From a virus: a DNA stretch of 41,376 bases. Under the pieces are notes generated by a model. That model was not told the origin of the DNA and ran no database searches. It saw only the letters and a program-made list of their open reading frames with translations. The position numbers and the translations under genes are program-made. The stretch lies in IMG/VR virus record IMGVR_UViG_3300047409_000311, positions 1 through 41,376 of that record. One strand, written 5' to 3'. Positions 1 through 41,376 of this stretch are shown one piece after another (the first letter of the stretch is position 1; every line of letters begins with the position of its first letter).

Positions 1-228
1 CAGAAAATCGAGGACGGCGACCGCTCACCCACGGTTTTCCTGGTGGTTGAGCTATCCCACCGCCTGTGTGTGTCGACCGACTATATACTGAAGGGGTCGC
101 TCATGGGCGTGGACGGGGAGTTGGCGGCGCGTCTGATCGAAGCCCACCCGGAGCTCCTCGATCACAATCGCACGGCCATGGGCGGCGGCACCGATCCTTC
201 GCCCAGGAGACGAGCGGGGAAGAAGTAG
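1..228 (+). CDS. XRE-family phage repressor, C-terminal part (5' truncated by window start)
   Basis: The frame is open from base 1 and ends at 228 with a basic tail. It encodes the last 75 residues of the protein seen complete at 40458-40823, with one amino-acid difference (Ala for Val near the end, RRAGKK against RRVGKK). The part present covers the end of the helix-turn-helix domain (QKIEDGDRSPT, VSTDYILKG) and the C-terminal tail. No protease (S24) domain follows, so it is a short repressor. The start lies outside the window. Confidence 0.85.
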   Translation, partial: QKIEDGDRSPTVFLVVELSHRLCVSTDYILKGSLMGVDGELAARLIEAHPELLDHNRTAMGGGTDPSPRRRAGKK

Positions 229-278
229 CGACTCGGCCGGCTGATTTCCGCGCCTTCCGAAACGGGATAATTTGTGCC

Positions 279-339
279 GATGGCATTTTGCCACTGGTTT
301 TCCCTTGACCGTCGCGTTTGGAGATGGCAATCTGCCATC
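279..339. promoter_or_regulatory. Two repressor-operator palindromes and a putative rightward promoter
   Basis: At 323-339 there is a perfect palindrome GATGGC-N5-GCCATC, and at 279-295 a copy with one mismatched arm (GATGGC-N5-GCCACT). Their centres are 44 bp apart, four helical turns. A TTGACC hexamer at 305-310 could be a -35 element; 17 bp later the operator itself occupies the -10 position (CAATCT, weak). The same palindrome lies in front of the Cro-like gene at 40364-40380. I infer that the XRE repressor and/or Cro-like protein bind here to control the 368-2938 operon. Confidence 0.65.
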
Positions 340-367
340 CAGACGCACGATCGAAGGGAATCAATTG

Positions 368-853
368 ATGCCGCGCAGCATTCTTCATTGTTCAAAGCTC
401 CCCGTGTCCACCAAGTATTTCACTGACGGTGAATGTGGCAGTCCAGGCGCGAGTGGTGGATTTTACCTGTCATCACAATCGAAGCAAGAGGTAAATTGCC
501 TTTCTACTCGATTTGATCGCGCGGTAATACTTGACACCAAGCATGACTATTCGGCGCCCGGCATGGCGTCATGCGGTTGTCACAGTTTGAAACTGTGCGA
601 CAACCTGGGATTGTCGTCAACACGCCCCTGCTGCCGCTGCGAGGATGGCGTGGCGTTCCACGGCAACGACCCGGCCAGCGGCACGCGTTGCGATATCTGC
701 GATGGCGCGGGCGTGCTGGAACGGTGCTGCGGTCTGTGCGGCGACTATGGTGCCACCGACTGGATTGGCCGCGAGGCGTTCCACCCGGGCTGCGCCGAGG
801 AAGTGTTGGCCGACATGCACCGCGTGATCGAGAGGGCGGGGAGAGCGGTATGA
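368..853 (+). CDS. Cys-rich (zinc-finger-like) early protein
   Basis: This 161-residue protein opens the rightward accessory operon. The chosen ATG follows GAAGGGA with 8-10 bp spacing, and no other start has a better site. The C-terminal half has paired cysteines (CCRCEDG, CDICDGAG, CCGLCG) like the zinc-binding CxxCxGxG repeats of DnaJ, then a short helical tail. The function is unknown. The end overlaps the next start as ATGA. A variant of the same gene starts at 40963. The first 225 bp are near identical in both, but the cysteine-rich part is very different. Substitutions in the shared part are split between silent and replacement changes, so an internal start at 563 is possible. Confidence 0.6.
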   Translation: MPRSILHCSKLPVSTKYFTDGECGSPGASGGFYLSSQSKQEVNCLSTRFDRAVILDTKHDYSAPGMASCGCHSLKLCDNLGLSSTRPCCRCEDGVAFHGNDPASGTRCDICDGAGVLERCCGLCGDYGATDWIGREAFHPGCAEEVLADMHRVIERAGRAV

Positions 854-1161
854 AGATCATCACCGAATTTTGGCGCAAGCCCGTACCGGCACGGAACTGC
901 GACTGGTCAGCCACGGATGATGACTACGACGGCGCGCCGGACACGCATCCGCCATGCCCGGTTGGCTGGGGCGCCACCGAGGCCGAGGCGATCGACGATT
1001 TACGGGAGCAGATGTCGGACCGCCGCGCCGACGACATCCTGCGCGTCGAGAGGCTGACGAGTTGGTGCCGGCGACACATCGAGCCGCCGCCCGCTGACAT
1101 CCTTTATGACGCCACGGCGGCGATTGGGCGACTGAAGCGGGAGGCGCGGGATGCCGGTTGA
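850..1161 (+). CDS. Hypothetical early protein (103 aa)
   Basis: The start ATG at 850 overlaps the previous stop (ATGA) behind GGAGAGCGG, so it is translationally coupled. The N-terminal half (DDYDGAPDTHPPCPVGWGAT, then EAEAIDDLREQM) resembles small phage proteins with a HicB-like beta strand-helix arrangement, where a substrate-mimicking strand is followed by a helix starting GxTxxEAIxDL. No partner toxin is seen, so I do not call it an antitoxin. The function is unknown. Confidence 0.7.
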   Translation: MKIITEFWRKPVPARNCDWSATDDDYDGAPDTHPPCPVGWGATEAEAIDDLREQMSDRRADDILRVERLTSWCRRHIEPPPADILYDATAAIGRLKREARDAG

Positions 1162-1336
1162 TCCAAAGTCTTACGATCTGGCTGAGTATTTTCTCGCGGA
1201 CTGCGAGATGAAGAACAGAAAGGTCACCGTGACGGCGTTGGCCGAGGTGATCCAGGAAGCCGTCGAAGGATGGTACATCGAGGCGCGCGAGGAAGGCCGC
1301 ATCAAGGAGCGATCGGGGGAGATGCGCGATGCGTGA
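1151..1336 (+). CDS. Hypothetical small early protein (61 aa)
   Basis: It overlaps its neighbour by 11 bp, with a GGGAGGCGCGGG site just upstream of the ATG. The protein is short, acidic and mostly helical (SYDLAEYFLADCEM, TALAEVIQEAVEGW). It shows no recognisable motif. The tight overlap on both sides supports it as a real member of the operon. Confidence 0.65.
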   Translation: MPVDPKSYDLAEYFLADCEMKNRKVTVTALAEVIQEAVEGWYIEAREEGRIKERSGEMRDA

Positions 1337-1529
1337 ACCCGACTGGGATTTGCTGATGGCCGACGTCAACGAGGGTATCGCGACACTGCGGGCATGTTGG
1401 ATGCGCACGGCGACCGATACGCCGGAACTGCATAAGAGGGCCGTCCGCGATCTCTATATGCCGACGCTGCGACTGCTTTCCGATTTCTGCGCGGCTGTTG
1501 AGGTTGGGGAGGCGCGCGATGCTGAGTGA
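1329..1529 (+). CDS. Hypothetical small early protein (66 aa)
   Basis: It starts 8 bp before the previous stop, behind GGGGGAGATGCG, a strong ribosome site. The protein is all-helical in appearance and acidic at both ends. No family is recognised. It is supported by its place in an unbroken chain of overlapping genes and by good ribosome binding sites. Confidence 0.65.
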   Translation: MREPDWDLLMADVNEGIATLRACWMRTATDTPELHKRAVRDLYMPTLRLLSDFCAAVEVGEARDAE

Positions 1530-1743
1530 GGAACTGCGTAATCTGGCGCTGTGGATCAGCATGCGCCGGCGGTATCGCGCGATGCTGGGGATGCCGTGCG
1601 ACCCGGCGGGCGAGGCGATCGTTTCTAATGTGCTGGAGGAACTGGCCGAGCAAGCGGAGCGCCTTGAAAGCCATACGAGGATGACTGGCGCGGAAGTCGC
1701 GGAACGGATCGCTCTCGAAGCCTATGGGCCAAGGAGCCGATGA
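1519..1743 (+). CDS. Hypothetical small early protein (74 aa)
   Basis: The ATG at 1519 lies behind GGGGAGGCG and overlaps the preceding gene by 11 bp. A longer start at 1498 exists but has a poorer site. The sequence is helical and rich in Glu and Arg (LLEELAEQAERLESH type pattern). No known domain is apparent. Confidence 0.65.
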   Translation: MLSEELRNLALWISMRRRYRAMLGMPCDPAGEAIVSNVLEELAEQAERLESHTRMTGAEVAERIALEAYGPRSR

Positions 1744-1960
1744 CCGGTCGTCCGCCGTCGTGAGGCTCGTCATCCGCGATCCGGCTTGCCGTGAGCTTGT
1801 GCTACGCCGCGCCAAAAAGATCGCGCGTGGGCACAACCGGGTGGAGGTCTGGACAGCGGACGGAGTCCACGTCGCGACCGCCACGCCTGACGGACACATA
1901 GACGCGACCTGGGAGGGCAGCCGGCACGTCAGCATCGTGCCGACGACGGAGACTGAGTAA
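1724..1960 (+). CDS. Hypothetical small early protein (78 aa)
   Basis: It overlaps the previous gene by 20 bp and its stop overlaps the next start (TAATG). The protein looks like a small beta-rich fold: RLVIRDPACRELVLR, then VEVWTADGVHVATATPDG, which suggests paired strands. No family is recognised. The start at 1724 is the only reasonable ATG, and its ribosome site is unclear. Confidence 0.6.
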   Translation: MGQGADDRSSAVVRLVIRDPACRELVLRRAKKIARGHNRVEVWTADGVHVATATPDGHIDATWEGSRHVSIVPTTETE

Positions 1961-2142
1961 TGAGCACGCGATACTGCGGCATCTGTGAGACGCTCATCAC
2001 CAACGTGCCATCAGACATCGAGGTCGTGCTATGTCGGAAATGCGCTCGGCATCCAGTGTTGGTGCATGCGTTCAAGGAGGGCAGGACAACACTGCTGCTG
2101 AAGCAGATCGAGGAACATCACTCAATCGCGACATCCACATGA
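1960..2142 (+). CDS. Small zinc-ribbon protein (60 aa)
   Basis: Two Cys-x2-Cys pairs near the N-terminus (CGIC at residues 6-9 and CRKC at 24-27) would hold one zinc ion. A helical tail follows. Proteins of this size in phage early operons usually bind nucleic acid or host proteins, but nothing here shows the target. The stop overlaps the start of the HNH gene (ATGA). Confidence 0.65.
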   Translation: MSTRYCGICETLITNVPSDIEVVLCRKCARHPVLVHAFKEGRTTLLLKQIEEHHSIATST

Positions 2143-2588
2143 CCGTCGCCGAGCATGAGGGTTTTTCCAGATTTTGGACAAAGACCGCATTGGGTACCAA
2201 TGGTTGTATTGTATGGAACGCCGCAAAGAACGAACAAGGCTACGGTCGGTTTGGCTACAATGGGAAAAACCGTTATGCGCATATAGTCGCGTATGAGATC
2301 ACAAAGGGGAAAGTCCCAAATGGATCGATCCTTATGCATTCGTGTGATAATCCGTCCTGTGTCAATCCGGATCATTTGACCGTTGGGACAAAGGCTCAAA
2401 ACAACCTGGATATGCGCAACAAGGGTCGCGCCCGCCCACCGCTTAATCATGTGACGAGGGCAAAATTAACCCGTGAACAAGTTGAGGAAATCCGCACGTC
2501 TCCGTTGGGTTGCCGAAGGCTTGGGAAGAAATACGGGGTTGTTCCCGCAACAATCAAAAAAGCTCGCCGGAGAGTGACGTGGCAATAA
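2139..2588 (+). CDS. HNH homing-type endonuclease
   Basis: This 149-residue protein has the HNH_3-type layout: RFWTK..GCIVWNA near the start, then YAHIVAYE, then MHSCDNPSCVNPDHL (His, two Cys and the Asn-Pro-x-His metal site at about residues 86-101). A C-terminal region (LTREQVEEIRTS..LGKKYGVVPATIKKARR) looks like a helix-turn-helix for site recognition. Base composition is clearly more AT-rich than its neighbours, a sign of recent arrival. The start overlaps the preceding stop as ATGA, so it has been fitted into the operon without breaking it. Family membership is confident; cutting activity is not shown. Confidence 0.88.
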   Translation: MTVAEHEGFSRFWTKTALGTNGCIVWNAAKNEQGYGRFGYNGKNRYAHIVAYEITKGKVPNGSILMHSCDNPSCVNPDHLTVGTKAQNNLDMRNKGRARPPLNHVTRAKLTREQVEEIRTSPLGCRRLGKKYGVVPATIKKARRRVTWQ

Positions 2589-2938
2589 TTACCGCCGCCG
2601 AGCGAGCCCGCCTCGCGCGGATACTGGGAATGCTGGGCAGCGAACACGCGGGCGAGCGTGCGGCGGCGGCTCTCCATGCAGAGGCATTCAGAAAGCGGCA
2701 CGGGCTGAGCTGGGAGGGGATGCTGGCGCTGCCGCCGGTCGAGGCTGAACCGGCACCCAGACCACCAGAGCCGCCGTCGCCCCCTACGTCACGACAAGCT
2801 CAACCAAAGCCCCAGGCCTCTCGGGCGGCACGCGCCGGCGAGCGTTGGTGGTCGAACAACGCTCCTGAACACATGAAAGCTGTTGCCCTGGTTATAGCCT
2901 GGATCAGCCTGCCCGTTCTGCTGACCGTTTTTCTTTAG
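2579..2938 (+). CDS. Hypothetical C-terminally anchored membrane protein
   Basis: A GTG start at 2579 fits best: it follows GGAGAG and overlaps the HNH stop. The 119-residue product has a helical N-terminal region (ERARLARILGMLGSEH..GERAAAALHAEAF), a Pro-rich linker (about residues 55-85) and a single hydrophobic segment at the very end (VALVIAWISLPVLLTVFL). The tail anchor suggests a cytoplasmic protein held at the inner membrane. It is the last gene of the operon and meets the leftward late operon tail to tail with a 4-bp overlap. The function is unknown. Confidence 0.65.
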   Translation: MAIITAAERARLARILGMLGSEHAGERAAAALHAEAFRKRHGLSWEGMLALPPVEAEPAPRPPEPPSPPTSRQAQPKPQASRAARAGERWWSNNAPEHMKAVALVIAWISLPVLLTVFL

Positions 2939-5442
2939 GGCGCGCTGGGGGGAGTCAGCGGATTGTAGTCGTAGCCGCCAGGGGGCGGGGAAAGTCCCTT
3001 CCTGACCGCGCGTCGCAATAATGCGTTACCGGTCATCTTTCCCGCCTGGTTCATCACGCCCTGTAAGAACAGATTGGCAGTCGGATTCCCGTGGCTGAGC
3101 GCCGCCGCGCCAAGATGCGCCGCCCCCAATCCGGTTGCCTGGGCCAGTGTGAAAAACAGATTGGTCTGCGAGCCTCTGGATTTGCCGAGGTCGATATTGG
3201 TTGCCCGTTTCAGGTCTTTGTCGACGTTGATCAAACCGTGCATTGTATCGTCATCTATCGCCATCGCTGGATCGGTCCCCGGCCTCGCCCGACGTTCAGC
3301 CAGATCACCCACGAATTTATGAAACGCATTCGCGTTGATCTGGCCCTTCATGTTGGTGAGACGCTGGCGGAACCCCTGCAATTCTTCCATGGCGTTGATT
3401 TGTTGCGCGAACCTCGTTTGATTATCGAGGAACGTCTGGAATGCGCCGTCACTGGCGGTGCTGTTCACGCCATCGACGATTTTCTTGAATTGCACCAGAT
3501 CTTTGAATGCCCGCTTTTCATCGGTTGTAACCGGGTCTTTTGCTTTCTCCAATCGGGCAATCATTTCGTCGTGCATGCCCCAACCCGACGCCGGATCAGT
3601 TTTGAGGACGCCATCCGCGTCGTGGAGTGAGTCATGCAATTGTTTCAGTACTCGCATGCGGCCGGGCGACTCCCGCACTCTGGGATCGGCCATCTGCTGT
3701 TCCAGCCATTGCTGGGCCGGTGTCAGGTCAAGCGGTCTGGCGACCCGCATATAAGCAGAGCCGTCCCTTTCCGCCGCCGCCGCCTTGTCCGTCCGTAGAG
3801 CGTCTAACTGCGGTTTCGTGCCCTGCATGCCGTCGTAGGAATCGACGCGTGCCTGATTATTCTGTTCCATCCTCGCGTTGTATTCGTTGGGCGCGCGTTC
3901 CCGATGTAGCGATTCCTTTTGCGATGTAGCCGGATCACCCGACCATTCCGCTAATGTCGGTTCGGAACCATGCACGTAAATTGATTTGTCCTCACCCCTT
4001 ACAGGTGGCGCGAGTATTTCTCCAAGTTCTGCCTGCGCGCGATAGGCTTTCATTTGCGCTGGCGTCAGTCTCGCGAGTTCCTCTGGAGTGGCTGCCGCGC
4101 CTACGTTGCCGGGGATGCCGTGTTCCACATTTTCGGCATGAATTTCGTCCAGTCTCGCCCGCATGCCGCTGGCCCATTGGTGGTCGGCCGCCGAGAGGGC
4201 TGGTGCCGTTATTGGTATCGGTGTTGGCGGTGTTGGCGGTGTTGGCGGTGTCGCGGGCGTTCCCGTTGGTGTGGACGTGGTGGCATCAGGTGTCGCCGCC
4301 GCCGCTTCTCGCGCTCTCGCGGCGGCTTCCGGGCTCATGGGTGCCGCCTTGAAGTCGGGAGGCAGTGGTGCCGCGCGCAGGTCTCCGGTAGAGGGCGGAC
4401 GCTCCAGGGGTGTGAAATCGAGCGCGTTGCGCGGCCGCATTCCCATTCGGGTGCCGAGCAAGAGGGCTGTGGCCTCCGGACTGACCTTACCCGCCAATGG
4501 CGCGTTCTGGCCGCCCATGCTGGTCTCCAGCCCGGTGCCCTCCAACAGGTCGAGTAGCGGGGTGGCGAACGGAGCGATAGCCGCGCCGGGGTCGAACTTC
4601 AGGCCGGAAAGGCCGGATGACGGGTCGATCTCGCCCGAGCCGGGGACAGTCTCCTTGAACGCGAACGGCAGGAACGGGATGGGCGTGCGAACGTAACCCG
4701 GCGGCGGCACCAATGCGTTCCGCATGCCCTGGCCGCTGGAGAGAGCCTTGGCGACCGGCGCTGCGCTGTCAGCGGCGGGCGGCGTGCCCTGTGCCCAGGG
4801 TTGCGCCGCGAGGTCGCCCCACTCGCTGTACGGTCCTGGTGGTGGGGTATCGGGTGGCGGCGCCGCACTTTGTTTTGTGGCTTCCGGCTGTAACGCCGGG
4901 TCCGCCAAAAGTTGATCCTTGATTGACGACGGCGGCTTGGCGGCTTCCGCACCCCCGGCCGCCGGTTGGGGCGGCGCTGCAGGAGACGCCAGCGCCGGAT
5001 CGGCCAGAACCGCGTCCTTCACCGATGGCGCCTTGGCCTGCGTCTGGGCAGCCGCCGGCGCGGCGGCATCCTGATACCCAAGTTGCTTGCCGATATTGAG
5101 CGCGCTTCCCGTCACCAGCCGCGCATAGTTTGGGTTGACCGTATTGTAGCCGCTCTTGACCAACGCCGCCGCCTGTCCCGCCGGATCGGATGCCGCCGTG
5201 ACGCCCGCGTAACGCGGGGTCTTCATCAGGTTGACAAAGCTCTGAGCCGCCGTTTGCACGTCGGGATATTGAGCGACTTTGCCACCGGGACTGATGCCGA
5301 AGATGTTGTTGCCGAGAACGTGGACGCCGTGCCCGGTCTCGACATCGACGATCCCCAGGACCACGGAAGGATCGATGCCGGTCTGAGTGGCGATATCGTT
5401 GGCCAGCGGCGCGTAGGTGCCGAGGAACGGATCGTCCGCCAT
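2935..5442 (-). CDS. Large internal virion/ejection protein with peptidoglycan-hydrolase domain
   Basis: This 835-residue protein ends the late operon, where P22-like phages place their last ejection protein. Residues 1-125 resemble lysozyme-like glucosaminidase/transglycosylase domains (IDPSVVLGIVDVETGHG with a candidate catalytic Glu, NNIFGISPGG, YPDVQTAAQSFVNLM). A long Pro/Ala/Thr-rich linker follows (about 130-420, including a TPP run), then a mostly helical region to the C-terminus. By analogy with T7 gp16, such domains open the cell wall during DNA entry. No separate soluble endolysin is recognised in the window, so this domain may be the only peptidoglycan hydrolase. The start overlaps the preceding stop. 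Confidence 0.75.
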   Translation of the reverse strand: MADDPFLGTYAPLANDIATQTGIDPSVVLGIVDVETGHGVHVLGNNIFGISPGGKVAQYPDVQTAAQSFVNLMKTPRYAGVTAASDPAGQAAALVKSGYNTVNPNYARLVTGSALNIGKQLGYQDAAAPAAAQTQAKAPSVKDAVLADPALASPAAPPQPAAGGAEAAKPPSSIKDQLLADPALQPEATKQSAAPPPDTPPPGPYSEWGDLAAQPWAQGTPPAADSAAPVAKALSSGQGMRNALVPPPGYVRTPIPFLPFAFKETVPGSGEIDPSSGLSGLKFDPGAAIAPFATPLLDLLEGTGLETSMGGQNAPLAGKVSPEATALLLGTRMGMRPRNALDFTPLERPPSTGDLRAAPLPPDFKAAPMSPEAAARAREAAAATPDATTSTPTGTPATPPTPPTPPTPIPITAPALSAADHQWASGMRARLDEIHAENVEHGIPGNVGAAATPEELARLTPAQMKAYRAQAELGEILAPPVRGEDKSIYVHGSEPTLAEWSGDPATSQKESLHRERAPNEYNARMEQNNQARVDSYDGMQGTKPQLDALRTDKAAAAERDGSAYMRVARPLDLTPAQQWLEQQMADPRVRESPGRMRVLKQLHDSLHDADGVLKTDPASGWGMHDEMIARLEKAKDPVTTDEKRAFKDLVQFKKIVDGVNSTASDGAFQTFLDNQTRFAQQINAMEELQGFRQRLTNMKGQINANAFHKFVGDLAERRARPGTDPAMAIDDDTMHGLINVDKDLKRATNIDLGKSRGSQTNLFFTLAQATGLGAAHLGAAALSHGNPTANLFLQGVMNQAGKMTGNALLRRAVRKGLSPPPGGYDYNPLTPPSAP
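4220..4246. repeat. Three tandem copies of a 9-bp repeat
   Basis: GGTGTTGGC is repeated three times head to tail, with a partial fourth. On the coding (minus) strand it encodes Thr-Pro-Pro units in the linker of the ejection protein. Such in-frame repeats can change linker length by slippage without breaking the gene. Confidence 0.85.
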
Positions 5443-7268
5443 CAGGGCATCGCCCTGGTTCCGGCGCCGCCGATCATGCCGTTACGGCGGGCCATGTCGA
5501 GCGTGTCCTGGAACCGCTTCGCGTCCTCCTCGCTGCCGTTCTGAAGTTGTATGCGAAGCCGGGCGATCTGCGCCGGGTTATACATATCGACGCCAAAAGC
5601 ACGCGGGTCGACCGTGTTGTTATACTGTCGCGCGAAGTTGAGATAAGTTCCATATTGCCGTTGCACGGAGGGGTTGCCGTCCCACTCGTTAAGCGCCGCT
5701 TGCTTCATTCGTTTAAGTGTCAGGCCCGCCTTTACCTGATCTTCGCCGGCTACTTCGTTGATGTGCGTGGATGCCGACCCTTTCAACGTCTGTGCCAGCA
5801 TGGCGTCCGACTTCGCGGAAATTGGGCTTCCTGACTGGATATTCGCCAACCACTTGCCCAGCGCGTCAACCCGCTCCGTGGTATCCGCCAGCGGCCCGAT
5901 GTTCATGCCCAACTTAGCCAGTGGCGTGCGGATCGTGCCCGCGACCTGGTTCCAGAACTCGGTGGTCGGCCCGGTCTTGGTCCCCTCGCCGTAATTCTTG
6001 AGCGCCTGGACATAGGGGAATTGCGTGCTCTGAAACTCGGTGGCTTCGAGGCGATCGGCGGCGAGTTTATCGGCGGACGCCTTGTTGCTTTGGGTTTCCT
6101 CGGACCCGGCCCCGAGGGGGATGGTGTTCCAGGCGGTTTGCGTCCCGGCCGGGCGAGGCGTGCCCCGCGCCTGGGCCATGCCGGCCTGGATCGCGGCCAC
6201 ATCGCCTGCCACGAGCGGGTTGGGTGCCCCCGGCGTGCCTGTCGCGGGCGCCATGAGCGCATTGTCCGACGCCACCTGCGCGCCGCCCTGGAGGGCGGCT
6301 CCCTTTGGGAAAGCGGAGGGTGGCGCGGCAGACGGGCCGGCGGGCGGCGGTATCGTCACTGGCGCACCCGGCGGTATCGTCACTGGCGCACCCGGCGGCG
6401 TCGATCCAACCGGCGCCGGGGCGACAACAGCCGGAGCAGACGACGCAGCGTCTGACGCGGCGTTTGGTGTGGTGGCCGGGGCGACGGGAGGACTGGCTGG
6501 CTGGGGGGCGGGTTGCGCGCCGGGAACGATCAACAATCGCGGCGGATTGGCTGGGCTGACCGCTTTGCCGGAAGAATCATGCACGACAGCGGGGCCGTTT
6601 CCGCCGCCACCGCCGCCCAATCCCGGCGGCAGAGGGGCGCCGGAACGGCGATAGATTTCATAACCGGGAACGACGATCATCTGCCCGACGCTGCCGGCAC
6701 GGCCCGCGTCCACGTCGGCCTGGGATGCCGGATATGTCTGCCCCGGCTGCCCGAGCACTTCACCTGGCGTTGGCGTAGTATCGGCAGACCCCTGCCCGAT
6801 CTGGAGATTTCCGGGGCCGCGTCCCGTGGGTTGTGTCAAAGTCCCCGGCACTATCTGGCCTCCCTTGTTTATAAGGGATGTCTTGCCAACGACCTGATGT
6901 AATTGATCAAGATGCACCAACCCAACACGCACCGCGTTGTCCTGACGTTCCTTCTCCGACATAGCCTGCCAGCGCGCGTATTCCTGATCGACCAGTTGCG
7001 GGGGGAACGCGCCCGACGCCCTCAGATTGGCGAACGAGGCCGCCAGATTGGCGTCGGACCCGTCTCGCGCGACCGTCATGGCCTGGGACGCGACCATCGC
7101 TGATCGCATCGCGCCGGTTTGCATCTGCGCCTGATCGGTCCTGAAACTCTGCTCGGCCGCCTGATTGCCGGCATTGATCGCGGCCAGGGGATTGAACTGA
7201 ACCTGACCGCCGACCGGCACCGTCGGCACGTGGCCGGCGTTCAGGAGCGCGTTTATTGAATCACTCAT
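5442..7268 (-). CDS. Ejection (internal virion) protein, gp20-like position
   Basis: The 608-residue protein has an Ala/Gln-rich helical N-terminus (QAAEQSFRTDQAQMQTGAM), a very Pro/Ala-rich centre (about residues 200-370) and a helical C-terminal half. I recognise no catalytic motif. It lies between the gp7-like protein and the hydrolase-bearing ejection protein with overlapping ends, matching the gp7-gp20-gp16 order in P22. I therefore infer a protein carried in the virion and injected with the DNA. The naming rests mainly on position. Confidence 0.6.
   Translation of the reverse strand: MSDSINALLNAGHVPTVPVGGQVQFNPLAAINAGNQAAEQSFRTDQAQMQTGAMRSAMVASQAMTVARDGSDANLAASFANLRASGAFPPQLVDQEYARWQAMSEKERQDNAVRVGLVHLDQLHQVVGKTSLINKGGQIVPGTLTQPTGRGPGNLQIGQGSADTTPTPGEVLGQPGQTYPASQADVDAGRAGSVGQMIVVPGYEIYRRSGAPLPPGLGGGGGGNGPAVVHDSSGKAVSPANPPRLLIVPGAQPAPQPASPPVAPATTPNAASDAASSAPAVVAPAPVGSTPPGAPVTIPPGAPVTIPPPAGPSAAPPSAFPKGAALQGGAQVASDNALMAPATGTPGAPNPLVAGDVAAIQAGMAQARGTPRPAGTQTAWNTIPLGAGSEETQSNKASADKLAADRLEATEFQSTQFPYVQALKNYGEGTKTGPTTEFWNQVAGTIRTPLAKLGMNIGPLADTTERVDALGKWLANIQSGSPISAKSDAMLAQTLKGSASTHINEVAGEDQVKAGLTLKRMKQAALNEWDGNPSVQRQYGTYLNFARQYNNTVDPRAFGVDMYNPAQIARLRIQLQNGSEEDAKRFQDTLDMARRNGMIGGAGTRAMP
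6346..6393. repeat. Two tandem copies of a 24-bp repeat
   Basis: The 24-base unit at 6346-6369 is repeated exactly at 6370-6393. On the minus strand it encodes GAPVTIPP twice in the Pro-rich centre of the ejection protein. Exact identity suggests a recent duplication. Confidence 0.9.
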
Positions 7269-8056
7269 GCCGCCTCTCCGTAATTCTGGCCGCTGGCTCC
7301 GGTGCCGCCAGGATTGGGTTGCGAGGTCGGATAGCCGCCCGTCCGTTGCGTATAGGCATTATATGCCAGGTAATTGTTCCCCGCGTTGGTCAGCGCGTTG
7401 GTGGCGTTCTGGAACCCCGCCGCCTGATTGAGGCCGGCCGCGTTGAGATACCCCGCCGCCGTGTTCGCGGCGCTCTGGCCGATCGTGCCGGTCTGCGCCG
7501 CCGCGTTCTCGCCGAGGGTCGCGACGTCCTTCAGCCGGTTGAACTGGCCGGAGAGATTGGCTTGCTGGCCGGTGTTCAAATTCAGATAATCGGTAAACCG
7601 TTGCTGTTGCACATTGAACTGGTCGAGGTAGGTTTTGTCGGCCAGGCCGGTCGCATACTCGGCGGCCCCCTTCAGCGCCGCCGACGACATCCCCAGACCC
7701 CGGCTCGCGTTGCGTGCCCGTACCGAGGCGAGGCCCTGATCTCTGGTGAACTGGTAGCCAGGGGTCGCCTCCAGTTGCGCCTGGGTCATCGTGCCCGGGA
7801 GGTTCGCGTAGGCCAGTGCGTTGAAGTCGGGGCCGCCGCCGGTCGGCCCGCCCTGGGCCACCTTGGTGAGGTCGGGCAGCACGCTCTGCCCGGTCGTGAA
7901 GAAGGGCGATAGGTCGCCGCGCGTGGTCTCGTAACGCTTCTGCACCTGATTGGCGGCTTCCCGCGCGGTGCTGGCCGCCAGATTGGCGCCGTAGATCGAA
8001 GACGCCGCGCCGGCGATGCCACTGACCGCGTTGCCGACGCCGAAAATGTCGCTCAT
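7265..8056 (-). CDS. DNA transfer/ejection protein, P22 gp7-like
   Basis: The 263-residue protein begins with a Gly/Ala-rich amphipathic segment (FGVGNAVSGIAGAASSIYGA) and an Ala-rich helix (NLAASTAREAANQVQ), typical of small phage ejection proteins. A Gln/Asn/Gly-rich region with turns (TPGYQFTRDQGLASV, SSAALKGAAEYATGLAD) and a low-complexity tail follow. This pattern is common in proteins annotated as DNA transfer protein in podoviruses. Both ends overlap neighbours by 4 bp. It likely inserts into the host envelope during DNA entry. Confidence 0.7.
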   Translation of the reverse strand: MSDIFGVGNAVSGIAGAASSIYGANLAASTAREAANQVQKRYETTRGDLSPFFTTGQSVLPDLTKVAQGGPTGGGPDFNALAYANLPGTMTQAQLEATPGYQFTRDQGLASVRARNASRGLGMSSAALKGAAEYATGLADKTYLDQFNVQQQRFTDYLNLNTGQQANLSGQFNRLKDVATLGENAAAQTGTIGQSAANTAAGYLNAAGLNQAAGFQNATNALTNAGNNYLAYNAYTQRTGGYPTSQPNPGGTGASGQNYGEAA

Positions 8057-8523
8057 GTTGGTTCACCCAGCCATTGCGCGTAGCCGATTTCAGAGACCGT
8101 GAACCCGGACAGTTCCAGCAGCCGGCCCACGCGGTGGCCGTTGCCCACGATGTCGCCACCGACCCAGCGATGCACCCCGCGCGCCCGCAACTCTCGCCGC
8201 ATCGCGCGCAACAGGCGAAAGCCGCCGAGCCTGCCGCGCGCCAGCGGGTGGACGAAGATCCCGTCGGTGGCGGCCTGTACGCAGTGCTTCGCGTGGATAT
8301 CCGGCCCGAAGAAGCAGAGGCAGTAGCCCATCAGCACGTTGCCGTCGTCGCGCAACGTGACGAGCGCCAACTCATCGTGTTTCGCCAGGGTTTCGTAGAC
8401 CTCGTAGCGTGGCGCGAGAGGGAAGCGGCCGCCGTGGGTGGACACCTCGGCCCACTGCAACGGCCAGAGCGGGGCGAGCTCGCCGACCGCGTCCATGTAG
8501 GGCTCGACCTGGGTCCGCATCAT
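8053..8523 (-). CDS. GNAT-like acetyltransferase-fold virion-module protein
   Basis: This 156-residue protein has the order of GNAT folds: beta strands (LALVTLRDD, NVLMGYCLCFFG), then DGIFVHPLARGRLGGFRLLRAMRREL, which matches the acetyl-CoA loop (V-x-P-x-x-R-x-x-G-x-G/L) and its helix, then GNGHRVGRLLELSGF. Many podoviruses carry such a protein next to their internal virion genes, where it is usually thought to be structural or modifying. Its substrate is unknown. It overlaps both neighbours by 4 bp. Confidence 0.7.
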   Translation of the reverse strand: MMRTQVEPYMDAVGELAPLWPLQWAEVSTHGGRFPLAPRYEVYETLAKHDELALVTLRDDGNVLMGYCLCFFGPDIHAKHCVQAATDGIFVHPLARGRLGGFRLLRAMRRELRARGVHRWVGGDIVGNGHRVGRLLELSGFTVSEIGYAQWLGEPT

Positions 8524-9251
8524 ACGCCGCCCACGGCCAACCAGGCCCCTCCGCCCTGGCTGACCCAGAGCGTCGAGCCCACGCCGCCGTCCACCTGGGA
8601 CCAGAGCGAGCCTCGGGCGAGGTTGGCGGTCGGCGCCCCGGTGCCGGCGGCCCAGGTCACGCCGGAGCCGGGGTATGGCAGGAACCGGGTCGCCTCGGTT
8701 TGCACCCAGGCCGTCGTGGCGATCGACGTATCATTATCGCCGCCGGCTGGTGTTGGCGCGACAGGGTTGCCGGTGAAGGCCGGCGAGTTGAGTGGCGCCA
8801 GTCCCGCGACGGAGGCGGTCACGAACGCGGTCGTCGCCAGAGACGTGTCATTGTCTCCCGGCGACGGCGTCGGCGCGGTCGGATTCCCCACGAAGTGAGG
8901 ACTGTCCAGCGGCGCCGCACCACGCGTGATCGTCTCATGCAACAGCGCGTTGGTCTGCTGGGCATAGGTCAGGATGAAGGTGTCCGCCGCCTGTCGTGCC
9001 GCCGCCTCCGCGCTGTCGCCGTTGGCCCGAGCCGTCGCCTCGGCGTTCAGCGCCGCCTGGAGGGCTGTGTCGGCCGCCGCGCGGGTCGCCGCCTCATTAC
9101 CGATGGCCGCTTCCATATCTTTGCTGGAGACGCCCTGGGCACCGCCGGTGCGCTCGTGGACGGCCTTGATGCAGGCCCACCACGCGGAGCCCATGTATCC
9201 GTTGTTGTCGAGCAGCGCCGAGGGGTGTGGCAGGGGGCAGTCGATGGTCAT
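8520..9251 (-). CDS. Tail fibre-type protein with repeated Phage_fiber_2-like motifs
   Basis: The 243-residue protein contains an Ala-rich coiled-coil-like segment (ATRAAADTALQAALNAEATA) and two copies of a fibre repeat of the type PLDSPxFxGNPxAPTPxxGDNDTS (about residues 114-145 and 152-185), each ending IATTAxV. This repeat occurs in many tail fibre proteins. The C-terminal part (GSLWSQVDGGVGSTLWVSQGGG) is a common fibre terminal element. It follows the head-binding protein by 3 bp and probably extends the same appendage. Confidence 0.8.
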   Translation of the reverse strand: MTIDCPLPHPSALLDNNGYMGSAWWACIKAVHERTGGAQGVSSKDMEAAIGNEAATRAAADTALQAALNAEATARANGDSAEAAARQAADTFILTYAQQTNALLHETITRGAAPLDSPHFVGNPTAPTPSPGDNDTSLATTAFVTASVAGLAPLNSPAFTGNPVAPTPAGGDNDTSIATTAWVQTEATRFLPYPGSGVTWAAGTGAPTANLARGSLWSQVDGGVGSTLWVSQGGGAWLAVGGV

Positions 9252-9254
9252 CCG

Positions 9255-10082
9255 CTAGTTACCGGTGGCGATCCAACTGAAATTACACACCGTCGTGGCC
9301 GTCAGACCGGCCTGCAACGCGTAAACGTCGGCACCAAACGCGTCGGCCGTGGCTTGTAGCGTGAAATCGAACGGGCCGACCCCGGACGCGGTGCCGGTCA
9401 CCGAACAGATGAACGAGGTCACGGCGGTGGGGAACCCCGTGCCGGAAAACAGGACTCTGGTGTGACCCGAGAGGTCGGTGGCGGCATGGCCGCTCTGGAT
9501 GGTGAGAGCGCCCCCGCCCGCCGGGCCGGATGCGACCGAGGCGGTGAGGTTGTCGACCTGGGTCTGCAAGTTGTTCTCGGCGTTGGTCGCGCGCGTCGTC
9601 TCGGCGGTGACATTGTTATTGGTGGCGGCCAGACCGTTCTGAAGCGCCACGACCGAGGCGGTGAGGTTGTTGTCGGCGGCGATGCGCGCGTTCTGTTCCG
9701 CCGCGTCGGCCGCCGCCCGTGCCGTCGCCTCGTCGGAAATCAACGTGTTGATGCCGAGCATGTTGACCGCGTCGGGAATGGTGGGCGCGGAGACAACCGG
9801 CTCCATGGCGGCGGAAACGATGGTAGTGGCGACCACATCCCAGATGAGATTTCCCGCGCTGTCCTTGAGGACCAGGCGGATTTCGCCGTCGCCCCACATT
9901 GTACAACGGCCCGCTCCGTCGAGTATCAGGGGGTTACTGTTGAGAAAAGCCTGATCCGGGTCGGCCCAGGTATCCTTCGGTGTTCCCGTTCCTGGTATAA
10001 AGGTCGTGACGGACCCTCCCGCGTAGGGAATGCCATTAGCATCGGAGAACTGGTTTATGGGTAGGACTACGGGGTCTGCCAT
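9255..10082 (-). CDS. Tailspike/fibre N-terminal head-binding protein
   Basis: Residues 1-90 look like the head-binding domain of P22-family tailspikes: FSDANGIPYAGGSVTTFIPG, then PKDTWAD, LNSNPLILDGAGR and GEIRLVLKDSAGNLIWD. A coiled-coil-like Ala/Asn region follows (about 110-185), then a beta-rich C-terminal domain. It has no catalytic or beta-helix part, so it may act as an adaptor connecting the tail to the next fibre. Just upstream a reversed HNH gene separates it from the gp10-like gene. Confidence 0.75.
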   Translation of the reverse strand: MADPVVLPINQFSDANGIPYAGGSVTTFIPGTGTPKDTWADPDQAFLNSNPLILDGAGRCTMWGDGEIRLVLKDSAGNLIWDVVATTIVSAAMEPVVSAPTIPDAVNMLGINTLISDEATARAAADAAEQNARIAADNNLTASVVALQNGLAATNNNVTAETTRATNAENNLQTQVDNLTASVASGPAGGGALTIQSGHAATDLSGHTRVLFSGTGFPTAVTSFICSVTGTASGVGPFDFTLQATADAFGADVYALQAGLTATTVCNFSWIATGN

Positions 10083-10099
10083 GTTATAATTCCACCGTC

Positions 10100-10747
10100 A
10101 TGTCAGCACGCAACCCTATAATCCCAGGCACCATCTTCGGTCGCCTGACCGTCATTGGCGCTGGAACTCACAGAGCAAATCCTCAGGGTGATACGGTGTA
10201 TCGTGTTGAGGTGCTGTGTGAATGCGGCGTAAAAAAGTCCATAGACGAGGTCTCCCTGAGGCAGGCCAGGACTCAATCTTGTGGCTGCCTTCAGCGGGAA
10301 ATAGTGCGGGCCGGAAAGGCCCGGTTGCGCCATGGGATGACCGCCACACGAACCCATAGAATATGGGCCGGCATGTTGTCGCGTTGCACTAATCCCAATC
10401 AGGCTACCTATATGCATTATGGTGCGCGCGGCATTCGAGTTTGCGAACGGTGGCGGACCTTTGACGCCTTCCTGGCCGACATGGGGGTCTGTCCTCCAGA
10501 CATGTCCATTGACCGCATCGACGGCAAGGGGAACTACGAACCAGGAAATTGCAGATGGGCGACCGTTGAACAACAGGGTTTCAACAACCCCCAGGTTACG
10601 CCGGTCACACTGAACGGGGAGCGCGTGAGTTTCTCGGGCGCGGCCAGACGGCTGAATGTGTCTCCTCAAACTTTGCACAAACTCAAGATAAGATGCGAGC
10701 TTACTCACCAACAAGCCGTGGACTATTACGCCGCGCGTCATTCTTGA
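10100..10747 (+). CDS. HNH endonuclease (AP2/HNH type), reversed inside the late operon
   Basis: This 215-residue protein has an N-terminal AP2-like, Cys-containing DNA-binding part (FGRLTVIG, LCECGVKK, SCGC), the segment RIWAGMLSRCTNPN..YGARGIRVCERW, and the HNH signature SIDRIDGKGNYEPGNCRWAT at about residues 135-155. A C-terminal helix-turn-helix (SGAARRLNVSPQTLHKL) follows. It is the only rightward gene in 28 kb of leftward late genes. Its 3' end overlaps the gp10-like gene by 10 bp and its 5' end lies 17 bp from the next gene. This suits a mobile homing gene in a gene junction. Confidence 0.88.
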   Translation: MSARNPIIPGTIFGRLTVIGAGTHRANPQGDTVYRVEVLCECGVKKSIDEVSLRQARTQSCGCLQREIVRAGKARLRHGMTATRTHRIWAGMLSRCTNPNQATYMHYGARGIRVCERWRTFDAFLADMGVCPPDMSIDRIDGKGNYEPGNCRWATVEQQGFNNPQVTPVTLNGERVSFSGAARRLNVSPQTLHKLKIRCELTHQQAVDYYAARHS

Positions 10748-12255
10748 CTGCCCTGGCCTTGCGGCGGCGGCTCGTCACCACGCTCGACAGTTATCCATAC
10801 CCCTTGAAGAATGGTGGGCATGGCAACAGACCATTGCAGCATGAAAACTCTGTCGCGGGCCATGCCCAAACGGTTCCACTGCAACGACGTGAGATACTCG
10901 CCGGTCTCACCAATGGACTGTGTAATGGGATTTCCAAACGTGTGCCCTCTGTCATCTGAATACGAAAGCGAAATAGTATTGGCTGGTCCAGGCATCACAC
11001 CTGGGTTGGGCGATGTCCCGGTTTCCACATCGGCGACCAGAGATCGATAAAACATGCGATCCGCGTCGGCGACGATGTGCGGGAACGAGCGCACCCGCTT
11101 GATCGGGCCGCCGTTCACATCGGTGTAGACCGTCATGTCGAGCGCGAGGACGTGCCCATTCTGCCAATCTCCGACCACCGGCACGCCCGCCACGAGAGCG
11201 TAACAATTCGCCCGGTGCCGGTGTTCGTCGCCGTTGGTATCGAGCCACACCCATTGATGCCAATGGCCGGTGGTGATGTCATAAACCCAGGTCTTGTCGA
11301 CGGTCGGGAACGCCAGGACATAGAACGCGTGGCCGGCGAGGCTGTAGCAGAAGCCGATCGCGTCCGAGATGCGCTCCTCGGCCGCCGTCGCGTAGGTCGC
11401 GATCTCCGCTTCGATGGCATAGGTCGAGATCCGTTTCGCGGAATAAAGTGATCCCATCAGTACGATACCCTGGCCGGCGCGGTTGGCGCCCAGCCAGAAG
11501 ACGGCGTTGTCATACGTTGCCGCGCTGTATTTCGCCACGCACCCGTGATCGATGATGACCTCGGACTGGGCGGTGAAGGGGAACGCGCCCGCCGTCCCGT
11601 CGCCTCCGGTGTTGGCCCATATCTCCGTCGTTTTGGCGCCCAGCAGCCAGACGTCGCGCTTGGCGACGATGAGGGTTTGTATCCGGTCGCTATGGCCGGC
11701 CTTACCGGCCAGCCAGTCCAGGGTGAAGTTGAGGTCATAAGGATTGGCCGGGTCGAACGGATCGGAAATATACCAGTAAATCGTATTCGGCTGATTGAAC
11801 ACGAAGAAGGTATCGACGTAATCAACGCGATCGCCACCATAGAATTGCGGACTGGAAATCGGCTGGTATGTCAGGAAATCGAGACCAACCGTCCAACCGT
11901 TGGCCGAGCCATCGACGATCACCGCGATGAAGCCGTTGTCGGCGATGCTGACGGGTGTCGTCAGCCCGGCCGTGATGTTGCCCAGCAACGTCGGCACCCA
12001 GGATCCCGGTTCGATCGCGTAGACGATGTGACTCTCGACCATGATGATCGCGCCGTTGGCGCACTCGTGGATCGCCCTGACCGGCCCCGTTCCCGATGAC
12101 CACAGGATGCGACTGCCGGGTGTTGGATAATGCGCCGCCGGCATCGGCTCGCCCTGCTCCTGGGGGAGGGGTTCCACGTACAGATTCACGCATCGCTGCG
12201 CCGAGGCGACCACGCTACGGGCCGTGTACGCCCCTCCGGTGAGCGCGACTTTCAT
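10738..12255 (-). CDS. Packaged-DNA stabilization/tail protein, P22 gp10-like
   Basis: The 505-residue protein matches the phage stabilisation family in its start (ARSVVASAQRCVNLYVEPLP, TPGSRIL) and in repeated short beta motifs typical of a propeller-like tail hub (GPVRAIHECANGAIIMVE, VDTFFVFNQPNTIYWYIS). P22 gp10 has 472 residues and forms the tail hub below gp4. The start at 12255 is chosen because ATG overlaps the previous stop (ATGA); the longer version at 12285 runs into the tailspike gene. Its extreme 3' end is overlapped by the reversed HNH gene. Confidence 0.85.
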   Translation of the reverse strand: MKVALTGGAYTARSVVASAQRCVNLYVEPLPQEQGEPMPAAHYPTPGSRILWSSGTGPVRAIHECANGAIIMVESHIVYAIEPGSWVPTLLGNITAGLTTPVSIADNGFIAVIVDGSANGWTVGLDFLTYQPISSPQFYGGDRVDYVDTFFVFNQPNTIYWYISDPFDPANPYDLNFTLDWLAGKAGHSDRIQTLIVAKRDVWLLGAKTTEIWANTGGDGTAGAFPFTAQSEVIIDHGCVAKYSAATYDNAVFWLGANRAGQGIVLMGSLYSAKRISTYAIEAEIATYATAAEERISDAIGFCYSLAGHAFYVLAFPTVDKTWVYDITTGHWHQWVWLDTNGDEHRHRANCYALVAGVPVVGDWQNGHVLALDMTVYTDVNGGPIKRVRSFPHIVADADRMFYRSLVADVETGTSPNPGVMPGPANTISLSYSDDRGHTFGNPITQSIGETGEYLTSLQWNRLGMARDRVFMLQWSVAMPTILQGVWITVERGDEPPPQGQGSQE

Positions 12256-13823
12256 ACGACGTTCAGCACGGTGCCGTTGCGCCACACATCGCCCGCGACA
12301 AGACCCGTGGCGCTTGTTGGGAGATTGCTCACATTCAGCGTCCGAACGGTCACCTTGCCGGTCGAGCGTTTGATGCTCAGAGGAACCAACTCAGAGGTGT
12401 CGTCCAGCACCGCATAGACTGCGAAGTCCGAACCATTACTACTCCCGCTTTCTGTATTCCCGATATTACCCATGAACCAGCGCACAGCGTGGTTTGCATT
12501 CTGCATTTGCATCATGGGGGTAATGGATAATGTCCCGGACAGGATGGAGAACAAACTGGCGCCCGCACTCGTGATAACGGTGTCTGCCTGTGTTGTTATG
12601 GTGATCGGAGGAGCACCACTGAAATTCCCCTGAAAGGAGCAACCGGCCCCGGCGATGCCACCGATGGCGCTTGTCATATATGCCGGTCCTCGGAATGTAT
12701 TGCCGCTGGCATGCACCAAAATCGTCGAGTTGATATGAATCCCGGTTCCCGGTTGGGTGGCACTTCCTATGTCAAAAACGAAATTGTTGACAATACTGAT
12801 TTCACTACCGCCTCCGGTAAAGATGCCCCAGGCTGAGTTCGTATGCTCCGCCGACACATGGTTGCCGACGATCAAAACGTCATTGGCGGCACCTATCCCG
12901 ATTTCTCCGCTTGGCTCTGGAGCGCCGGTGTTGTTATCGTAGACACGGTTGCCCGTGATTATAACGTGTTGATGAAATCCCGGCGAGGCCGTATCCACGG
13001 CGATGCCAGAGGCGAAGTTATTATATACGATATTGTTGGCCAGGATGATGTTTTTGGACGGCGTCGGTTGTCCGCCGTCGGAGTAGACGAAAATCCCCAC
13101 GGCGGCGTTTCTGACGGTGTTGCCGATGGCGCGGCTGTTGGTGATGTTACCGTAAAACGCGAAGCCAAAATCGCCAGTCGGGCCGTCAATCGTGCAGTTG
13201 GTGAGCCAGCAGTCATCACAGCTGTCAGCGAACTCGTTCGCACTGCCGCCGCCCAGCAGTTTAAGGTCGGACAGACGCGCCCCGGTTGACCGCGTGATAT
13301 TCACATTCCAATAGTGGGCGTTTTTTATCGTAATGCCGGATATTCTGAGGTTGGTGGTCTGATCGGCGGAAAAACCGGCTGAGATGCCAGACGCTCCTGA
13401 ATTACCATCGATGGTGCCGTTGCCTCGCACGATGACATTTGAACTGCTGCGTGTGTCGAGCACGCCAAGTCCGCCGATGTCCACCCCGGACTTCATCAGC
13501 AGCGTGCCGCTCAACATCAGATCGGTACCAGACGGCAGGCTGAGACTACGCACGACATAGGCGCTTCCAGCATCAGGGATGAACACCACAGCTTTGCCCG
13601 CGTAAGTGTTTAGCACCGCCTGGATGGCGGCGGTATCATCGGTGGAACCGTCACCCTTGGCGCCAAGCATCAGGACATTAACGATATTCCCGACCGCCGC
13701 GTTCAGGTCGTCGGCATAGAGGATGTCGCCGTCCTGCCACGGGTAGCCGGTGCCGGTCGTTGCCGGATCGGCCGGGATCGGGCGTACGACCGCTCGCGTG
13801 CCAAAGCGCGTCAATGCGTTCAT
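12252..13823 (-). CDS. Tailspike with right-handed beta-helix (pectate-lyase-like) domain
   Basis: Residues 1-50 hold a short anchor (YPWQDGDILYADDLNAAVGN). Then comes the start of a pectate-lyase_3 type domain (VLMLGAKGDGSTDDTAAIQAV) and a long beta-helix (about 60-400) with many GN/NN-turn rungs such as IILANNIVYNN and VIITGNRVYDNN. A small terminal beta domain follows. Proteins like this bind and often cut surface polysaccharide. The active residues cannot be assigned by eye. The same anchor occurs in the fibre at 23138-24334. It lies between the gp4-like and gp10-like genes. Confidence 0.85.
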   Translation of the reverse strand: MNALTRFGTRAVVRPIPADPATTGTGYPWQDGDILYADDLNAAVGNIVNVLMLGAKGDGSTDDTAAIQAVLNTYAGKAVVFIPDAGSAYVVRSLSLPSGTDLMLSGTLLMKSGVDIGGLGVLDTRSSSNVIVRGNGTIDGNSGASGISAGFSADQTTNLRISGITIKNAHYWNVNITRSTGARLSDLKLLGGGSANEFADSCDDCWLTNCTIDGPTGDFGFAFYGNITNSRAIGNTVRNAAVGIFVYSDGGQPTPSKNIILANNIVYNNFASGIAVDTASPGFHQHVIITGNRVYDNNTGAPEPSGEIGIGAANDVLIVGNHVSAEHTNSAWGIFTGGGSEISIVNNFVFDIGSATQPGTGIHINSTILVHASGNTFRGPAYMTSAIGGIAGAGCSFQGNFSGAPPITITTQADTVITSAGASLFSILSGTLSITPMMQMQNANHAVRWFMGNIGNTESGSSNGSDFAVYAVLDDTSELVPLSIKRSTGKVTVRTLNVSNLPTSATGLVAGDVWRNGTVLNVV

Positions 13824-13839
13824 TGGATCGTGTCTCCGG

Positions 13840-15795
13840 TTATCCCAGGACGCTGCCGCCGCCGGTCGTCCACGCCTGGTTCAACCCGCGTCCAACCCAG
13901 GACGACACGTCGCCCCGGTGGTGCGTGAGGACCGCCGGCATGCCGAGGAGGGGTATCTGGGCGTTGGTCATCTTGACCGCCTCCAGGGACGCCCTGGCCT
14001 GCCCGGCAAGCTCGCGGGATATCTGCCCGCCACTGGCCACGATGATGCGGCAGGCGAGATTGTCGATGATCGCGGCCGTGTATTCCGGCGGCATGTTCAA
14101 TGGGTCTTCCAGGCTCTCATATGCCGGCAGCGACGTCTTGGTGATCAGGTGCATTTCGTAAGCATTGGCCGGCGGCACGGGCCAGAAATGGATGCGGCCA
14201 ACGGGATAACTGCTGTCGTAGAACACCGCCGAGGGGATCGACTTCAGGTCTTTGATCGAGATATGCGCCCAGTCTTCCTTGGCCTCGATGATCGCCAGCG
14301 GAATATCCACCATGTTCGACGCGCCGGCGGTCGGTTGCTCGCCCAAGGGAAACGGCAACTGCTCGTCAAGCGTGGCCCCGTCGGTCCCAAACCCTCCGTG
14401 GCCAAGGAGGCGGACAAACGCGGCGTGGATCTTGTCTGGTCGCGCCGTGTCGAATTGCTGACGCCGGCCGATCGTGTAGGAAACATCACCAGTAGAGACC
14501 AGGGCGATTTCCTGCTCCGACCACACCAGCCACCGCTTGCGTTGCCACTGCGCCATCATGGCCATGAGCAAGGTGAACGCATCCGAAACGTCCTTCGACG
14601 CCTCCGACACGCTCTGCTGGTCGTTGATCCGGCCTGCCATACGCAACGCCAGGAACAACGCCTCGCCCACCGTCTCCGCAGCTCCACCCCACACCTTGGG
14701 CGTCTGCTGCTGGTTGATCGCCTGCACCAGTTCCAGCGCCAACGCCGCGCGATCGAGCAACTGCTTCGGCACCTCGGCGCCGAACGCATCGCGCAGCCGC
14801 ACCGCGAGGTTCAGCACGATGGCATTCCGCATGCCGGGATCGAGCGTCACCGCAGCCGACAGGTTCAGGATGAACGGAATCACACCGGGAATGACCCGCA
14901 CGGTGCGCGCCCGCCGCCACTCGTCCAGCATCTCATTCATAAGGCTGTGCGCGTCGGAAACGTCCTGCGAACCGACCGTGATGCCCTGGCCGTCATTGAC
15001 CCGGCCGGCGGCTCTGAGGGCCAGGAACAGAATGCCGTAACCGGTGCCGTCGTCATGCGCGATCGACGGTGCCGGGTTCTGCTGCAGGTTGATGGCCTGG
15101 ATAAGCGCCAGCGCGCGTTCAGCCCGGTCCAGCAACGGTTTGGGGATCTCGGCGCCGAACCAGTCCCGCAGGCGAACCGCGAGGCCGAGCACGACGGCGT
15201 TCTTCTGGCCGGCCGACAAAGACAAGGCGGCCGACAGATCGGTGACAGTCGGCAAGGTGCCTGGGATGACCTTGACCGACCGTTCCCGGTTCCACTCGTC
15301 AAGCATCTCGTTGAGGATGCTGTGGGCGTCGGTGACATCCTGGGAGGTTTCCAGCACGCCCTGTTTATCGGCCACGCGCCCGGCCGCGCGCAGTGCCAGG
15401 AAGATGACGCCAAAACCCGTCCCGTCATCGGCGGCGACGGTTGGGGGGGGCGTCTTCTGCAGATTGATCGCGCTCCACGCCGCCACTGCCGAGACGGCCA
15501 GTTGCACGTCGAGTTGGATCGGCGGCAGCGAGTAGATCTGCCGCAGCCGCACCGCCATCGTCGTCAGAAGCACATGCTCGAAAGGCGTCCAGTAAGGCAC
15601 GTCGGTCGTGAGATCGGGAAACGGCGGCACCGGCTCCCGGTTGACCTGGACCAACCGCTCCAGGTTCCACTCCGCGATCATCGCGTTGAGGACCCTGAAG
15701 CTGTCGTTGACATCATCCGGCATCGGGGTCTGGCCCACCCCATTCACACCAGAATTTCTGAGACTTAAAAAGATAATATCATTCGCTATCGTCAT
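13840..15795 (-). CDS. gp4-like head-tail adaptor with four tandem adaptor domains
   Basis: P22 gp4 is a small (about 166-residue) ring protein below the portal. Here the 651-residue protein repeats the family pattern four times with a period of 124-125 residues: IFLALRxAGR..., DVxDAxxxLNEMLDEW (Trp at about 43, 168, 292 and 417). Units 1-3 are each closed by an AVRLRxxxGA...LIQAIN segment (to about 111, 236 and 361). Unit 4 carries the full family middle region (SYTIGRRQQFDTARPDKI) and the end PPEYTAAIIDNLACRI. The position between coat and gp10 supports the role. The repeats are diverged at the DNA level, so the fusion is not recent. Confidence 0.85.
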   Translation of the reverse strand: MTIANDIIFLSLRNSGVNGVGQTPMPDDVNDSFRVLNAMIAEWNLERLVQVNREPVPPFPDLTTDVPYWTPFEHVLLTTMAVRLRQIYSLPPIQLDVQLAVSAVAAWSAINLQKTPPPTVAADDGTGFGVIFLALRAAGRVADKQGVLETSQDVTDAHSILNEMLDEWNRERSVKVIPGTLPTVTDLSAALSLSAGQKNAVVLGLAVRLRDWFGAEIPKPLLDRAERALALIQAINLQQNPAPSIAHDDGTGYGILFLALRAAGRVNDGQGITVGSQDVSDAHSLMNEMLDEWRRARTVRVIPGVIPFILNLSAAVTLDPGMRNAIVLNLAVRLRDAFGAEVPKQLLDRAALALELVQAINQQQTPKVWGGAAETVGEALFLALRMAGRINDQQSVSEASKDVSDAFTLLMAMMAQWQRKRWLVWSEQEIALVSTGDVSYTIGRRQQFDTARPDKIHAAFVRLLGHGGFGTDGATLDEQLPFPLGEQPTAGASNMVDIPLAIIEAKEDWAHISIKDLKSIPSAVFYDSSYPVGRIHFWPVPPANAYEMHLITKTSLPAYESLEDPLNMPPEYTAAIIDNLACRIIVASGGQISRELAGQARASLEAVKMTNAQIPLLGMPAVLTHHRGDVSSWVGRGLNQAWTTGGGSVLG

Positions 15796-15801
15796 GTTAC
15801 A

Positions 15802-15915
15802 TCACCAACGCCAGAGAGTGGCGAACAGCATGAGAGCCACCACGATGTTGATCACCGCCATCACGGCGTTGGCTACCCACGCCCATCCAATCAGGCTGAC
15901 AGGATGGAGAACCAC
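15802..15915 (-). CDS. Candidate small single-pass membrane protein (37 aa)
   Basis: A GTG-started frame begins inside the end of the preceding gene and stops 6 bp before the gp4-like start. The product is mostly one hydrophobic helix (VANAVMAVINIVVALMLFATLW) with Trp/Arg at its end. Close packing and the membrane pattern support it, but there is no clear ribosome site. It could be a holin-like or chance frame. Confidence 0.35.
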   Translation of the reverse strand: MVLHPVSLIGWAWVANAVMAVINIVVALMLFATLWRW

Positions 15916-16250
15916 AACCCGACGTCCGGGGAGACGAACTGGGCTTTACCGGCCGCCGCCAGCGATATCCCCGTCGCCGCCGCCACGTTGTTGATCAGGT
16001 CATTTGTGCCAGGCGCCGCGAACACCTGGGTGGCCGCCGCGCCACTGTTGATGACAGTCACCTCCTGACCGCCGGTGGCGGGCGGCAGGGCGACGCTGTC
16101 GGCGGCGGTGGCGCAGACGCTGATCCGGTTGAACGCCGCCAGGAGCGGCACGGCGGCGGCCCGCGTGCCTCCCGCGCGCGCCGTGATGTTGTTCTGAAAC
16201 GACGCGATGCCGGTCGGGTCGTAGAGTTGCGGGCCGGGGGTGTATGCCAT
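15891..16250 (-). CDS. Small virion-module protein (119 aa), possible capsid decoration
   Basis: The motif AFNRISVCATAADSVALPPA followed by VTVINSGAAATQVFAAPG and ATGISLAAAGKAQF recurs in small proteins next to phage head genes, usually without assigned function. The sequence is beta-rich and Gly/Ala-rich with no catalytic motif. Its place directly after the coat gene suggests a head decoration or fibre protein; this is inference only. Confidence 0.7.
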   Translation of the reverse strand: MAYTPGPQLYDPTGIASFQNNITARAGGTRAAAVPLLAAFNRISVCATAADSVALPPATGGQEVTVINSGAAATQVFAAPGTNDLINNVAAATGISLAAAGKAQFVSPDVGLWFSILSA

Positions 16251-16303
16251 GGGTGGCGCTCCTTACTGATAAGTACTCTCGTAGCGAACAGAAAATATCA
16301 GCA

Positions 16304-17509
16304 CTAATTCGCTGCGAGGCGCACCGCGAGTTGAGGCCGGAGTGCAACCGCTCCCCACAAGACATCCAGGCGGATCGGCATGGTGTCGTCTGAAATACTA
16401 TACTGACGTACCGCTCTCATACTAATTCCATCTTTTACGACACGCGAAGCCATGTCCACACCTCCGGGCATGACAAGATCGGCAGTGGCGAAGGTAAAAG
16501 CGTCGGGTGAATATGCGAGGCTCAACCCGGTCGCCGCGCTCGCCGTCCCCATGAACGAAATCGCCGCAGTCGCGTTGGCCACGGGGATGGCGACGTTCTG
16601 CTGCGGGCTGCCGACCACGGCGTTGATGGCCGGCGCGATGGCCATGTTGCCGCCGCCGCCCGCGTAGGCCCCGGTCAGCACGAACTGCTGAAGCACACCC
16701 GAATTGACCTTGGTTTCCGGGTGGACCCTGTACACGCCCGCGATTGTGAACACGTCGCCCGCGTTGCCCGCGCCGGCTCCGGTGATCACGGCGAGGGTGG
16801 CGCCAGTGGCCTGATTAAGCACGATCGCCGTCGTGTAAGCCGCGTTCTCGGCGCCGCGCGTTTGCGTGGTCAGGTGGGTGTTCTCGGCCCACTCGAAGCC
16901 GCCCGCGAGGCCCATCACGCCGTCAGTATACTGGCGGGCGATCTGCGTGCTCTGCTGGAACAGGCCCTTGAGGCTGTCCACCAGATCCACGTTGTCCTGC
17001 GTGTTGATGCGAAGCTGCCACTGCTTGCTTTGCGGCGTCAGGTTGTCGAGCAGCATCTTGCGGGCGACGAGGACGTTCTTGAACGACTGCGCGACGCCCG
17101 GCGTGCCGACCTGGTTCCACACCGTCGGCCACATCATGCCGATGACCGCCGCCTCGATCTGGGCGGCCAACACGGCAATGGCGGGTTCAATGTATCGCGC
17201 CGTGAAGTCATCGATAGAGAGCGTAAGTTCGGCGCTGCTGAACGAGAAATCGACGTGATACTGATTGGTGATCGGTAGGCTGATCTGTGTCTCAACCGTG
17301 TTCTGCAACGACAGCGCGGGCGTCGTGCTGACGGTGTATTGCACCGGCAGGCGGATGCGGAGCGTGCTGCCGATCTTGGCGCCGCTCTGCGCGAAACTAT
17401 CGTCGTATTGCCTGTTGATGCTGCCGATGAAGTTGCATTTCTGGTGCAGTATCGCGAGCGCCTTGGCCGTGATCATGTTGATGGTGAGGAGTGTATTGGT
17501 GGCGGGCAT
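16304..17509 (-). CDS. Major capsid protein, P22 coat (gp5)-like
   Basis: The 401-residue protein fits the P22 coat family (gp5 has 430 residues): early helix KALAILHQKCNFIGSINRQYDDSF, then GSTLRIRLPVQYTVS, a central Ig-like insertion region with GDVFTIAGVYRVHPETK, and an end with GGVDMASRVVKDGISMRAVRQYSI..DTMPIRLDVLWG. It follows the scaffold gene, as in P22. A good ribosome site (AAAGGG, 8 bp) precedes the ATG. The 201-bp leader in front contains a duplicated 32-bp element. Confidence 0.92.
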   Translation of the reverse strand: MPATNTLLTINMITAKALAILHQKCNFIGSINRQYDDSFAQSGAKIGSTLRIRLPVQYTVSTTPALSLQNTVETQISLPITNQYHVDFSFSSAELTLSIDDFTARYIEPAIAVLAAQIEAAVIGMMWPTVWNQVGTPGVAQSFKNVLVARKMLLDNLTPQSKQWQLRINTQDNVDLVDSLKGLFQQSTQIARQYTDGVMGLAGGFEWAENTHLTTQTRGAENAAYTTAIVLNQATGATLAVITGAGAGNAGDVFTIAGVYRVHPETKVNSGVLQQFVLTGAYAGGGGNMAIAPAINAVVGSPQQNVAIPVANATAAISFMGTASAATGLSLAYSPDAFTFATADLVMPGGVDMASRVVKDGISMRAVRQYSISDDTMPIRLDVLWGAVALRPQLAVRLAAN

Positions 17510-17624
17510 GTCCGCGCCCTTTCATCACGAAGTAAACGGGAAAAGGGCTTCTCACCGCGTAACGGGTCTTGAAGCCTCGATTGCCCGCTGTGACGAAAGG
17601 GGTAGACGCAATCACAAACGGATC

Positions 17625-17695
17625 GGCACGACGCAACGCCATTACCTGGGCGCGGCAGGGGTGGGCACGATGCAACGCCATATACCGGGCGCGGC
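17625..17695. repeat. Duplicated 32-bp element between scaffold and coat genes
   Basis: Copies lie at 17625-17656 and 17664-17695 (39-bp period, about 28 of 32 bases equal). They lie in the untranslated gap after the scaffold stop and before the coat start. There is no convincing frame in this gap. The copies could be RNA structural elements adjusting coat expression, or a duplication remnant. Confidence 0.75.
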
Positions 17696-17710
17696 GGTTT
17701 CGGTTGGACG

Positions 17711-18481
17711 TTAGCGGCGAGTCTGTTTTTCGAGGTTCTGGCGCATGTAGAAATCGGCCAACTGCTGCGCCGTCGCCGTATATTCGTTGAACTGTGGACT
17801 GGCCCTGCCCGTCACCGGACGCACCGGGGCCGGCGCCCTGGTCATGGCAGGCGCGGCGGCGGCTCCGTTAACGCCGTTCGGCCGGGATCGATCGTGTGTC
17901 GCCTCCTCGATCGTCGCGGCGAACTTACCCAATGCGACGGCTCGCCCCCGCTCAGTCCGGAGGCTGGAGATACGCTGCAATGCCTCTGGATCATCGGCCA
18001 GCGCACCGGCCACCTTCACGCCCTCGGAGACCGGCATGTCGAGGAGCAGTTGCGCGATATTCGGATCGGCGCCCATGTCGATGAGGCGTTGGGTGCGTTC
18101 CGGCCAATCGGAGTATTGCGACTGGCCAAGGGAATGGAAGTTGGTCTGTTTGATTTCGGCCTCGACCTCGGCGCGGACCTCCATTCGGAGCCGTTGCGCG
18201 GCCTGCTCCGGCGTGTCGTCCTGAGGCGAGTGGCCCGCCAGTTGGCGGCGCATGAAATCGTTTTCAGCGCGGAGGGCCGCGAGGTCACGTTCCCTGGCAC
18301 TCGATCTGGCGCTGAGTTCAGCGAACCGCCGGTCGCGTTTGCTTTGCCGCTCCTCGCCGTCATCCTGCTCCTCCGAGGCGTCAGTCTCCGGTGTGGACTC
18401 TGGCGGCGGGGGATCGGGAACGGCGGGTTGCGGCGCGCCTCCGGGATCGGGAATGACCGGGTCGGTGTTGGTTTCGCTCAT
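17711..18481 (-). CDS. Scaffolding protein
   Basis: The 256-residue protein is highly charged and helical: a Pro/Glu/Asp-rich disordered N-terminus (about 1-50), a coiled-coil-like middle (LAALRAENDFMRRQLAG), and a C-terminal helix with basic residues (QLADFYMRQNLEKQTRR) of the kind P22 scaffold uses to contact coat. It sits just before the coat gene. P22 gp8 has 303 residues. No protease domain is present. Confidence 0.8.
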   Translation of the reverse strand: MSETNTDPVIPDPGGAPQPAVPDPPPPESTPETDASEEQDDGEERQSKRDRRFAELSARSSARERDLAALRAENDFMRRQLAGHSPQDDTPEQAAQRLRMEVRAEVEAEIKQTNFHSLGQSQYSDWPERTQRLIDMGADPNIAQLLLDMPVSEGVKVAGALADDPEALQRISSLRTERGRAVALGKFAATIEEATHDRSRPNGVNGAAAAPAMTRAPAPVRPVTGRASPQFNEYTATAQQLADFYMRQNLEKQTRR

Positions 18482-18495
18482 TGCAAGTTACTCGG

Positions 18496-18699
18496 TTACC
18501 TTGGCGCGTTGGGTTCAACGTCGTGATGGATGATCGCCGGTTGCTCGTCCTCCGGCATGACCGCCCGCTTCGCCAGCGAGCCGCACAGGATCGCGACCTT
18601 GGCCTCCAGGTCGAGCACGCGAGCCCGCAGCCGCTCGTTCTCGGCCAGCAGCCGGGTGCGCTCGTCGACCAGTTCGGTGAGCAGTTCGGTGCCGGTCAT
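18496..18699 (-). CDS. Small coiled-coil protein (67 aa)
   Basis: The ATG at 18699 overlaps the previous stop (ATGA). Heptads of Leu (LLTELVDERTRLLAENERL, ARVLDLEAKVAIL) make a leucine-zipper-like coiled coil over about residues 4-40. The tail is short and acidic. It probably forms a dimer or trimer and may help head assembly given its place before the scaffold gene. No family is recognised. Confidence 0.65.
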   Translation of the reverse strand: MTGTELLTELVDERTRLLAENERLRARVLDLEAKVAILCGSLAKRAVMPEDEQPAIIHHDVEPNAPR

Positions 18700-19121
18700 A
18701 TATCCACGCCCGGTCGGGACCAACCCATGCGCTGCAACCATCGCATCATCGGAGACGCGTGCCTGTCCTGGTATTCTGTTGTTTCACTCGCGCCAGCCAT
18801 AAGCCCTGTATTGTTGTTCGGTATCGGTTGACCAACAATCGCCGCCCCGACATTGTTGTTTGGTATCGGTGTCGCGGGCCAGTTCTTATGAATATACGCC
18901 TGCATCTCGCTCATCGGCGGCATGTCTCCCTCGGCCGTTCCAGGCAGGAACCTGCGCGCCTCGTTCTTCGCCCGCATCGCCGCCAACCACTGAGTCAATG
19001 GATCGGCGCCGGTCTGGGCGCCCGCCACCGCCATCGGATCGGTCGGATCGCCGACCTGCCACGGCGCGAGACTCAGCGGGTTGCCGCTGTCGTCGCCGGT
19101 CAGGAGCGGGTTACGGGTCAT
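18696..19121 (-). CDS. Hypothetical head-module protein (141 aa)
   Basis: The protein contains two copies of a short motif, PATPIPNNNVGAAIVG and QPIPNNNTGLMAG, encoded by recognisable DNA repeats around 18790-18870. The N-terminal part is Gly/Asp-rich with one helix (DPLTQWLAAMRAKNEARRF). No domain is recognised. It is co-transcribed with the portal. Confidence 0.6.
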   Translation of the reverse strand: MTRNPLLTGDDSGNPLSLAPWQVGDPTDPMAVAGAQTGADPLTQWLAAMRAKNEARRFLPGTAEGDMPPMSEMQAYIHKNWPATPIPNNNVGAAIVGQPIPNNNTGLMAGASETTEYQDRHASPMMRWLQRMGWSRPGVDI

Positions 19122-19136
19122 TGGGCCTGTAGCGCG

Positions 19137-19355
19137 TTAGGTTGTTGCTGTTGGGCGACCGAGGATCGCATCGATGATCCGCTCGACGTCGATCAACAGA
19201 TCGACATCCGTGGCACCACGCCCAGAAATGACGATCGCGTCCCCCACCATTTCAGCGCGCTCGCCCAGTTGGTTGAGGATTTCAGCGGTGATCGCGTCGT
19301 TGAGTTCATCTCGACGGGTCGCCTCAAGCGCCGGATCGTCCCAGGTTCGTGTCAC
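19137..19355 (-). CDS. Hypothetical small protein after the portal gene (72 aa)
   Basis: The start overlaps the portal stop (ATGA). The sequence is a helix (RRDELNDAITAEILNQLGERAEMV), a short beta part (GDAIVISGRG) and a second helix (DVDLLIDVERIIDAIL). The function is unknown; the coupling supports it as a real gene. Confidence 0.65.
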   Translation of the reverse strand: MTRTWDDPALEATRRDELNDAITAEILNQLGERAEMVGDAIVISGRGATDVDLLIDVERIIDAILGRPTATT

Positions 19356-21565
19356 GCCCCGCCCCCCGGAGCCGGTCCAGGCGGCGCCTGACCGTTCGCC
19401 CCGTTCACGGGCACGGGTGGCGCCAGCGTGGTCTGTAGCTCGCTCTCGTCCGCCGCGTGCTGCTGGAGGAGCGGGTGGATCTCGGTGCCCAGCATATCAG
19501 CTACCATTTGCCGCACGATCGCCTGGAGGCTGAGCGGATCTATCGCGCCAACCGCCTTCAATCGATCCGTCTCCGCCTGATAGTCCTTGATCTCGATCTC
19601 CGCGCTCTTGTCCTTGGCCTGCTCCTGAGCATGCACCAACTGGGCCTTTAGCGATGCGATCTCCGCGTCTGCCTTCTGCAACATCCCTTGCGCCTGCTGC
19701 TGCATCTGCTGAGCCTGCTGCGTGACGGCCATCACCTGCGGGTCCGGTCCCGCCTTGTAGTTCGGCGGCAGGCCACGTTTCAACCGCTCCGCCAACTCAT
19801 CAGCGCCGGGGAAATCCGAGTTCGCGGCCCAGAAATCGCCGACGATCTGGAACGCCGCCGGGTTTTGTTGCATGATCTGGCTGAACGCGTTGGCCGCCTC
19901 CTGCCTTTGCGTGCCGTAACTCGGCCCGACATCGGCCTCTACGTCATAAGTCCCGACATTTGGATTGAAAATGATCGCCGGATCGGGCTGCGCGGGATCT
20001 TCCTGCTGTTTTTGGGCCTCGGCGGGCGAAATCGGCCCCGGAGGCGCGCCGTTCGGCTGCTGACCGATGTATTGATGCGCGTCGGGCATGTCAGGCGCGA
20101 TCATCGCCTTGTTTTCGGTGCCATCCTCCGCCAGCGTCATCACAACGCGCCGCGTGTCGTATATTTTTGGTATCAGATCGAGCAGGATGCGACCGATTTG
20201 CCGAATACCCTTGGCCTGATTGTCGATGTAGTGGTACGTCGCCGTATCACCTTGCCGCTGCCGCTGCTGAATGGCGATTCCCGACCGTTCGTTGCTCGGC
20301 ATACCCAGTTCGGCCTGATACTGGCCGGTCACGCTCATCAGATCTTGCCGCGCGATGGTCATGCCCTGGATGTAAGCCTGGGCCATGGTCGGCGGCTCGA
20401 CCCGCGACGGCGCCGCGATCGTATTTCCCGCCTCGTCGATGCCGTTATAGACCAACACCGACCAGTTCTTGACGTTCGCCGTCGCCCACTGCTCCGTCCG
20501 GCCCTCGATCGCGTCGGCACGCGCCACATAGGGCGTCTTGGTCTGCAACGCGACCTGTTCGACGGCGGCACTGGCCCAATAATTGTAGATCCTCTGTGCA
20601 TCGATCTGGGCGCGCGTGTGGCCCTTGCGGTCCATCTCGCCCTCGATGACCGTCTCCTCGCCAATGAACGGCACGATCGGGATGTACTTGCCCAGCCATT
20701 GCTCACGATCGATGATCTTGTCGCCGGCCAGCTTGAACCACTCGATCTCCGGCTCCGCCACATCGCGGCTCTGGACGATCAACGCCTTCACCTGATCGCG
20801 AAACTCCGCCGGTATCTCGCTGTCACGCACCACGGTCCCATCCTGGAGCCGGTGCAACGTCTCGTTATTGAGGTTGCGCCGCCAGTATTCCGCGATCCTC
20901 ACGTGATCCTTGTCGTTCCACCCATCGCTGTGCTCCAACGTGGCCGGCGCCGGGTTATCCTCCTCGCCATATTCCTCCTCGTAACGATCGCGTGGGATGT
21001 CCTCGAACACGAACGCGAAACCGGCGTCCGATTTGTCGTACATCTTGGCGTCCGGGTCCATGTAGACCGAACGCGGATCGGGCACGCGACGGATGAACAG
21101 GTCGAGGTCGAAGCTGTTCTCGTCCACGTAATCAGTCTCGACGCGGACATACCCGATGCCGCTCTCGACCTGATGGTATGTCGCCGTGCTGTAAGCATCG
21201 ACGGCCTTGCTGACATATTCAATGCGCCGGATGATGCCGCTGAACACCTGGGCCGCCTCGTAGCTGGCGTGGCCGCCGACAGGAGTGACCTTGATCTGGG
21301 CTTTGTTCTGCCTTGCATCGTTCACGATCTGGAGCACATGCTGGCGCGTCTGATTGTATGTCAGGGTCGGGCGGTCACCTCGATCCGTCATGGTTCCGTT
21401 ATTATTACACCATTGCCACCCATTATGGACGTCTCCATTATTGAACCTGGTATCAAAAAGCGCTCTTTGTCGCCATGTGGACTCCCAGGCTACGCACCTC
21501 TCGAACCTTTCCTTCGCGGTTTTAAGGATTTCCTCATCGTCGTCTTTTGGACGCCGAGCCATCAT
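19352..21565 (-). CDS. Portal protein, P22 gp1-like
   Basis: At 737 residues it is close to P22 gp1 (725). Recognisable family stretches are NNGDVHNGWQW, RPTLTYNQTRQHVLQIVNDARQN, VESGIGYVRVETDY, VPDPRSVYMDPDA and GMPSNERSGIAIQQRQRQGD. The C-terminal third (about 600-690) is a Gln-rich coiled coil (VTQQAQQMQQQAQGMLQKADAEIASLKAQL), like the portal barrel. It forms the dodecameric DNA gate at one capsid vertex. An HNH gene sits only 6 bp upstream. Confidence 0.92.
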   Translation of the reverse strand: MMARRPKDDDEEILKTAKERFERCVAWESTWRQRALFDTRFNNGDVHNGWQWCNNNGTMTDRGDRPTLTYNQTRQHVLQIVNDARQNKAQIKVTPVGGHASYEAAQVFSGIIRRIEYVSKAVDAYSTATYHQVESGIGYVRVETDYVDENSFDLDLFIRRVPDPRSVYMDPDAKMYDKSDAGFAFVFEDIPRDRYEEEYGEEDNPAPATLEHSDGWNDKDHVRIAEYWRRNLNNETLHRLQDGTVVRDSEIPAEFRDQVKALIVQSRDVAEPEIEWFKLAGDKIIDREQWLGKYIPIVPFIGEETVIEGEMDRKGHTRAQIDAQRIYNYWASAAVEQVALQTKTPYVARADAIEGRTEQWATANVKNWSVLVYNGIDEAGNTIAAPSRVEPPTMAQAYIQGMTIARQDLMSVTGQYQAELGMPSNERSGIAIQQRQRQGDTATYHYIDNQAKGIRQIGRILLDLIPKIYDTRRVVMTLAEDGTENKAMIAPDMPDAHQYIGQQPNGAPPGPISPAEAQKQQEDPAQPDPAIIFNPNVGTYDVEADVGPSYGTQRQEAANAFSQIMQQNPAAFQIVGDFWAANSDFPGADELAERLKRGLPPNYKAGPDPQVMAVTQQAQQMQQQAQGMLQKADAEIASLKAQLVHAQEQAKDKSAEIEIKDYQAETDRLKAVGAIDPLSLQAIVRQMVADMLGTEIHPLLQQHAADESELQTTLAPPVPVNGANGQAPPGPAPGGGA

Positions 21566-21571
21566 ATATCC

Positions 21572-22411
21572 TCATAGCAGGCGACCCTGCTCTCTGGCCC
21601 ACTTCTCGGGCGGTTTGTTATGCTTGGTCCTATTGCACGGCAGACACAGCAACTGGATGTTGCTGATGTTGTTTGACCCGCCGCGAGTGATTGGAATGAT
21701 GTGGTCGATTTCATAGTATTTGCGTATTGACTTGTTACATCCAGCGCAGCGCTCACGCTGCCTGATGTAAAGTGCTTCAATCTGCTCCGCCGTGTGAGAG
21801 CCGCCATTCGCCAGTTTCCTGACGCGGCGGTTCTCCACATACACCCTGGTTCGTAGCTTGTTTGCCGCCAGCCATGCCTTCTTTACCGCCTTGATCTTCT
21901 CAGCATTTTCTTGCCGCCAAACCTTACTGGTTATGCGACGATGATCCGCGTTGGCACGATGCCAAGCCGCTCGGAGAGAAGCGACATGCTCTCTGTTAGC
22001 CTTCTGCCAAACCCGCGCCGCCTCGTCCCATCGCTCTCGATTGGCTGCCCGCCATTCCATCGTCCTGGCGGTGATCTTCTCTTTGTTCGCCTCACGGTAG
22101 GCTTTCTCATAGGCCTTGCGCGCTTCGGGATTGGGACGAACCCACGTCTGTGCCCACGCCTTAACCTTGTCCTTATTGGCCTTCCGCCAAACGTCCACCT
22201 GGGCAGCGCACCCCAGAGGATTGTCGTCACGCTGCCGTTGAGCGGCATTCTTGGCACACTCGACGCATAGGCCTTGAGCCACGTATCGCTGGGCGAGATG
22301 CCCTCGGCGACATTCCATGCCGGTGAAAAACAGAGGTTCGCCAGCCGCCTTTGCCTCGGCGCGAGTGACACGCGGCCCGTCATACGGCACATACGCGGTA
22401 GCCTTGGTCAT
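21572..22411 (-). CDS. HNH endonuclease with seven W-x-x-A-N repeats
   Basis: Residues 1-50 include a Cys/His cluster (CRRGH, LCVEC). The middle (about 72-200) has seven roughly 14-residue repeats of the type VWRKANKDKVKA, AYREANKEKITA, VWQKANREHVAS. The C-terminal 70 residues form an HNH nuclease: RCAGCNKSI, EIDHIIPITRGGSNNISN, LLCLPCNRTKHNK (Cys-x2-Cys pairs with the His-Asn-His core). The Trp/Asn repeats are likely helical DNA-contact modules. It sits directly before the portal gene in the same direction, a common spot for homing endonucleases. Confidence 0.88.
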   Translation of the reverse strand: MTKATAYVPYDGPRVTRAEAKAAGEPLFFTGMECRRGHLAQRYVAQGLCVECAKNAAQRQRDDNPLGCAAQVDVWRKANKDKVKAWAQTWVRPNPEARKAYEKAYREANKEKITARTMEWRAANRERWDEAARVWQKANREHVASLRAAWHRANADHRRITSKVWRQENAEKIKAVKKAWLAANKLRTRVYVENRRVRKLANGGSHTAEQIEALYIRQRERCAGCNKSIRKYYEIDHIIPITRGGSNNISNIQLLCLPCNRTKHNKPPEKWAREQGRLL

Positions 22412-22492
22412 GGGTCAGATCCATGTTCGAGGTCAGGCTCGGACCAGGGCGGTTGCACGCCCCCCGAGCCGTCCGGTCATCATAGCACACAG

Positions 22493-22678
22493 TCACGGCT
22501 GCCGCTTCACCGCGATGATCCGCTCTTCCAGCCGCGCGATGCCTTCCTTGACCGTCGCGTCCGTCGCCTCCAGGCCGCGTCTGACATCACCGACCAGCAC
22601 GCGGTTCTGATCCATCGTCGCCCGCATGGCGGTCACCTCGGCCCGCAGCACGTCAACGCGCCGCTCCAGGTGATGCAC
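22493..22678 (-). CDS. Coiled-coil protein with upstream open membrane segment
   Basis: From GTG at 22678 it encodes 61 residues of coiled coil (ERRVDVLRAEVTAMRATMD, VKEGIARLEERI). The frame stays open upstream to 22795 and there encodes a clear membrane helix (LGIAATLVALAGTILGGVAA), but that part holds no ATG, GTG or TTG; it begins directly after the TGA of the gene at 22796-22954, in the same frame. A membrane helix plus coiled coil is typical of small phage lysis or anchor proteins. The real start is therefore uncertain: GTG 22678, a rare start such as ACG at 22795, or read-through of the TGA. Confidence 0.55.
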   Translation of the reverse strand: MHHLERRVDVLRAEVTAMRATMDQNRVLVGDVRRGLEATDATVKEGIARLEERIIAVKRQP

Positions 22679-22795
22679 CGAGGCGAGCCATGTGCTGGCC
22701 GCCGCGACACCACCGAGGATCGTGCCGGCGAGGGCAACGAGCGTTGCGGCGATACCGAGGTTCTGACGAACCCAACCTGATGCGGCGTCGACCGT

Positions 22796-22954
22796 TCACC
22801 GTATCCCCGGCAGGAAGATGAACAGTCCCAGCAGCAGCACCGCGACGAACGCGAAGAACACATTGCTCGATGCGAACGGGGCCATCGGCGGCAGTGGCAG
22901 GATCGTGAGCAGCCACAGGAACATGACGACCACGAACAGGATTTCAATGATCAT
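22796..22954 (-). CDS. Small two-helix membrane protein, holin-like
   Basis: The ATG at 22954 follows GGAGTGAGA. The 52-residue product is two hydrophobic helices (IIEILFVVVMFLWLLTILPL and VFFAFVAVLLLGLFIFL) joined by a short Pro-rich turn, ending Pro-Gly-Ile-Arg. Size and topology resemble class II holins, though no charged C-terminal tail is present. The stop is TGA, and the same frame continues into the next membrane segment. The lysis role is inferred from topology only. Confidence 0.6.
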   Translation of the reverse strand: MIIEILFVVVMFLWLLTILPLPPMAPFASSNVFFAFVAVLLLGLFIFLPGIR

Positions 22955-22958
22955 GTTC

Positions 22959-23141
22959 TCACTCCGCCGCCTTTGGTGGGTACTGGTGATGCGCGCGCTC
23001 ATCGCCTGATGCGACACATTGCCGCTGGATTTCACCGATCAGCGGCGCCGCGATGCGATAGGGCGCCTCGGACAACACCCGCATAACCGTCTCCCAGGCC
23101 TGCGCTTCCAGCGTCACGGATAGCTTGTCGGTCGGGCTCAT
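22959..23141 (-). CDS. Hypothetical small protein (60 aa)
   Basis: The ATG at 23141 overlaps the preceding fibre stop (ATGA). The core LSVTLEAQAWETVMRVLSEAPYRIAAPLIGEIQRQC is a pattern seen in small uncharacterised phage proteins located between fibre and lysis genes: one beta strand followed by two helices. The function is unknown. Confidence 0.65.
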   Translation of the reverse strand: MSPTDKLSVTLEAQAWETVMRVLSEAPYRIAAPLIGEIQRQCVASGDERAHHQYPPKAAE

Positions 23142-24334
23142 TTCGCGACCCATCCCGTGTTACCCGTGCCACTTTCCTTGACGTAGAAGCAGGTTGCCGC
23201 ACCACCGTCGAAACGGCGATAGGTCGAGCCCTTGTTCGCGGTCACGACGCCCTCCGGTGAGCCACTGCCGGCGGTGTCCCGGCAAATGTTCGTCGGCGTT
23301 CCCGTCGTGCCGGTCAGCCACGCGACACCTTGCCCCGCCAGAAGCGTCGTCGCATTGGTATCCGTATAAACGGCCCTGGTGTGATCAATGCCATGCAACC
23401 AGGTGCCATCGGCCTGCATCGGCCCATACGGATATTGCGAAACCGTTCCGGTGATATCCCCGGTGACATAGATCGCGCGCCCGGTCTGCCCAACCGCCGC
23501 ATTCGGTTCGACCAGGAAGCAATTGTAAAACTTGGTCGGAAATCCAGTGCTGTTTGGCCCACCCGACGGGCTGACGGTAAATGCGAAAGTCGCGTTTTTG
23601 CCCTCTCCGCCCGTCGTGGCTCCGGATACGGCGTTCTCCGCGACCATCAGCAAACCACCCGTCGGATTGCCGGTCGAGCGATCTCGTTGCCAACCCGCGT
23701 CACGGCCTCGGTTGACGATGTTCCACTCGGCGATCGTGGTGTTCCAGACATGCGGTGAAGCGGCGTCATTGGGCGACAGCACGCTGATCCAATGACCCAT
23801 GAATACCGGATTGTTGGCGAGGCCGCCGACATAAGGCGACGGATCGAAGATGCAAAGCCACGTCGCCCCGACATCAAATCCGGTGGAGAAGCTGCTGCTG
23901 TTATAGTCGAACCGGACCCCGGCCGCTTCGTGGCTCCCGGTATTCACTGAGTGACTGTAAAACCCGGTAACGCCATTCTCCGGGGTGGCGTTGGTGGCGA
24001 ATAACTGTAACGGAGCACTGATGAACATGCTCCCCAGCCGACTATCGACCTGCCACGCGGTCCCGACGTAAGCACCGCCAGGATCATAAGCGTACAACGC
24101 GAGATTATCCGACGCGTCGGTGACCATCCGCCAACGATTATGCCCGCCGGTCTGCCACTGCACACCCTCACCGCTGCCCGAAGCACCATTGAGTGTGAGC
24201 GTTGGGGCGCCGCTGCCGTCACCAATCACGATCGGCGAATAAGGGCCGCCACCGGCGTTGGCGATGGCCGTGTTGAGTTCATCGGCGAAAAGCGCGTCAC
24301 CCTCGCTCCAAGGGTAGGAGGGGCGGCCGCTCAT
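23138..24334 (-). CDS. Tail fibre/receptor-binding protein sharing the tailspike anchor
   Basis: The 398-residue protein starts with YPWSEGDALFADELNTAIANA, matching the start of the tailspike at 12252-13823 (YPWQDGDILYADDLNAAVGN). The rest is Gly/Ser/Thr/Asn-rich and beta-strand-rich, as in trimeric fibre bodies (LTLNGASGSGEGVQWQTGG, ISAPLQLFATNATPENG). No catalytic motif is seen. It probably attaches to the same tail site as the tailspike, giving the phage an alternative or second receptor specificity. Both ends overlap neighbours by 4 bp. Confidence 0.7.
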   Translation of the reverse strand: MSGRPSYPWSEGDALFADELNTAIANAGGGPYSPIVIGDGSGAPTLTLNGASGSGEGVQWQTGGHNRWRMVTDASDNLALYAYDPGGAYVGTAWQVDSRLGSMFISAPLQLFATNATPENGVTGFYSHSVNTGSHEAAGVRFDYNSSSFSTGFDVGATWLCIFDPSPYVGGLANNPVFMGHWISVLSPNDAASPHVWNTTIAEWNIVNRGRDAGWQRDRSTGNPTGGLLMVAENAVSGATTGGEGKNATFAFTVSPSGGPNSTGFPTKFYNCFLVEPNAAVGQTGRAIYVTGDITGTVSQYPYGPMQADGTWLHGIDHTRAVYTDTNATTLLAGQGVAWLTGTTGTPTNICRDTAGSGSPEGVVTANKGSTYRRFDGGAATCFYVKESGTGNTGWVAK

Positions 24335-25995
24335 GTTGTTATTCCTTGCATTTCAGCATTGGACAACACACGCGGCCAGTATTGAACGCGGCGGATGTGA
24401 CCGGACGTTAATCCTTGCGGGTCACAGAATATGAAGATCCCCCAGGCGCCGAGTGCCGCGTAACCCGCGCCCATCGCACCAGACGCGACAACCCCGCCGT
24501 TCAGGCATGTCTTGCCCGTGGATGCGGTATAGCTGGACGCGCCTTTCATGACCGAGCCAGGAACGCTCGCGTTGGCGGTAAGTAGCGGCGCGGCACCATC
24601 ATACTGGCCCAAAAACGAGGCAGGACTCGCAATGAATAACGGGGTTTGCGCCGCGCCGCCGCTACCCACGCCGATGATGCGATTATTTGTTGGAGACACA
24701 AGCAGCGAGACGTACTCCGCGAACCATGTTCCGCCCGGAGACGCGAACCACGGGACCATGTTCGCCGCCGAGATCGCGCAGTTATCCTGCGTCCTCGTCA
24801 CCGCCGCCGATGTCGTTGGAATATACGACGTCGGAAACGATCCGACTTCAATCTGGTTTCCGTAGACCCATACCGCGTCAACGCCGTTACCGGCGAAAGT
24901 AAATCCGCCATTGGTGTATGTCGGGCGCATGTTCATGACGTACGTGCCGCCACCGGCATTCGTCGTCGCGCGAACGGAACAACGGAACCACCCATTGGCG
25001 CAGCGTTGAATGGTGGCGACGTTCGCCAATACCGGGTTCGTGCCCACGACGGTGCCGGCGACCAGATCAAAAATCGCCGCCTGACTGTTTGGGTCAAATC
25101 CGGAGTTGGATAATTCCATGTAGAGATACGGCAGGCCCATCGGCCGGACGTAAACGGAATAAGTGTATGTCGTGCTGACCGCGAGCGCGGCGGTCACGAA
25201 GAACTGATGCACGCCGCTGGTAACGCAGGGAACCAACGCCATCGCGTCATTGGCGCCGGAAGGGCTGGCGCCGACGTTGGGTATCCAACCGTCCTGTGTT
25301 GTCGTCAGCGGAATGTTGTTCCAGTTCTTCGATGGAAACACCGCATTTGTTCGCGCTTCCTCGATCAACAGGCCGCGCAACGCATGCGTGGCCGGGTCAT
25401 AGTCCCAACGCGGCGCATTCACAGCCGCCGTCTGGATCGTTCCGCTCGCGTCCGTGTATGTCGCGGTCGATGCGCGGGTGAACGTGATGCGCGGATCAAG
25501 CGCGCCGGGGGCCATGAAATCCAGCGAGAGCGACGGCGCTCCGACCGCCGCCCAGGCGGTCCCCGTCCAGCCAAACCGGGCCACGCCGTCGAGCACACCG
25601 TAAGGCGTCGGCACCGACGATCTGGCCTGCGCGGTAGGTTGCCACGCCGTGCCGTCCCAATCGAACGCCGCCACACCGCGCAATCCACCCGTTGGCGTCG
25701 GAACCATCTCCGTGCCACCAGGCGGGGTCCACTGCGATCCCGACCACGTATAGACCGCGACACCATCGAGCACGCCGGTCGGTGTCGCCACGCCCGGACC
25801 GGCACGACCGGTAGGCGCCCACGACGGGCCTCCGGTGAACGCCGCGACGCCCTGGAGGTTGCCGGTTGGCGTCGCCACGGACGGGCCAGCACGGCCAGCG
25901 GGCTGCCACGCGGCGCCATCCCAGTTGAACGCGGCCACGCCCTGGAGGACGCCCGTGGGGGTCGGCACGCTCATGGTCGGATCAGAAACAGCCAC
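24331..25995 (-). CDS. Tail fibre protein with five N-terminal repeats and lectin-like domains
   Basis: Residues 8-155 contain five repeats of about 27-30 residues of the form VPTPTGVLQGVAAFNWDGAAW followed by QPAGRAGP. Then comes a domain well known from phage fibres (LDPRITFTRASTATYTDASG, DYDPATHALRGLLIEEARTN), a carbohydrate-binding-like beta-sandwich region (TYTYSVYVRP to GNQIEVGSFPTSYIPT), and a final concanavalin-like part ending RRVQYWPRVLSNAEMQ. It likely binds host surface sugars. The GTG at 25995 is used; ATG at 25974 is a fair alternative, and neither has a clear ribosome site. Confidence 0.8.
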   Translation of the reverse strand: MAVSDPTMSVPTPTGVLQGVAAFNWDGAAWQPAGRAGPSVATPTGNLQGVAAFTGGPSWAPTGRAGPGVATPTGVLDGVAVYTWSGSQWTPPGGTEMVPTPTGGLRGVAAFDWDGTAWQPTAQARSSVPTPYGVLDGVARFGWTGTAWAAVGAPSLSLDFMAPGALDPRITFTRASTATYTDASGTIQTAAVNAPRWDYDPATHALRGLLIEEARTNAVFPSKNWNNIPLTTTQDGWIPNVGASPSGANDAMALVPCVTSGVHQFFVTAALAVSTTYTYSVYVRPMGLPYLYMELSNSGFDPNSQAAIFDLVAGTVVGTNPVLANVATIQRCANGWFRCSVRATTNAGGGTYVMNMRPTYTNGGFTFAGNGVDAVWVYGNQIEVGSFPTSYIPTTSAAVTRTQDNCAISAANMVPWFASPGGTWFAEYVSLLVSPTNNRIIGVGSGGAAQTPLFIASPASFLGQYDGAAPLLTANASVPGSVMKGASSYTASTGKTCLNGGVVASGAMGAGYAALGAWGIFIFCDPQGLTSGHIRRVQYWPRVLSNAEMQGITT

Positions 25996-25997
25996 TG

Positions 25998-26040
25998 ATT
26001 ACGACTTACGTATTACGCAGTTACGCATTACGTATTACGC
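25998..26040. repeat. TTACG short-period tandem repeat
   Basis: TTACG occurs six times in 43 bp at steps of 7, 7, 8, 7 and 7 bases, in an AT-richer patch. It spans the stop codon of the Ig-domain gene and the gap before the fibre gene. No frame uses it apart from that stop. It may be a protein-binding array or a slippage product. Confidence 0.8.
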
Positions 26041-26514
26041 CACGATCACCGTGTTGCTCATCGGCGCCACGGTAGATCCCAGCGCGTTGGTGGCGGTCAC
26101 GACGCAAGCCAACCCGTGGCCGCTATCCTCGGCTTTGGTCGTGTAAGTCGCGCCCGAGGCCCCGTTGGCGACCCCGTCATTGTGCCACGCGTAGGCGTAG
26201 CTGCTGGGCTCGCCGTCCCAGTTGCCCATGGTGCAGGAAAGCTGCCCACCGCTCTGGCTGACGTAGGGCACGTCACGATTGACCGGCGGCGCCAGGGTCG
26301 CGGTAACGTCGGCCAGCAGCGAGGCGATGCGGGCCTGATGGGTGCGGTCGTTGTTAAGCCAGTCGGCCGTGAGCAAGAGAAGCATTTCCTGGGCGAGCGC
26401 GCCCGCGTCCTTCGGCGCCGCTTTTGGCTCGGCCTTCGGGTCCGCGTGCGCTGTATCGGCGCCATGCGGACGCGCTGTCTCTTTCGTCTCGTCGCGGTGT
26501 GGTGCGGTTGCCAT
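26035..26514 (-). CDS. Ig-like domain virion protein (159 aa)
   Basis: The N-terminal 35 residues are Lys/Ala/Pro-rich and disordered, followed by a helix (GALAQEMLLLLTADWLNND). Residues 85-159 form an Ig-like domain pattern: QSGGQLSCTMGNWDGEPSS, YAYAWHNDG, then SGHGLACVVTATNALGST. Such domains decorate phage heads and tails and bind weakly to carbohydrate surfaces. The gene lies ahead of the fibre genes. An AT-rich stretch upstream (26530-26560) contains TATAAT and TATAAC on this strand, a possible promoter. Confidence 0.7.
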   Translation of the reverse strand: MATAPHRDETKETARPHGADTAHADPKAEPKAAPKDAGALAQEMLLLLTADWLNNDRTHQARIASLLADVTATLAPPVNRDVPYVSQSGGQLSCTMGNWDGEPSSYAYAWHNDGVANGASGATYTTKAEDSGHGLACVVTATNALGSTVAPMSNTVIVA

Positions 26515-26620
26515 GGTGGTTACTCCACGTGACTTTGTTATACTCGATTATACTTTAAGTAAATGCTGGCCACCTCTCCAAACGGAGGTTTACGGAGGCA
26601 TCCTGGGTTTGTACGAGCGA

Positions 26621-27109
26621 CTAACGAAGGCATTGTTCCGCTAACATCGGAAAATCCCGCTCCTCGAAGACCCATCGGCACCGTTCGATCGCCTGACGCA
26701 CCGCCCGCGCCGTCATCCCGAACTCAGCCGCGAGGTCATCCACGTCGGCTCCGGCGTCGGCCTTCTCGATAAGCCGCCTCGTCTCTTTCACCCACGCCGT
26801 GTGCTGTTCATTCTCAGCGGCCTGCTTCGCTTCACGCCTCAAGGCCAGCACCGACTGATATTCCGCTGATTCGGTCACGCTCCGATTGACGAATTGCTCA
26901 GTAAGAGCAAACTCGGCGGCCAGGCTCTTGTTGCTGTCGCCACGCAGGCGACGCTCGACAAGCAATGCGACAAACTCCGTTTTGGCCGATGCTAAATTGA
27001 TGCTCGCTTTTACCCACGCGTGATGGGCTTTCTTATATTCATTCGCGATTTTACGATCGACTAACGGAGGCATCGCGGCGGTTACCTCTGGCGCCTTGGG
27101 TCTCGGCAC
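26621..27109 (-). CDS. Helix-turn-helix protein next to terminase (two HTH-like segments)
   Basis: The GTG at 27109 lies 8 bp after GGGGA at the terminase stop; ATG at 27073 is an alternative. The 163-residue protein is Lys/Ala/Glu-rich and helical. It has two segments that look like helix-turn-helix units: SLAAEFALTEQFVNRSV in the middle and DLAAEFGMTARAVRQAI near the C-terminus. The role is unknown: a regulator of late genes or an accessory DNA-packaging protein are both possible. Confidence 0.6.
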   Translation of the reverse strand: MPRPKAPEVTAAMPPLVDRKIANEYKKAHHAWVKASINLASAKTEFVALLVERRLRGDSNKSLAAEFALTEQFVNRSVTESAEYQSVLALRREAKQAAENEQHTAWVKETRRLIEKADAGADVDDLAAEFGMTARAVRQAIERCRWVFEERDFPMLAEQCLR

Positions 27110-27113
27110 GACG

Positions 27114-29378
27114 TTATATCCCCATCCATCCCGTGCTTGTCCTGACACCCTCGACCCACTGGCCGCGCGAGAACGAAGCACGCTGCGCCGCGACGATGTC
27201 CAGCCCGGTGTCTGGCCGCGCTTCCTTCAACCCCATCGCCAGCGTTCTCATTGCGTCCGCGCAATTATGAACGACAGCCCCGTTAGCCAATGAAAAGCAT
27301 TCCGCGTCAGGAACCGTCAGACACCACACGTCCGCTGTCTCTCTCAGCGGCTCGGCGGTCGCGGTAAGCCCGCGTTTTACACGTATTCGTGCAATACCGT
27401 TGGGGACGCCCATTAGCTCTGACCAGAGCCGAGTAGACCACGCCACAAGCCTCGCATGGCTTCTCTTCTCGTTTCCATTTAGTCCAGCTTTGAGACTGGA
27501 CAGCGTGTCGCCTGTGCCATGTACGGCCCTCTTCCGATCGGTGCCATTTCGCGGCGGCATCACGAGCGTTCTCGGTGAAATGTTCCGCGACGGTGCCATT
27601 CGCGAGGCGGCGAGCGATGGCCCGTTTGGTAGCGTGTGCCCGATGTTCTCTGGCTGGGGTGCATTGAAGGTTTGATATTTGATTATTTGAGATATTTTCA
27701 TCTCTATGATGGATGTGACAACCGTTCGGAACTGGTCCGAAAGCCGCCGCCCAAACCATGCGGTGGAGTTTTCCGCCTCCGCACGAGAAATACCGCTCAC
27801 TCGGCCAAATGCGATGGAGCTTGCCATCGAAATACTGCGTAAGAGAGTCAAGGACGACAGGATTGGTGAATCCGGCCACAGGAACCCGGCGGATATCCAC
27901 CCTCTTTCCGTCAGAAATAAATGATCCGGCGTGCATTTTACCGAAAGGCCGTCGCTGAACACAACCTCCACAAGTGGGGCATTTCTCCGCGTGATCCTCG
28001 GTGAATGGTATGGCTTCCAACCGCATGGCGTAAGAACCTCTCCTGTTTCAGGGAGGTCCATTATCCGACGTGTTCCGCAACGCGTCAACACACTGGTATC
28101 ACCAGTAAAACAGTGCGAAGACCAATCATGGATCGGCGCGTCCTTGAACACGCCCAGGCGATCGTTGAAGTCGCGATGGTAGTAAACCATGCACTCCCTC
28201 AATCGCTCGGTGCGCTGCCGATCCATCCAGCACCTCGGCAACAGCATCTTCACCGCGTTGATCCCGTCATCGATGTCCTGCCGAGGCACGACACGCACCT
28301 TGCGGCCATTAGCACGCAACAGTTCCTCACGCGTCCTGCCGGTGCCCAGTTCGCGCGCGCCGGCATCGTGCGGCAACAGATCGGTCGCGTATCGATACGG
28401 CTTGCTATCGAGCCATTGCACGTAATGCGTCAGCGGTTCGCCCGTCGCCTCGTAGTAGTCGATGATGTGCACCTCACGACCGACCAGCTGCGCGCAGACT
28501 ATCGCCGTGGCATCGCCTATGCCGAGATCCCACGCTGTCCACACCGGCACAGCCGGGTCATACGGCACCCCGCACAGCCGCCCGTCAGCCTCCAGCGCGG
28601 CCATCTCGGAACGATAGATCGAGCCACGAATGGCCGCATCAAAGCTGCACTCGAGTTCCTGATCATAGGCGTCAGCCGAAAGCATGCGGCGCATGTCGGC
28701 AAGCTCGCCCGCCTCCAGCAGCCCACTCTGTGAAGCCCGCAGCGTCATCGAGAACCACTCGGGGCTGTTCTCGGCCTCCTTATGGATCGCATAGAAGTCG
28801 TTGCGGCCTTTCGGTGTTCCTATGAACACAGCCCAACCATTACGGTCAGCGAGCGACGGGCGCAGCACCTCGGGCCACGCGCGCGGGTCGATGTCACCAT
28901 ACTCATCGAGTACGATGCCGTCAGCGTAAGTGCCGCGCAGCCGTTCGTAGTTCTCCGCGCCATACAATCGCACGCGGCCACCGTTACGGAACCGCACCAT
29001 CAGGTCGCTCTCACGTTGTTCCACGCCAGGAATGTTCGCGGTGTAGCGTTTAAGATATTCCCATGCCGTATCTTTCGCCTGGGCGTATGTAGGCGCGAGA
29101 TAAGCATAGCGTGGATCAGGCTTTTTCGCGCGCACGTCGGCGGGAGCCTGATCCGCTCGCATGGCGGCGTCGATCAGGTCCATGACGCAAGCGACCGTTT
29201 TGCCACCGCGACGATGCACGACGAGGCACGCCCAGCGTTGTTTGCGAGCGTGGAACGGCATGAACGCCTGTCGCGCGCGGTAGCCGAGGTCAATCCGCTG
29301 TGCCTCTGGTGGGAGTGTAGATGCCAATCTGCGGCGCGTCGTGCGAGGCGCTTCCAAAGGTCTCAAAGTCAGCGTCAC
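27114..29378 (-). CDS. Terminase large subunit, interrupted by an intein
   Basis: The 754-codon frame encodes a two-part terminase of about 471 residues. Its ATPase has Walker A (VVHRRGGKT, residues 53-61) and Walker B (GIVLDEYGD, 154-161), then GTPKG (187-191). The nuclease starts with WDLGIGDATAI (283-293) and ends at SH|CADAMR. The intein occupies residues 423-705, placed inside this last conserved nuclease motif, so the enzyme should be inactive until splicing. The listed start is GTG at 29378 and overlaps the small subunit gene by 89 bp; TTG at 29327 is an alternative with less overlap. Confidence 0.92.
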   Translation of the reverse strand: MTLTLRPLEAPRTTRRRLASTLPPEAQRIDLGYRARQAFMPFHARKQRWACLVVHRRGGKTVACVMDLIDAAMRADQAPADVRAKKPDPRYAYLAPTYAQAKDTAWEYLKRYTANIPGVEQRESDLMVRFRNGGRVRLYGAENYERLRGTYADGIVLDEYGDIDPRAWPEVLRPSLADRNGWAVFIGTPKGRNDFYAIHKEAENSPEWFSMTLRASQSGLLEAGELADMRRMLSADAYDQELECSFDAAIRGSIYRSEMAALEADGRLCGVPYDPAVPVWTAWDLGIGDATAIVCAQLVGREVHIIDYYEATGEPLTHYVQWLDSKPYRYATDLLPHDAGARELGTGRTREELLRANGRKVRVVPRQDIDDGINAVKMLLPRCWMDRQRTERLRECMVYYHRDFNDRLGVFKDAPIHDWSSHCFTGDTSVLTRCGTRRIMDLPETGEVLTPCGWKPYHSPRITRRNAPLVEVVFSDGLSVKCTPDHLFLTERGWISAGFLWPDSPILSSLTLLRSISMASSIAFGRVSGISRAEAENSTAWFGRRLSDQFRTVVTSIIEMKISQIIKYQTFNAPQPENIGHTLPNGPSLAASRMAPSRNISPRTLVMPPRNGTDRKRAVHGTGDTLSSLKAGLNGNEKRSHARLVAWSTRLWSELMGVPNGIARIRVKRGLTATAEPLRETADVWCLTVPDAECFSLANGAVVHNCADAMRTLAMGLKEARPDTGLDIVAAQRASFSRGQWVEGVRTSTGWMGI
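27264..28112 (-). other. Intein within the terminase large subunit (283 codons)
   Basis: The N-terminal splice block is CFTGDTSVLT (terminase residues 423-432). Block B is VKCTPDHLFLT (480-490), with the Thr-x-x-His pair. The C-terminal blocks are VWCLTVPDAECFSLANG and AVVHN (684-705), ending His-Asn before +1 Cys 706. All residues expected for class 1 splicing are present. Residues of about 500-680 show no in-frame endonuclease motif and read like unconstrained sequence. This stretch is where a second gene (27307-28026) lies in another frame. Confidence 0.9.
27307..28026 (-). CDS. HNH homing endonuclease gene nested out of frame inside the intein
   Basis: This 239-residue frame is on the same strand as the terminase but in a different reading phase, and lies wholly within the intein. 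Its ATG follows AGGAGAGG about 10 bp upstream. It has an N-terminal Cys cluster (CPTCGGC, 16-22), the HNH_3 signature LHRMVWAAAFGPVP (87-100), IHHRDENISNNQISNL (105-120) with a later His at 128, and a C-terminal zinc finger (CEAC 191-194, YCTNTC 211-216). The motif content makes it very unlikely to be a chance frame. It presumably spreads the intein by cutting intein-free terminase genes. Confidence 0.88.
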   Translation of the reverse strand: MRLEAIPFTEDHAEKCPTCGGCVQRRPFGKMHAGSFISDGKRVDIRRVPVAGFTNPVVLDSLTQYFDGKLHRIWPSERYFSCGGGKLHRMVWAAAFGPVPNGCHIHHRDENISNNQISNLQCTPAREHRAHATKRAIARRLANGTVAEHFTENARDAAAKWHRSEEGRTWHRRHAVQSQSWTKWKREEKPCEACGVVYSALVRANGRPQRYCTNTCKTRAYRDRRAAERDSGRVVSDGS

Positions 29379-29721
29379 GGATTACCCCTGTTATGATCAT
29401 CAGAGGCATTTGCGTGGCCGCCGGTTCGCTGGTGTCCTTCCAGCCCATGCGGGCCTTGGTCCACCAGATCTGTCCCTGCACGCTCATGTTCTTGGTGCAG
29501 TTGGTGTAGAGCGCCTGGGCCACCCGCATGTTGGCCTCCGCCATTCCGGTGTCCAGTTCGTGGCGGAAATGCTTCTCCAGTGTCGGCCTGCTGATCTTCA
29601 GGCACGCGCACATTTCCTCCTGACGCATACCGAAGCCGGTCATCGTCAGGATTTGCCGCCGCTGCTCCTCGGTCGGGGTGAACGGTTTTCGCCCCGGATG
29701 TGGCGGGGAAGGACGTTCCAT
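29290..29721 (-). CDS. Terminase small subunit
   Basis: The ATG at 29721 follows GACGAGG. Residues 5-60 form a helix-turn-helix (TPTEEQRRQILTMTGFGMRQ, then CLKISRPTLEKHFRHELDTG) that would recognise the packaging site. The segment AEANMRVAQALYTNCTKN followed by IWWTKARMGWKD is typical of small terminase-like proteins of alphaproteobacterial phages. The gene directly precedes and overlaps the large subunit. A longer start at 29775 is possible but has no good ribosome site. Confidence 0.8.
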   Translation of the reverse strand: MERPSPPHPGRKPFTPTEEQRRQILTMTGFGMRQEEMCACLKISRPTLEKHFRHELDTGMAEANMRVAQALYTNCTKNMSVQGQIWWTKARMGWKDTSEPAATQMPLMIITGVIRDADFETFGSASHDAPQIGIYTPTRGTAD

Positions 29722-29824
29722 CTTGCCTCGTCGCGGTTTGTCCGGTGAACGCCTGCCAGCGCAGCACGGCGACATCGACGTATGTCGGGGATATTTCGAT
29801 TGCGTGACACGCGCGGCCGGTCAT
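29711..29824 (-). pseudogene. Stranded C-terminal remnant of the DNA methyltransferase
   Basis: In a frame different from the ParB-methyltransferase gene just upstream, this stretch encodes TGRACHAIEISPTYVDVAVLRWQAFTG split over its length. This is the usual last segment of ParB/N4-N6 methyltransferase fusion proteins. The middle of the enzyme, which would hold the FxGxG SAM-binding motif, is missing between the two parts. It has no start of its own and partly precedes the small terminase start. Confidence 0.7.
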
Positions 29825-30606
29825 CTTGGGGCGCGTAGGTGTGCGTGCCAAATATAACCGACATCGCCGGGGAATAGACTCCACGCTTCGCCCCAGTCGG
29901 CTAGAGTATCGTTTTCAACGCGCCCTTTCGCGGTGTCTTTCCGGTTGCCCATTGATGGCGCCATTTTCGCACGTTCGTCCCGCCACACTGGATCGTAATC
30001 GACCCCATAAGGCGGATCGGTCACCATCAGGTGGGGCTTCACGCCGCCCAGCGTGGCCTCGACCACCCCAGCGTCCGTGCAATCCCCACACACCAGCCGA
30101 TGCCGCCCCAACGTCCACACGTCGCCCAGGCGCGTCACGGGCTCCGCTGGCGGCTCCGGCACGTCGTCGGGATCTGTGAGCCCATCATTCATATCCGCGA
30201 ACAGCCCGACCAACTCCTGCTCACCGAACCCCGTCAGACCAAGATCAAAGCCCACGTCACGCAGATCCATCAACTCAGTCCGCAGCAGGTCGTCGTCCCA
30301 CGAAGCGTTAAGCGCCAGCTTGTTGTCGGCGATCCGCAACGCCTGTTTCTGGGCTTCATCAAGGCCGTGAATAGCGATGGCGGGCACTTCGACCATGCCA
30401 AGTTGCCGCGCGGCGGCCAAACGACCGTGGCCGGCGATCAGCACGCCCGCTTCATCGATCAAAACCGGGGAAGTGAAGCCAAATTCGGTAATGGATCTGA
30501 CTATTTGGGCGATTTGTTCGTCTGAATGTTGACGCGCATTGCGAGAATACGTCGCGATATCAGAGACCTTTGACAGAAAACTCTCGTAAAGGATTACGTT
30601 AGCCAT
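29821..30606 (-). CDS. ParB-like domain with truncated DNA methyltransferase
   Basis: Residues 1-95 form a ParB/Srx-like nuclease domain (SITEFGFTSPVLID, VLIAGHGRLAAARQLG, RIADNKLALNASWD). A methyltransferase N-terminal part follows, with TLGRHRLVCGDCTD and the catalytic motif DPPYG (about 196-200). The protein ends at IWHAHLRAPR, 261 residues, where relatives run on for about 150 more. The expected last segment is present just downstream in another frame. A deletion with frame change has therefore removed the cofactor site. Methylation is unlikely; the ParB-like domain could still act. Confidence 0.8.
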   Translation of the reverse strand: MANVILYESFLSKVSDIATYSRNARQHSDEQIAQIVRSITEFGFTSPVLIDEAGVLIAGHGRLAAARQLGMVEVPAIAIHGLDEAQKQALRIADNKLALNASWDDDLLRTELMDLRDVGFDLGLTGFGEQELVGLFADMNDGLTDPDDVPEPPAEPVTRLGDVWTLGRHRLVCGDCTDAGVVEATLGGVKPHLMVTDPPYGVDYDPVWRDERAKMAPSMGNRKDTAKGRVENDTLADWGEAWSLFPGDVGYIWHAHLRAPR

Positions 30607-30609
30607 TCG

Positions 30610-31155
30610 TTAGTCGCTGATCCGTTCCACGAGACACTCCGCTCGTACCGTGACCTCGCGCAGTTCCCCGAACATCAGGACATGCACGCGGGCGTTGTCG
30701 CCGGTGACGGACTTCACCACGGCGTTGATGCCGTCGAGCGGTGAGCCATTGGCGAGCCTGCACGGTGCGCCTGGGCGCCAGACGGCATCGGGTCGCGGGA
30801 CATACCGGCGTTCGTATTCCCCGACCCTCAGGGCCTCCAGGGCTTCGTCGGGAACGTAGTTTGGACGGCCGCCCGACATGCACAGTTTATGGACACCGGA
30901 TGCATAGCGGGCGGCGACCCATCCCTGACCTGGGCCAAGAGCCAGGAACAGATAACTCGGGAACAGGGGACGGTGGACGACGCGGCGCGGCTTTCCGGCG
31001 AGTTTGGCGTACATCGGCAGATATACTTCGAAGCCCGCGTGGCTGAGGTTCTCGGCCGCCCATCGTTCACGGTTTGGATGAGTGTGGACGACCGCCCATT
31101 GGATCACGCCGGCATCGCGTCCGCAGTCGAGTAGCAATGCGCTCTCGGTTTCCAC
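30610..31155 (-). CDS. NusG/RfaH-like transcription antiterminator
   Basis: The NGN domain is clear: IQWAVVHTHPNRERWAAENL, GFEVYLPMYAKL, then RPLFPSYLFLAL, matching RfaH (ending in PLFPxYLF). The C-terminal part has a KOW-like end (GINAVVKSVTGDNARVHVLMFG). Proteins of this kind ride on RNA polymerase and suppress pausing and termination. The gene is the first of the long leftward late operon. The start is uncertain: GTG 31155 is listed, GTG 31107 would give an RfaH-sized 165-residue protein, and ATG 31269 would give 219 residues. None has a good ribosome site. Confidence 0.85.
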   Translation of the reverse strand: METESALLLDCGRDAGVIQWAVVHTHPNRERWAAENLSHAGFEVYLPMYAKLAGKPRRVVHRPLFPSYLFLALGPGQGWVAARYASGVHKLCMSGGRPNYVPDEALEALRVGEYERRYVPRPDAVWRPGAPCRLANGSPLDGINAVVKSVTGDNARVHVLMFGELREVTVRAECLVERISD

Positions 31156-31227
31156 GCGTGGGTTGTGTCCAGATTTTTCACCGATGGTCAAGATGGGGCA
31201 GGAATGCTGCCGGAAAAAAATCGCATC

Positions 31228-31278
31228 TGTCCGCATTTTGTCATTGACATGCCCCGTCAGTGTCCGCATATTGTCGTT
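31228..31278. promoter_or_regulatory. Rightward promoter with two operator-like repeats
   Basis: TTGACA (31244-31249) and CATATT (31267-31272) are separated by exactly 17 bp, a good sigma-70-type promoter for 31299-32406. Two copies of an 18-bp sequence, TGTCCGCATTTTGTCATT (31228-31245) and TGTCCGCATATTGTCGTT (31261-31278), lie 33 bp apart, three helical turns. The second covers the -10 box and the first touches the -35. This looks like a cooperative repressor site. The divergent antiterminator gene starts in the same interval. Confidence 0.7.
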
Positions 31279-31298
31279 ATCAACAAGGAGACACGGAC

Positions 31299-31538
31299 AT
31301 GGCTGATTACCTCACAGAGCTTTTCGGGGATGCCAACCCCTCGATGGAGGAAATTGAAGCCGGTATCGCCGCCATGGTGGCGATTGAAAAGACACGCATC
31401 GCCAACCTGAAGGCCGAGATGGCCACCAAGGCATCCACGCCACGCTGCTCACGCTGCGGCGGCACCGGGATGCTGACCCAGTTCATGCACCGCCAGAACG
31501 GCGTGTGCTTCGCCTGCGGCGGCTCTGGCGCCGCCTGA
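31299..31538 (+). CDS. Small zinc-finger protein with DnaJ-like Cys motifs (79 aa)
   Basis: The ATG lies 7-8 bp after AAGGAG. The first half is helical and acidic (PSMEEIEAGIAAMVAIEKTR). The second half carries CSRCGGTG and CFACGGSG (about residues 50-57 and 70-77), a single zinc-binding unit like those of DnaJ. It is the first gene of the rightward cluster and is probably made early. The target is unknown. Confidence 0.75.
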   Translation: MADYLTELFGDANPSMEEIEAGIAAMVAIEKTRIANLKAEMATKASTPRCSRCGGTGMLTQFMHRQNGVCFACGGSGAA

Positions 31539-31544
31539 CCCTCC

Positions 31545-31572
31545 GGCGGGGCCTCGTGCCCCGCCCTTCATT
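31545..31572 (+). terminator. GC-rich hairpin, possible attenuator
   Basis: A perfect 8-bp stem GGCGGGGC / GCCCCGCC with a 5-base loop is followed by CTTCATTT. It sits in the 51-bp gap between the first and second genes of the cluster. The tail has few T residues, so it may only partly stop transcription. Confidence 0.45.
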
Positions 31573-31589
31573 TCAGCGGGAGACATACG

Positions 31590-31742
31590 ATGGACGACGA
31601 GACGAGAGCCGCGTTCGCCACGCTCGAAGCGCACATGAACGGACGGTTTGATGCCCTGATGACGCGTATGAACGACCAGTTCGAGCGCGTGATTGACACG
31701 ATGGGTTCGCTCAACACCGACCTGCGGGACGACACGCCATGA
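31590..31742 (+). CDS. Small helical protein (50 aa)
   Basis: The ATG follows GCGGGAGA, and the stop overlaps the next start (ATGA). The product is an acidic amphipathic helix (RAAFATLEAHMNGRFDALMT, MNDQFERVIDTMGSL), likely a coiled coil. Its small size may cause it to be missed, but the ribosome site and coupling support it. Confidence 0.6.
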   Translation: MDDETRAAFATLEAHMNGRFDALMTRMNDQFERVIDTMGSLNTDLRDDTP

Positions 31743-31921
31743 CCCCCGCCGAGATGACGGATCAACTCCGGATCGGCGACACGGTGCGGCACGAAAGCGA
31801 CGACGGTTCGATGGGAACCGCGCAAGTCCTCGCCATCGAGATGGGCCATGCGTGGTGCTACTATCGGAAAGCGGATTGCCATCGCGTGCAAGCGTTGGCC
31901 AGGCTGGAGCGTCTCTCGTGA
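31739..31921 (+). CDS. Hypothetical small protein (60 aa)
   Basis: It is coupled at both ends by 4-bp overlaps. The sequence LRIGDTVRHESDDGSMGTAQVLAIEMGHAWCYY is split over a small beta-barrel-like pattern (as in KOW or SH3-like folds), followed by a short helix. No family is recognised. Confidence 0.6.
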   Translation: MTPAEMTDQLRIGDTVRHESDDGSMGTAQVLAIEMGHAWCYYRKADCHRVQALARLERLS

Positions 31922-32160
31922 CCCCCACCGCCCCCGTCACGGCTGACAATCAGATCGTGATGTACTTCCATTGCGGCGGCTGCCTGTCCGACTGCCCACC
32001 CGGCATCTCGCCGGGTGACTGGGCGCGCATCGAGGTCGGCTGGACCCAGCGCGGGCTGCAGGTCCGGTGCAGGCGCTGCGACTTCAACATCATGCACATT
32101 GACTTCGAAGGCCGGAAGCACCCGGCCAACACCTCCAGCGGACGCAAGACCAATGACTGA
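31918..32160 (+). CDS. Zinc-ribbon protein (80 aa)
   Basis: A GTG start overlaps the previous stop (GTGA). Cysteines in CGGCLSDC (about residues 19-26) and CRRC (50-53) form a four-Cys zinc ribbon around a strand (RIEVGWTQRGLQVRC). The tail is basic and Ser-rich. It probably binds nucleic acid, but no specific family is recognised. Confidence 0.65.
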   Translation: MTPTAPVTADNQIVMYFHCGGCLSDCPPGISPGDWARIEVGWTQRGLQVRCRRCDFNIMHIDFEGRKHPANTSSGRKTND

Positions 32161-32178
32161 GATCGAGGAGGCGTGGCT

Positions 32179-32406
32179 GTGACCCCCGCCGAGTTCAGCG
32201 CCGCCATGGCTGCCCTGGGGTGGTCGCACAGGGAGCTTGCGCGGCGTCTGCGGTGTGACAGCGGGCTACCCACCCGCTGGGCGCGTGGAACGGCTCCGGT
32301 GCCCCTCCCGCTGGCGCGGTGGCTGGTGAGCGCCTGGGACTGGCACGAGATGCACCCGGCGCCGGAGGATTGGCGGGTCTGGCGCGCGGGGGAGATGCGG
32401 CGCTAA
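32179..32406 (+). CDS. XRE/Cro-type helix-turn-helix protein (75 aa)
   Basis: The GTG at 32179 is 7 bp after AGGAGG; the in-frame GTG at 32173 is too close to that site. The core AALGWSHRELARRLRCDSGLPTRWARG is a helix-turn-helix of the short phage type, followed by PVPLPLARWLVSAWDWHEMH. It is a candidate to bind the operator-like repeats at 31228-31278 and control its own operon. It is the last gene before a strong terminator. Confidence 0.75.
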   Translation: MTPAEFSAAMAALGWSHRELARRLRCDSGLPTRWARGTAPVPLPLARWLVSAWDWHEMHPAPEDWRVWRAGEMRR

Positions 32407-32460
32407 TCTGCGTCCGTCGCGGGGACGCCTCGCGACTGTCACCACGATCCACTCCGACCG

Positions 32461-32496
32461 CCGCCGCCCTTCCCCCCTAAAGGCGGCGGTTTTTTT
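32461..32496 (+). terminator. Rho-independent terminator
   Basis: A perfect 8-bp stem CCGCCGCC / GGCGGCGG with a 13-base loop is directly followed by seven T residues. It ends the rightward 31299-32406 cluster. It has no T run in the other direction, so it works on this strand only. Confidence 0.9.
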
Positions 32497-32500
32497 GTGG

Positions 32501-32887
32501 CTATGGCTTTGCTCGCTTGATCGCGGCGCGAATCTGTTCGGCTGTGACAGGCGCGCCGTGCATCCCGAGGGCGACGAGCCACGCGGTGATGAAGTCGTCC
32601 GCATCAACCCAGTCCTTCTGCGTGACCTGGGCGGGCCATCCCCAGTCGTCGATGTTCTCGGCGAGGCGGTTGGCGGCGATTGTGTATGTGCCGTCACGTG
32701 CCTCGATGCCGAATGCGGTGACGGCCCACTGGCGTCCTTGCCACCACAGGGGGTCGAGAGCTTCGGCGCGGCACTTAACCGGGCGCTCGTCCATGATGAT
32801 GGGCTTGTCGCCTCGGCGTGGCCTGGGCGGGGGGCGGGCAAGAAACTCAGCGGCGGTCATGATCACGAGTTTTTCTCTCTCCGTCAT
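32501..32887 (-). CDS. Hypothetical protein downstream of the origin-like region (128 aa)
   Basis: The ATG at 32887 follows AAGGAA; longer in-frame starts run into the repeat-rich noncoding region and are unlikely. The sequence includes LDPLWWQGRQWAVTAFGIEA, then GTYTIAANRLAE and DADDFITAWLVALGMHG. No family is recognised. It is the last gene of the leftward replication block. Confidence 0.65.
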   Translation of the reverse strand: MTEREKLVIMTAAEFLARPPPRPRRGDKPIIMDERPVKCRAEALDPLWWQGRQWAVTAFGIEARDGTYTIAANRLAENIDDWGWPAQVTQKDWVDADDFITAWLVALGMHGAPVTAEQIRAAIKRAKP

Positions 32888-33366
32888 GGTTTGGGTTCCT
32901 TCCGGTTCTTCTGCTTCCATTTCCGGAGCGCCCATTTGTCCTTGGCCTCGGCTCTGGGGTTGTCGCCGTGGGCTCTGGGGTTGGTTCCCATCGCTCGCGG
33001 GTTGATGCCGTTCGCTCTGGTTCCGGAGTTCGGGTGTGGTTTCATGCGCGCGTCCTTTTGGTTGCATTACCCTCCCGCTGGCGGGGGTCTTCCAAGACCC
33101 CCCGACCTCTGTGGGAGGGTCGGGGTATAAGGGGGGATGTCTCCGCCGCGTCTCCGCAAGGTCTCCGCCTGGCAAAAACGGCGTCCGCCAGCCACTTTCA
33201 TCGGTCATTACGCAGTCAGGCGGCGTATCCATATTTGATCGTTACGCTTGGGTCTCCGCACGTCTCCGGGGGCATTGATATTATTGGCGGAGACATGCCT
33301 ATTCTCATTTTTGTGACTCCGGCCGCGGAGACGGAAATCATGACTTTTGAGTACGTCTCCGTAAAC
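32888..33366. other. Gene-free region with hairpins and iterons, candidate replication origin
   Basis: This 479-bp gap between the PrimPol gene and the next has no supported gene. It contains two adjacent strong hairpins. One is at 33083-33102 (GGGGGTCT, 4-base loop, AGACCCCC). The other is at 33100-33125 (CCCCGACC / GGTCGGGG). Eight copies of GTCTCCG follow at 33139-33361. Around 32940-33050 there is a run of GGTT and CTCTGG-type short repeats. The iterons plus structure next to a primase-helicase gene suggest an origin; this is inference. Confidence 0.55.
33139..33361. repeat. GTCTCCG iterons
   Basis: Direct copies start at 33139, 33150, 33161 (exactly 11 bp apart), 33252, 33262 (10 bp apart) and 33355; inverted copies are at 33288-33294 and 33326-33332. 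Eight copies of a 7-mer in 223 bp is far above chance. The helical phasing suggests a protein binding on one face of the DNA. Confidence 0.85.
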
Positions 33367-35490
33367 CTATGGTTGTAGAACCTTCAGAACCCGGAGGCCT
33401 CTTAGTTTCGCCTTAGAGTCGATTATCTCCACTCTGAGGTATCCTTCGGTGAGCCATGCCTGGACCGCCCTGCCGACTTTTTTCTCATTCACACCGAGGC
33501 GTTGCGAGGCCCACAGTCCTATGTAGCGGCCGTGGTTTCTGGACCTCGGTTCGCTTGACCAGGGGTCTCCGCCTTTCCATGCGCGGTCGATCTCGGCGAA
33601 GATGGCTTCGATGTCCGGCCAGTCCAGTTCGGGACGGTTCTTGATCGGGGTTGTGTTGGCGAAGGCGCCATTATCCCATGACGCGGTGATCTCTCCGCCG
33701 GATGGGGCGTAGTTGGATTTCATCCGGCTTATCAGGCGCGTATTGGCGTCTTCATCGGGTCGGGTCATGTAGATCCGAGACCGGAAGGTATTGTTCCAAC
33801 CGGTTGATCCGCTGGTTCCCGTCCCGTTGGCCAGTCCAGACAGAGATGGATGAGCCGGGATAACGACGGCGCACTCGTAGCGTCGGGCGATATTGCCGCC
33901 GACGCCCTGGACGAACTGTCGCGCCTGTGAGCGGTTGACCTCGTTGCCGCCGAAGATGTCGGCGAGGGTATCGAGGACCACGAGGCGCGGCCGGAATTTA
34001 TCCAGGTACTCGCACATCTGGCCAAACAGGCCGGTGGGTTTCCCTCGGTTTTCCTGGTCGAATGTCATCAGCAGATTATCGAAACCCAGACGCGCGGATA
34101 TCCGCAGGTTTTCGAGGTTTCCCATGGTTACGCCGTAGGATCGGTTGATGCCTTCCTGTCGGCGGTGGAGTTCGTTGGCATCGTCCTCGCACATGAACCC
34201 GAAGGCCCGGCCGCCCCTGATGGTAAGACCGAGCCATGGCAGAGCCAAAGCCGTGGAGCTTAGGAGTTGCTGGGCGAGGAGTGACTTTCCGACACCGCCG
34301 TCACCGTAAAGGCCGGTCACGTATCCGATGGGTATCCACTGATCGATGAGCCATTGGCGGAGCGGCGCGGGCGCGGTCCAGTGGACGGGTGGATTGATGA
34401 CAAGCCCATCACGCGCGTCAGCCTGGGTCTCCGCTCGTGTCTCCGCCACGTCTCCGCGAAAGTCTGACGTCTCCGCAGCGGATTGATCTGAAACGATACT
34501 TTGTTCGAGAGAGTGCCACCAACCGGGGTCGTCCGGTGTTGGCGGCGGCTCCGGCACGTCTGGTTCGGGGTGGAACGTGCCGCCGGCCAGGTGGAACAGC
34601 GTACCGGCGCCGATCTTTGTCGGTGGCGATTCAGGGAAGTGTTGCCAGCGTTTCTCGGTCTCCTCCGCGTTATAGGCTGGATTGCGTTTCGACCATGCGT
34701 CCCACAGTTCGCCGCCAAACGGTGATCCGCCGGTCGCGGCCCAGAGAGCCAGACCGATGCGGGTCCATGCGTCCCAGTCGGCCGGAGCGGTGTTTGGGAT
34801 GGCTGCCATGGCGGCGGCGACGCGGAGCGGTTCGGCCTGGGGATCGGTGGCGGCGTGGTGATCCCGCGCATGGCCGTTGGCGTATCCTGGCGGCTCGGCG
34901 CCGATCAGGGGCGCCACTTCCCGCAGGAACGCCAGCACGGCGTCTTCGGTGATCGCGGGCAGTTGGTTGGCGGTGATCTCGCCGGGTGCCTCCGGGAACC
35001 ATTCCAGATCAGCGCCGCTGTCATGGCGGCCGAAGGCGACGAATTGCTGTCCTGCGCCGAGCACCTCGACCTTCAGGGAGTTTCCTGGCGTGTGCATGAC
35101 GCCGGTGATGGCGACCTTGCCTGGCGCGCCTGTCGCGGCGCGGTAGAGCAGTAGGCAGCGTGGCGAGTTGCGACGTCTGCGGATTGGCGCCTCGCCGAAC
35201 CTGTCCACGGCCATGGCGCGAATGCGGCTCGCGATCCCTGGATCGTCCACGTCGATATCGATAGGCCGCAACCGGTCACCGAGGATTCCGGTGTTTGTCG
35301 CGAACTCAACGGCCGGGATGGTGGTGCAGAACGGCGGGTCTTTAAGGGCTGACTCGCGCCAGTTGTCGCCGAGGGGGCGTTTGCCTGGGGACGGTCCTTT
35401 GGCGTCCCAGTTGTGGATTGGGACGGGCCGGAAGCCGGCCTTCCAGAGGTGTTGACGGGTGGCGGCGATGATATCCAGGGCCTGGGTCAT
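33367..35490 (-). CDS. Replication protein: PrimPol primase-polymerase fused to RepA/RecA-like helicase
   Basis: Residues 1-200 are a bifunctional primase/polymerase domain: KRPLGDNW, TGILGDRLRPIDIDVDD (Asp 78/80 metal site) and a C-terminal His/Arg part. Residues 222-300 look like a PriCT linker domain (DWDAWTRIGLALWAATGG, KRNPAYNAEETEKRW). Residues 370-640 are an AAA_25/RepA-type ATPase with Walker A GDGGVGKS (396-403) and Walker B LVVLD (503-507), then IPAHPSLSG. A winged-helix-like end (GVNEKKVGRAVQAWLTEGYL) follows. Such a protein can prime and unwind at a phage or plasmid origin. Four extra iteron copies lie inside its linker region. Confidence 0.88.
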   Translation of the reverse strand: MTQALDIIAATRQHLWKAGFRPVPIHNWDAKGPSPGKRPLGDNWRESALKDPPFCTTIPAVEFATNTGILGDRLRPIDIDVDDPGIASRIRAMAVDRFGEAPIRRRRNSPRCLLLYRAATGAPGKVAITGVMHTPGNSLKVEVLGAGQQFVAFGRHDSGADLEWFPEAPGEITANQLPAITEDAVLAFLREVAPLIGAEPPGYANGHARDHHAATDPQAEPLRVAAAMAAIPNTAPADWDAWTRIGLALWAATGGSPFGGELWDAWSKRNPAYNAEETEKRWQHFPESPPTKIGAGTLFHLAGGTFHPEPDVPEPPPTPDDPGWWHSLEQSIVSDQSAAETSDFRGDVAETRAETQADARDGLVINPPVHWTAPAPLRQWLIDQWIPIGYVTGLYGDGGVGKSLLAQQLLSSTALALPWLGLTIRGGRAFGFMCEDDANELHRRQEGINRSYGVTMGNLENLRISARLGFDNLLMTFDQENRGKPTGLFGQMCEYLDKFRPRLVVLDTLADIFGGNEVNRSQARQFVQGVGGNIARRYECAVVIPAHPSLSGLANGTGTSGSTGWNNTFRSRIYMTRPDEDANTRLISRMKSNYAPSGGEITASWDNGAFANTTPIKNRPELDWPDIEAIFAEIDRAWKGGDPWSSEPRSRNHGRYIGLWASQRLGVNEKKVGRAVQAWLTEGYLRVEIIDSKAKLRGLRVLKVLQP
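34427..34475. repeat. Second GTCTCCG iteron cluster, inside the replication gene
   Basis: Copies start at 34427, 34439, 34450 and 34469 (steps of 12, 11 and 19 bp). On the coding strand they encode repeated Ala-Glu-Thr in the unstructured linker between primase and helicase. The motif is the same 7-mer as in the intergenic array. A further single copy lies at 33565. Confidence 0.8.
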
Positions 35491-35735
35491 ACCCGCACTT
35501 CCACGACCAACGCCCAGAGCGCGAGTGCGTCACCGATCTCCGCCCAGCCGAGGTGTTCGGGGGTGTACATGGCTGTCACCGTCAGCCGGATACGTTGTTC
35601 GAGGGTGAGCCGATCCGCGAAGTTGTTCAGCAGTTCGTACGCCGCGTCGGCGGCGCGCTGCTGAACCAGGAACGGCGGCGGCGGCAGCTTCATGAGCCGG
35701 CGCATGGACCGGCTCTCGGCTGGTGTGGTGAGCAC
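35487..35735 (-). CDS. Hypothetical small protein before the replication gene (82 aa)
   Basis: GTG at 35735 follows GGGGAGAGG, a strong site; its stop overlaps the replication protein start (ATGA). The protein is helical, with PPPPFLVQQRAADAAYELL and RLTLEQRIRLTVTAMYT. The tail is hydrophobic (IGDALALWALVVEV). No family is recognised; the coupling suggests a replication accessory role. Confidence 0.65.
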   Translation of the reverse strand: MLTTPAESRSMRRLMKLPPPPFLVQQRAADAAYELLNNFADRLTLEQRIRLTVTAMYTPEHLGWAEIGDALALWALVVEVRV

Positions 35736-35829
35736 GCCTCTCCCCTTGCACGCCGCGACATGATCGGGCAGAAAGGGATAGCGACGTCCCCGGCTTCCCG
35801 GTCACAACCCGGCGAGTTGAACAAGTTAC

Positions 35830-35869
35830 AGGCCCGAAGCGACTCCAATCGCTCCGGGCCTTTGCTTTT
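35830..35869 (+). terminator. Long hairpin with T-rich tail, orphan terminator
   Basis: The stem AGGCCCG-A-AGCGA / TCGCT-C-CGGGCCT has one mismatch and a 6-base loop, and is followed by TTTGCTTTT on the plus strand. No rightward gene is recognised upstream, so it may end a small RNA or an antisense transcript in the 163-bp gap between the ERF gene and the next. Confidence 0.55.
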
Positions 35870-35898
35870 GCGCCCCGTCCGTTGGTTTGTCCACACGC

Positions 35899-36819
35899 TC
35901 ACCCGGCGGCGGCCGGCTCACGGAATGGATCTTCTCCGGGCGCATACAGTCCGTCGTCCTCCGGCGCGGCCGTCTCGGAGGCGGCGGTTCGCGCGATGGC
36001 TGTCTGGATCATATGGTTGAGCCGGTCGGCGGCGCCGTTGCGGAGTTTGTCCTGTGCCTGCTGGACATCGGAGCGGGCCAGTATCGCATCGACCTCTTCG
36101 CCGCCCTCACACGCGGCCAACTCCGCCGCCAGGGCATCGAGCCATTGTGTGACCGTGGGGCGTTTGGGTTGCTCGATGGCTGGGATTGCCCCGGTTACCC
36201 CCTGCTCGGCCACCTGATTGGGTATCGTCGACGCGACGGGTGGCCGTGATGGTGGCGCGGTCCATCGCCGGCGGCCGGCCTCGCCGTCATCGTCTTGCTC
36301 GTCGGTCAGGACGAGGCTGAACACCATGCCCAACAAATACCGTTTCAAATACGTGGTCGTGCTGCCGGTGGCCTGGATGCCGGTCATCTGGGTGCGTCCG
36401 CCGGCGGCTCCGGCGATCACGACCGGGCCTTCGAGGCTGGTGGTCTCGACGTGATCACCCAGCGACACGATGCAGGTGACGCATTGCCATCCTGGCTGCG
36501 TGGCGGGCGCGGAGCCGAAGCGGACGTTCAGGCCGTGCCTGGTGGCGGCGGGCAGGATGGTGGAGAGCATGCCGTCGAGGGTGGCGTAGCGCGAGCGCAG
36601 ATGGTCGTTCTTGGCGTCCCGGTGGATGGCGCGCATTTCGGCCTGGGCGCTTGCCATGGCGTCGTTGAAGGCGCGGCGCGCCTGAGTGGCCTCGCGCTCG
36701 CGGAGGAAGTTCACCGCCACTTCAAACTTTGTCGCGTCGAACTGTGGATCGGTCGCGGCGCGGCTCAGCAACGCGGTGATGGGATCGGCGCCGGTAGCGG
36801 CGGGGATGAGGTCGCTCAT
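35899..36819 (-). CDS. ERF-family single-strand annealing protein
   Basis: The 306-residue protein shows the ERF pattern: RRAFNDAMASAQAEM, then HLRSRYATLDGMLSTILPAA, GLNVRFGSAPA, and the later GSTTTYLKRYLLGMVFSLVL followed by DEQDDDG. These proteins anneal complementary single strands in phage recombination and genome circularisation. A good AAAGGA site precedes the ATG. The C-terminal third (about 205-306) is variable, with a Pro-rich linker and an acidic end. It lies with the Gp157-like gene upstream, a common pairing. Confidence 0.88.
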   Translation of the reverse strand: MSDLIPAATGADPITALLSRAATDPQFDATKFEVAVNFLREREATQARRAFNDAMASAQAEMRAIHRDAKNDHLRSRYATLDGMLSTILPAATRHGLNVRFGSAPATQPGWQCVTCIVSLGDHVETTSLEGPVVIAGAAGGRTQMTGIQATGSTTTYLKRYLLGMVFSLVLTDEQDDDGEAGRRRWTAPPSRPPVASTIPNQVAEQGVTGAIPAIEQPKRPTVTQWLDALAAELAACEGGEEVDAILARSDVQQAQDKLRNGAADRLNHMIQTAIARTAASETAAPEDDGLYAPGEDPFREPAAAG

Positions 36820-36823
36820 TGGA

Positions 36824-37360
36824 TTATCCTTTGCGGATCGTGAGGTAATCGGCGCCGTTTTTCAGGGCCGCGCCGGGCACGTCGTGGCCGGCCTCGATCG
36901 CGGATTTGATGGTGGCCTTGTCCGGTTTCCGCTCCGTCACGACCTCGACGTAGATGTCCGGCACTTCGTTGACGTCGCTGATGTGAACGCCGAGACGACC
37001 TTTGGCGACGGAAGCGGTAAGGTCGCCGAGTTCGACCTTTTTCTTGCCCATGACCTCCATGATGGTCATTGCGAGGCCCTTCATCGCCTCTTCGCGTGCG
37101 AGGTAGCGGCGTTTGCGGGCCACGATCAGATCCGCTTGTTCGTCAGCGGCCTTCGCCATGGCCTCCGCATGCACTTTGGCGCGCAATACCCTGGCCAGGA
37201 TCTCCTCGGCGTCGCCCTGGACGGGGCCGAGGATTTCGGTGAGCGCGGCCTCGTCATGTTCGAGGGACGGGTCGCTTTCGAGCAGGCTTTCGCGGGTGGC
37301 GAGCCATGCCGTCATCACGTTCTCGATGCGGAAGCCCGACGGGGGGCGGATTTCGTTCAT
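36824..37360 (-). CDS. Gp157-family protein
   Basis: ATG at 37360 follows AAGGAA. The N-terminal two thirds are a long helical region (ILARVLRAKVHAEAMAKAAD, ARKRRYLAREEAMKGLAMTI). The last third has the family's beta part: KKVELGDLTASVAKGRLGVH, VNEVPDIYVEVV and an end with IKSAIEAGHDVPGAAL. Siphovirus Gp157 relatives occur beside annealing proteins; their exact function is not settled. It is the first gene of the leftward replication block and follows a consensus promoter. Confidence 0.82.
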   Translation of the reverse strand: MNEIRPPSGFRIENVMTAWLATRESLLESDPSLEHDEAALTEILGPVQGDAEEILARVLRAKVHAEAMAKAADEQADLIVARKRRYLAREEAMKGLAMTIMEVMGKKKVELGDLTASVAKGRLGVHISDVNEVPDIYVEVVTERKPDKATIKSAIEAGHDVPGAALKNGADYLTIRKG

Positions 37361-37371
37361 GTGTGGGTTCC

Positions 37372-37400
37372 TTGACATTGCGATAGCGGTTGTTTATACA
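37372..37400 (+). promoter_or_regulatory. Consensus promoter for the RHH gene
   Basis: TTGACA (37372-37377), 17-bp spacer, TATACA (37395-37400). It drives rightward transcription from about 37406 into the ribbon-helix-helix gene at 37433. Its -10 box overlaps the -10 box of the opposing promoter at 37393-37421 by four bases. Confidence 0.8.
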
Positions 37401-37421
37401 AGTGAGTAGATACAATGTCAA
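37393..37421 (-). promoter_or_regulatory. Consensus promoter for the replication/recombination block
   Basis: On the minus strand: TTGACA (37421-37416), 17-bp spacer, TATAAA (37398-37393). It would start leftward transcription near 37386, just before the Gp157-like gene. The spacer and flank hold two TTGTAT copies 13 bases apart, possible half-sites for the ribbon-helix-helix protein. Only one of the two overlapping promoters could bind polymerase at once. Confidence 0.85.
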
Positions 37422-37432
37422 TCAGGTGTATT

Positions 37433-37624
37433 ATGGTTTCTGAGCGGCGAACGGCAAATATCCTGATGCGGACGACGCCCAATGTGAAAAGCGAGGCGGA
37501 GCGAATCGCCGCCGTTGAACGCCGTACGCTGTCGGCCTGGATCGAGGGCCTGATCCTCGATGCCGTGGAACAGCGGCGGTCACGCAAAGGGCGGGAACAC
37601 GTCACGGATCGGTCCGCAGCCTGA
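37433..37624 (+). CDS. Ribbon-helix-helix (Arc/CopG-like) DNA-binding protein
   Basis: ATG at 37433 lies 4-5 bp after AGGTG. The 63-residue protein has a short beta strand (TANILMRTT) and two helices (VKSEAERIAAVERRTLSAW, IEGLILDAVEQRR), the pattern of ribbon-helix-helix regulators. The position directly beside two overlapping promoters suggests it represses the leftward one and perhaps its own. Its 3' end overlaps the convergent gene at 37602 by 23 bp. Confidence 0.8.
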   Translation: MVSERRTANILMRTTPNVKSEAERIAAVERRTLSAWIEGLILDAVEQRRSRKGREHVTDRSAA

Positions 37625-37832
37625 GCCACTCCGGCACCGGCACGTCCGGCCGAGGCGCGGCGCGCGGGTCGAGGGCGATGGCGGCCGCGAAGTCGAACGG
37701 CTCGGGAGCGTGTCGCGATGGGCGAAGGCTGGACGTGTTTGGCGGCGATCGTCGTGTCGCTGCTGGCGTTGGTGCTGTCCGCGCTGAGCGTGTGGGTGCG
37801 GCGCCCCTGAACAATTCCAGTTGCCGGCTCAT
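37602..37832 (-). CDS. Hypothetical Pro/Arg-rich protein (76 aa)
   Basis: The start overlaps the stop of the GcrA-like gene (ATGA), which supports it as the last gene of the leftward early operon. It begins SRQLELFRGAAPT, continues with a disordered Pro/Arg/Ser region and ends PVPEWLRLRTDP. No family is recognised. A short rightward frame with a hydrophobic core overlaps it (see rejected list). Confidence 0.55.
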   Translation of the reverse strand: MSRQLELFRGAAPTRSARTAPTPAATRRSPPNTSSLRPSRHAPEPFDFAAAIALDPRAAPRPDVPVPEWLRLRTDP

Positions 37833-38242
37833 GGCTCCTGCTCCGCCGCGCGCCGAATGGGTGACGGCCGTTTCGGCAGGCCCAGGCGGCTACGTTGTCC
37901 GGCAATGGCGTTGACCGTCGTCCGCATCTCGCGCGCCATCTCGACCAATGTCAGCCCGCGCGCCGACAACTCCGTCAACTTCCCGCGTGCCTCGGGCGAC
38001 CATTCCGGGTTCCGCGTGATACCGTTCAGGTTTGGCGCCTCGACGATCCGATAGTGTTTGAACTCAACGCGGATCAGGCACCCCTCGTCGCACCATTGCT
38101 CCAGTATCGTTCGGACCCACTCCAGCCCGACGCCCGTCGCCTCGGCGATCCGGCGCGGCGAGGCATGCAGGACGGGGCTCCCTTCCGGACCGCCCCGGCG
38201 CTCGGCTTCGATCCACGCCCAGATTTTCTCCCGCGCGTTCAT
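37829..38242 (-). CDS. GcrA-like transcription regulator with N-terminal winged-helix-like part
   Basis: ATG at 38242 overlaps the RusA stop (ATGA); a longer start at 38371 lies inside that gene. The first 75 residues (REKIWAWIEAERRGG, IAEATGVGLEWVRTILEQW, DEGCLIRVE) look like a winged helix. The C-terminal half (EWSPEARGKLTELSARGLTL, MREMRTT-type turn, NAIAGQRSRLGLPKRPSPIR) matches the DNA-binding end of GcrA, the cell-cycle regulator of Alphaproteobacteria. A phage version could redirect host transcription or control phage genes. Confidence 0.72.
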   Translation of the reverse strand: MNAREKIWAWIEAERRGGPEGSPVLHASPRRIAEATGVGLEWVRTILEQWCDEGCLIRVEFKHYRIVEAPNLNGITRNPEWSPEARGKLTELSARGLTLVEMAREMRTTVNAIAGQRSRLGLPKRPSPIRRAAEQEP

Positions 38243-38703
38243 GGAGGCATGATCCATGTCAGCGCCCGCCGCTTCGGCGCATGCCGCCGCGCCCGCCTCG
38301 CTCGCACGCATGCCGGCGCCGGCCTCCGCACCCCGTCCATCTCGGGCAGCGGCCAGAACGCCGCCATGCAATCGGTTCGATCGGCTGGTGTTATCGTGAT
38401 CCCGGCGCAGTTTTTGTCGTTTGAGATGATCCCCATGTTCTGGGCCATGTCGAGGATTGGCTTCACGTTGTTATCAAGATCGACCCGTGATGAACGCGGC
38501 ACCTCGATGGTGATGTTAAACCGTGAGGTAATCGTCACAAGTCCCACGATCTGCATCTTGACGGCCCATCCCGCTTCGTCTCGCCACGCTTTGTATTCCG
38601 GTGTCAGGTCGCGGCGGCCATGACGGGTCATTTGCCGCGAGAACATGCGGTTGGCTGATGTGGGGCGCGGAAAGTTGATGACCACGGCGGGTTGTTCGCT
38701 CAT
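38239..38703 (-). CDS. rusA: RusA-like Holliday junction resolvase
   Basis: ATG at 38703 overlaps the methyltransferase stop (ATGA). Residues 8-20 (INFPRPTSANRMF) and the segment RVDLDNNVKPILDMAQNMGI followed by SNDKN match RusA, with its conserved acidic DxDN..K site. RusA proteins cut four-way junctions in phage recombination. At 154 residues it is longer than the usual 120; the extra is a basic C-terminal tail. It pairs functionally with the ERF annealing protein. Confidence 0.85.
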   Translation of the reverse strand: MSEQPAVVINFPRPTSANRMFSRQMTRHGRRDLTPEYKAWRDEAGWAVKMQIVGLVTITSRFNITIEVPRSSRVDLDNNVKPILDMAQNMGIISNDKNCAGITITPADRTDCMAAFWPLPEMDGVRRPAPACVRARRARRHAPKRRALTWIMPP

Positions 38704-39413
38704 GGCAGGTAAACCCTCGCGATGTGCCTGGAGAGCGGCTCCGGGATTTTTGCGATCATGGCGGAGGCGGCTTTGCGGGCGGGGCTGGTGCCGTGGGAAG
38801 GTCGGGGATCGGCTGCCTTGTCGCGTATCCAACTCTTTCCGCCGACGCCTTTGAAGCCTTCCACCAGCGGCCCCGTGGTCAACTTATGCTCGGCCGGATT
38901 GGTCCAGTGTCCGGCCGTGCGATGGGGGACGCCCTTAAACTTCGCTCCCGTCGGCATCAACGCCGGCACGTCGCCGAAAAGGTAGAACGAGCCAAAATTC
39001 CATCTTGCCCGTCCAACCCAAGGCTGCGCCCCTCGGACATTTTCGATGATGATCGGGCAATCGGCCTCTTTCCCAATACGCACGCACGCATTGAACAAGG
39101 CATTCAGTTCTTCTATTCGTTCGGGATGGTTCGGGTCTCCGTGCCATTGCGCCAGAGCCTTCGCCCTTTGCCAAGGCATCGCCATATAGCTGTATTTTTG
39201 GCAGGGAGGGGACGCCGTGATTAAGGAAACTTTGCCGCGAAATTGATGCCCATCGAGAGTCATGATGTCTTGCAACACCAGTTGCGCCGGATACTTATGA
39301 TTGCCGTAGACATGCCGTTCGATGTCAAAACCGACAACATCCCAACCTTCGGCCAGCAGCCCCGACGTCCAGCCACCTAAACCGCAGCACAAATCGACGG
39401 CCAGCGGTTTCAT
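38700..39413 (-). CDS. Phage-type DNA cytosine methyltransferase
   Basis: The N-terminal cofactor motif is VDLCCGLGGWTSGL (6-19). The catalytic motif SPPCQ is at 68-72 (with KYSYMAMPW after it, a feature of phage enzymes) and the ENV motif at 124-126 (IIIENVRGAQPWVGRA). At 237 residues it is short and lacks a large target-recognition domain, as in other phage relatives. It probably protects phage DNA from host restriction. Both ends overlap neighbours by 4 bp. Confidence 0.88.
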   Translation of the reverse strand: MKPLAVDLCCGLGGWTSGLLAEGWDVVGFDIERHVYGNHKYPAQLVLQDIMTLDGHQFRGKVSLITASPPCQKYSYMAMPWQRAKALAQWHGDPNHPERIEELNALFNACVRIGKEADCPIIIENVRGAQPWVGRARWNFGSFYLFGDVPALMPTGAKFKGVPHRTAGHWTNPAEHKLTTGPLVEGFKGVGGKSWIRDKAADPRPSHGTSPARKAASAMIAKIPEPLSRHIARVYLP

Positions 39414-39643
39414 TCGGCCAGCTTCCAGTCCGCGTTGAAGCGCGGAGCCTCGCCGTCGAGCCTGGGTTTTTGTCGCCGATGCCGGATCGCCAGCGGCGTC
39501 ACGCAGGCCGCGACACGCGACGATTTCAACTCGGTCTTTCGCCGGTCGGCCGCGTCCTTCGTTTCGAAGGTCTCGCGTTCAATCGGCGGCATCGGGTCGC
39601 CGAACTCGTGACGGCGAAAGTCCTGCCATGATACTGTCCACAT
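39410..39643 (-). CDS. Hypothetical small protein (77 aa)
   Basis: ATG at 39643 lies behind GGGAGGCGGGG. The sequence starts WTVSWQDFRRHEFGD and continues with FETKDAADRRKTELKSS, a strand-helix pattern resembling small phage proteins of unknown role. The stop overlaps the methyltransferase start. Confidence 0.6.
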   Translation of the reverse strand: MWTVSWQDFRRHEFGDPMPPIERETFETKDAADRRKTELKSSRVAACVTPLAIRHRRQKPRLDGEAPRFNADWKLAE

Positions 39644-39658
39644 AAATCCCCGCCTCCC

Positions 39659-39832
39659 TTAGTGTCGCGTTGCTTTCAGTTCGGCCGTGGCCAGCTCCAG
39701 CGCCACGCGCAGCCGGGCCATTTCGTTTGTGATCGATCCGGGCGACCACCAGAGCGTGACCCAGCCCAACCGGAGTTCGTTTCGTTGGCATCGAACATCA
39801 CGCCAGCCCGTGAACTCGACCGCCAGGGTCAT
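39659..39832 (-). CDS. Hypothetical small protein (57 aa)
   Basis: ATG at 39832 overlaps the preceding stop (ATGA). The product has a Trp-rich beta part (EFTGWRDVRCQRNELRLGWV) and a C-terminal helix (MARLRVALELATAELKATR). No family is recognised. A longer start at 39964 lies inside the upstream gene. Confidence 0.55.
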   Translation of the reverse strand: MTLAVEFTGWRDVRCQRNELRLGWVTLWWSPGSITNEMARLRVALELATAELKATRH

Positions 39833-40080
39833 TTTTCTCCGCGCGCCGAACGGCGTTCTTCGACGAGGCGGTTGATCTCCTCGGCAAGCTCGGAGCACGC
39901 GGCCATCAGTTCGACGAGGTTCTCGCCGTTCGGCGCATGTTCTTCCGCGAGCCAGTTCTCGCACGTCCTGGGGGTCGCTCCGGAGGCGCGGGCAAGTAGT
40001 TTCGCGGCGTGCTTCAGGGGGCCGAAGGTTCGTTTGATGTAGCCGAGGACCACATCGTTGTAGGTCGTGGCCGTCAGCAC
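39829..40080 (-). CDS. HTH-like early protein (83 aa)
   Basis: A GTG start follows GAGGGG. The middle (GPLKHAAKLLARASGATPRTC, ENWLAEEHAPNGENLVELM) looks like a helix-turn-helix of the XRE kind, followed by a coiled-coil tail (SELAEEINRLVEERR). It is the second gene of the leftward early operon, the place where lambda-like phages keep a second regulator such as CII; the role here is not proven. Confidence 0.65.
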   Translation of the reverse strand: MLTATTYNDVVLGYIKRTFGPLKHAAKLLARASGATPRTCENWLAEEHAPNGENLVELMAACSELAEEINRLVEERRSARGEK

Positions 40081-40120
40081 CGGGGGCCCCTCTGAAAGTT
40101 TCGGAGTCTTTCCTCGCTTG

Positions 40121-40351
40121 TCATGCGGGCACCGTCTCGGGCTTGGTCGCGGCCAGTTCTTCCGCCGTCACCAGGACCGGTTCGGGCAACGCCGCGCCGA
40201 ACCTGACGACCTGATGCCAGTACTTCGAAGGGATGCCTCGCTCATGCCACCGCGTTACCGAGCCCCGGTCCAGGCCAAGGGCCTCAGCCAGTTTCGTCTT
40301 GCCACCAAGGCGGCGGATCAGGGCGGCGTGGAATTGGGCCTTGTCGCTCAT
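40121..40351 (-). CDS. Cro-like repressor (76 aa)
   Basis: ATG at 40351. Residues 5-45 are a helix-turn-helix of the Cro/YdaS type (IRRLGGKTKLAEALGLDRGS, VTRWHERGIPSKYWHQVV). It is divergent from the XRE repressor gene, with a GATGGC-N5-GCCATC operator in between, the classic layout of a lysis-lysogeny switch. The putative promoter places the RNA start near the ATG, so the message may be leaderless. Confidence 0.8.
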   Translation of the reverse strand: MSDKAQFHAALIRRLGGKTKLAEALGLDRGSVTRWHERGIPSKYWHQVVRFGAALPEPVLVTAEELAATKPETVPA

Positions 40352-40357
40352 GCCCAC

Positions 40358-40387
40358 ATGATTGATGGCAAGTAGCCATCTTGTCAA
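40358..40387 (-). promoter_or_regulatory. Promoter of the leftward early operon with embedded operator
   Basis: On the minus strand TTGACA (40387-40382) and AATCAT (40363-40358) are 18 bp apart. The perfect palindrome GATGGC-N5-GCCATC (40364-40380) fills the spacer. A protein bound there would block polymerase. The arms are the same as at 323-339 and 40918-40934. Confidence 0.7.
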
Positions 40388-40457
40388 TGCGGATACCCGC
40401 CATCACCGGGATCTTCCGTGCCGTGCCAGATTGCGGCTCGGCAAACGAGAGCGGAAC

Positions 40458-40823
40458 GTGGCGAAGGAAAAACGACCAGCGGCATATTCAGCCATGCAAA
40501 AAATGATCGGCAAACGCATCCAGTGGGCACGCCTGCTGGTCGAGCCCAACCGAGCGGCGTTTTGCCGGGATCTGCGCGTGGATCGCACGACCCTTCAGAA
40601 AATCGAGGACGGCGACCGCTCACCCACGGTTTTCCTGGTGGTTGAGCTATCCCACCGCCTGTGTGTGTCGACCGACTATATACTGAAGGGATCGCTCATG
40701 GGCGTGGACGGGGAGTTGGCGGCGCGTCTGATCGAAGCCCACCCGGAACTCCTCGATCACAATCGCACGGCCATGGGCGGCGGCACCGATCCTTCGCCCA
40801 GGAGACGAGTGGGGAAGAAGTAG
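40458..40823 (+). CDS. XRE-family phage repressor (CI-like, short)
   Basis: GTG at 40458 behind GAGAGCGG is preferred (121 residues); ATG at 40494 would give 109. The helix-turn-helix spans about residues 17-65 (IGKRIQWARLLVEPNRAAFC, DLRVDRTTLQKIEDGDRSPT, LSHRLCVSTDYILKG). The C-terminal 45 residues are short and end in a basic tail. There is no S24 peptidase domain, so it would not be inactivated by RecA-stimulated self-cleavage. It is divergent from the Cro-like gene and followed by the operator region of the rightward operon. Confidence 0.82.
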   Translation: MAKEKRPAAYSAMQKMIGKRIQWARLLVEPNRAAFCRDLRVDRTTLQKIEDGDRSPTVFLVVELSHRLCVSTDYILKGSLMGVDGELAARLIEAHPELLDHNRTAMGGGTDPSPRRRVGKK

Positions 40824-41188
40824 CGACTCCGCCGGCTGATTTTCGCGGCTTCCGAAACGGGATAATTTGTGCCGATGGCATTTTGCCACTGGTTTTCCCT
40901 TGACCGTCACGTTCTGAGATGGCAATCTGCCATCCAGACGCACGATCGAAGGGAATCAATTGATGCCACGCAGCATTCTTCATTGTTCAAAACTCCCCGT
41001 GTCCACCAAGTATTTCACTGACGGTGAATGTGGCAGTCCAGGCGTGAGTGGTGTATTTTATCTGTCATCACAATCGAAGCAAGAGGTAAATCGCCTTTCG
41101 ACTCGATTTGATCGCGCGGTAATACTTGACACTGGGCATGACTATTCGGCGCCCGGTATGGCGTCATGCGGTTGTCACAGTTTGAAAC
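40596..41188. repeat. Right copy of the diverged 593-bp direct repeat
   Basis: Matches 1-593 without gaps at a fixed offset of 40595. In the repressor part nearly all changes are silent, which indicates that both copies have been under selection for a working repressor. After 41188 the sequences part inside the Zn-finger gene. Confidence 0.95.
40874..40934. promoter_or_regulatory. Operator pair, right copy
   Basis: GATGGC-N5-GCCACT (40874-40890) and the perfect GATGGC-N5-GCCATC (40918-40934) repeat the pair at 279-339. Both palindromes are unchanged, while the bases between them differ at several positions (for example around 40907-40917). This conservation supports their role as binding sites. 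Confidence 0.7.
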
Positions 41189-41376
41189 CTTGTGACGCCC
41201 GGTTGCCGTCGTCAACCCGACACAACCCAACCCCTCTGACGGTTGAATGTGAGCATTGCGAGGACGGTATCCGATGGACCTCGCGTTACGGCGGGAACGA
41301 TCCCGACGTGTGGCCTGTCGGGCCGTGCGAGACATGCGACGGCACCGGACAGGTCGAGGTCTGCTGTGCGTTGTGC
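40963..41376 (+). CDS. Variant of the Cys-rich early protein (3' truncated by window end)
   Basis: The frame is open from ATG 40963 to the last base (138 codons). The first 75 residues match the protein at 368-853. The rest is different at the sequence level but has the same design: CEHCEDG, CETCDGTG and CCALC, against CRCEDG, CDICDGAG and CCGLC in the first copy. It is therefore a diverged allele or paralogue of the same gene rather than an unrelated one. The C-terminus lies outside the window. Confidence 0.65.
   Translation, partial: MPRSILHCSKLPVSTKYFTDGECGSPGVSGVFYLSSQSKQEVNRLSTRFDRAVILDTGHDYSAPGMASCGCHSLKPCDARLPSSTRHNPTPLTVECEHCEDGIRWTSRYGGNDPDVWPVGPCETCDGTGQVEVCCALC

Follow-up and report, generated by a model that had tools for sequence, protein, structure and literature searches.

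Four tandem units in a P22 gp4-type head-tail adaptor and one to five units in its relatives

Genomic Context of the Adaptor Gene

The window, i.e., the whole stretch of DNA analyzed here, comprises 41,376 bases and represents a complete virus record. Its minus strand carries a P22-like structural module with genes for portal, scaffold, coat, a protein of 119 amino acids, adaptor, spike and a gp10-like nozzle protein. The P22-like portal protein (positions 19352–21565, minus strand) matches Pfam PF16510 with an E value of 1e-161, the scaffolding protein (17711–18481, minus strand) PHROG 8865 and the P22-like coat protein (16304–17509, minus strand) Pfam PF11651. The small protein between coat and adaptor (15891–16250, minus strand) is without a family match and is conserved in most relatives. 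The adaptor gene (13840–15795, minus strand) starts with ATG and encodes 651 amino acids organized in four units. It is neighbored by the gene for a tail spike/fiber protein of the beta-helix type (12252–13823, minus strand), a candidate ligand of the adaptor’s putative dock domain, which is followed by the gp10-like nozzle protein, head closure Hc3 (10738–12285, minus strand; PHROG 578, E value 4e-88; Pfam PF11134). The adaptor is thus encoded together with a P22-like portal, scaffold, coat and gp10. An acetyltransferase-like gene (PHROG 1249; 8053–8523, minus strand) lies within the cluster of tail and ejection proteins. Opposite to the adaptor gene, an antisense open frame of 672 amino acids is present (13750–15768, plus strand), which is probably a by-product of G+C-rich coding and no gene.

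Four Tandem Units in One Adaptor Chain

This protein belongs to a P22-like podovirus and combines four tandem units in a head-tail adaptor of the P22 gp4 type. The initial annotation had proposed four fused gp4-like units from the repeated family pattern, and this was borne out: PHROG 637, “head-tail adaptor Ad3”, aligns to four stretches of the protein (E value 1.2e-21), the gene contains DNA repeats at 375-nucleotide steps, and the units start at residues 1, 124, 249, and 373, i.e., in steps of 123, 125, and 124 residues. The Pfam family P22_Tail-4 scored 21.5 bits, barely above its cutoff of 21, and the sequence search against the PDB returned a single weak and irrelevant match. A repeat profile detected three whole units and a split fourth one; as this profile was made from the same adaptor family, it served to set boundaries and is not independent evidence. 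Unit spacing is 120–125 residues with predicted linkers of 12–13 residues between the units.

Between units 2 and 3, amino acid identity is 64% and identity at third codon positions is 44%, and between orthologous units dN/dS ranges from 0.02 to 0.30 for all four units. The repeats are therefore neither due to chance nor to decay, and the substitution pattern indicates purifying selection on each of the four units. These values also bear on the idea that the extra units act as adaptor-fold decoys or assembly chaperones, which are for example folded away or cleaved and do not form rings in the virion. The T7 adaptor is monomeric before docking (PMC6702177), which would be in line with such a role and is nothing direct; the low dN/dS in every unit and the specific loop signatures of unit 1 described below argue for a role in contacts, making the decoy or chaperone reading quite improbable.

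Predicted Fold of the Units

The AlphaFold2 (AF2) model of the full-length adaptor is of modest quality (pLDDT 62.4, pTM 0.30). It shows four helices in each of the short units, i.e., unit 1 (residues 1–123; 15427–15795, minus strand), unit 2 (residues 124–248; 15052–15426, minus strand) and unit 3 (residues 249–372; 14680–15051, minus strand), of which units 2 and 3 are the internal ones. Unit 4 (residues 373–651; 13843–14679, minus strand) consists of two helices, a beta region and two further helices, so that it corresponds to an entire adaptor including a putative dock domain and the C-terminal tail. Units 2 and 3 modeled alone reached a pLDDT of 72.9 and a pTM of 0.48, and in both models the arrangement of the units relative to each other is predicted without confidence.

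The model of units 2 and 3 superimposes on P22 gp4 (8eao_A) with a Z score of 15.1 and an rmsd of 2.3 Å over 113 residues; the top 21 rows of the structure matches are all phage adaptor chains and the next row drops to a Z score of 5.0. For the core of unit 4, the comparison with P22 gp4 gave a Z score of 16.0 (2.1 Å, 115 residues), and for unit 1 that with the Pan3 adaptor gave a Z score of 13.3. According to these models, the four-helix up-down bundle core of a P22 gp4-type adaptor is present in the units. The initial annotation would have been contradicted by units 1–3 folding differently from gp4, and this is not what the models show.

The beta region of unit 4 (residues 426–554; 14134–14520, minus strand) is placed between helices α2 and α3, with strands predicted at low confidence, and Pfam SU10_adaptor scored 19.1 bits on the protein, under its cutoff of 27. 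The adaptors of T7 and SU10 carry a beta domain known as the tail-fiber dock, whereas those of P22 and Sf6 are without it (PMC9509320). The beta domain of unit 4 is, in the model, positioned like the fiber-dock domain of T7/SU10-type adaptors. It was correctly noted earlier that only the fourth unit has the complete middle domain; P22 gp4 itself lacks this domain, so that units 1–3 have the P22 gp4 layout and are not truncated. The C-terminal tail (residues 613–651; 13843–13959, minus strand), a candidate portal-embracing arm, is likewise absent from units 1–3 and has low pLDDT.

Copy Number of Adaptor Units in Related Phages

Relatives were gathered by IMG/VR scans, and the survey for tandem units proposed in the initial annotation revealed adaptors with one, two, three, four or five units. 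Phages with one to five units share the same gene order and have coat proteins 73–97% identical to that of the window. Several two-unit phages reach 95–97% coat identity, and the single-unit sister phages among L070–L089 have portals 70–82% identical to the window’s, the same gene order, and coats 73–85% identical (L070–L087 and L089). A gp10 nozzle homolog is retained in all of these phages, with 37–66% identity to the window’s in two-unit relatives and at least 53% in relatives with three to five units. In all multi-unit members with a complete gene, a first unit without dock is followed by zero to three short internal units, and dock and C-terminal tail are found in the last unit. At least 11 changes in unit number are seen on the tree of final units, and the three five-unit members each represent a separate change. 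In one relative (L007, 1385–3322), the third unit duplicates the last one, minus the dock; judged from its sequence, this can be regarded as an intermediate showing a possible origin of the short units.

A further lineage, with coats 62–65% identical, contains four units (L130, 2137–4485) and three units (L131, 2491–4329), and the dock region of its last unit is enlarged. Moreover, in L137 (2126–4020) and also in L138, L139, and L143, two adjacent adaptor genes are located between coat and gp10; in L137, a single-unit gene (reading frame of 268 amino acids) is followed by a two-unit gene (376 amino acids). An assembly artifact as the source of the copy numbers was judged unlikely, the repeats of L003 differing by 24% in DNA and the four- and five-unit forms being found in separate contigs.

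Outside IMG/VR, a scan of the genome collection with the full alignment (A1) gave 88 pattern matches, none of which was confirmed, and a scan of the same collection with the last-unit alignment gave 11 prophage-like loci, all single-unit and one split by stops. In Rhodanobacter glycinis, the adaptor of a prophage-like locus (L106, 8070–8705) is interrupted by in-frame stops. The internal-unit alignment had no match in 398 genomes, a result that is uninformative as the search was run without a positive control. Isolate records yielded no multi-unit member. In the literature searched there was no earlier report of fused or tandem adaptors, which does not prove their absence.

The copy number is relevant for the arrangement suggested in the initial annotation, in which three four-unit chains fill one 12-fold ring. 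The product of four units and three chains is 12, the units have the adaptor fold in common, and a linker of 12–13 residues could reach a neighboring position. However, five-unit relatives arose three times and 12 is not divisible by five. Moreover, the units are not interchangeable, as the loop signatures described below differ between first and last unit, and dock and C-terminal tail would be missing at 9 of 12 positions, whereas the single-unit sisters, with their similar portals, have both in every subunit. The in-plane trimer of four-unit chains was discarded because of copy number and unit specialization, and a single ring of this kind is regarded as very improbable.

Specialization of the First and the Last Unit

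For the T7 adaptor it was shown that the α1–α2 loop binds the nozzle and that the C-terminal helix embraces the portal (PMC6702177). In unit 1 of the window’s adaptor, both nozzle-side loops bear the signatures of single-unit adaptors, namely the α1–α2 loop GVNGVGQTPMP (residues 16–26; 15718–15750, minus strand), the T7 gp11 counterpart of which touches the nozzle, and the α3–α4 loop YSLPP (residues 88–92; 15520–15534, minus strand), which is common to single-unit relatives. Across the family, the motif G.GQ in the α1–α2 loop is present in 22/27 single-unit adaptors and in 32/32 first units and is found in 0/29 internal and 0/32 last units. The same distribution applies to Y.[LMV]P in the α3–α4 loop (21/27 single-unit adaptors, 30/32 first, 0/29 internal, and 0/32 last units). 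The motif W.R.R[WY] at the end of α2 in front of the dock shows the opposite pattern, as all 27 single-unit adaptors and all 32 last units carry it and none of the 32 first or 29 internal units does. An alternative α1–α2 loop, GR..D.Q, occurs in 29/29 internal and 32/32 last units, as would be expected if both rest on another ring.

Half-unit profiles agree with this split of motifs between first and last unit. On the single-unit model, the N-terminal half of unit 1 reaches 50.9 bits, compared to 21.1 on the internal and 13.5 on the last-unit model; the C-terminal half of the last unit reaches 60.5 bits on the single-unit model, compared to 1.1 on the unit 1 model and 19.3 on the internal model. 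The sequences thus suggest that unit 1 alone holds the single-unit signature in its nozzle-facing loops and that the last unit alone holds it in the portal-facing dock flank and C-terminal end. The rows counted are related phages rather than independent events, and the selection of motifs was made by eye after alignment, with no chance baseline, so that the split is strong pattern evidence and no formal test. The placement of the α3–α4 loop and of the dock side is based on the general up-down bundle topology and not on coordinates of this protein. Averages of regional similarity gave unstable ratios in several regions, and motif counts and profile scores were relied on instead; the counts for P.EY and N.Q were set aside as unit 1 matched these motifs by chance too. 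The later added L137–L139 and L130–L131 are excluded from the counts. In L137, G.GQ is absent from the first unit of the two-unit gene and present in the separate single-unit gene. In part, the split of signatures could stem from how unit 1 originated and not from its function.

A copy number of one to five and signatures divided between the first and the last unit are easier to reconcile with stacked rings than with a single ring whose positions are equivalent. The main rival to stacking is that 12 chains form a ring from their last units only and that the N-terminal units hang outward as a collar of arms, which reinforces the neck or holds extra spikes. That dock and tail are confined to the last unit, that AF2 predicts the packing between units without confidence and that the neighboring gene encodes a spike would all agree with such arms. 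However, unit spacing is nearly invariant, and the nozzle-loop signature is gone from the last unit of multi-unit proteins and kept in the first units (G.GQ in all 32) although these phages retain a homologous gp10. Outer arms are therefore considered rather unlikely.

Covalently Linked Stacked Rings as a Proposed Model for the Neck

The repeats, the fold, the variation in copy number and the signature split were computed; from these we infer the number of chains, their stacking and polarity and the neck length. The favored reading, held with a reasonable degree of confidence, is that 12 chains form a covalently linked stack of rings, in which unit 1 faces the nozzle and the last unit faces the portal, and that the copy number sets the length of the neck. 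By analogy with P22, T7, and SU10, each portal subunit would be paired with one copy, giving 12 in total. The last unit, as sole bearer of dock domain and C-terminal tail, would sit on the portal clip as a ring and hold the spikes; being present in all members, it most simply accounts for the ring that the portals have in common. Every upstream unit would, as a P22 gp4-like four-helix bundle, add a further ring beneath, so that four units would give four linked rings with 48 domains. Unit 1 would form the final ring, retaining the loops that bind the gp10 nozzle. The predicted linkers, the regular unit spacing and the two adjacent adaptor genes of L137–L139 also speak in favor of stacking. The up-down topology of the bundle would place both chain ends on the portal-facing side, and a short α1 together with the predicted linkers could span from ring to ring; a neighbor in the same ring might be reached equally well. 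An argument against stacking is that assembly of the T7 adaptor is confined to the portal; internal rings would therefore need another template.

By tandem duplication, units would be gained and lost, and the copy number, observed from one to five, would determine the length of the neck barrel, each ring contributing approximately 4–5 nm by analogy with crAss001. The wider proposal, slightly favored and held a little less firmly than the ring arrangement itself, is that domain duplication sets a covalent stack of one to five rings, making neck length genetically readable and fast-evolving, and that the roles at nozzle and portal are split between first and last unit.

The closest solved analog is the tail barrel of crAss001, in which five stacked dodecameric rings are formed by paralogous adaptor-fold proteins from separate genes, with an overall length of approximately 23 nm; according to the same study, other podoviruses were seen with one adaptor ring only (PMC10172136). 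In crAss001, several adaptor-fold paralogs (R1–R4) occur per virion (PMC10172136); here, four adaptor-fold units are encoded in one gene, and L137–L139 encode two adjacent adaptors. In contrast to the separate ring genes with beta-sandwich domains in crAss001, the units described here are fused helix bundles of variable copy number in a P22-like phage. P22 gp4 and Sf6 gp7 (Ad3, Pfam P22_Tail-4) share with the window’s adaptor the four-helix core (Z score 15–16 to P22 gp4), the coat/gp10 gene order and the P22-like portal; however, P22 gp4 has one unit without dock, whereas the window’s adaptor has four units per chain with a dock-type domain in the last. T7 gp11 and SU10 gp11 resemble unit 4 in their helix bundle, in the C-terminal extension and in the beta domain between α2 and α3, which for unit 4 is predicted at low confidence, but they are single-unit proteins of which 12 copies form one ring. 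The single-unit sisters L070–L089 and the PAE2 tail accessory factor have a homologous adaptor with the same neighbors and differ in having one unit that combines nozzle-side and portal-side signatures.

If stacking holds, the neck is lengthened by domain repeats inside one gene, and these phages represent a natural series with ring numbers from one to five on similar heads, in which the control of neck length in podophages becomes testable by comparison of relatives. Furthermore, the portal-binding and nozzle-binding surfaces of the adaptor would be separated, which single-unit adaptors bear together. The relatives with one to five copies suggest an evolvable neck length and stacked rings, not a single ring of three four-domain chains.

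The spikes of these phages share an N-terminal stretch, approximately residues 24–46 in the window’s spike (TTGTGYPWQDGDILYADDLN), which is common to spikes encoded after single-unit and multi-unit adaptors. As the remainder of the spike differs between relatives, this stretch is probably the virion anchor.

Follow-up and report, generated by a model that had tools for sequence, protein, structure and literature searches.

Comparative analysis of the 41,376-base virus record IMGVR_UViG_3300047409_000311, taken whole as the window, revealed a region that is very probably a phage replication origin. The phage's own PrimPol-helicase would bind iterons there through a C-terminal winged helix, and a second cluster of the same iterons, embedded in the gene, would be bound as well. 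This reading of the region as an origin recognized by its replication protein is supported because a different C-terminal half of that protein, which ends in a predicted winged helix, comes with different iterons (Table 1). The co-segregation and the predicted fold thus favor the first of two options offered by an initial annotation of the sequence, namely that the replication protein binds an origin here.

On the two strands of the window together, the heptamer GTCTCCG, which reads CGGAGAC along the gene strand, has 25 copies, compared with 8.1 ± 2.8 copies expected from dinucleotide shuffles, and none of 100 shuffles reached 25. Thirteen of the copies fall within 33139–34475 (1337 bp), with eight in 33139–33361 (223 bp), one at 33565 and four at 34427–34475; the remaining 12 are spread through the other 40 kb, which is near the expected number. 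The motif is therefore clustered rather than equally frequent throughout, and the recount agrees with the 13 copies in 1.34 kb and eight copies in 223 bp first reported. Three phased runs (33139/33150/33161, 33252/33262 and 34427/34439/34450) were also recovered, with one step of 12 bp where all had been given as 10–11 bp. Within the 3′ group of eight, the copies at 33288 and 33326 are inverted. Among four close relatives, a G before CGGAGAC is favored (40 of 49 copies) and no base outside (G)CGGAGAC holds much information; GCGGAGAC represents the window's own iteron motif in duplex form. The lone copy at 33565 is probably incidental, and a longer ORF call at 32501–33232 probably reflects a wrongly chosen start.

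Table 1. Features of the putative origin region and replication gene in the window (strand relative to the window sequence; aa, residues of the encoded protein).
Feature	Position	Strand	Remarks
Block exchanged as a unit between phages	33041–34556	-	Linker, helicase, winged helix, iterons, C-tract and hairpin
Extended hairpin	33069–33120	-	Inner stem 33083–33102, no T-run; possible single-strand initiation or unwinding element
C-tract	33122–33136	-	CCCCCCTTATACCCC; CCCCCCATACCCCCC in relatives
3′ iteron	33139–33145	+	Distal triplet
3′ iteron	33150–33156	+	Distal triplet
3′ iteron	33161–33167	+	Distal triplet
3′ iteron	33252–33258	+	
3′ iteron	33262–33268	+	Motif altered in L004
IHF-like element, degenerate form of that in other loci	33273–33287	+	CATTGATATTATTGG
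3′ iteron	33288–33294	-	Inverted
3′ iteron	33326–33332	-	Inverted
3′ iteron	33355–33361	+	First past the stop codon
Replication gene	33367–35490	-	PrimPol, PriCT-2, linker, AAA_25 (RepA-like) helicase and C-terminal winged helix; 707 aa
Predicted winged helix	33370–33624	-	About aa 623–707; likely iteron reader
Lone motif copy	33565–33571	+	In winged-helix coding region; missing from L002 and L004
RecA-fold helicase domain	33661–34380	-	About aa 371–610
Linker	34381–34527	-	aa 322–370; four iterons in its DNA
Linker iteron	34427–34433	+	Codes AET
Linker iteron	34439–34445	+	Codes AET
Linker iteron	34450–34456	+	Codes RGD (other frame)
Linker iteron	34469–34475	+	Codes AET
PrimPol domain	34990–35454	-	aa 13–167; in the half exchanged independently of the iterons

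The protein matches the Pfam families Prim-Pol (6.7e-8), PriCT_2 (1.6e-17) and AAA_25 (4.1e-26); fusions of AEP primases to RepA helicases as such are already known. Comparison of a C-terminal-half profile with solved structures identified RSF1010 RepA (1g8y; E 0.0026), and the helicase part of a full-length model resembles RepA chains with a target TM of 0.67–0.70, although other RecA-fold proteins score similarly. A winged helix is confidently predicted for the final 85 residues (AF2 pLDDT about 90), and their best fold matches are winged helices, several of them solved with DNA, together with MCM C-terminal domains. Model pLDDT is below 50 over residues 281–376, a stretch that includes the linker. 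The initial annotation had placed four motif copies in a disordered linker; the four copies are there, but the disorder is likely rather than demonstrated, because much of the N-terminal half is also of low confidence in the model.

Three close relatives, L001, L002 and L004, share 94%, 88% and 84% protein identity with the window over the matched parts and retain both clusters with nearly the same spacing. In window-clade relatives, the steps are 11, 11, about 91, about 10, 26, 38 and 29 in the 3′ array and 19, 11 and 12 in the linker (18 in L004, where the last linker copy is inverted); one 3′ copy has been lost in L004. Invariant columns make up 51 of 56 motif positions versus 91 of 174 spacer positions (Fisher p = 4e-8). 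The 7-mer is thus kept in relatives that have the window-clade C-terminal half. A scan of viral contigs with GTCTCCGCNNNGTCTCCGC returned 53 stretches, including the close relatives L016, L047 and L063, where two matches are separated by about 1.3 kb, the distance seen in the window; most of the remaining stretches have a single match. The iteron-free spacer 33220–33247 (gene strand AACGATCAAATATGGATACGCCGC) is nearly unchanged across the window, L001, L002 and L004.

Distant relatives have their own, different iterons directly 3′ of the stop codon: GCGGAGGT or GCGGAAGT in L003, L006 and L010, TTGCGCCATTG in L005, GATTTGTAGC in L007 and TGAGGCC in L008. Three of these, L005, L007 and L008, combine a primase half of the window type (94%, 82% and 76% nucleotide identity, respectively) with iterons unlike those of the window. 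Their match to the window ceases at about 34541–34564, where the linker starts, and resumes only past the hairpin; L005 and L007 also have the window's upstream sequence. In L004, the upstream sequence and the primase half are unrelated to those of the window; its match covers 33053–34554 plus a later piece, and it has the same iterons. Because these natural recombinants pair iterons with the C-terminal and not the primase half, the determinant of iteron sequence is placed in the linker-helicase-winged helix block. The modeled fold of the winged helix suggests that this domain is the iteron reader, although exchange of the C-terminal half as one block means that it is not separated from the helicase as specificity determinant. 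The initial annotation had regarded absence of the motif from relatives with the same replication gene as evidence against its reading. Relatives with the same primase half do lack the 7-mer, but they have a different C-terminal half and a different iteron, which helps the reading. The recombinants represent a natural domain-swap experiment that shows which half of the primase-helicase recognizes the origin, and iteron specificity in the family is therefore directly testable and perhaps predictable from the winged helix. Exchange of the reader half and its sites as one block also reveals how a phage can switch to a different origin of replication.

The repeats could instead be operators for a phage transcriptional regulator, for example of the replication operon or of the next gene, which likely starts beyond the hairpin; phasing of 10–11 bp is typical of operators too. 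This is unlikely, as the clusters are found inside the gene and downstream of it, not before the operon, where the sole upstream copy is at 39135, and the 3′ position is constant in dozens of relatives despite their different motifs. The motif also changes together with a block whose only evident gene is the C-terminal half of the replication protein. The absence of any other plausible gene from this block and of a cluster before the operon likewise disfavors the second option of the initial annotation, a phage regulator.

The cluster within the coding sequence was compared in eight fused relatives of the same helicase type, window included, with linkers of 126–147 nt. All eight linkers contain the motif of their own clade in two to four copies, giving 28 own-clade versus 2 other-clade copies, and the remainder of the eight genes contains 12 and 4, respectively. 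It might be argued that selection for protein function maintains a peptide repeat encoded by the linker copies and that the origin is the 3′ cluster alone, as three of the four copies in the window code for AET. However, the fourth codes for RGD in another frame, and relatives have AEV, TSA and PPQ, which are encoded by the other iteron sequence or by inverted copies. Random synonymous recoding also seldom yields the observed copy number (for seven linkers P is about 0.005 or lower, and for the L006 linker it is 0.049, the four window-clade sequences being closely related and not independent), which makes a peptide repeat highly improbable. As the linker copies vary in both reading frame and orientation, it is the DNA that is under selection. 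These comparisons strongly support the earlier proposal that the linker codons have been shaped by the DNA motif. The linker is a clear case of a DNA binding site dictating protein sequence, with relatives reading differing frames and orientations. Iteron-coded C-terminal tails are present in L003, L006, L068 and L087.

A gene-strand C-tract with a central TA is found in 31 of 41 loci compared with 1 of 532 control windows, with a stable hairpin often following it. Two of the loci in these tallies, L107 and L118, had been found by the C-tract pattern, and the count without both is 29 of 39. A 16-base C-tract probe used as an unbiased detector matched 21 stretches, four of which appear to be origins of this kind (L107, L108, L118 and L120), whereas the others look like chance or coding matches. 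Recognition by the PrimPol domain is unlikely as the sole explanation of the C-tract, because a C-tract is also present in L074, whose primase is of the Toprim type. The initial annotation described two strong adjacent hairpins; both are present (33083–33102 and 33101–33126), but they overlap slightly, and the form kept in relatives is a single extended stem that contains the first of them. A role of this hairpin as an intrinsic terminator was rejected, as a T-run is absent in the window and in most relatives.

The strict IHF consensus occurs at 19 sites over the 41 loci versus 0.55 expected. The window has only the degenerate form, and IHF is therefore not claimed for it. An TAAGTCATTGATTTCATT-like element lies between iteron groups within 250 bases past the helicase stop in L083, L087, L097, L104 and others, and in many loci its complement agrees with WATCAANNNNTTR, the IHF consensus. 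No DnaA box was found near the window origin, and among the loci scanned only L074 has them.

Cumulative GC skew is lowest at 30.5 kb and stays low in a broad trough as far as 32.5 kb, which puts the minimum 1–3 kb from the cluster. The skew analysis proposed in the initial annotation thus puts the minimum near the cluster and not at it, which is suggestive but lends weak support. The same minimum would fit a model in which the iterons mainly limit replication by handcuffing or titration and the true start is elsewhere, for example at 30.5–32 kb, and iteron arrays of plasmids do serve copy control. Against this, the C-tract and hairpin are kept directly after the iterons in relatives, an arrangement to be expected at an origin, and the pRN1 and SaPI precedents have the origin 3′ of the gene, so that a purely limiting role seems very unlikely.

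For the origin reading, a mechanism is proposed where the C-terminal winged helix binds the (G)CGGAGAC iterons and the RepA-like helicase is assembled into hexamers at the cluster immediately beyond the 3′ end of its own gene. The SaPI Rep, Cch2, pRN1 and RSF1010 systems suggest by analogy that the DNA would then be opened close to the C-tract and hairpin, where the first primers could be synthesized by the PrimPol domain of the same protein. The linker cluster, about 0.9–1.3 kb away, would bind the same protein and is probably an accessory site that serves nucleation, DNA looping or the control of copy number. The open-access literature yielded no experiment on binding or replication for any family member.

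Such an origin would work like those of SaPI Rep, pRN1 and lambda O, with an exact fit to none. For SaPI Rep and SCCmec Cch2, the repeats that immediately follow the gene of the initiator helicase are recognized by the C-terminal domain of that protein (PMC7581432). The window cluster is also directly 3′ of a helicase gene, and co-segregation points to reading by the C-terminal half, but the window helicase has a RepA-like RecA fold fused to PrimPol, whereas the SaPI and Cch2 primase is separate, and the window has an extra cluster in its linker codons. The SaPI Rep helicase is of another type than the AAA_25/RSF1010 RepA-like RecA fold. In pRN1 ORF904 and the Bordetella phage BIP-1 type, a primase-helicase-winged helix fusion is followed by a long stem-loop 3′ of the gene; this origin is iteron-free and needs the stem-loop alone, the helicase is SF3, and repeats found in a phage of this type were judged not to be an origin (PMC4234260). 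The window shares the AEP primase, predicted winged helix and 3′ stem-loop, but differs in its RepA-like helicase, its iterons and a hairpin (33069–33120) smaller than the 100-nt pRN1 loop.

Lambdoid phage O proteins are encoded by genes with internal iterons, and additional iterons add residues to the protein (PMC7466680). The window iterons are also mid-gene in an initiator, but the O origin is the in-gene cluster, whereas the window adds a 3′ cluster. No O-family DNA-binding domain was among the Pfam or PHROG hits of the window and, to our knowledge, lambda O is neither a primase nor a helicase. RSF1010 combines a RepA-type helicase, iterons and priming stem-loops in its RepA/RepB′/RepC system (summarised in PMC4234260). 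A RepA-like helicase, iterons and a stem-loop with a possible role in initiation are also present in the window, but RSF1010 uses three separate proteins, with RepC reading the iterons, and the window helicase protein carries its own predicted winged helix.

The nearest named helicase relative is the ATPase/RepA of Wolbachia phage WO (KX522565 gwv_1128; 47% over 240 aa). Directly after the gwv_1128 stop codon is an AGTTGGCA repeat cluster (L128 4203–4450, KX522565), and this equivalent position makes it a candidate origin of phage WO on sequence grounds. The N-terminal part of the WO protein differs in matching a Toprim-like family and not PrimPol, and no C-tract was found at the locus. Iterons are not mentioned in a 2022 genomics paper on phage WO.

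Searches with a C-terminal alignment yielded 18 viral loci as well as 24 genome loci, almost all of the genomes being alphaproteobacterial by record title, after a genome scan with a single protein had found no relative; plasmid relatives were essentially absent. An 8-mer cluster at p ≤ 0.01 lies within 450 bases past the stop in 30 of 41 loci, and 116 of 1158 control windows reached the local cluster value, mostly in loci with weak clusters. The clusters of L073, L077, L095, L099, L103 and L008 are weak, and L085, L086 and L091 have no significant cluster in the 450 bases after the stop. Many iterons of the family start with TGC. The primase part varies, with PrimPol or PriCT-2 in most loci tested and a Toprim-like domain in L074 and phage WO. 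We tentatively suggest that these loci might represent a widespread class of alphaproteobacterial phage origin, apparently undescribed in the open-access literature. It would consist of a portable cassette of RepA-like helicase, winged helix, private iterons, C-tract and hairpin that is swapped whole and joined to PrimPol or Toprim primases, with linker codons partly written by iterons and two binding clusters flanking the reader domain, the linker cluster being a second required site. The 3′ signature of iterons, C-tract and hairpin allows origins to be located in many uncharacterized alphaproteobacterial prophages. A 24-copy 8-mer array (AGGGCGAC) is present in L081 at about 7565, about 2.4 kb beyond the helicase gene.

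Elsewhere in the window, positions 1–593 and 40596–41188 form a near-terminal direct repeat of 593 bp with 96.6% identity, which could reflect a duplicated segment or, alternatively, strain variation in a map that is circular or terminally redundant. A terminase-like protein (27114–29378, minus strand) weakly matches the intein splicing domain in its C-terminal part, at an E value of 9e-5 that falls short of Pfam's cut-off, and the best phage family for a ParB-like protein (29821–30606, minus strand) is annotated as DNA methyltransferase.
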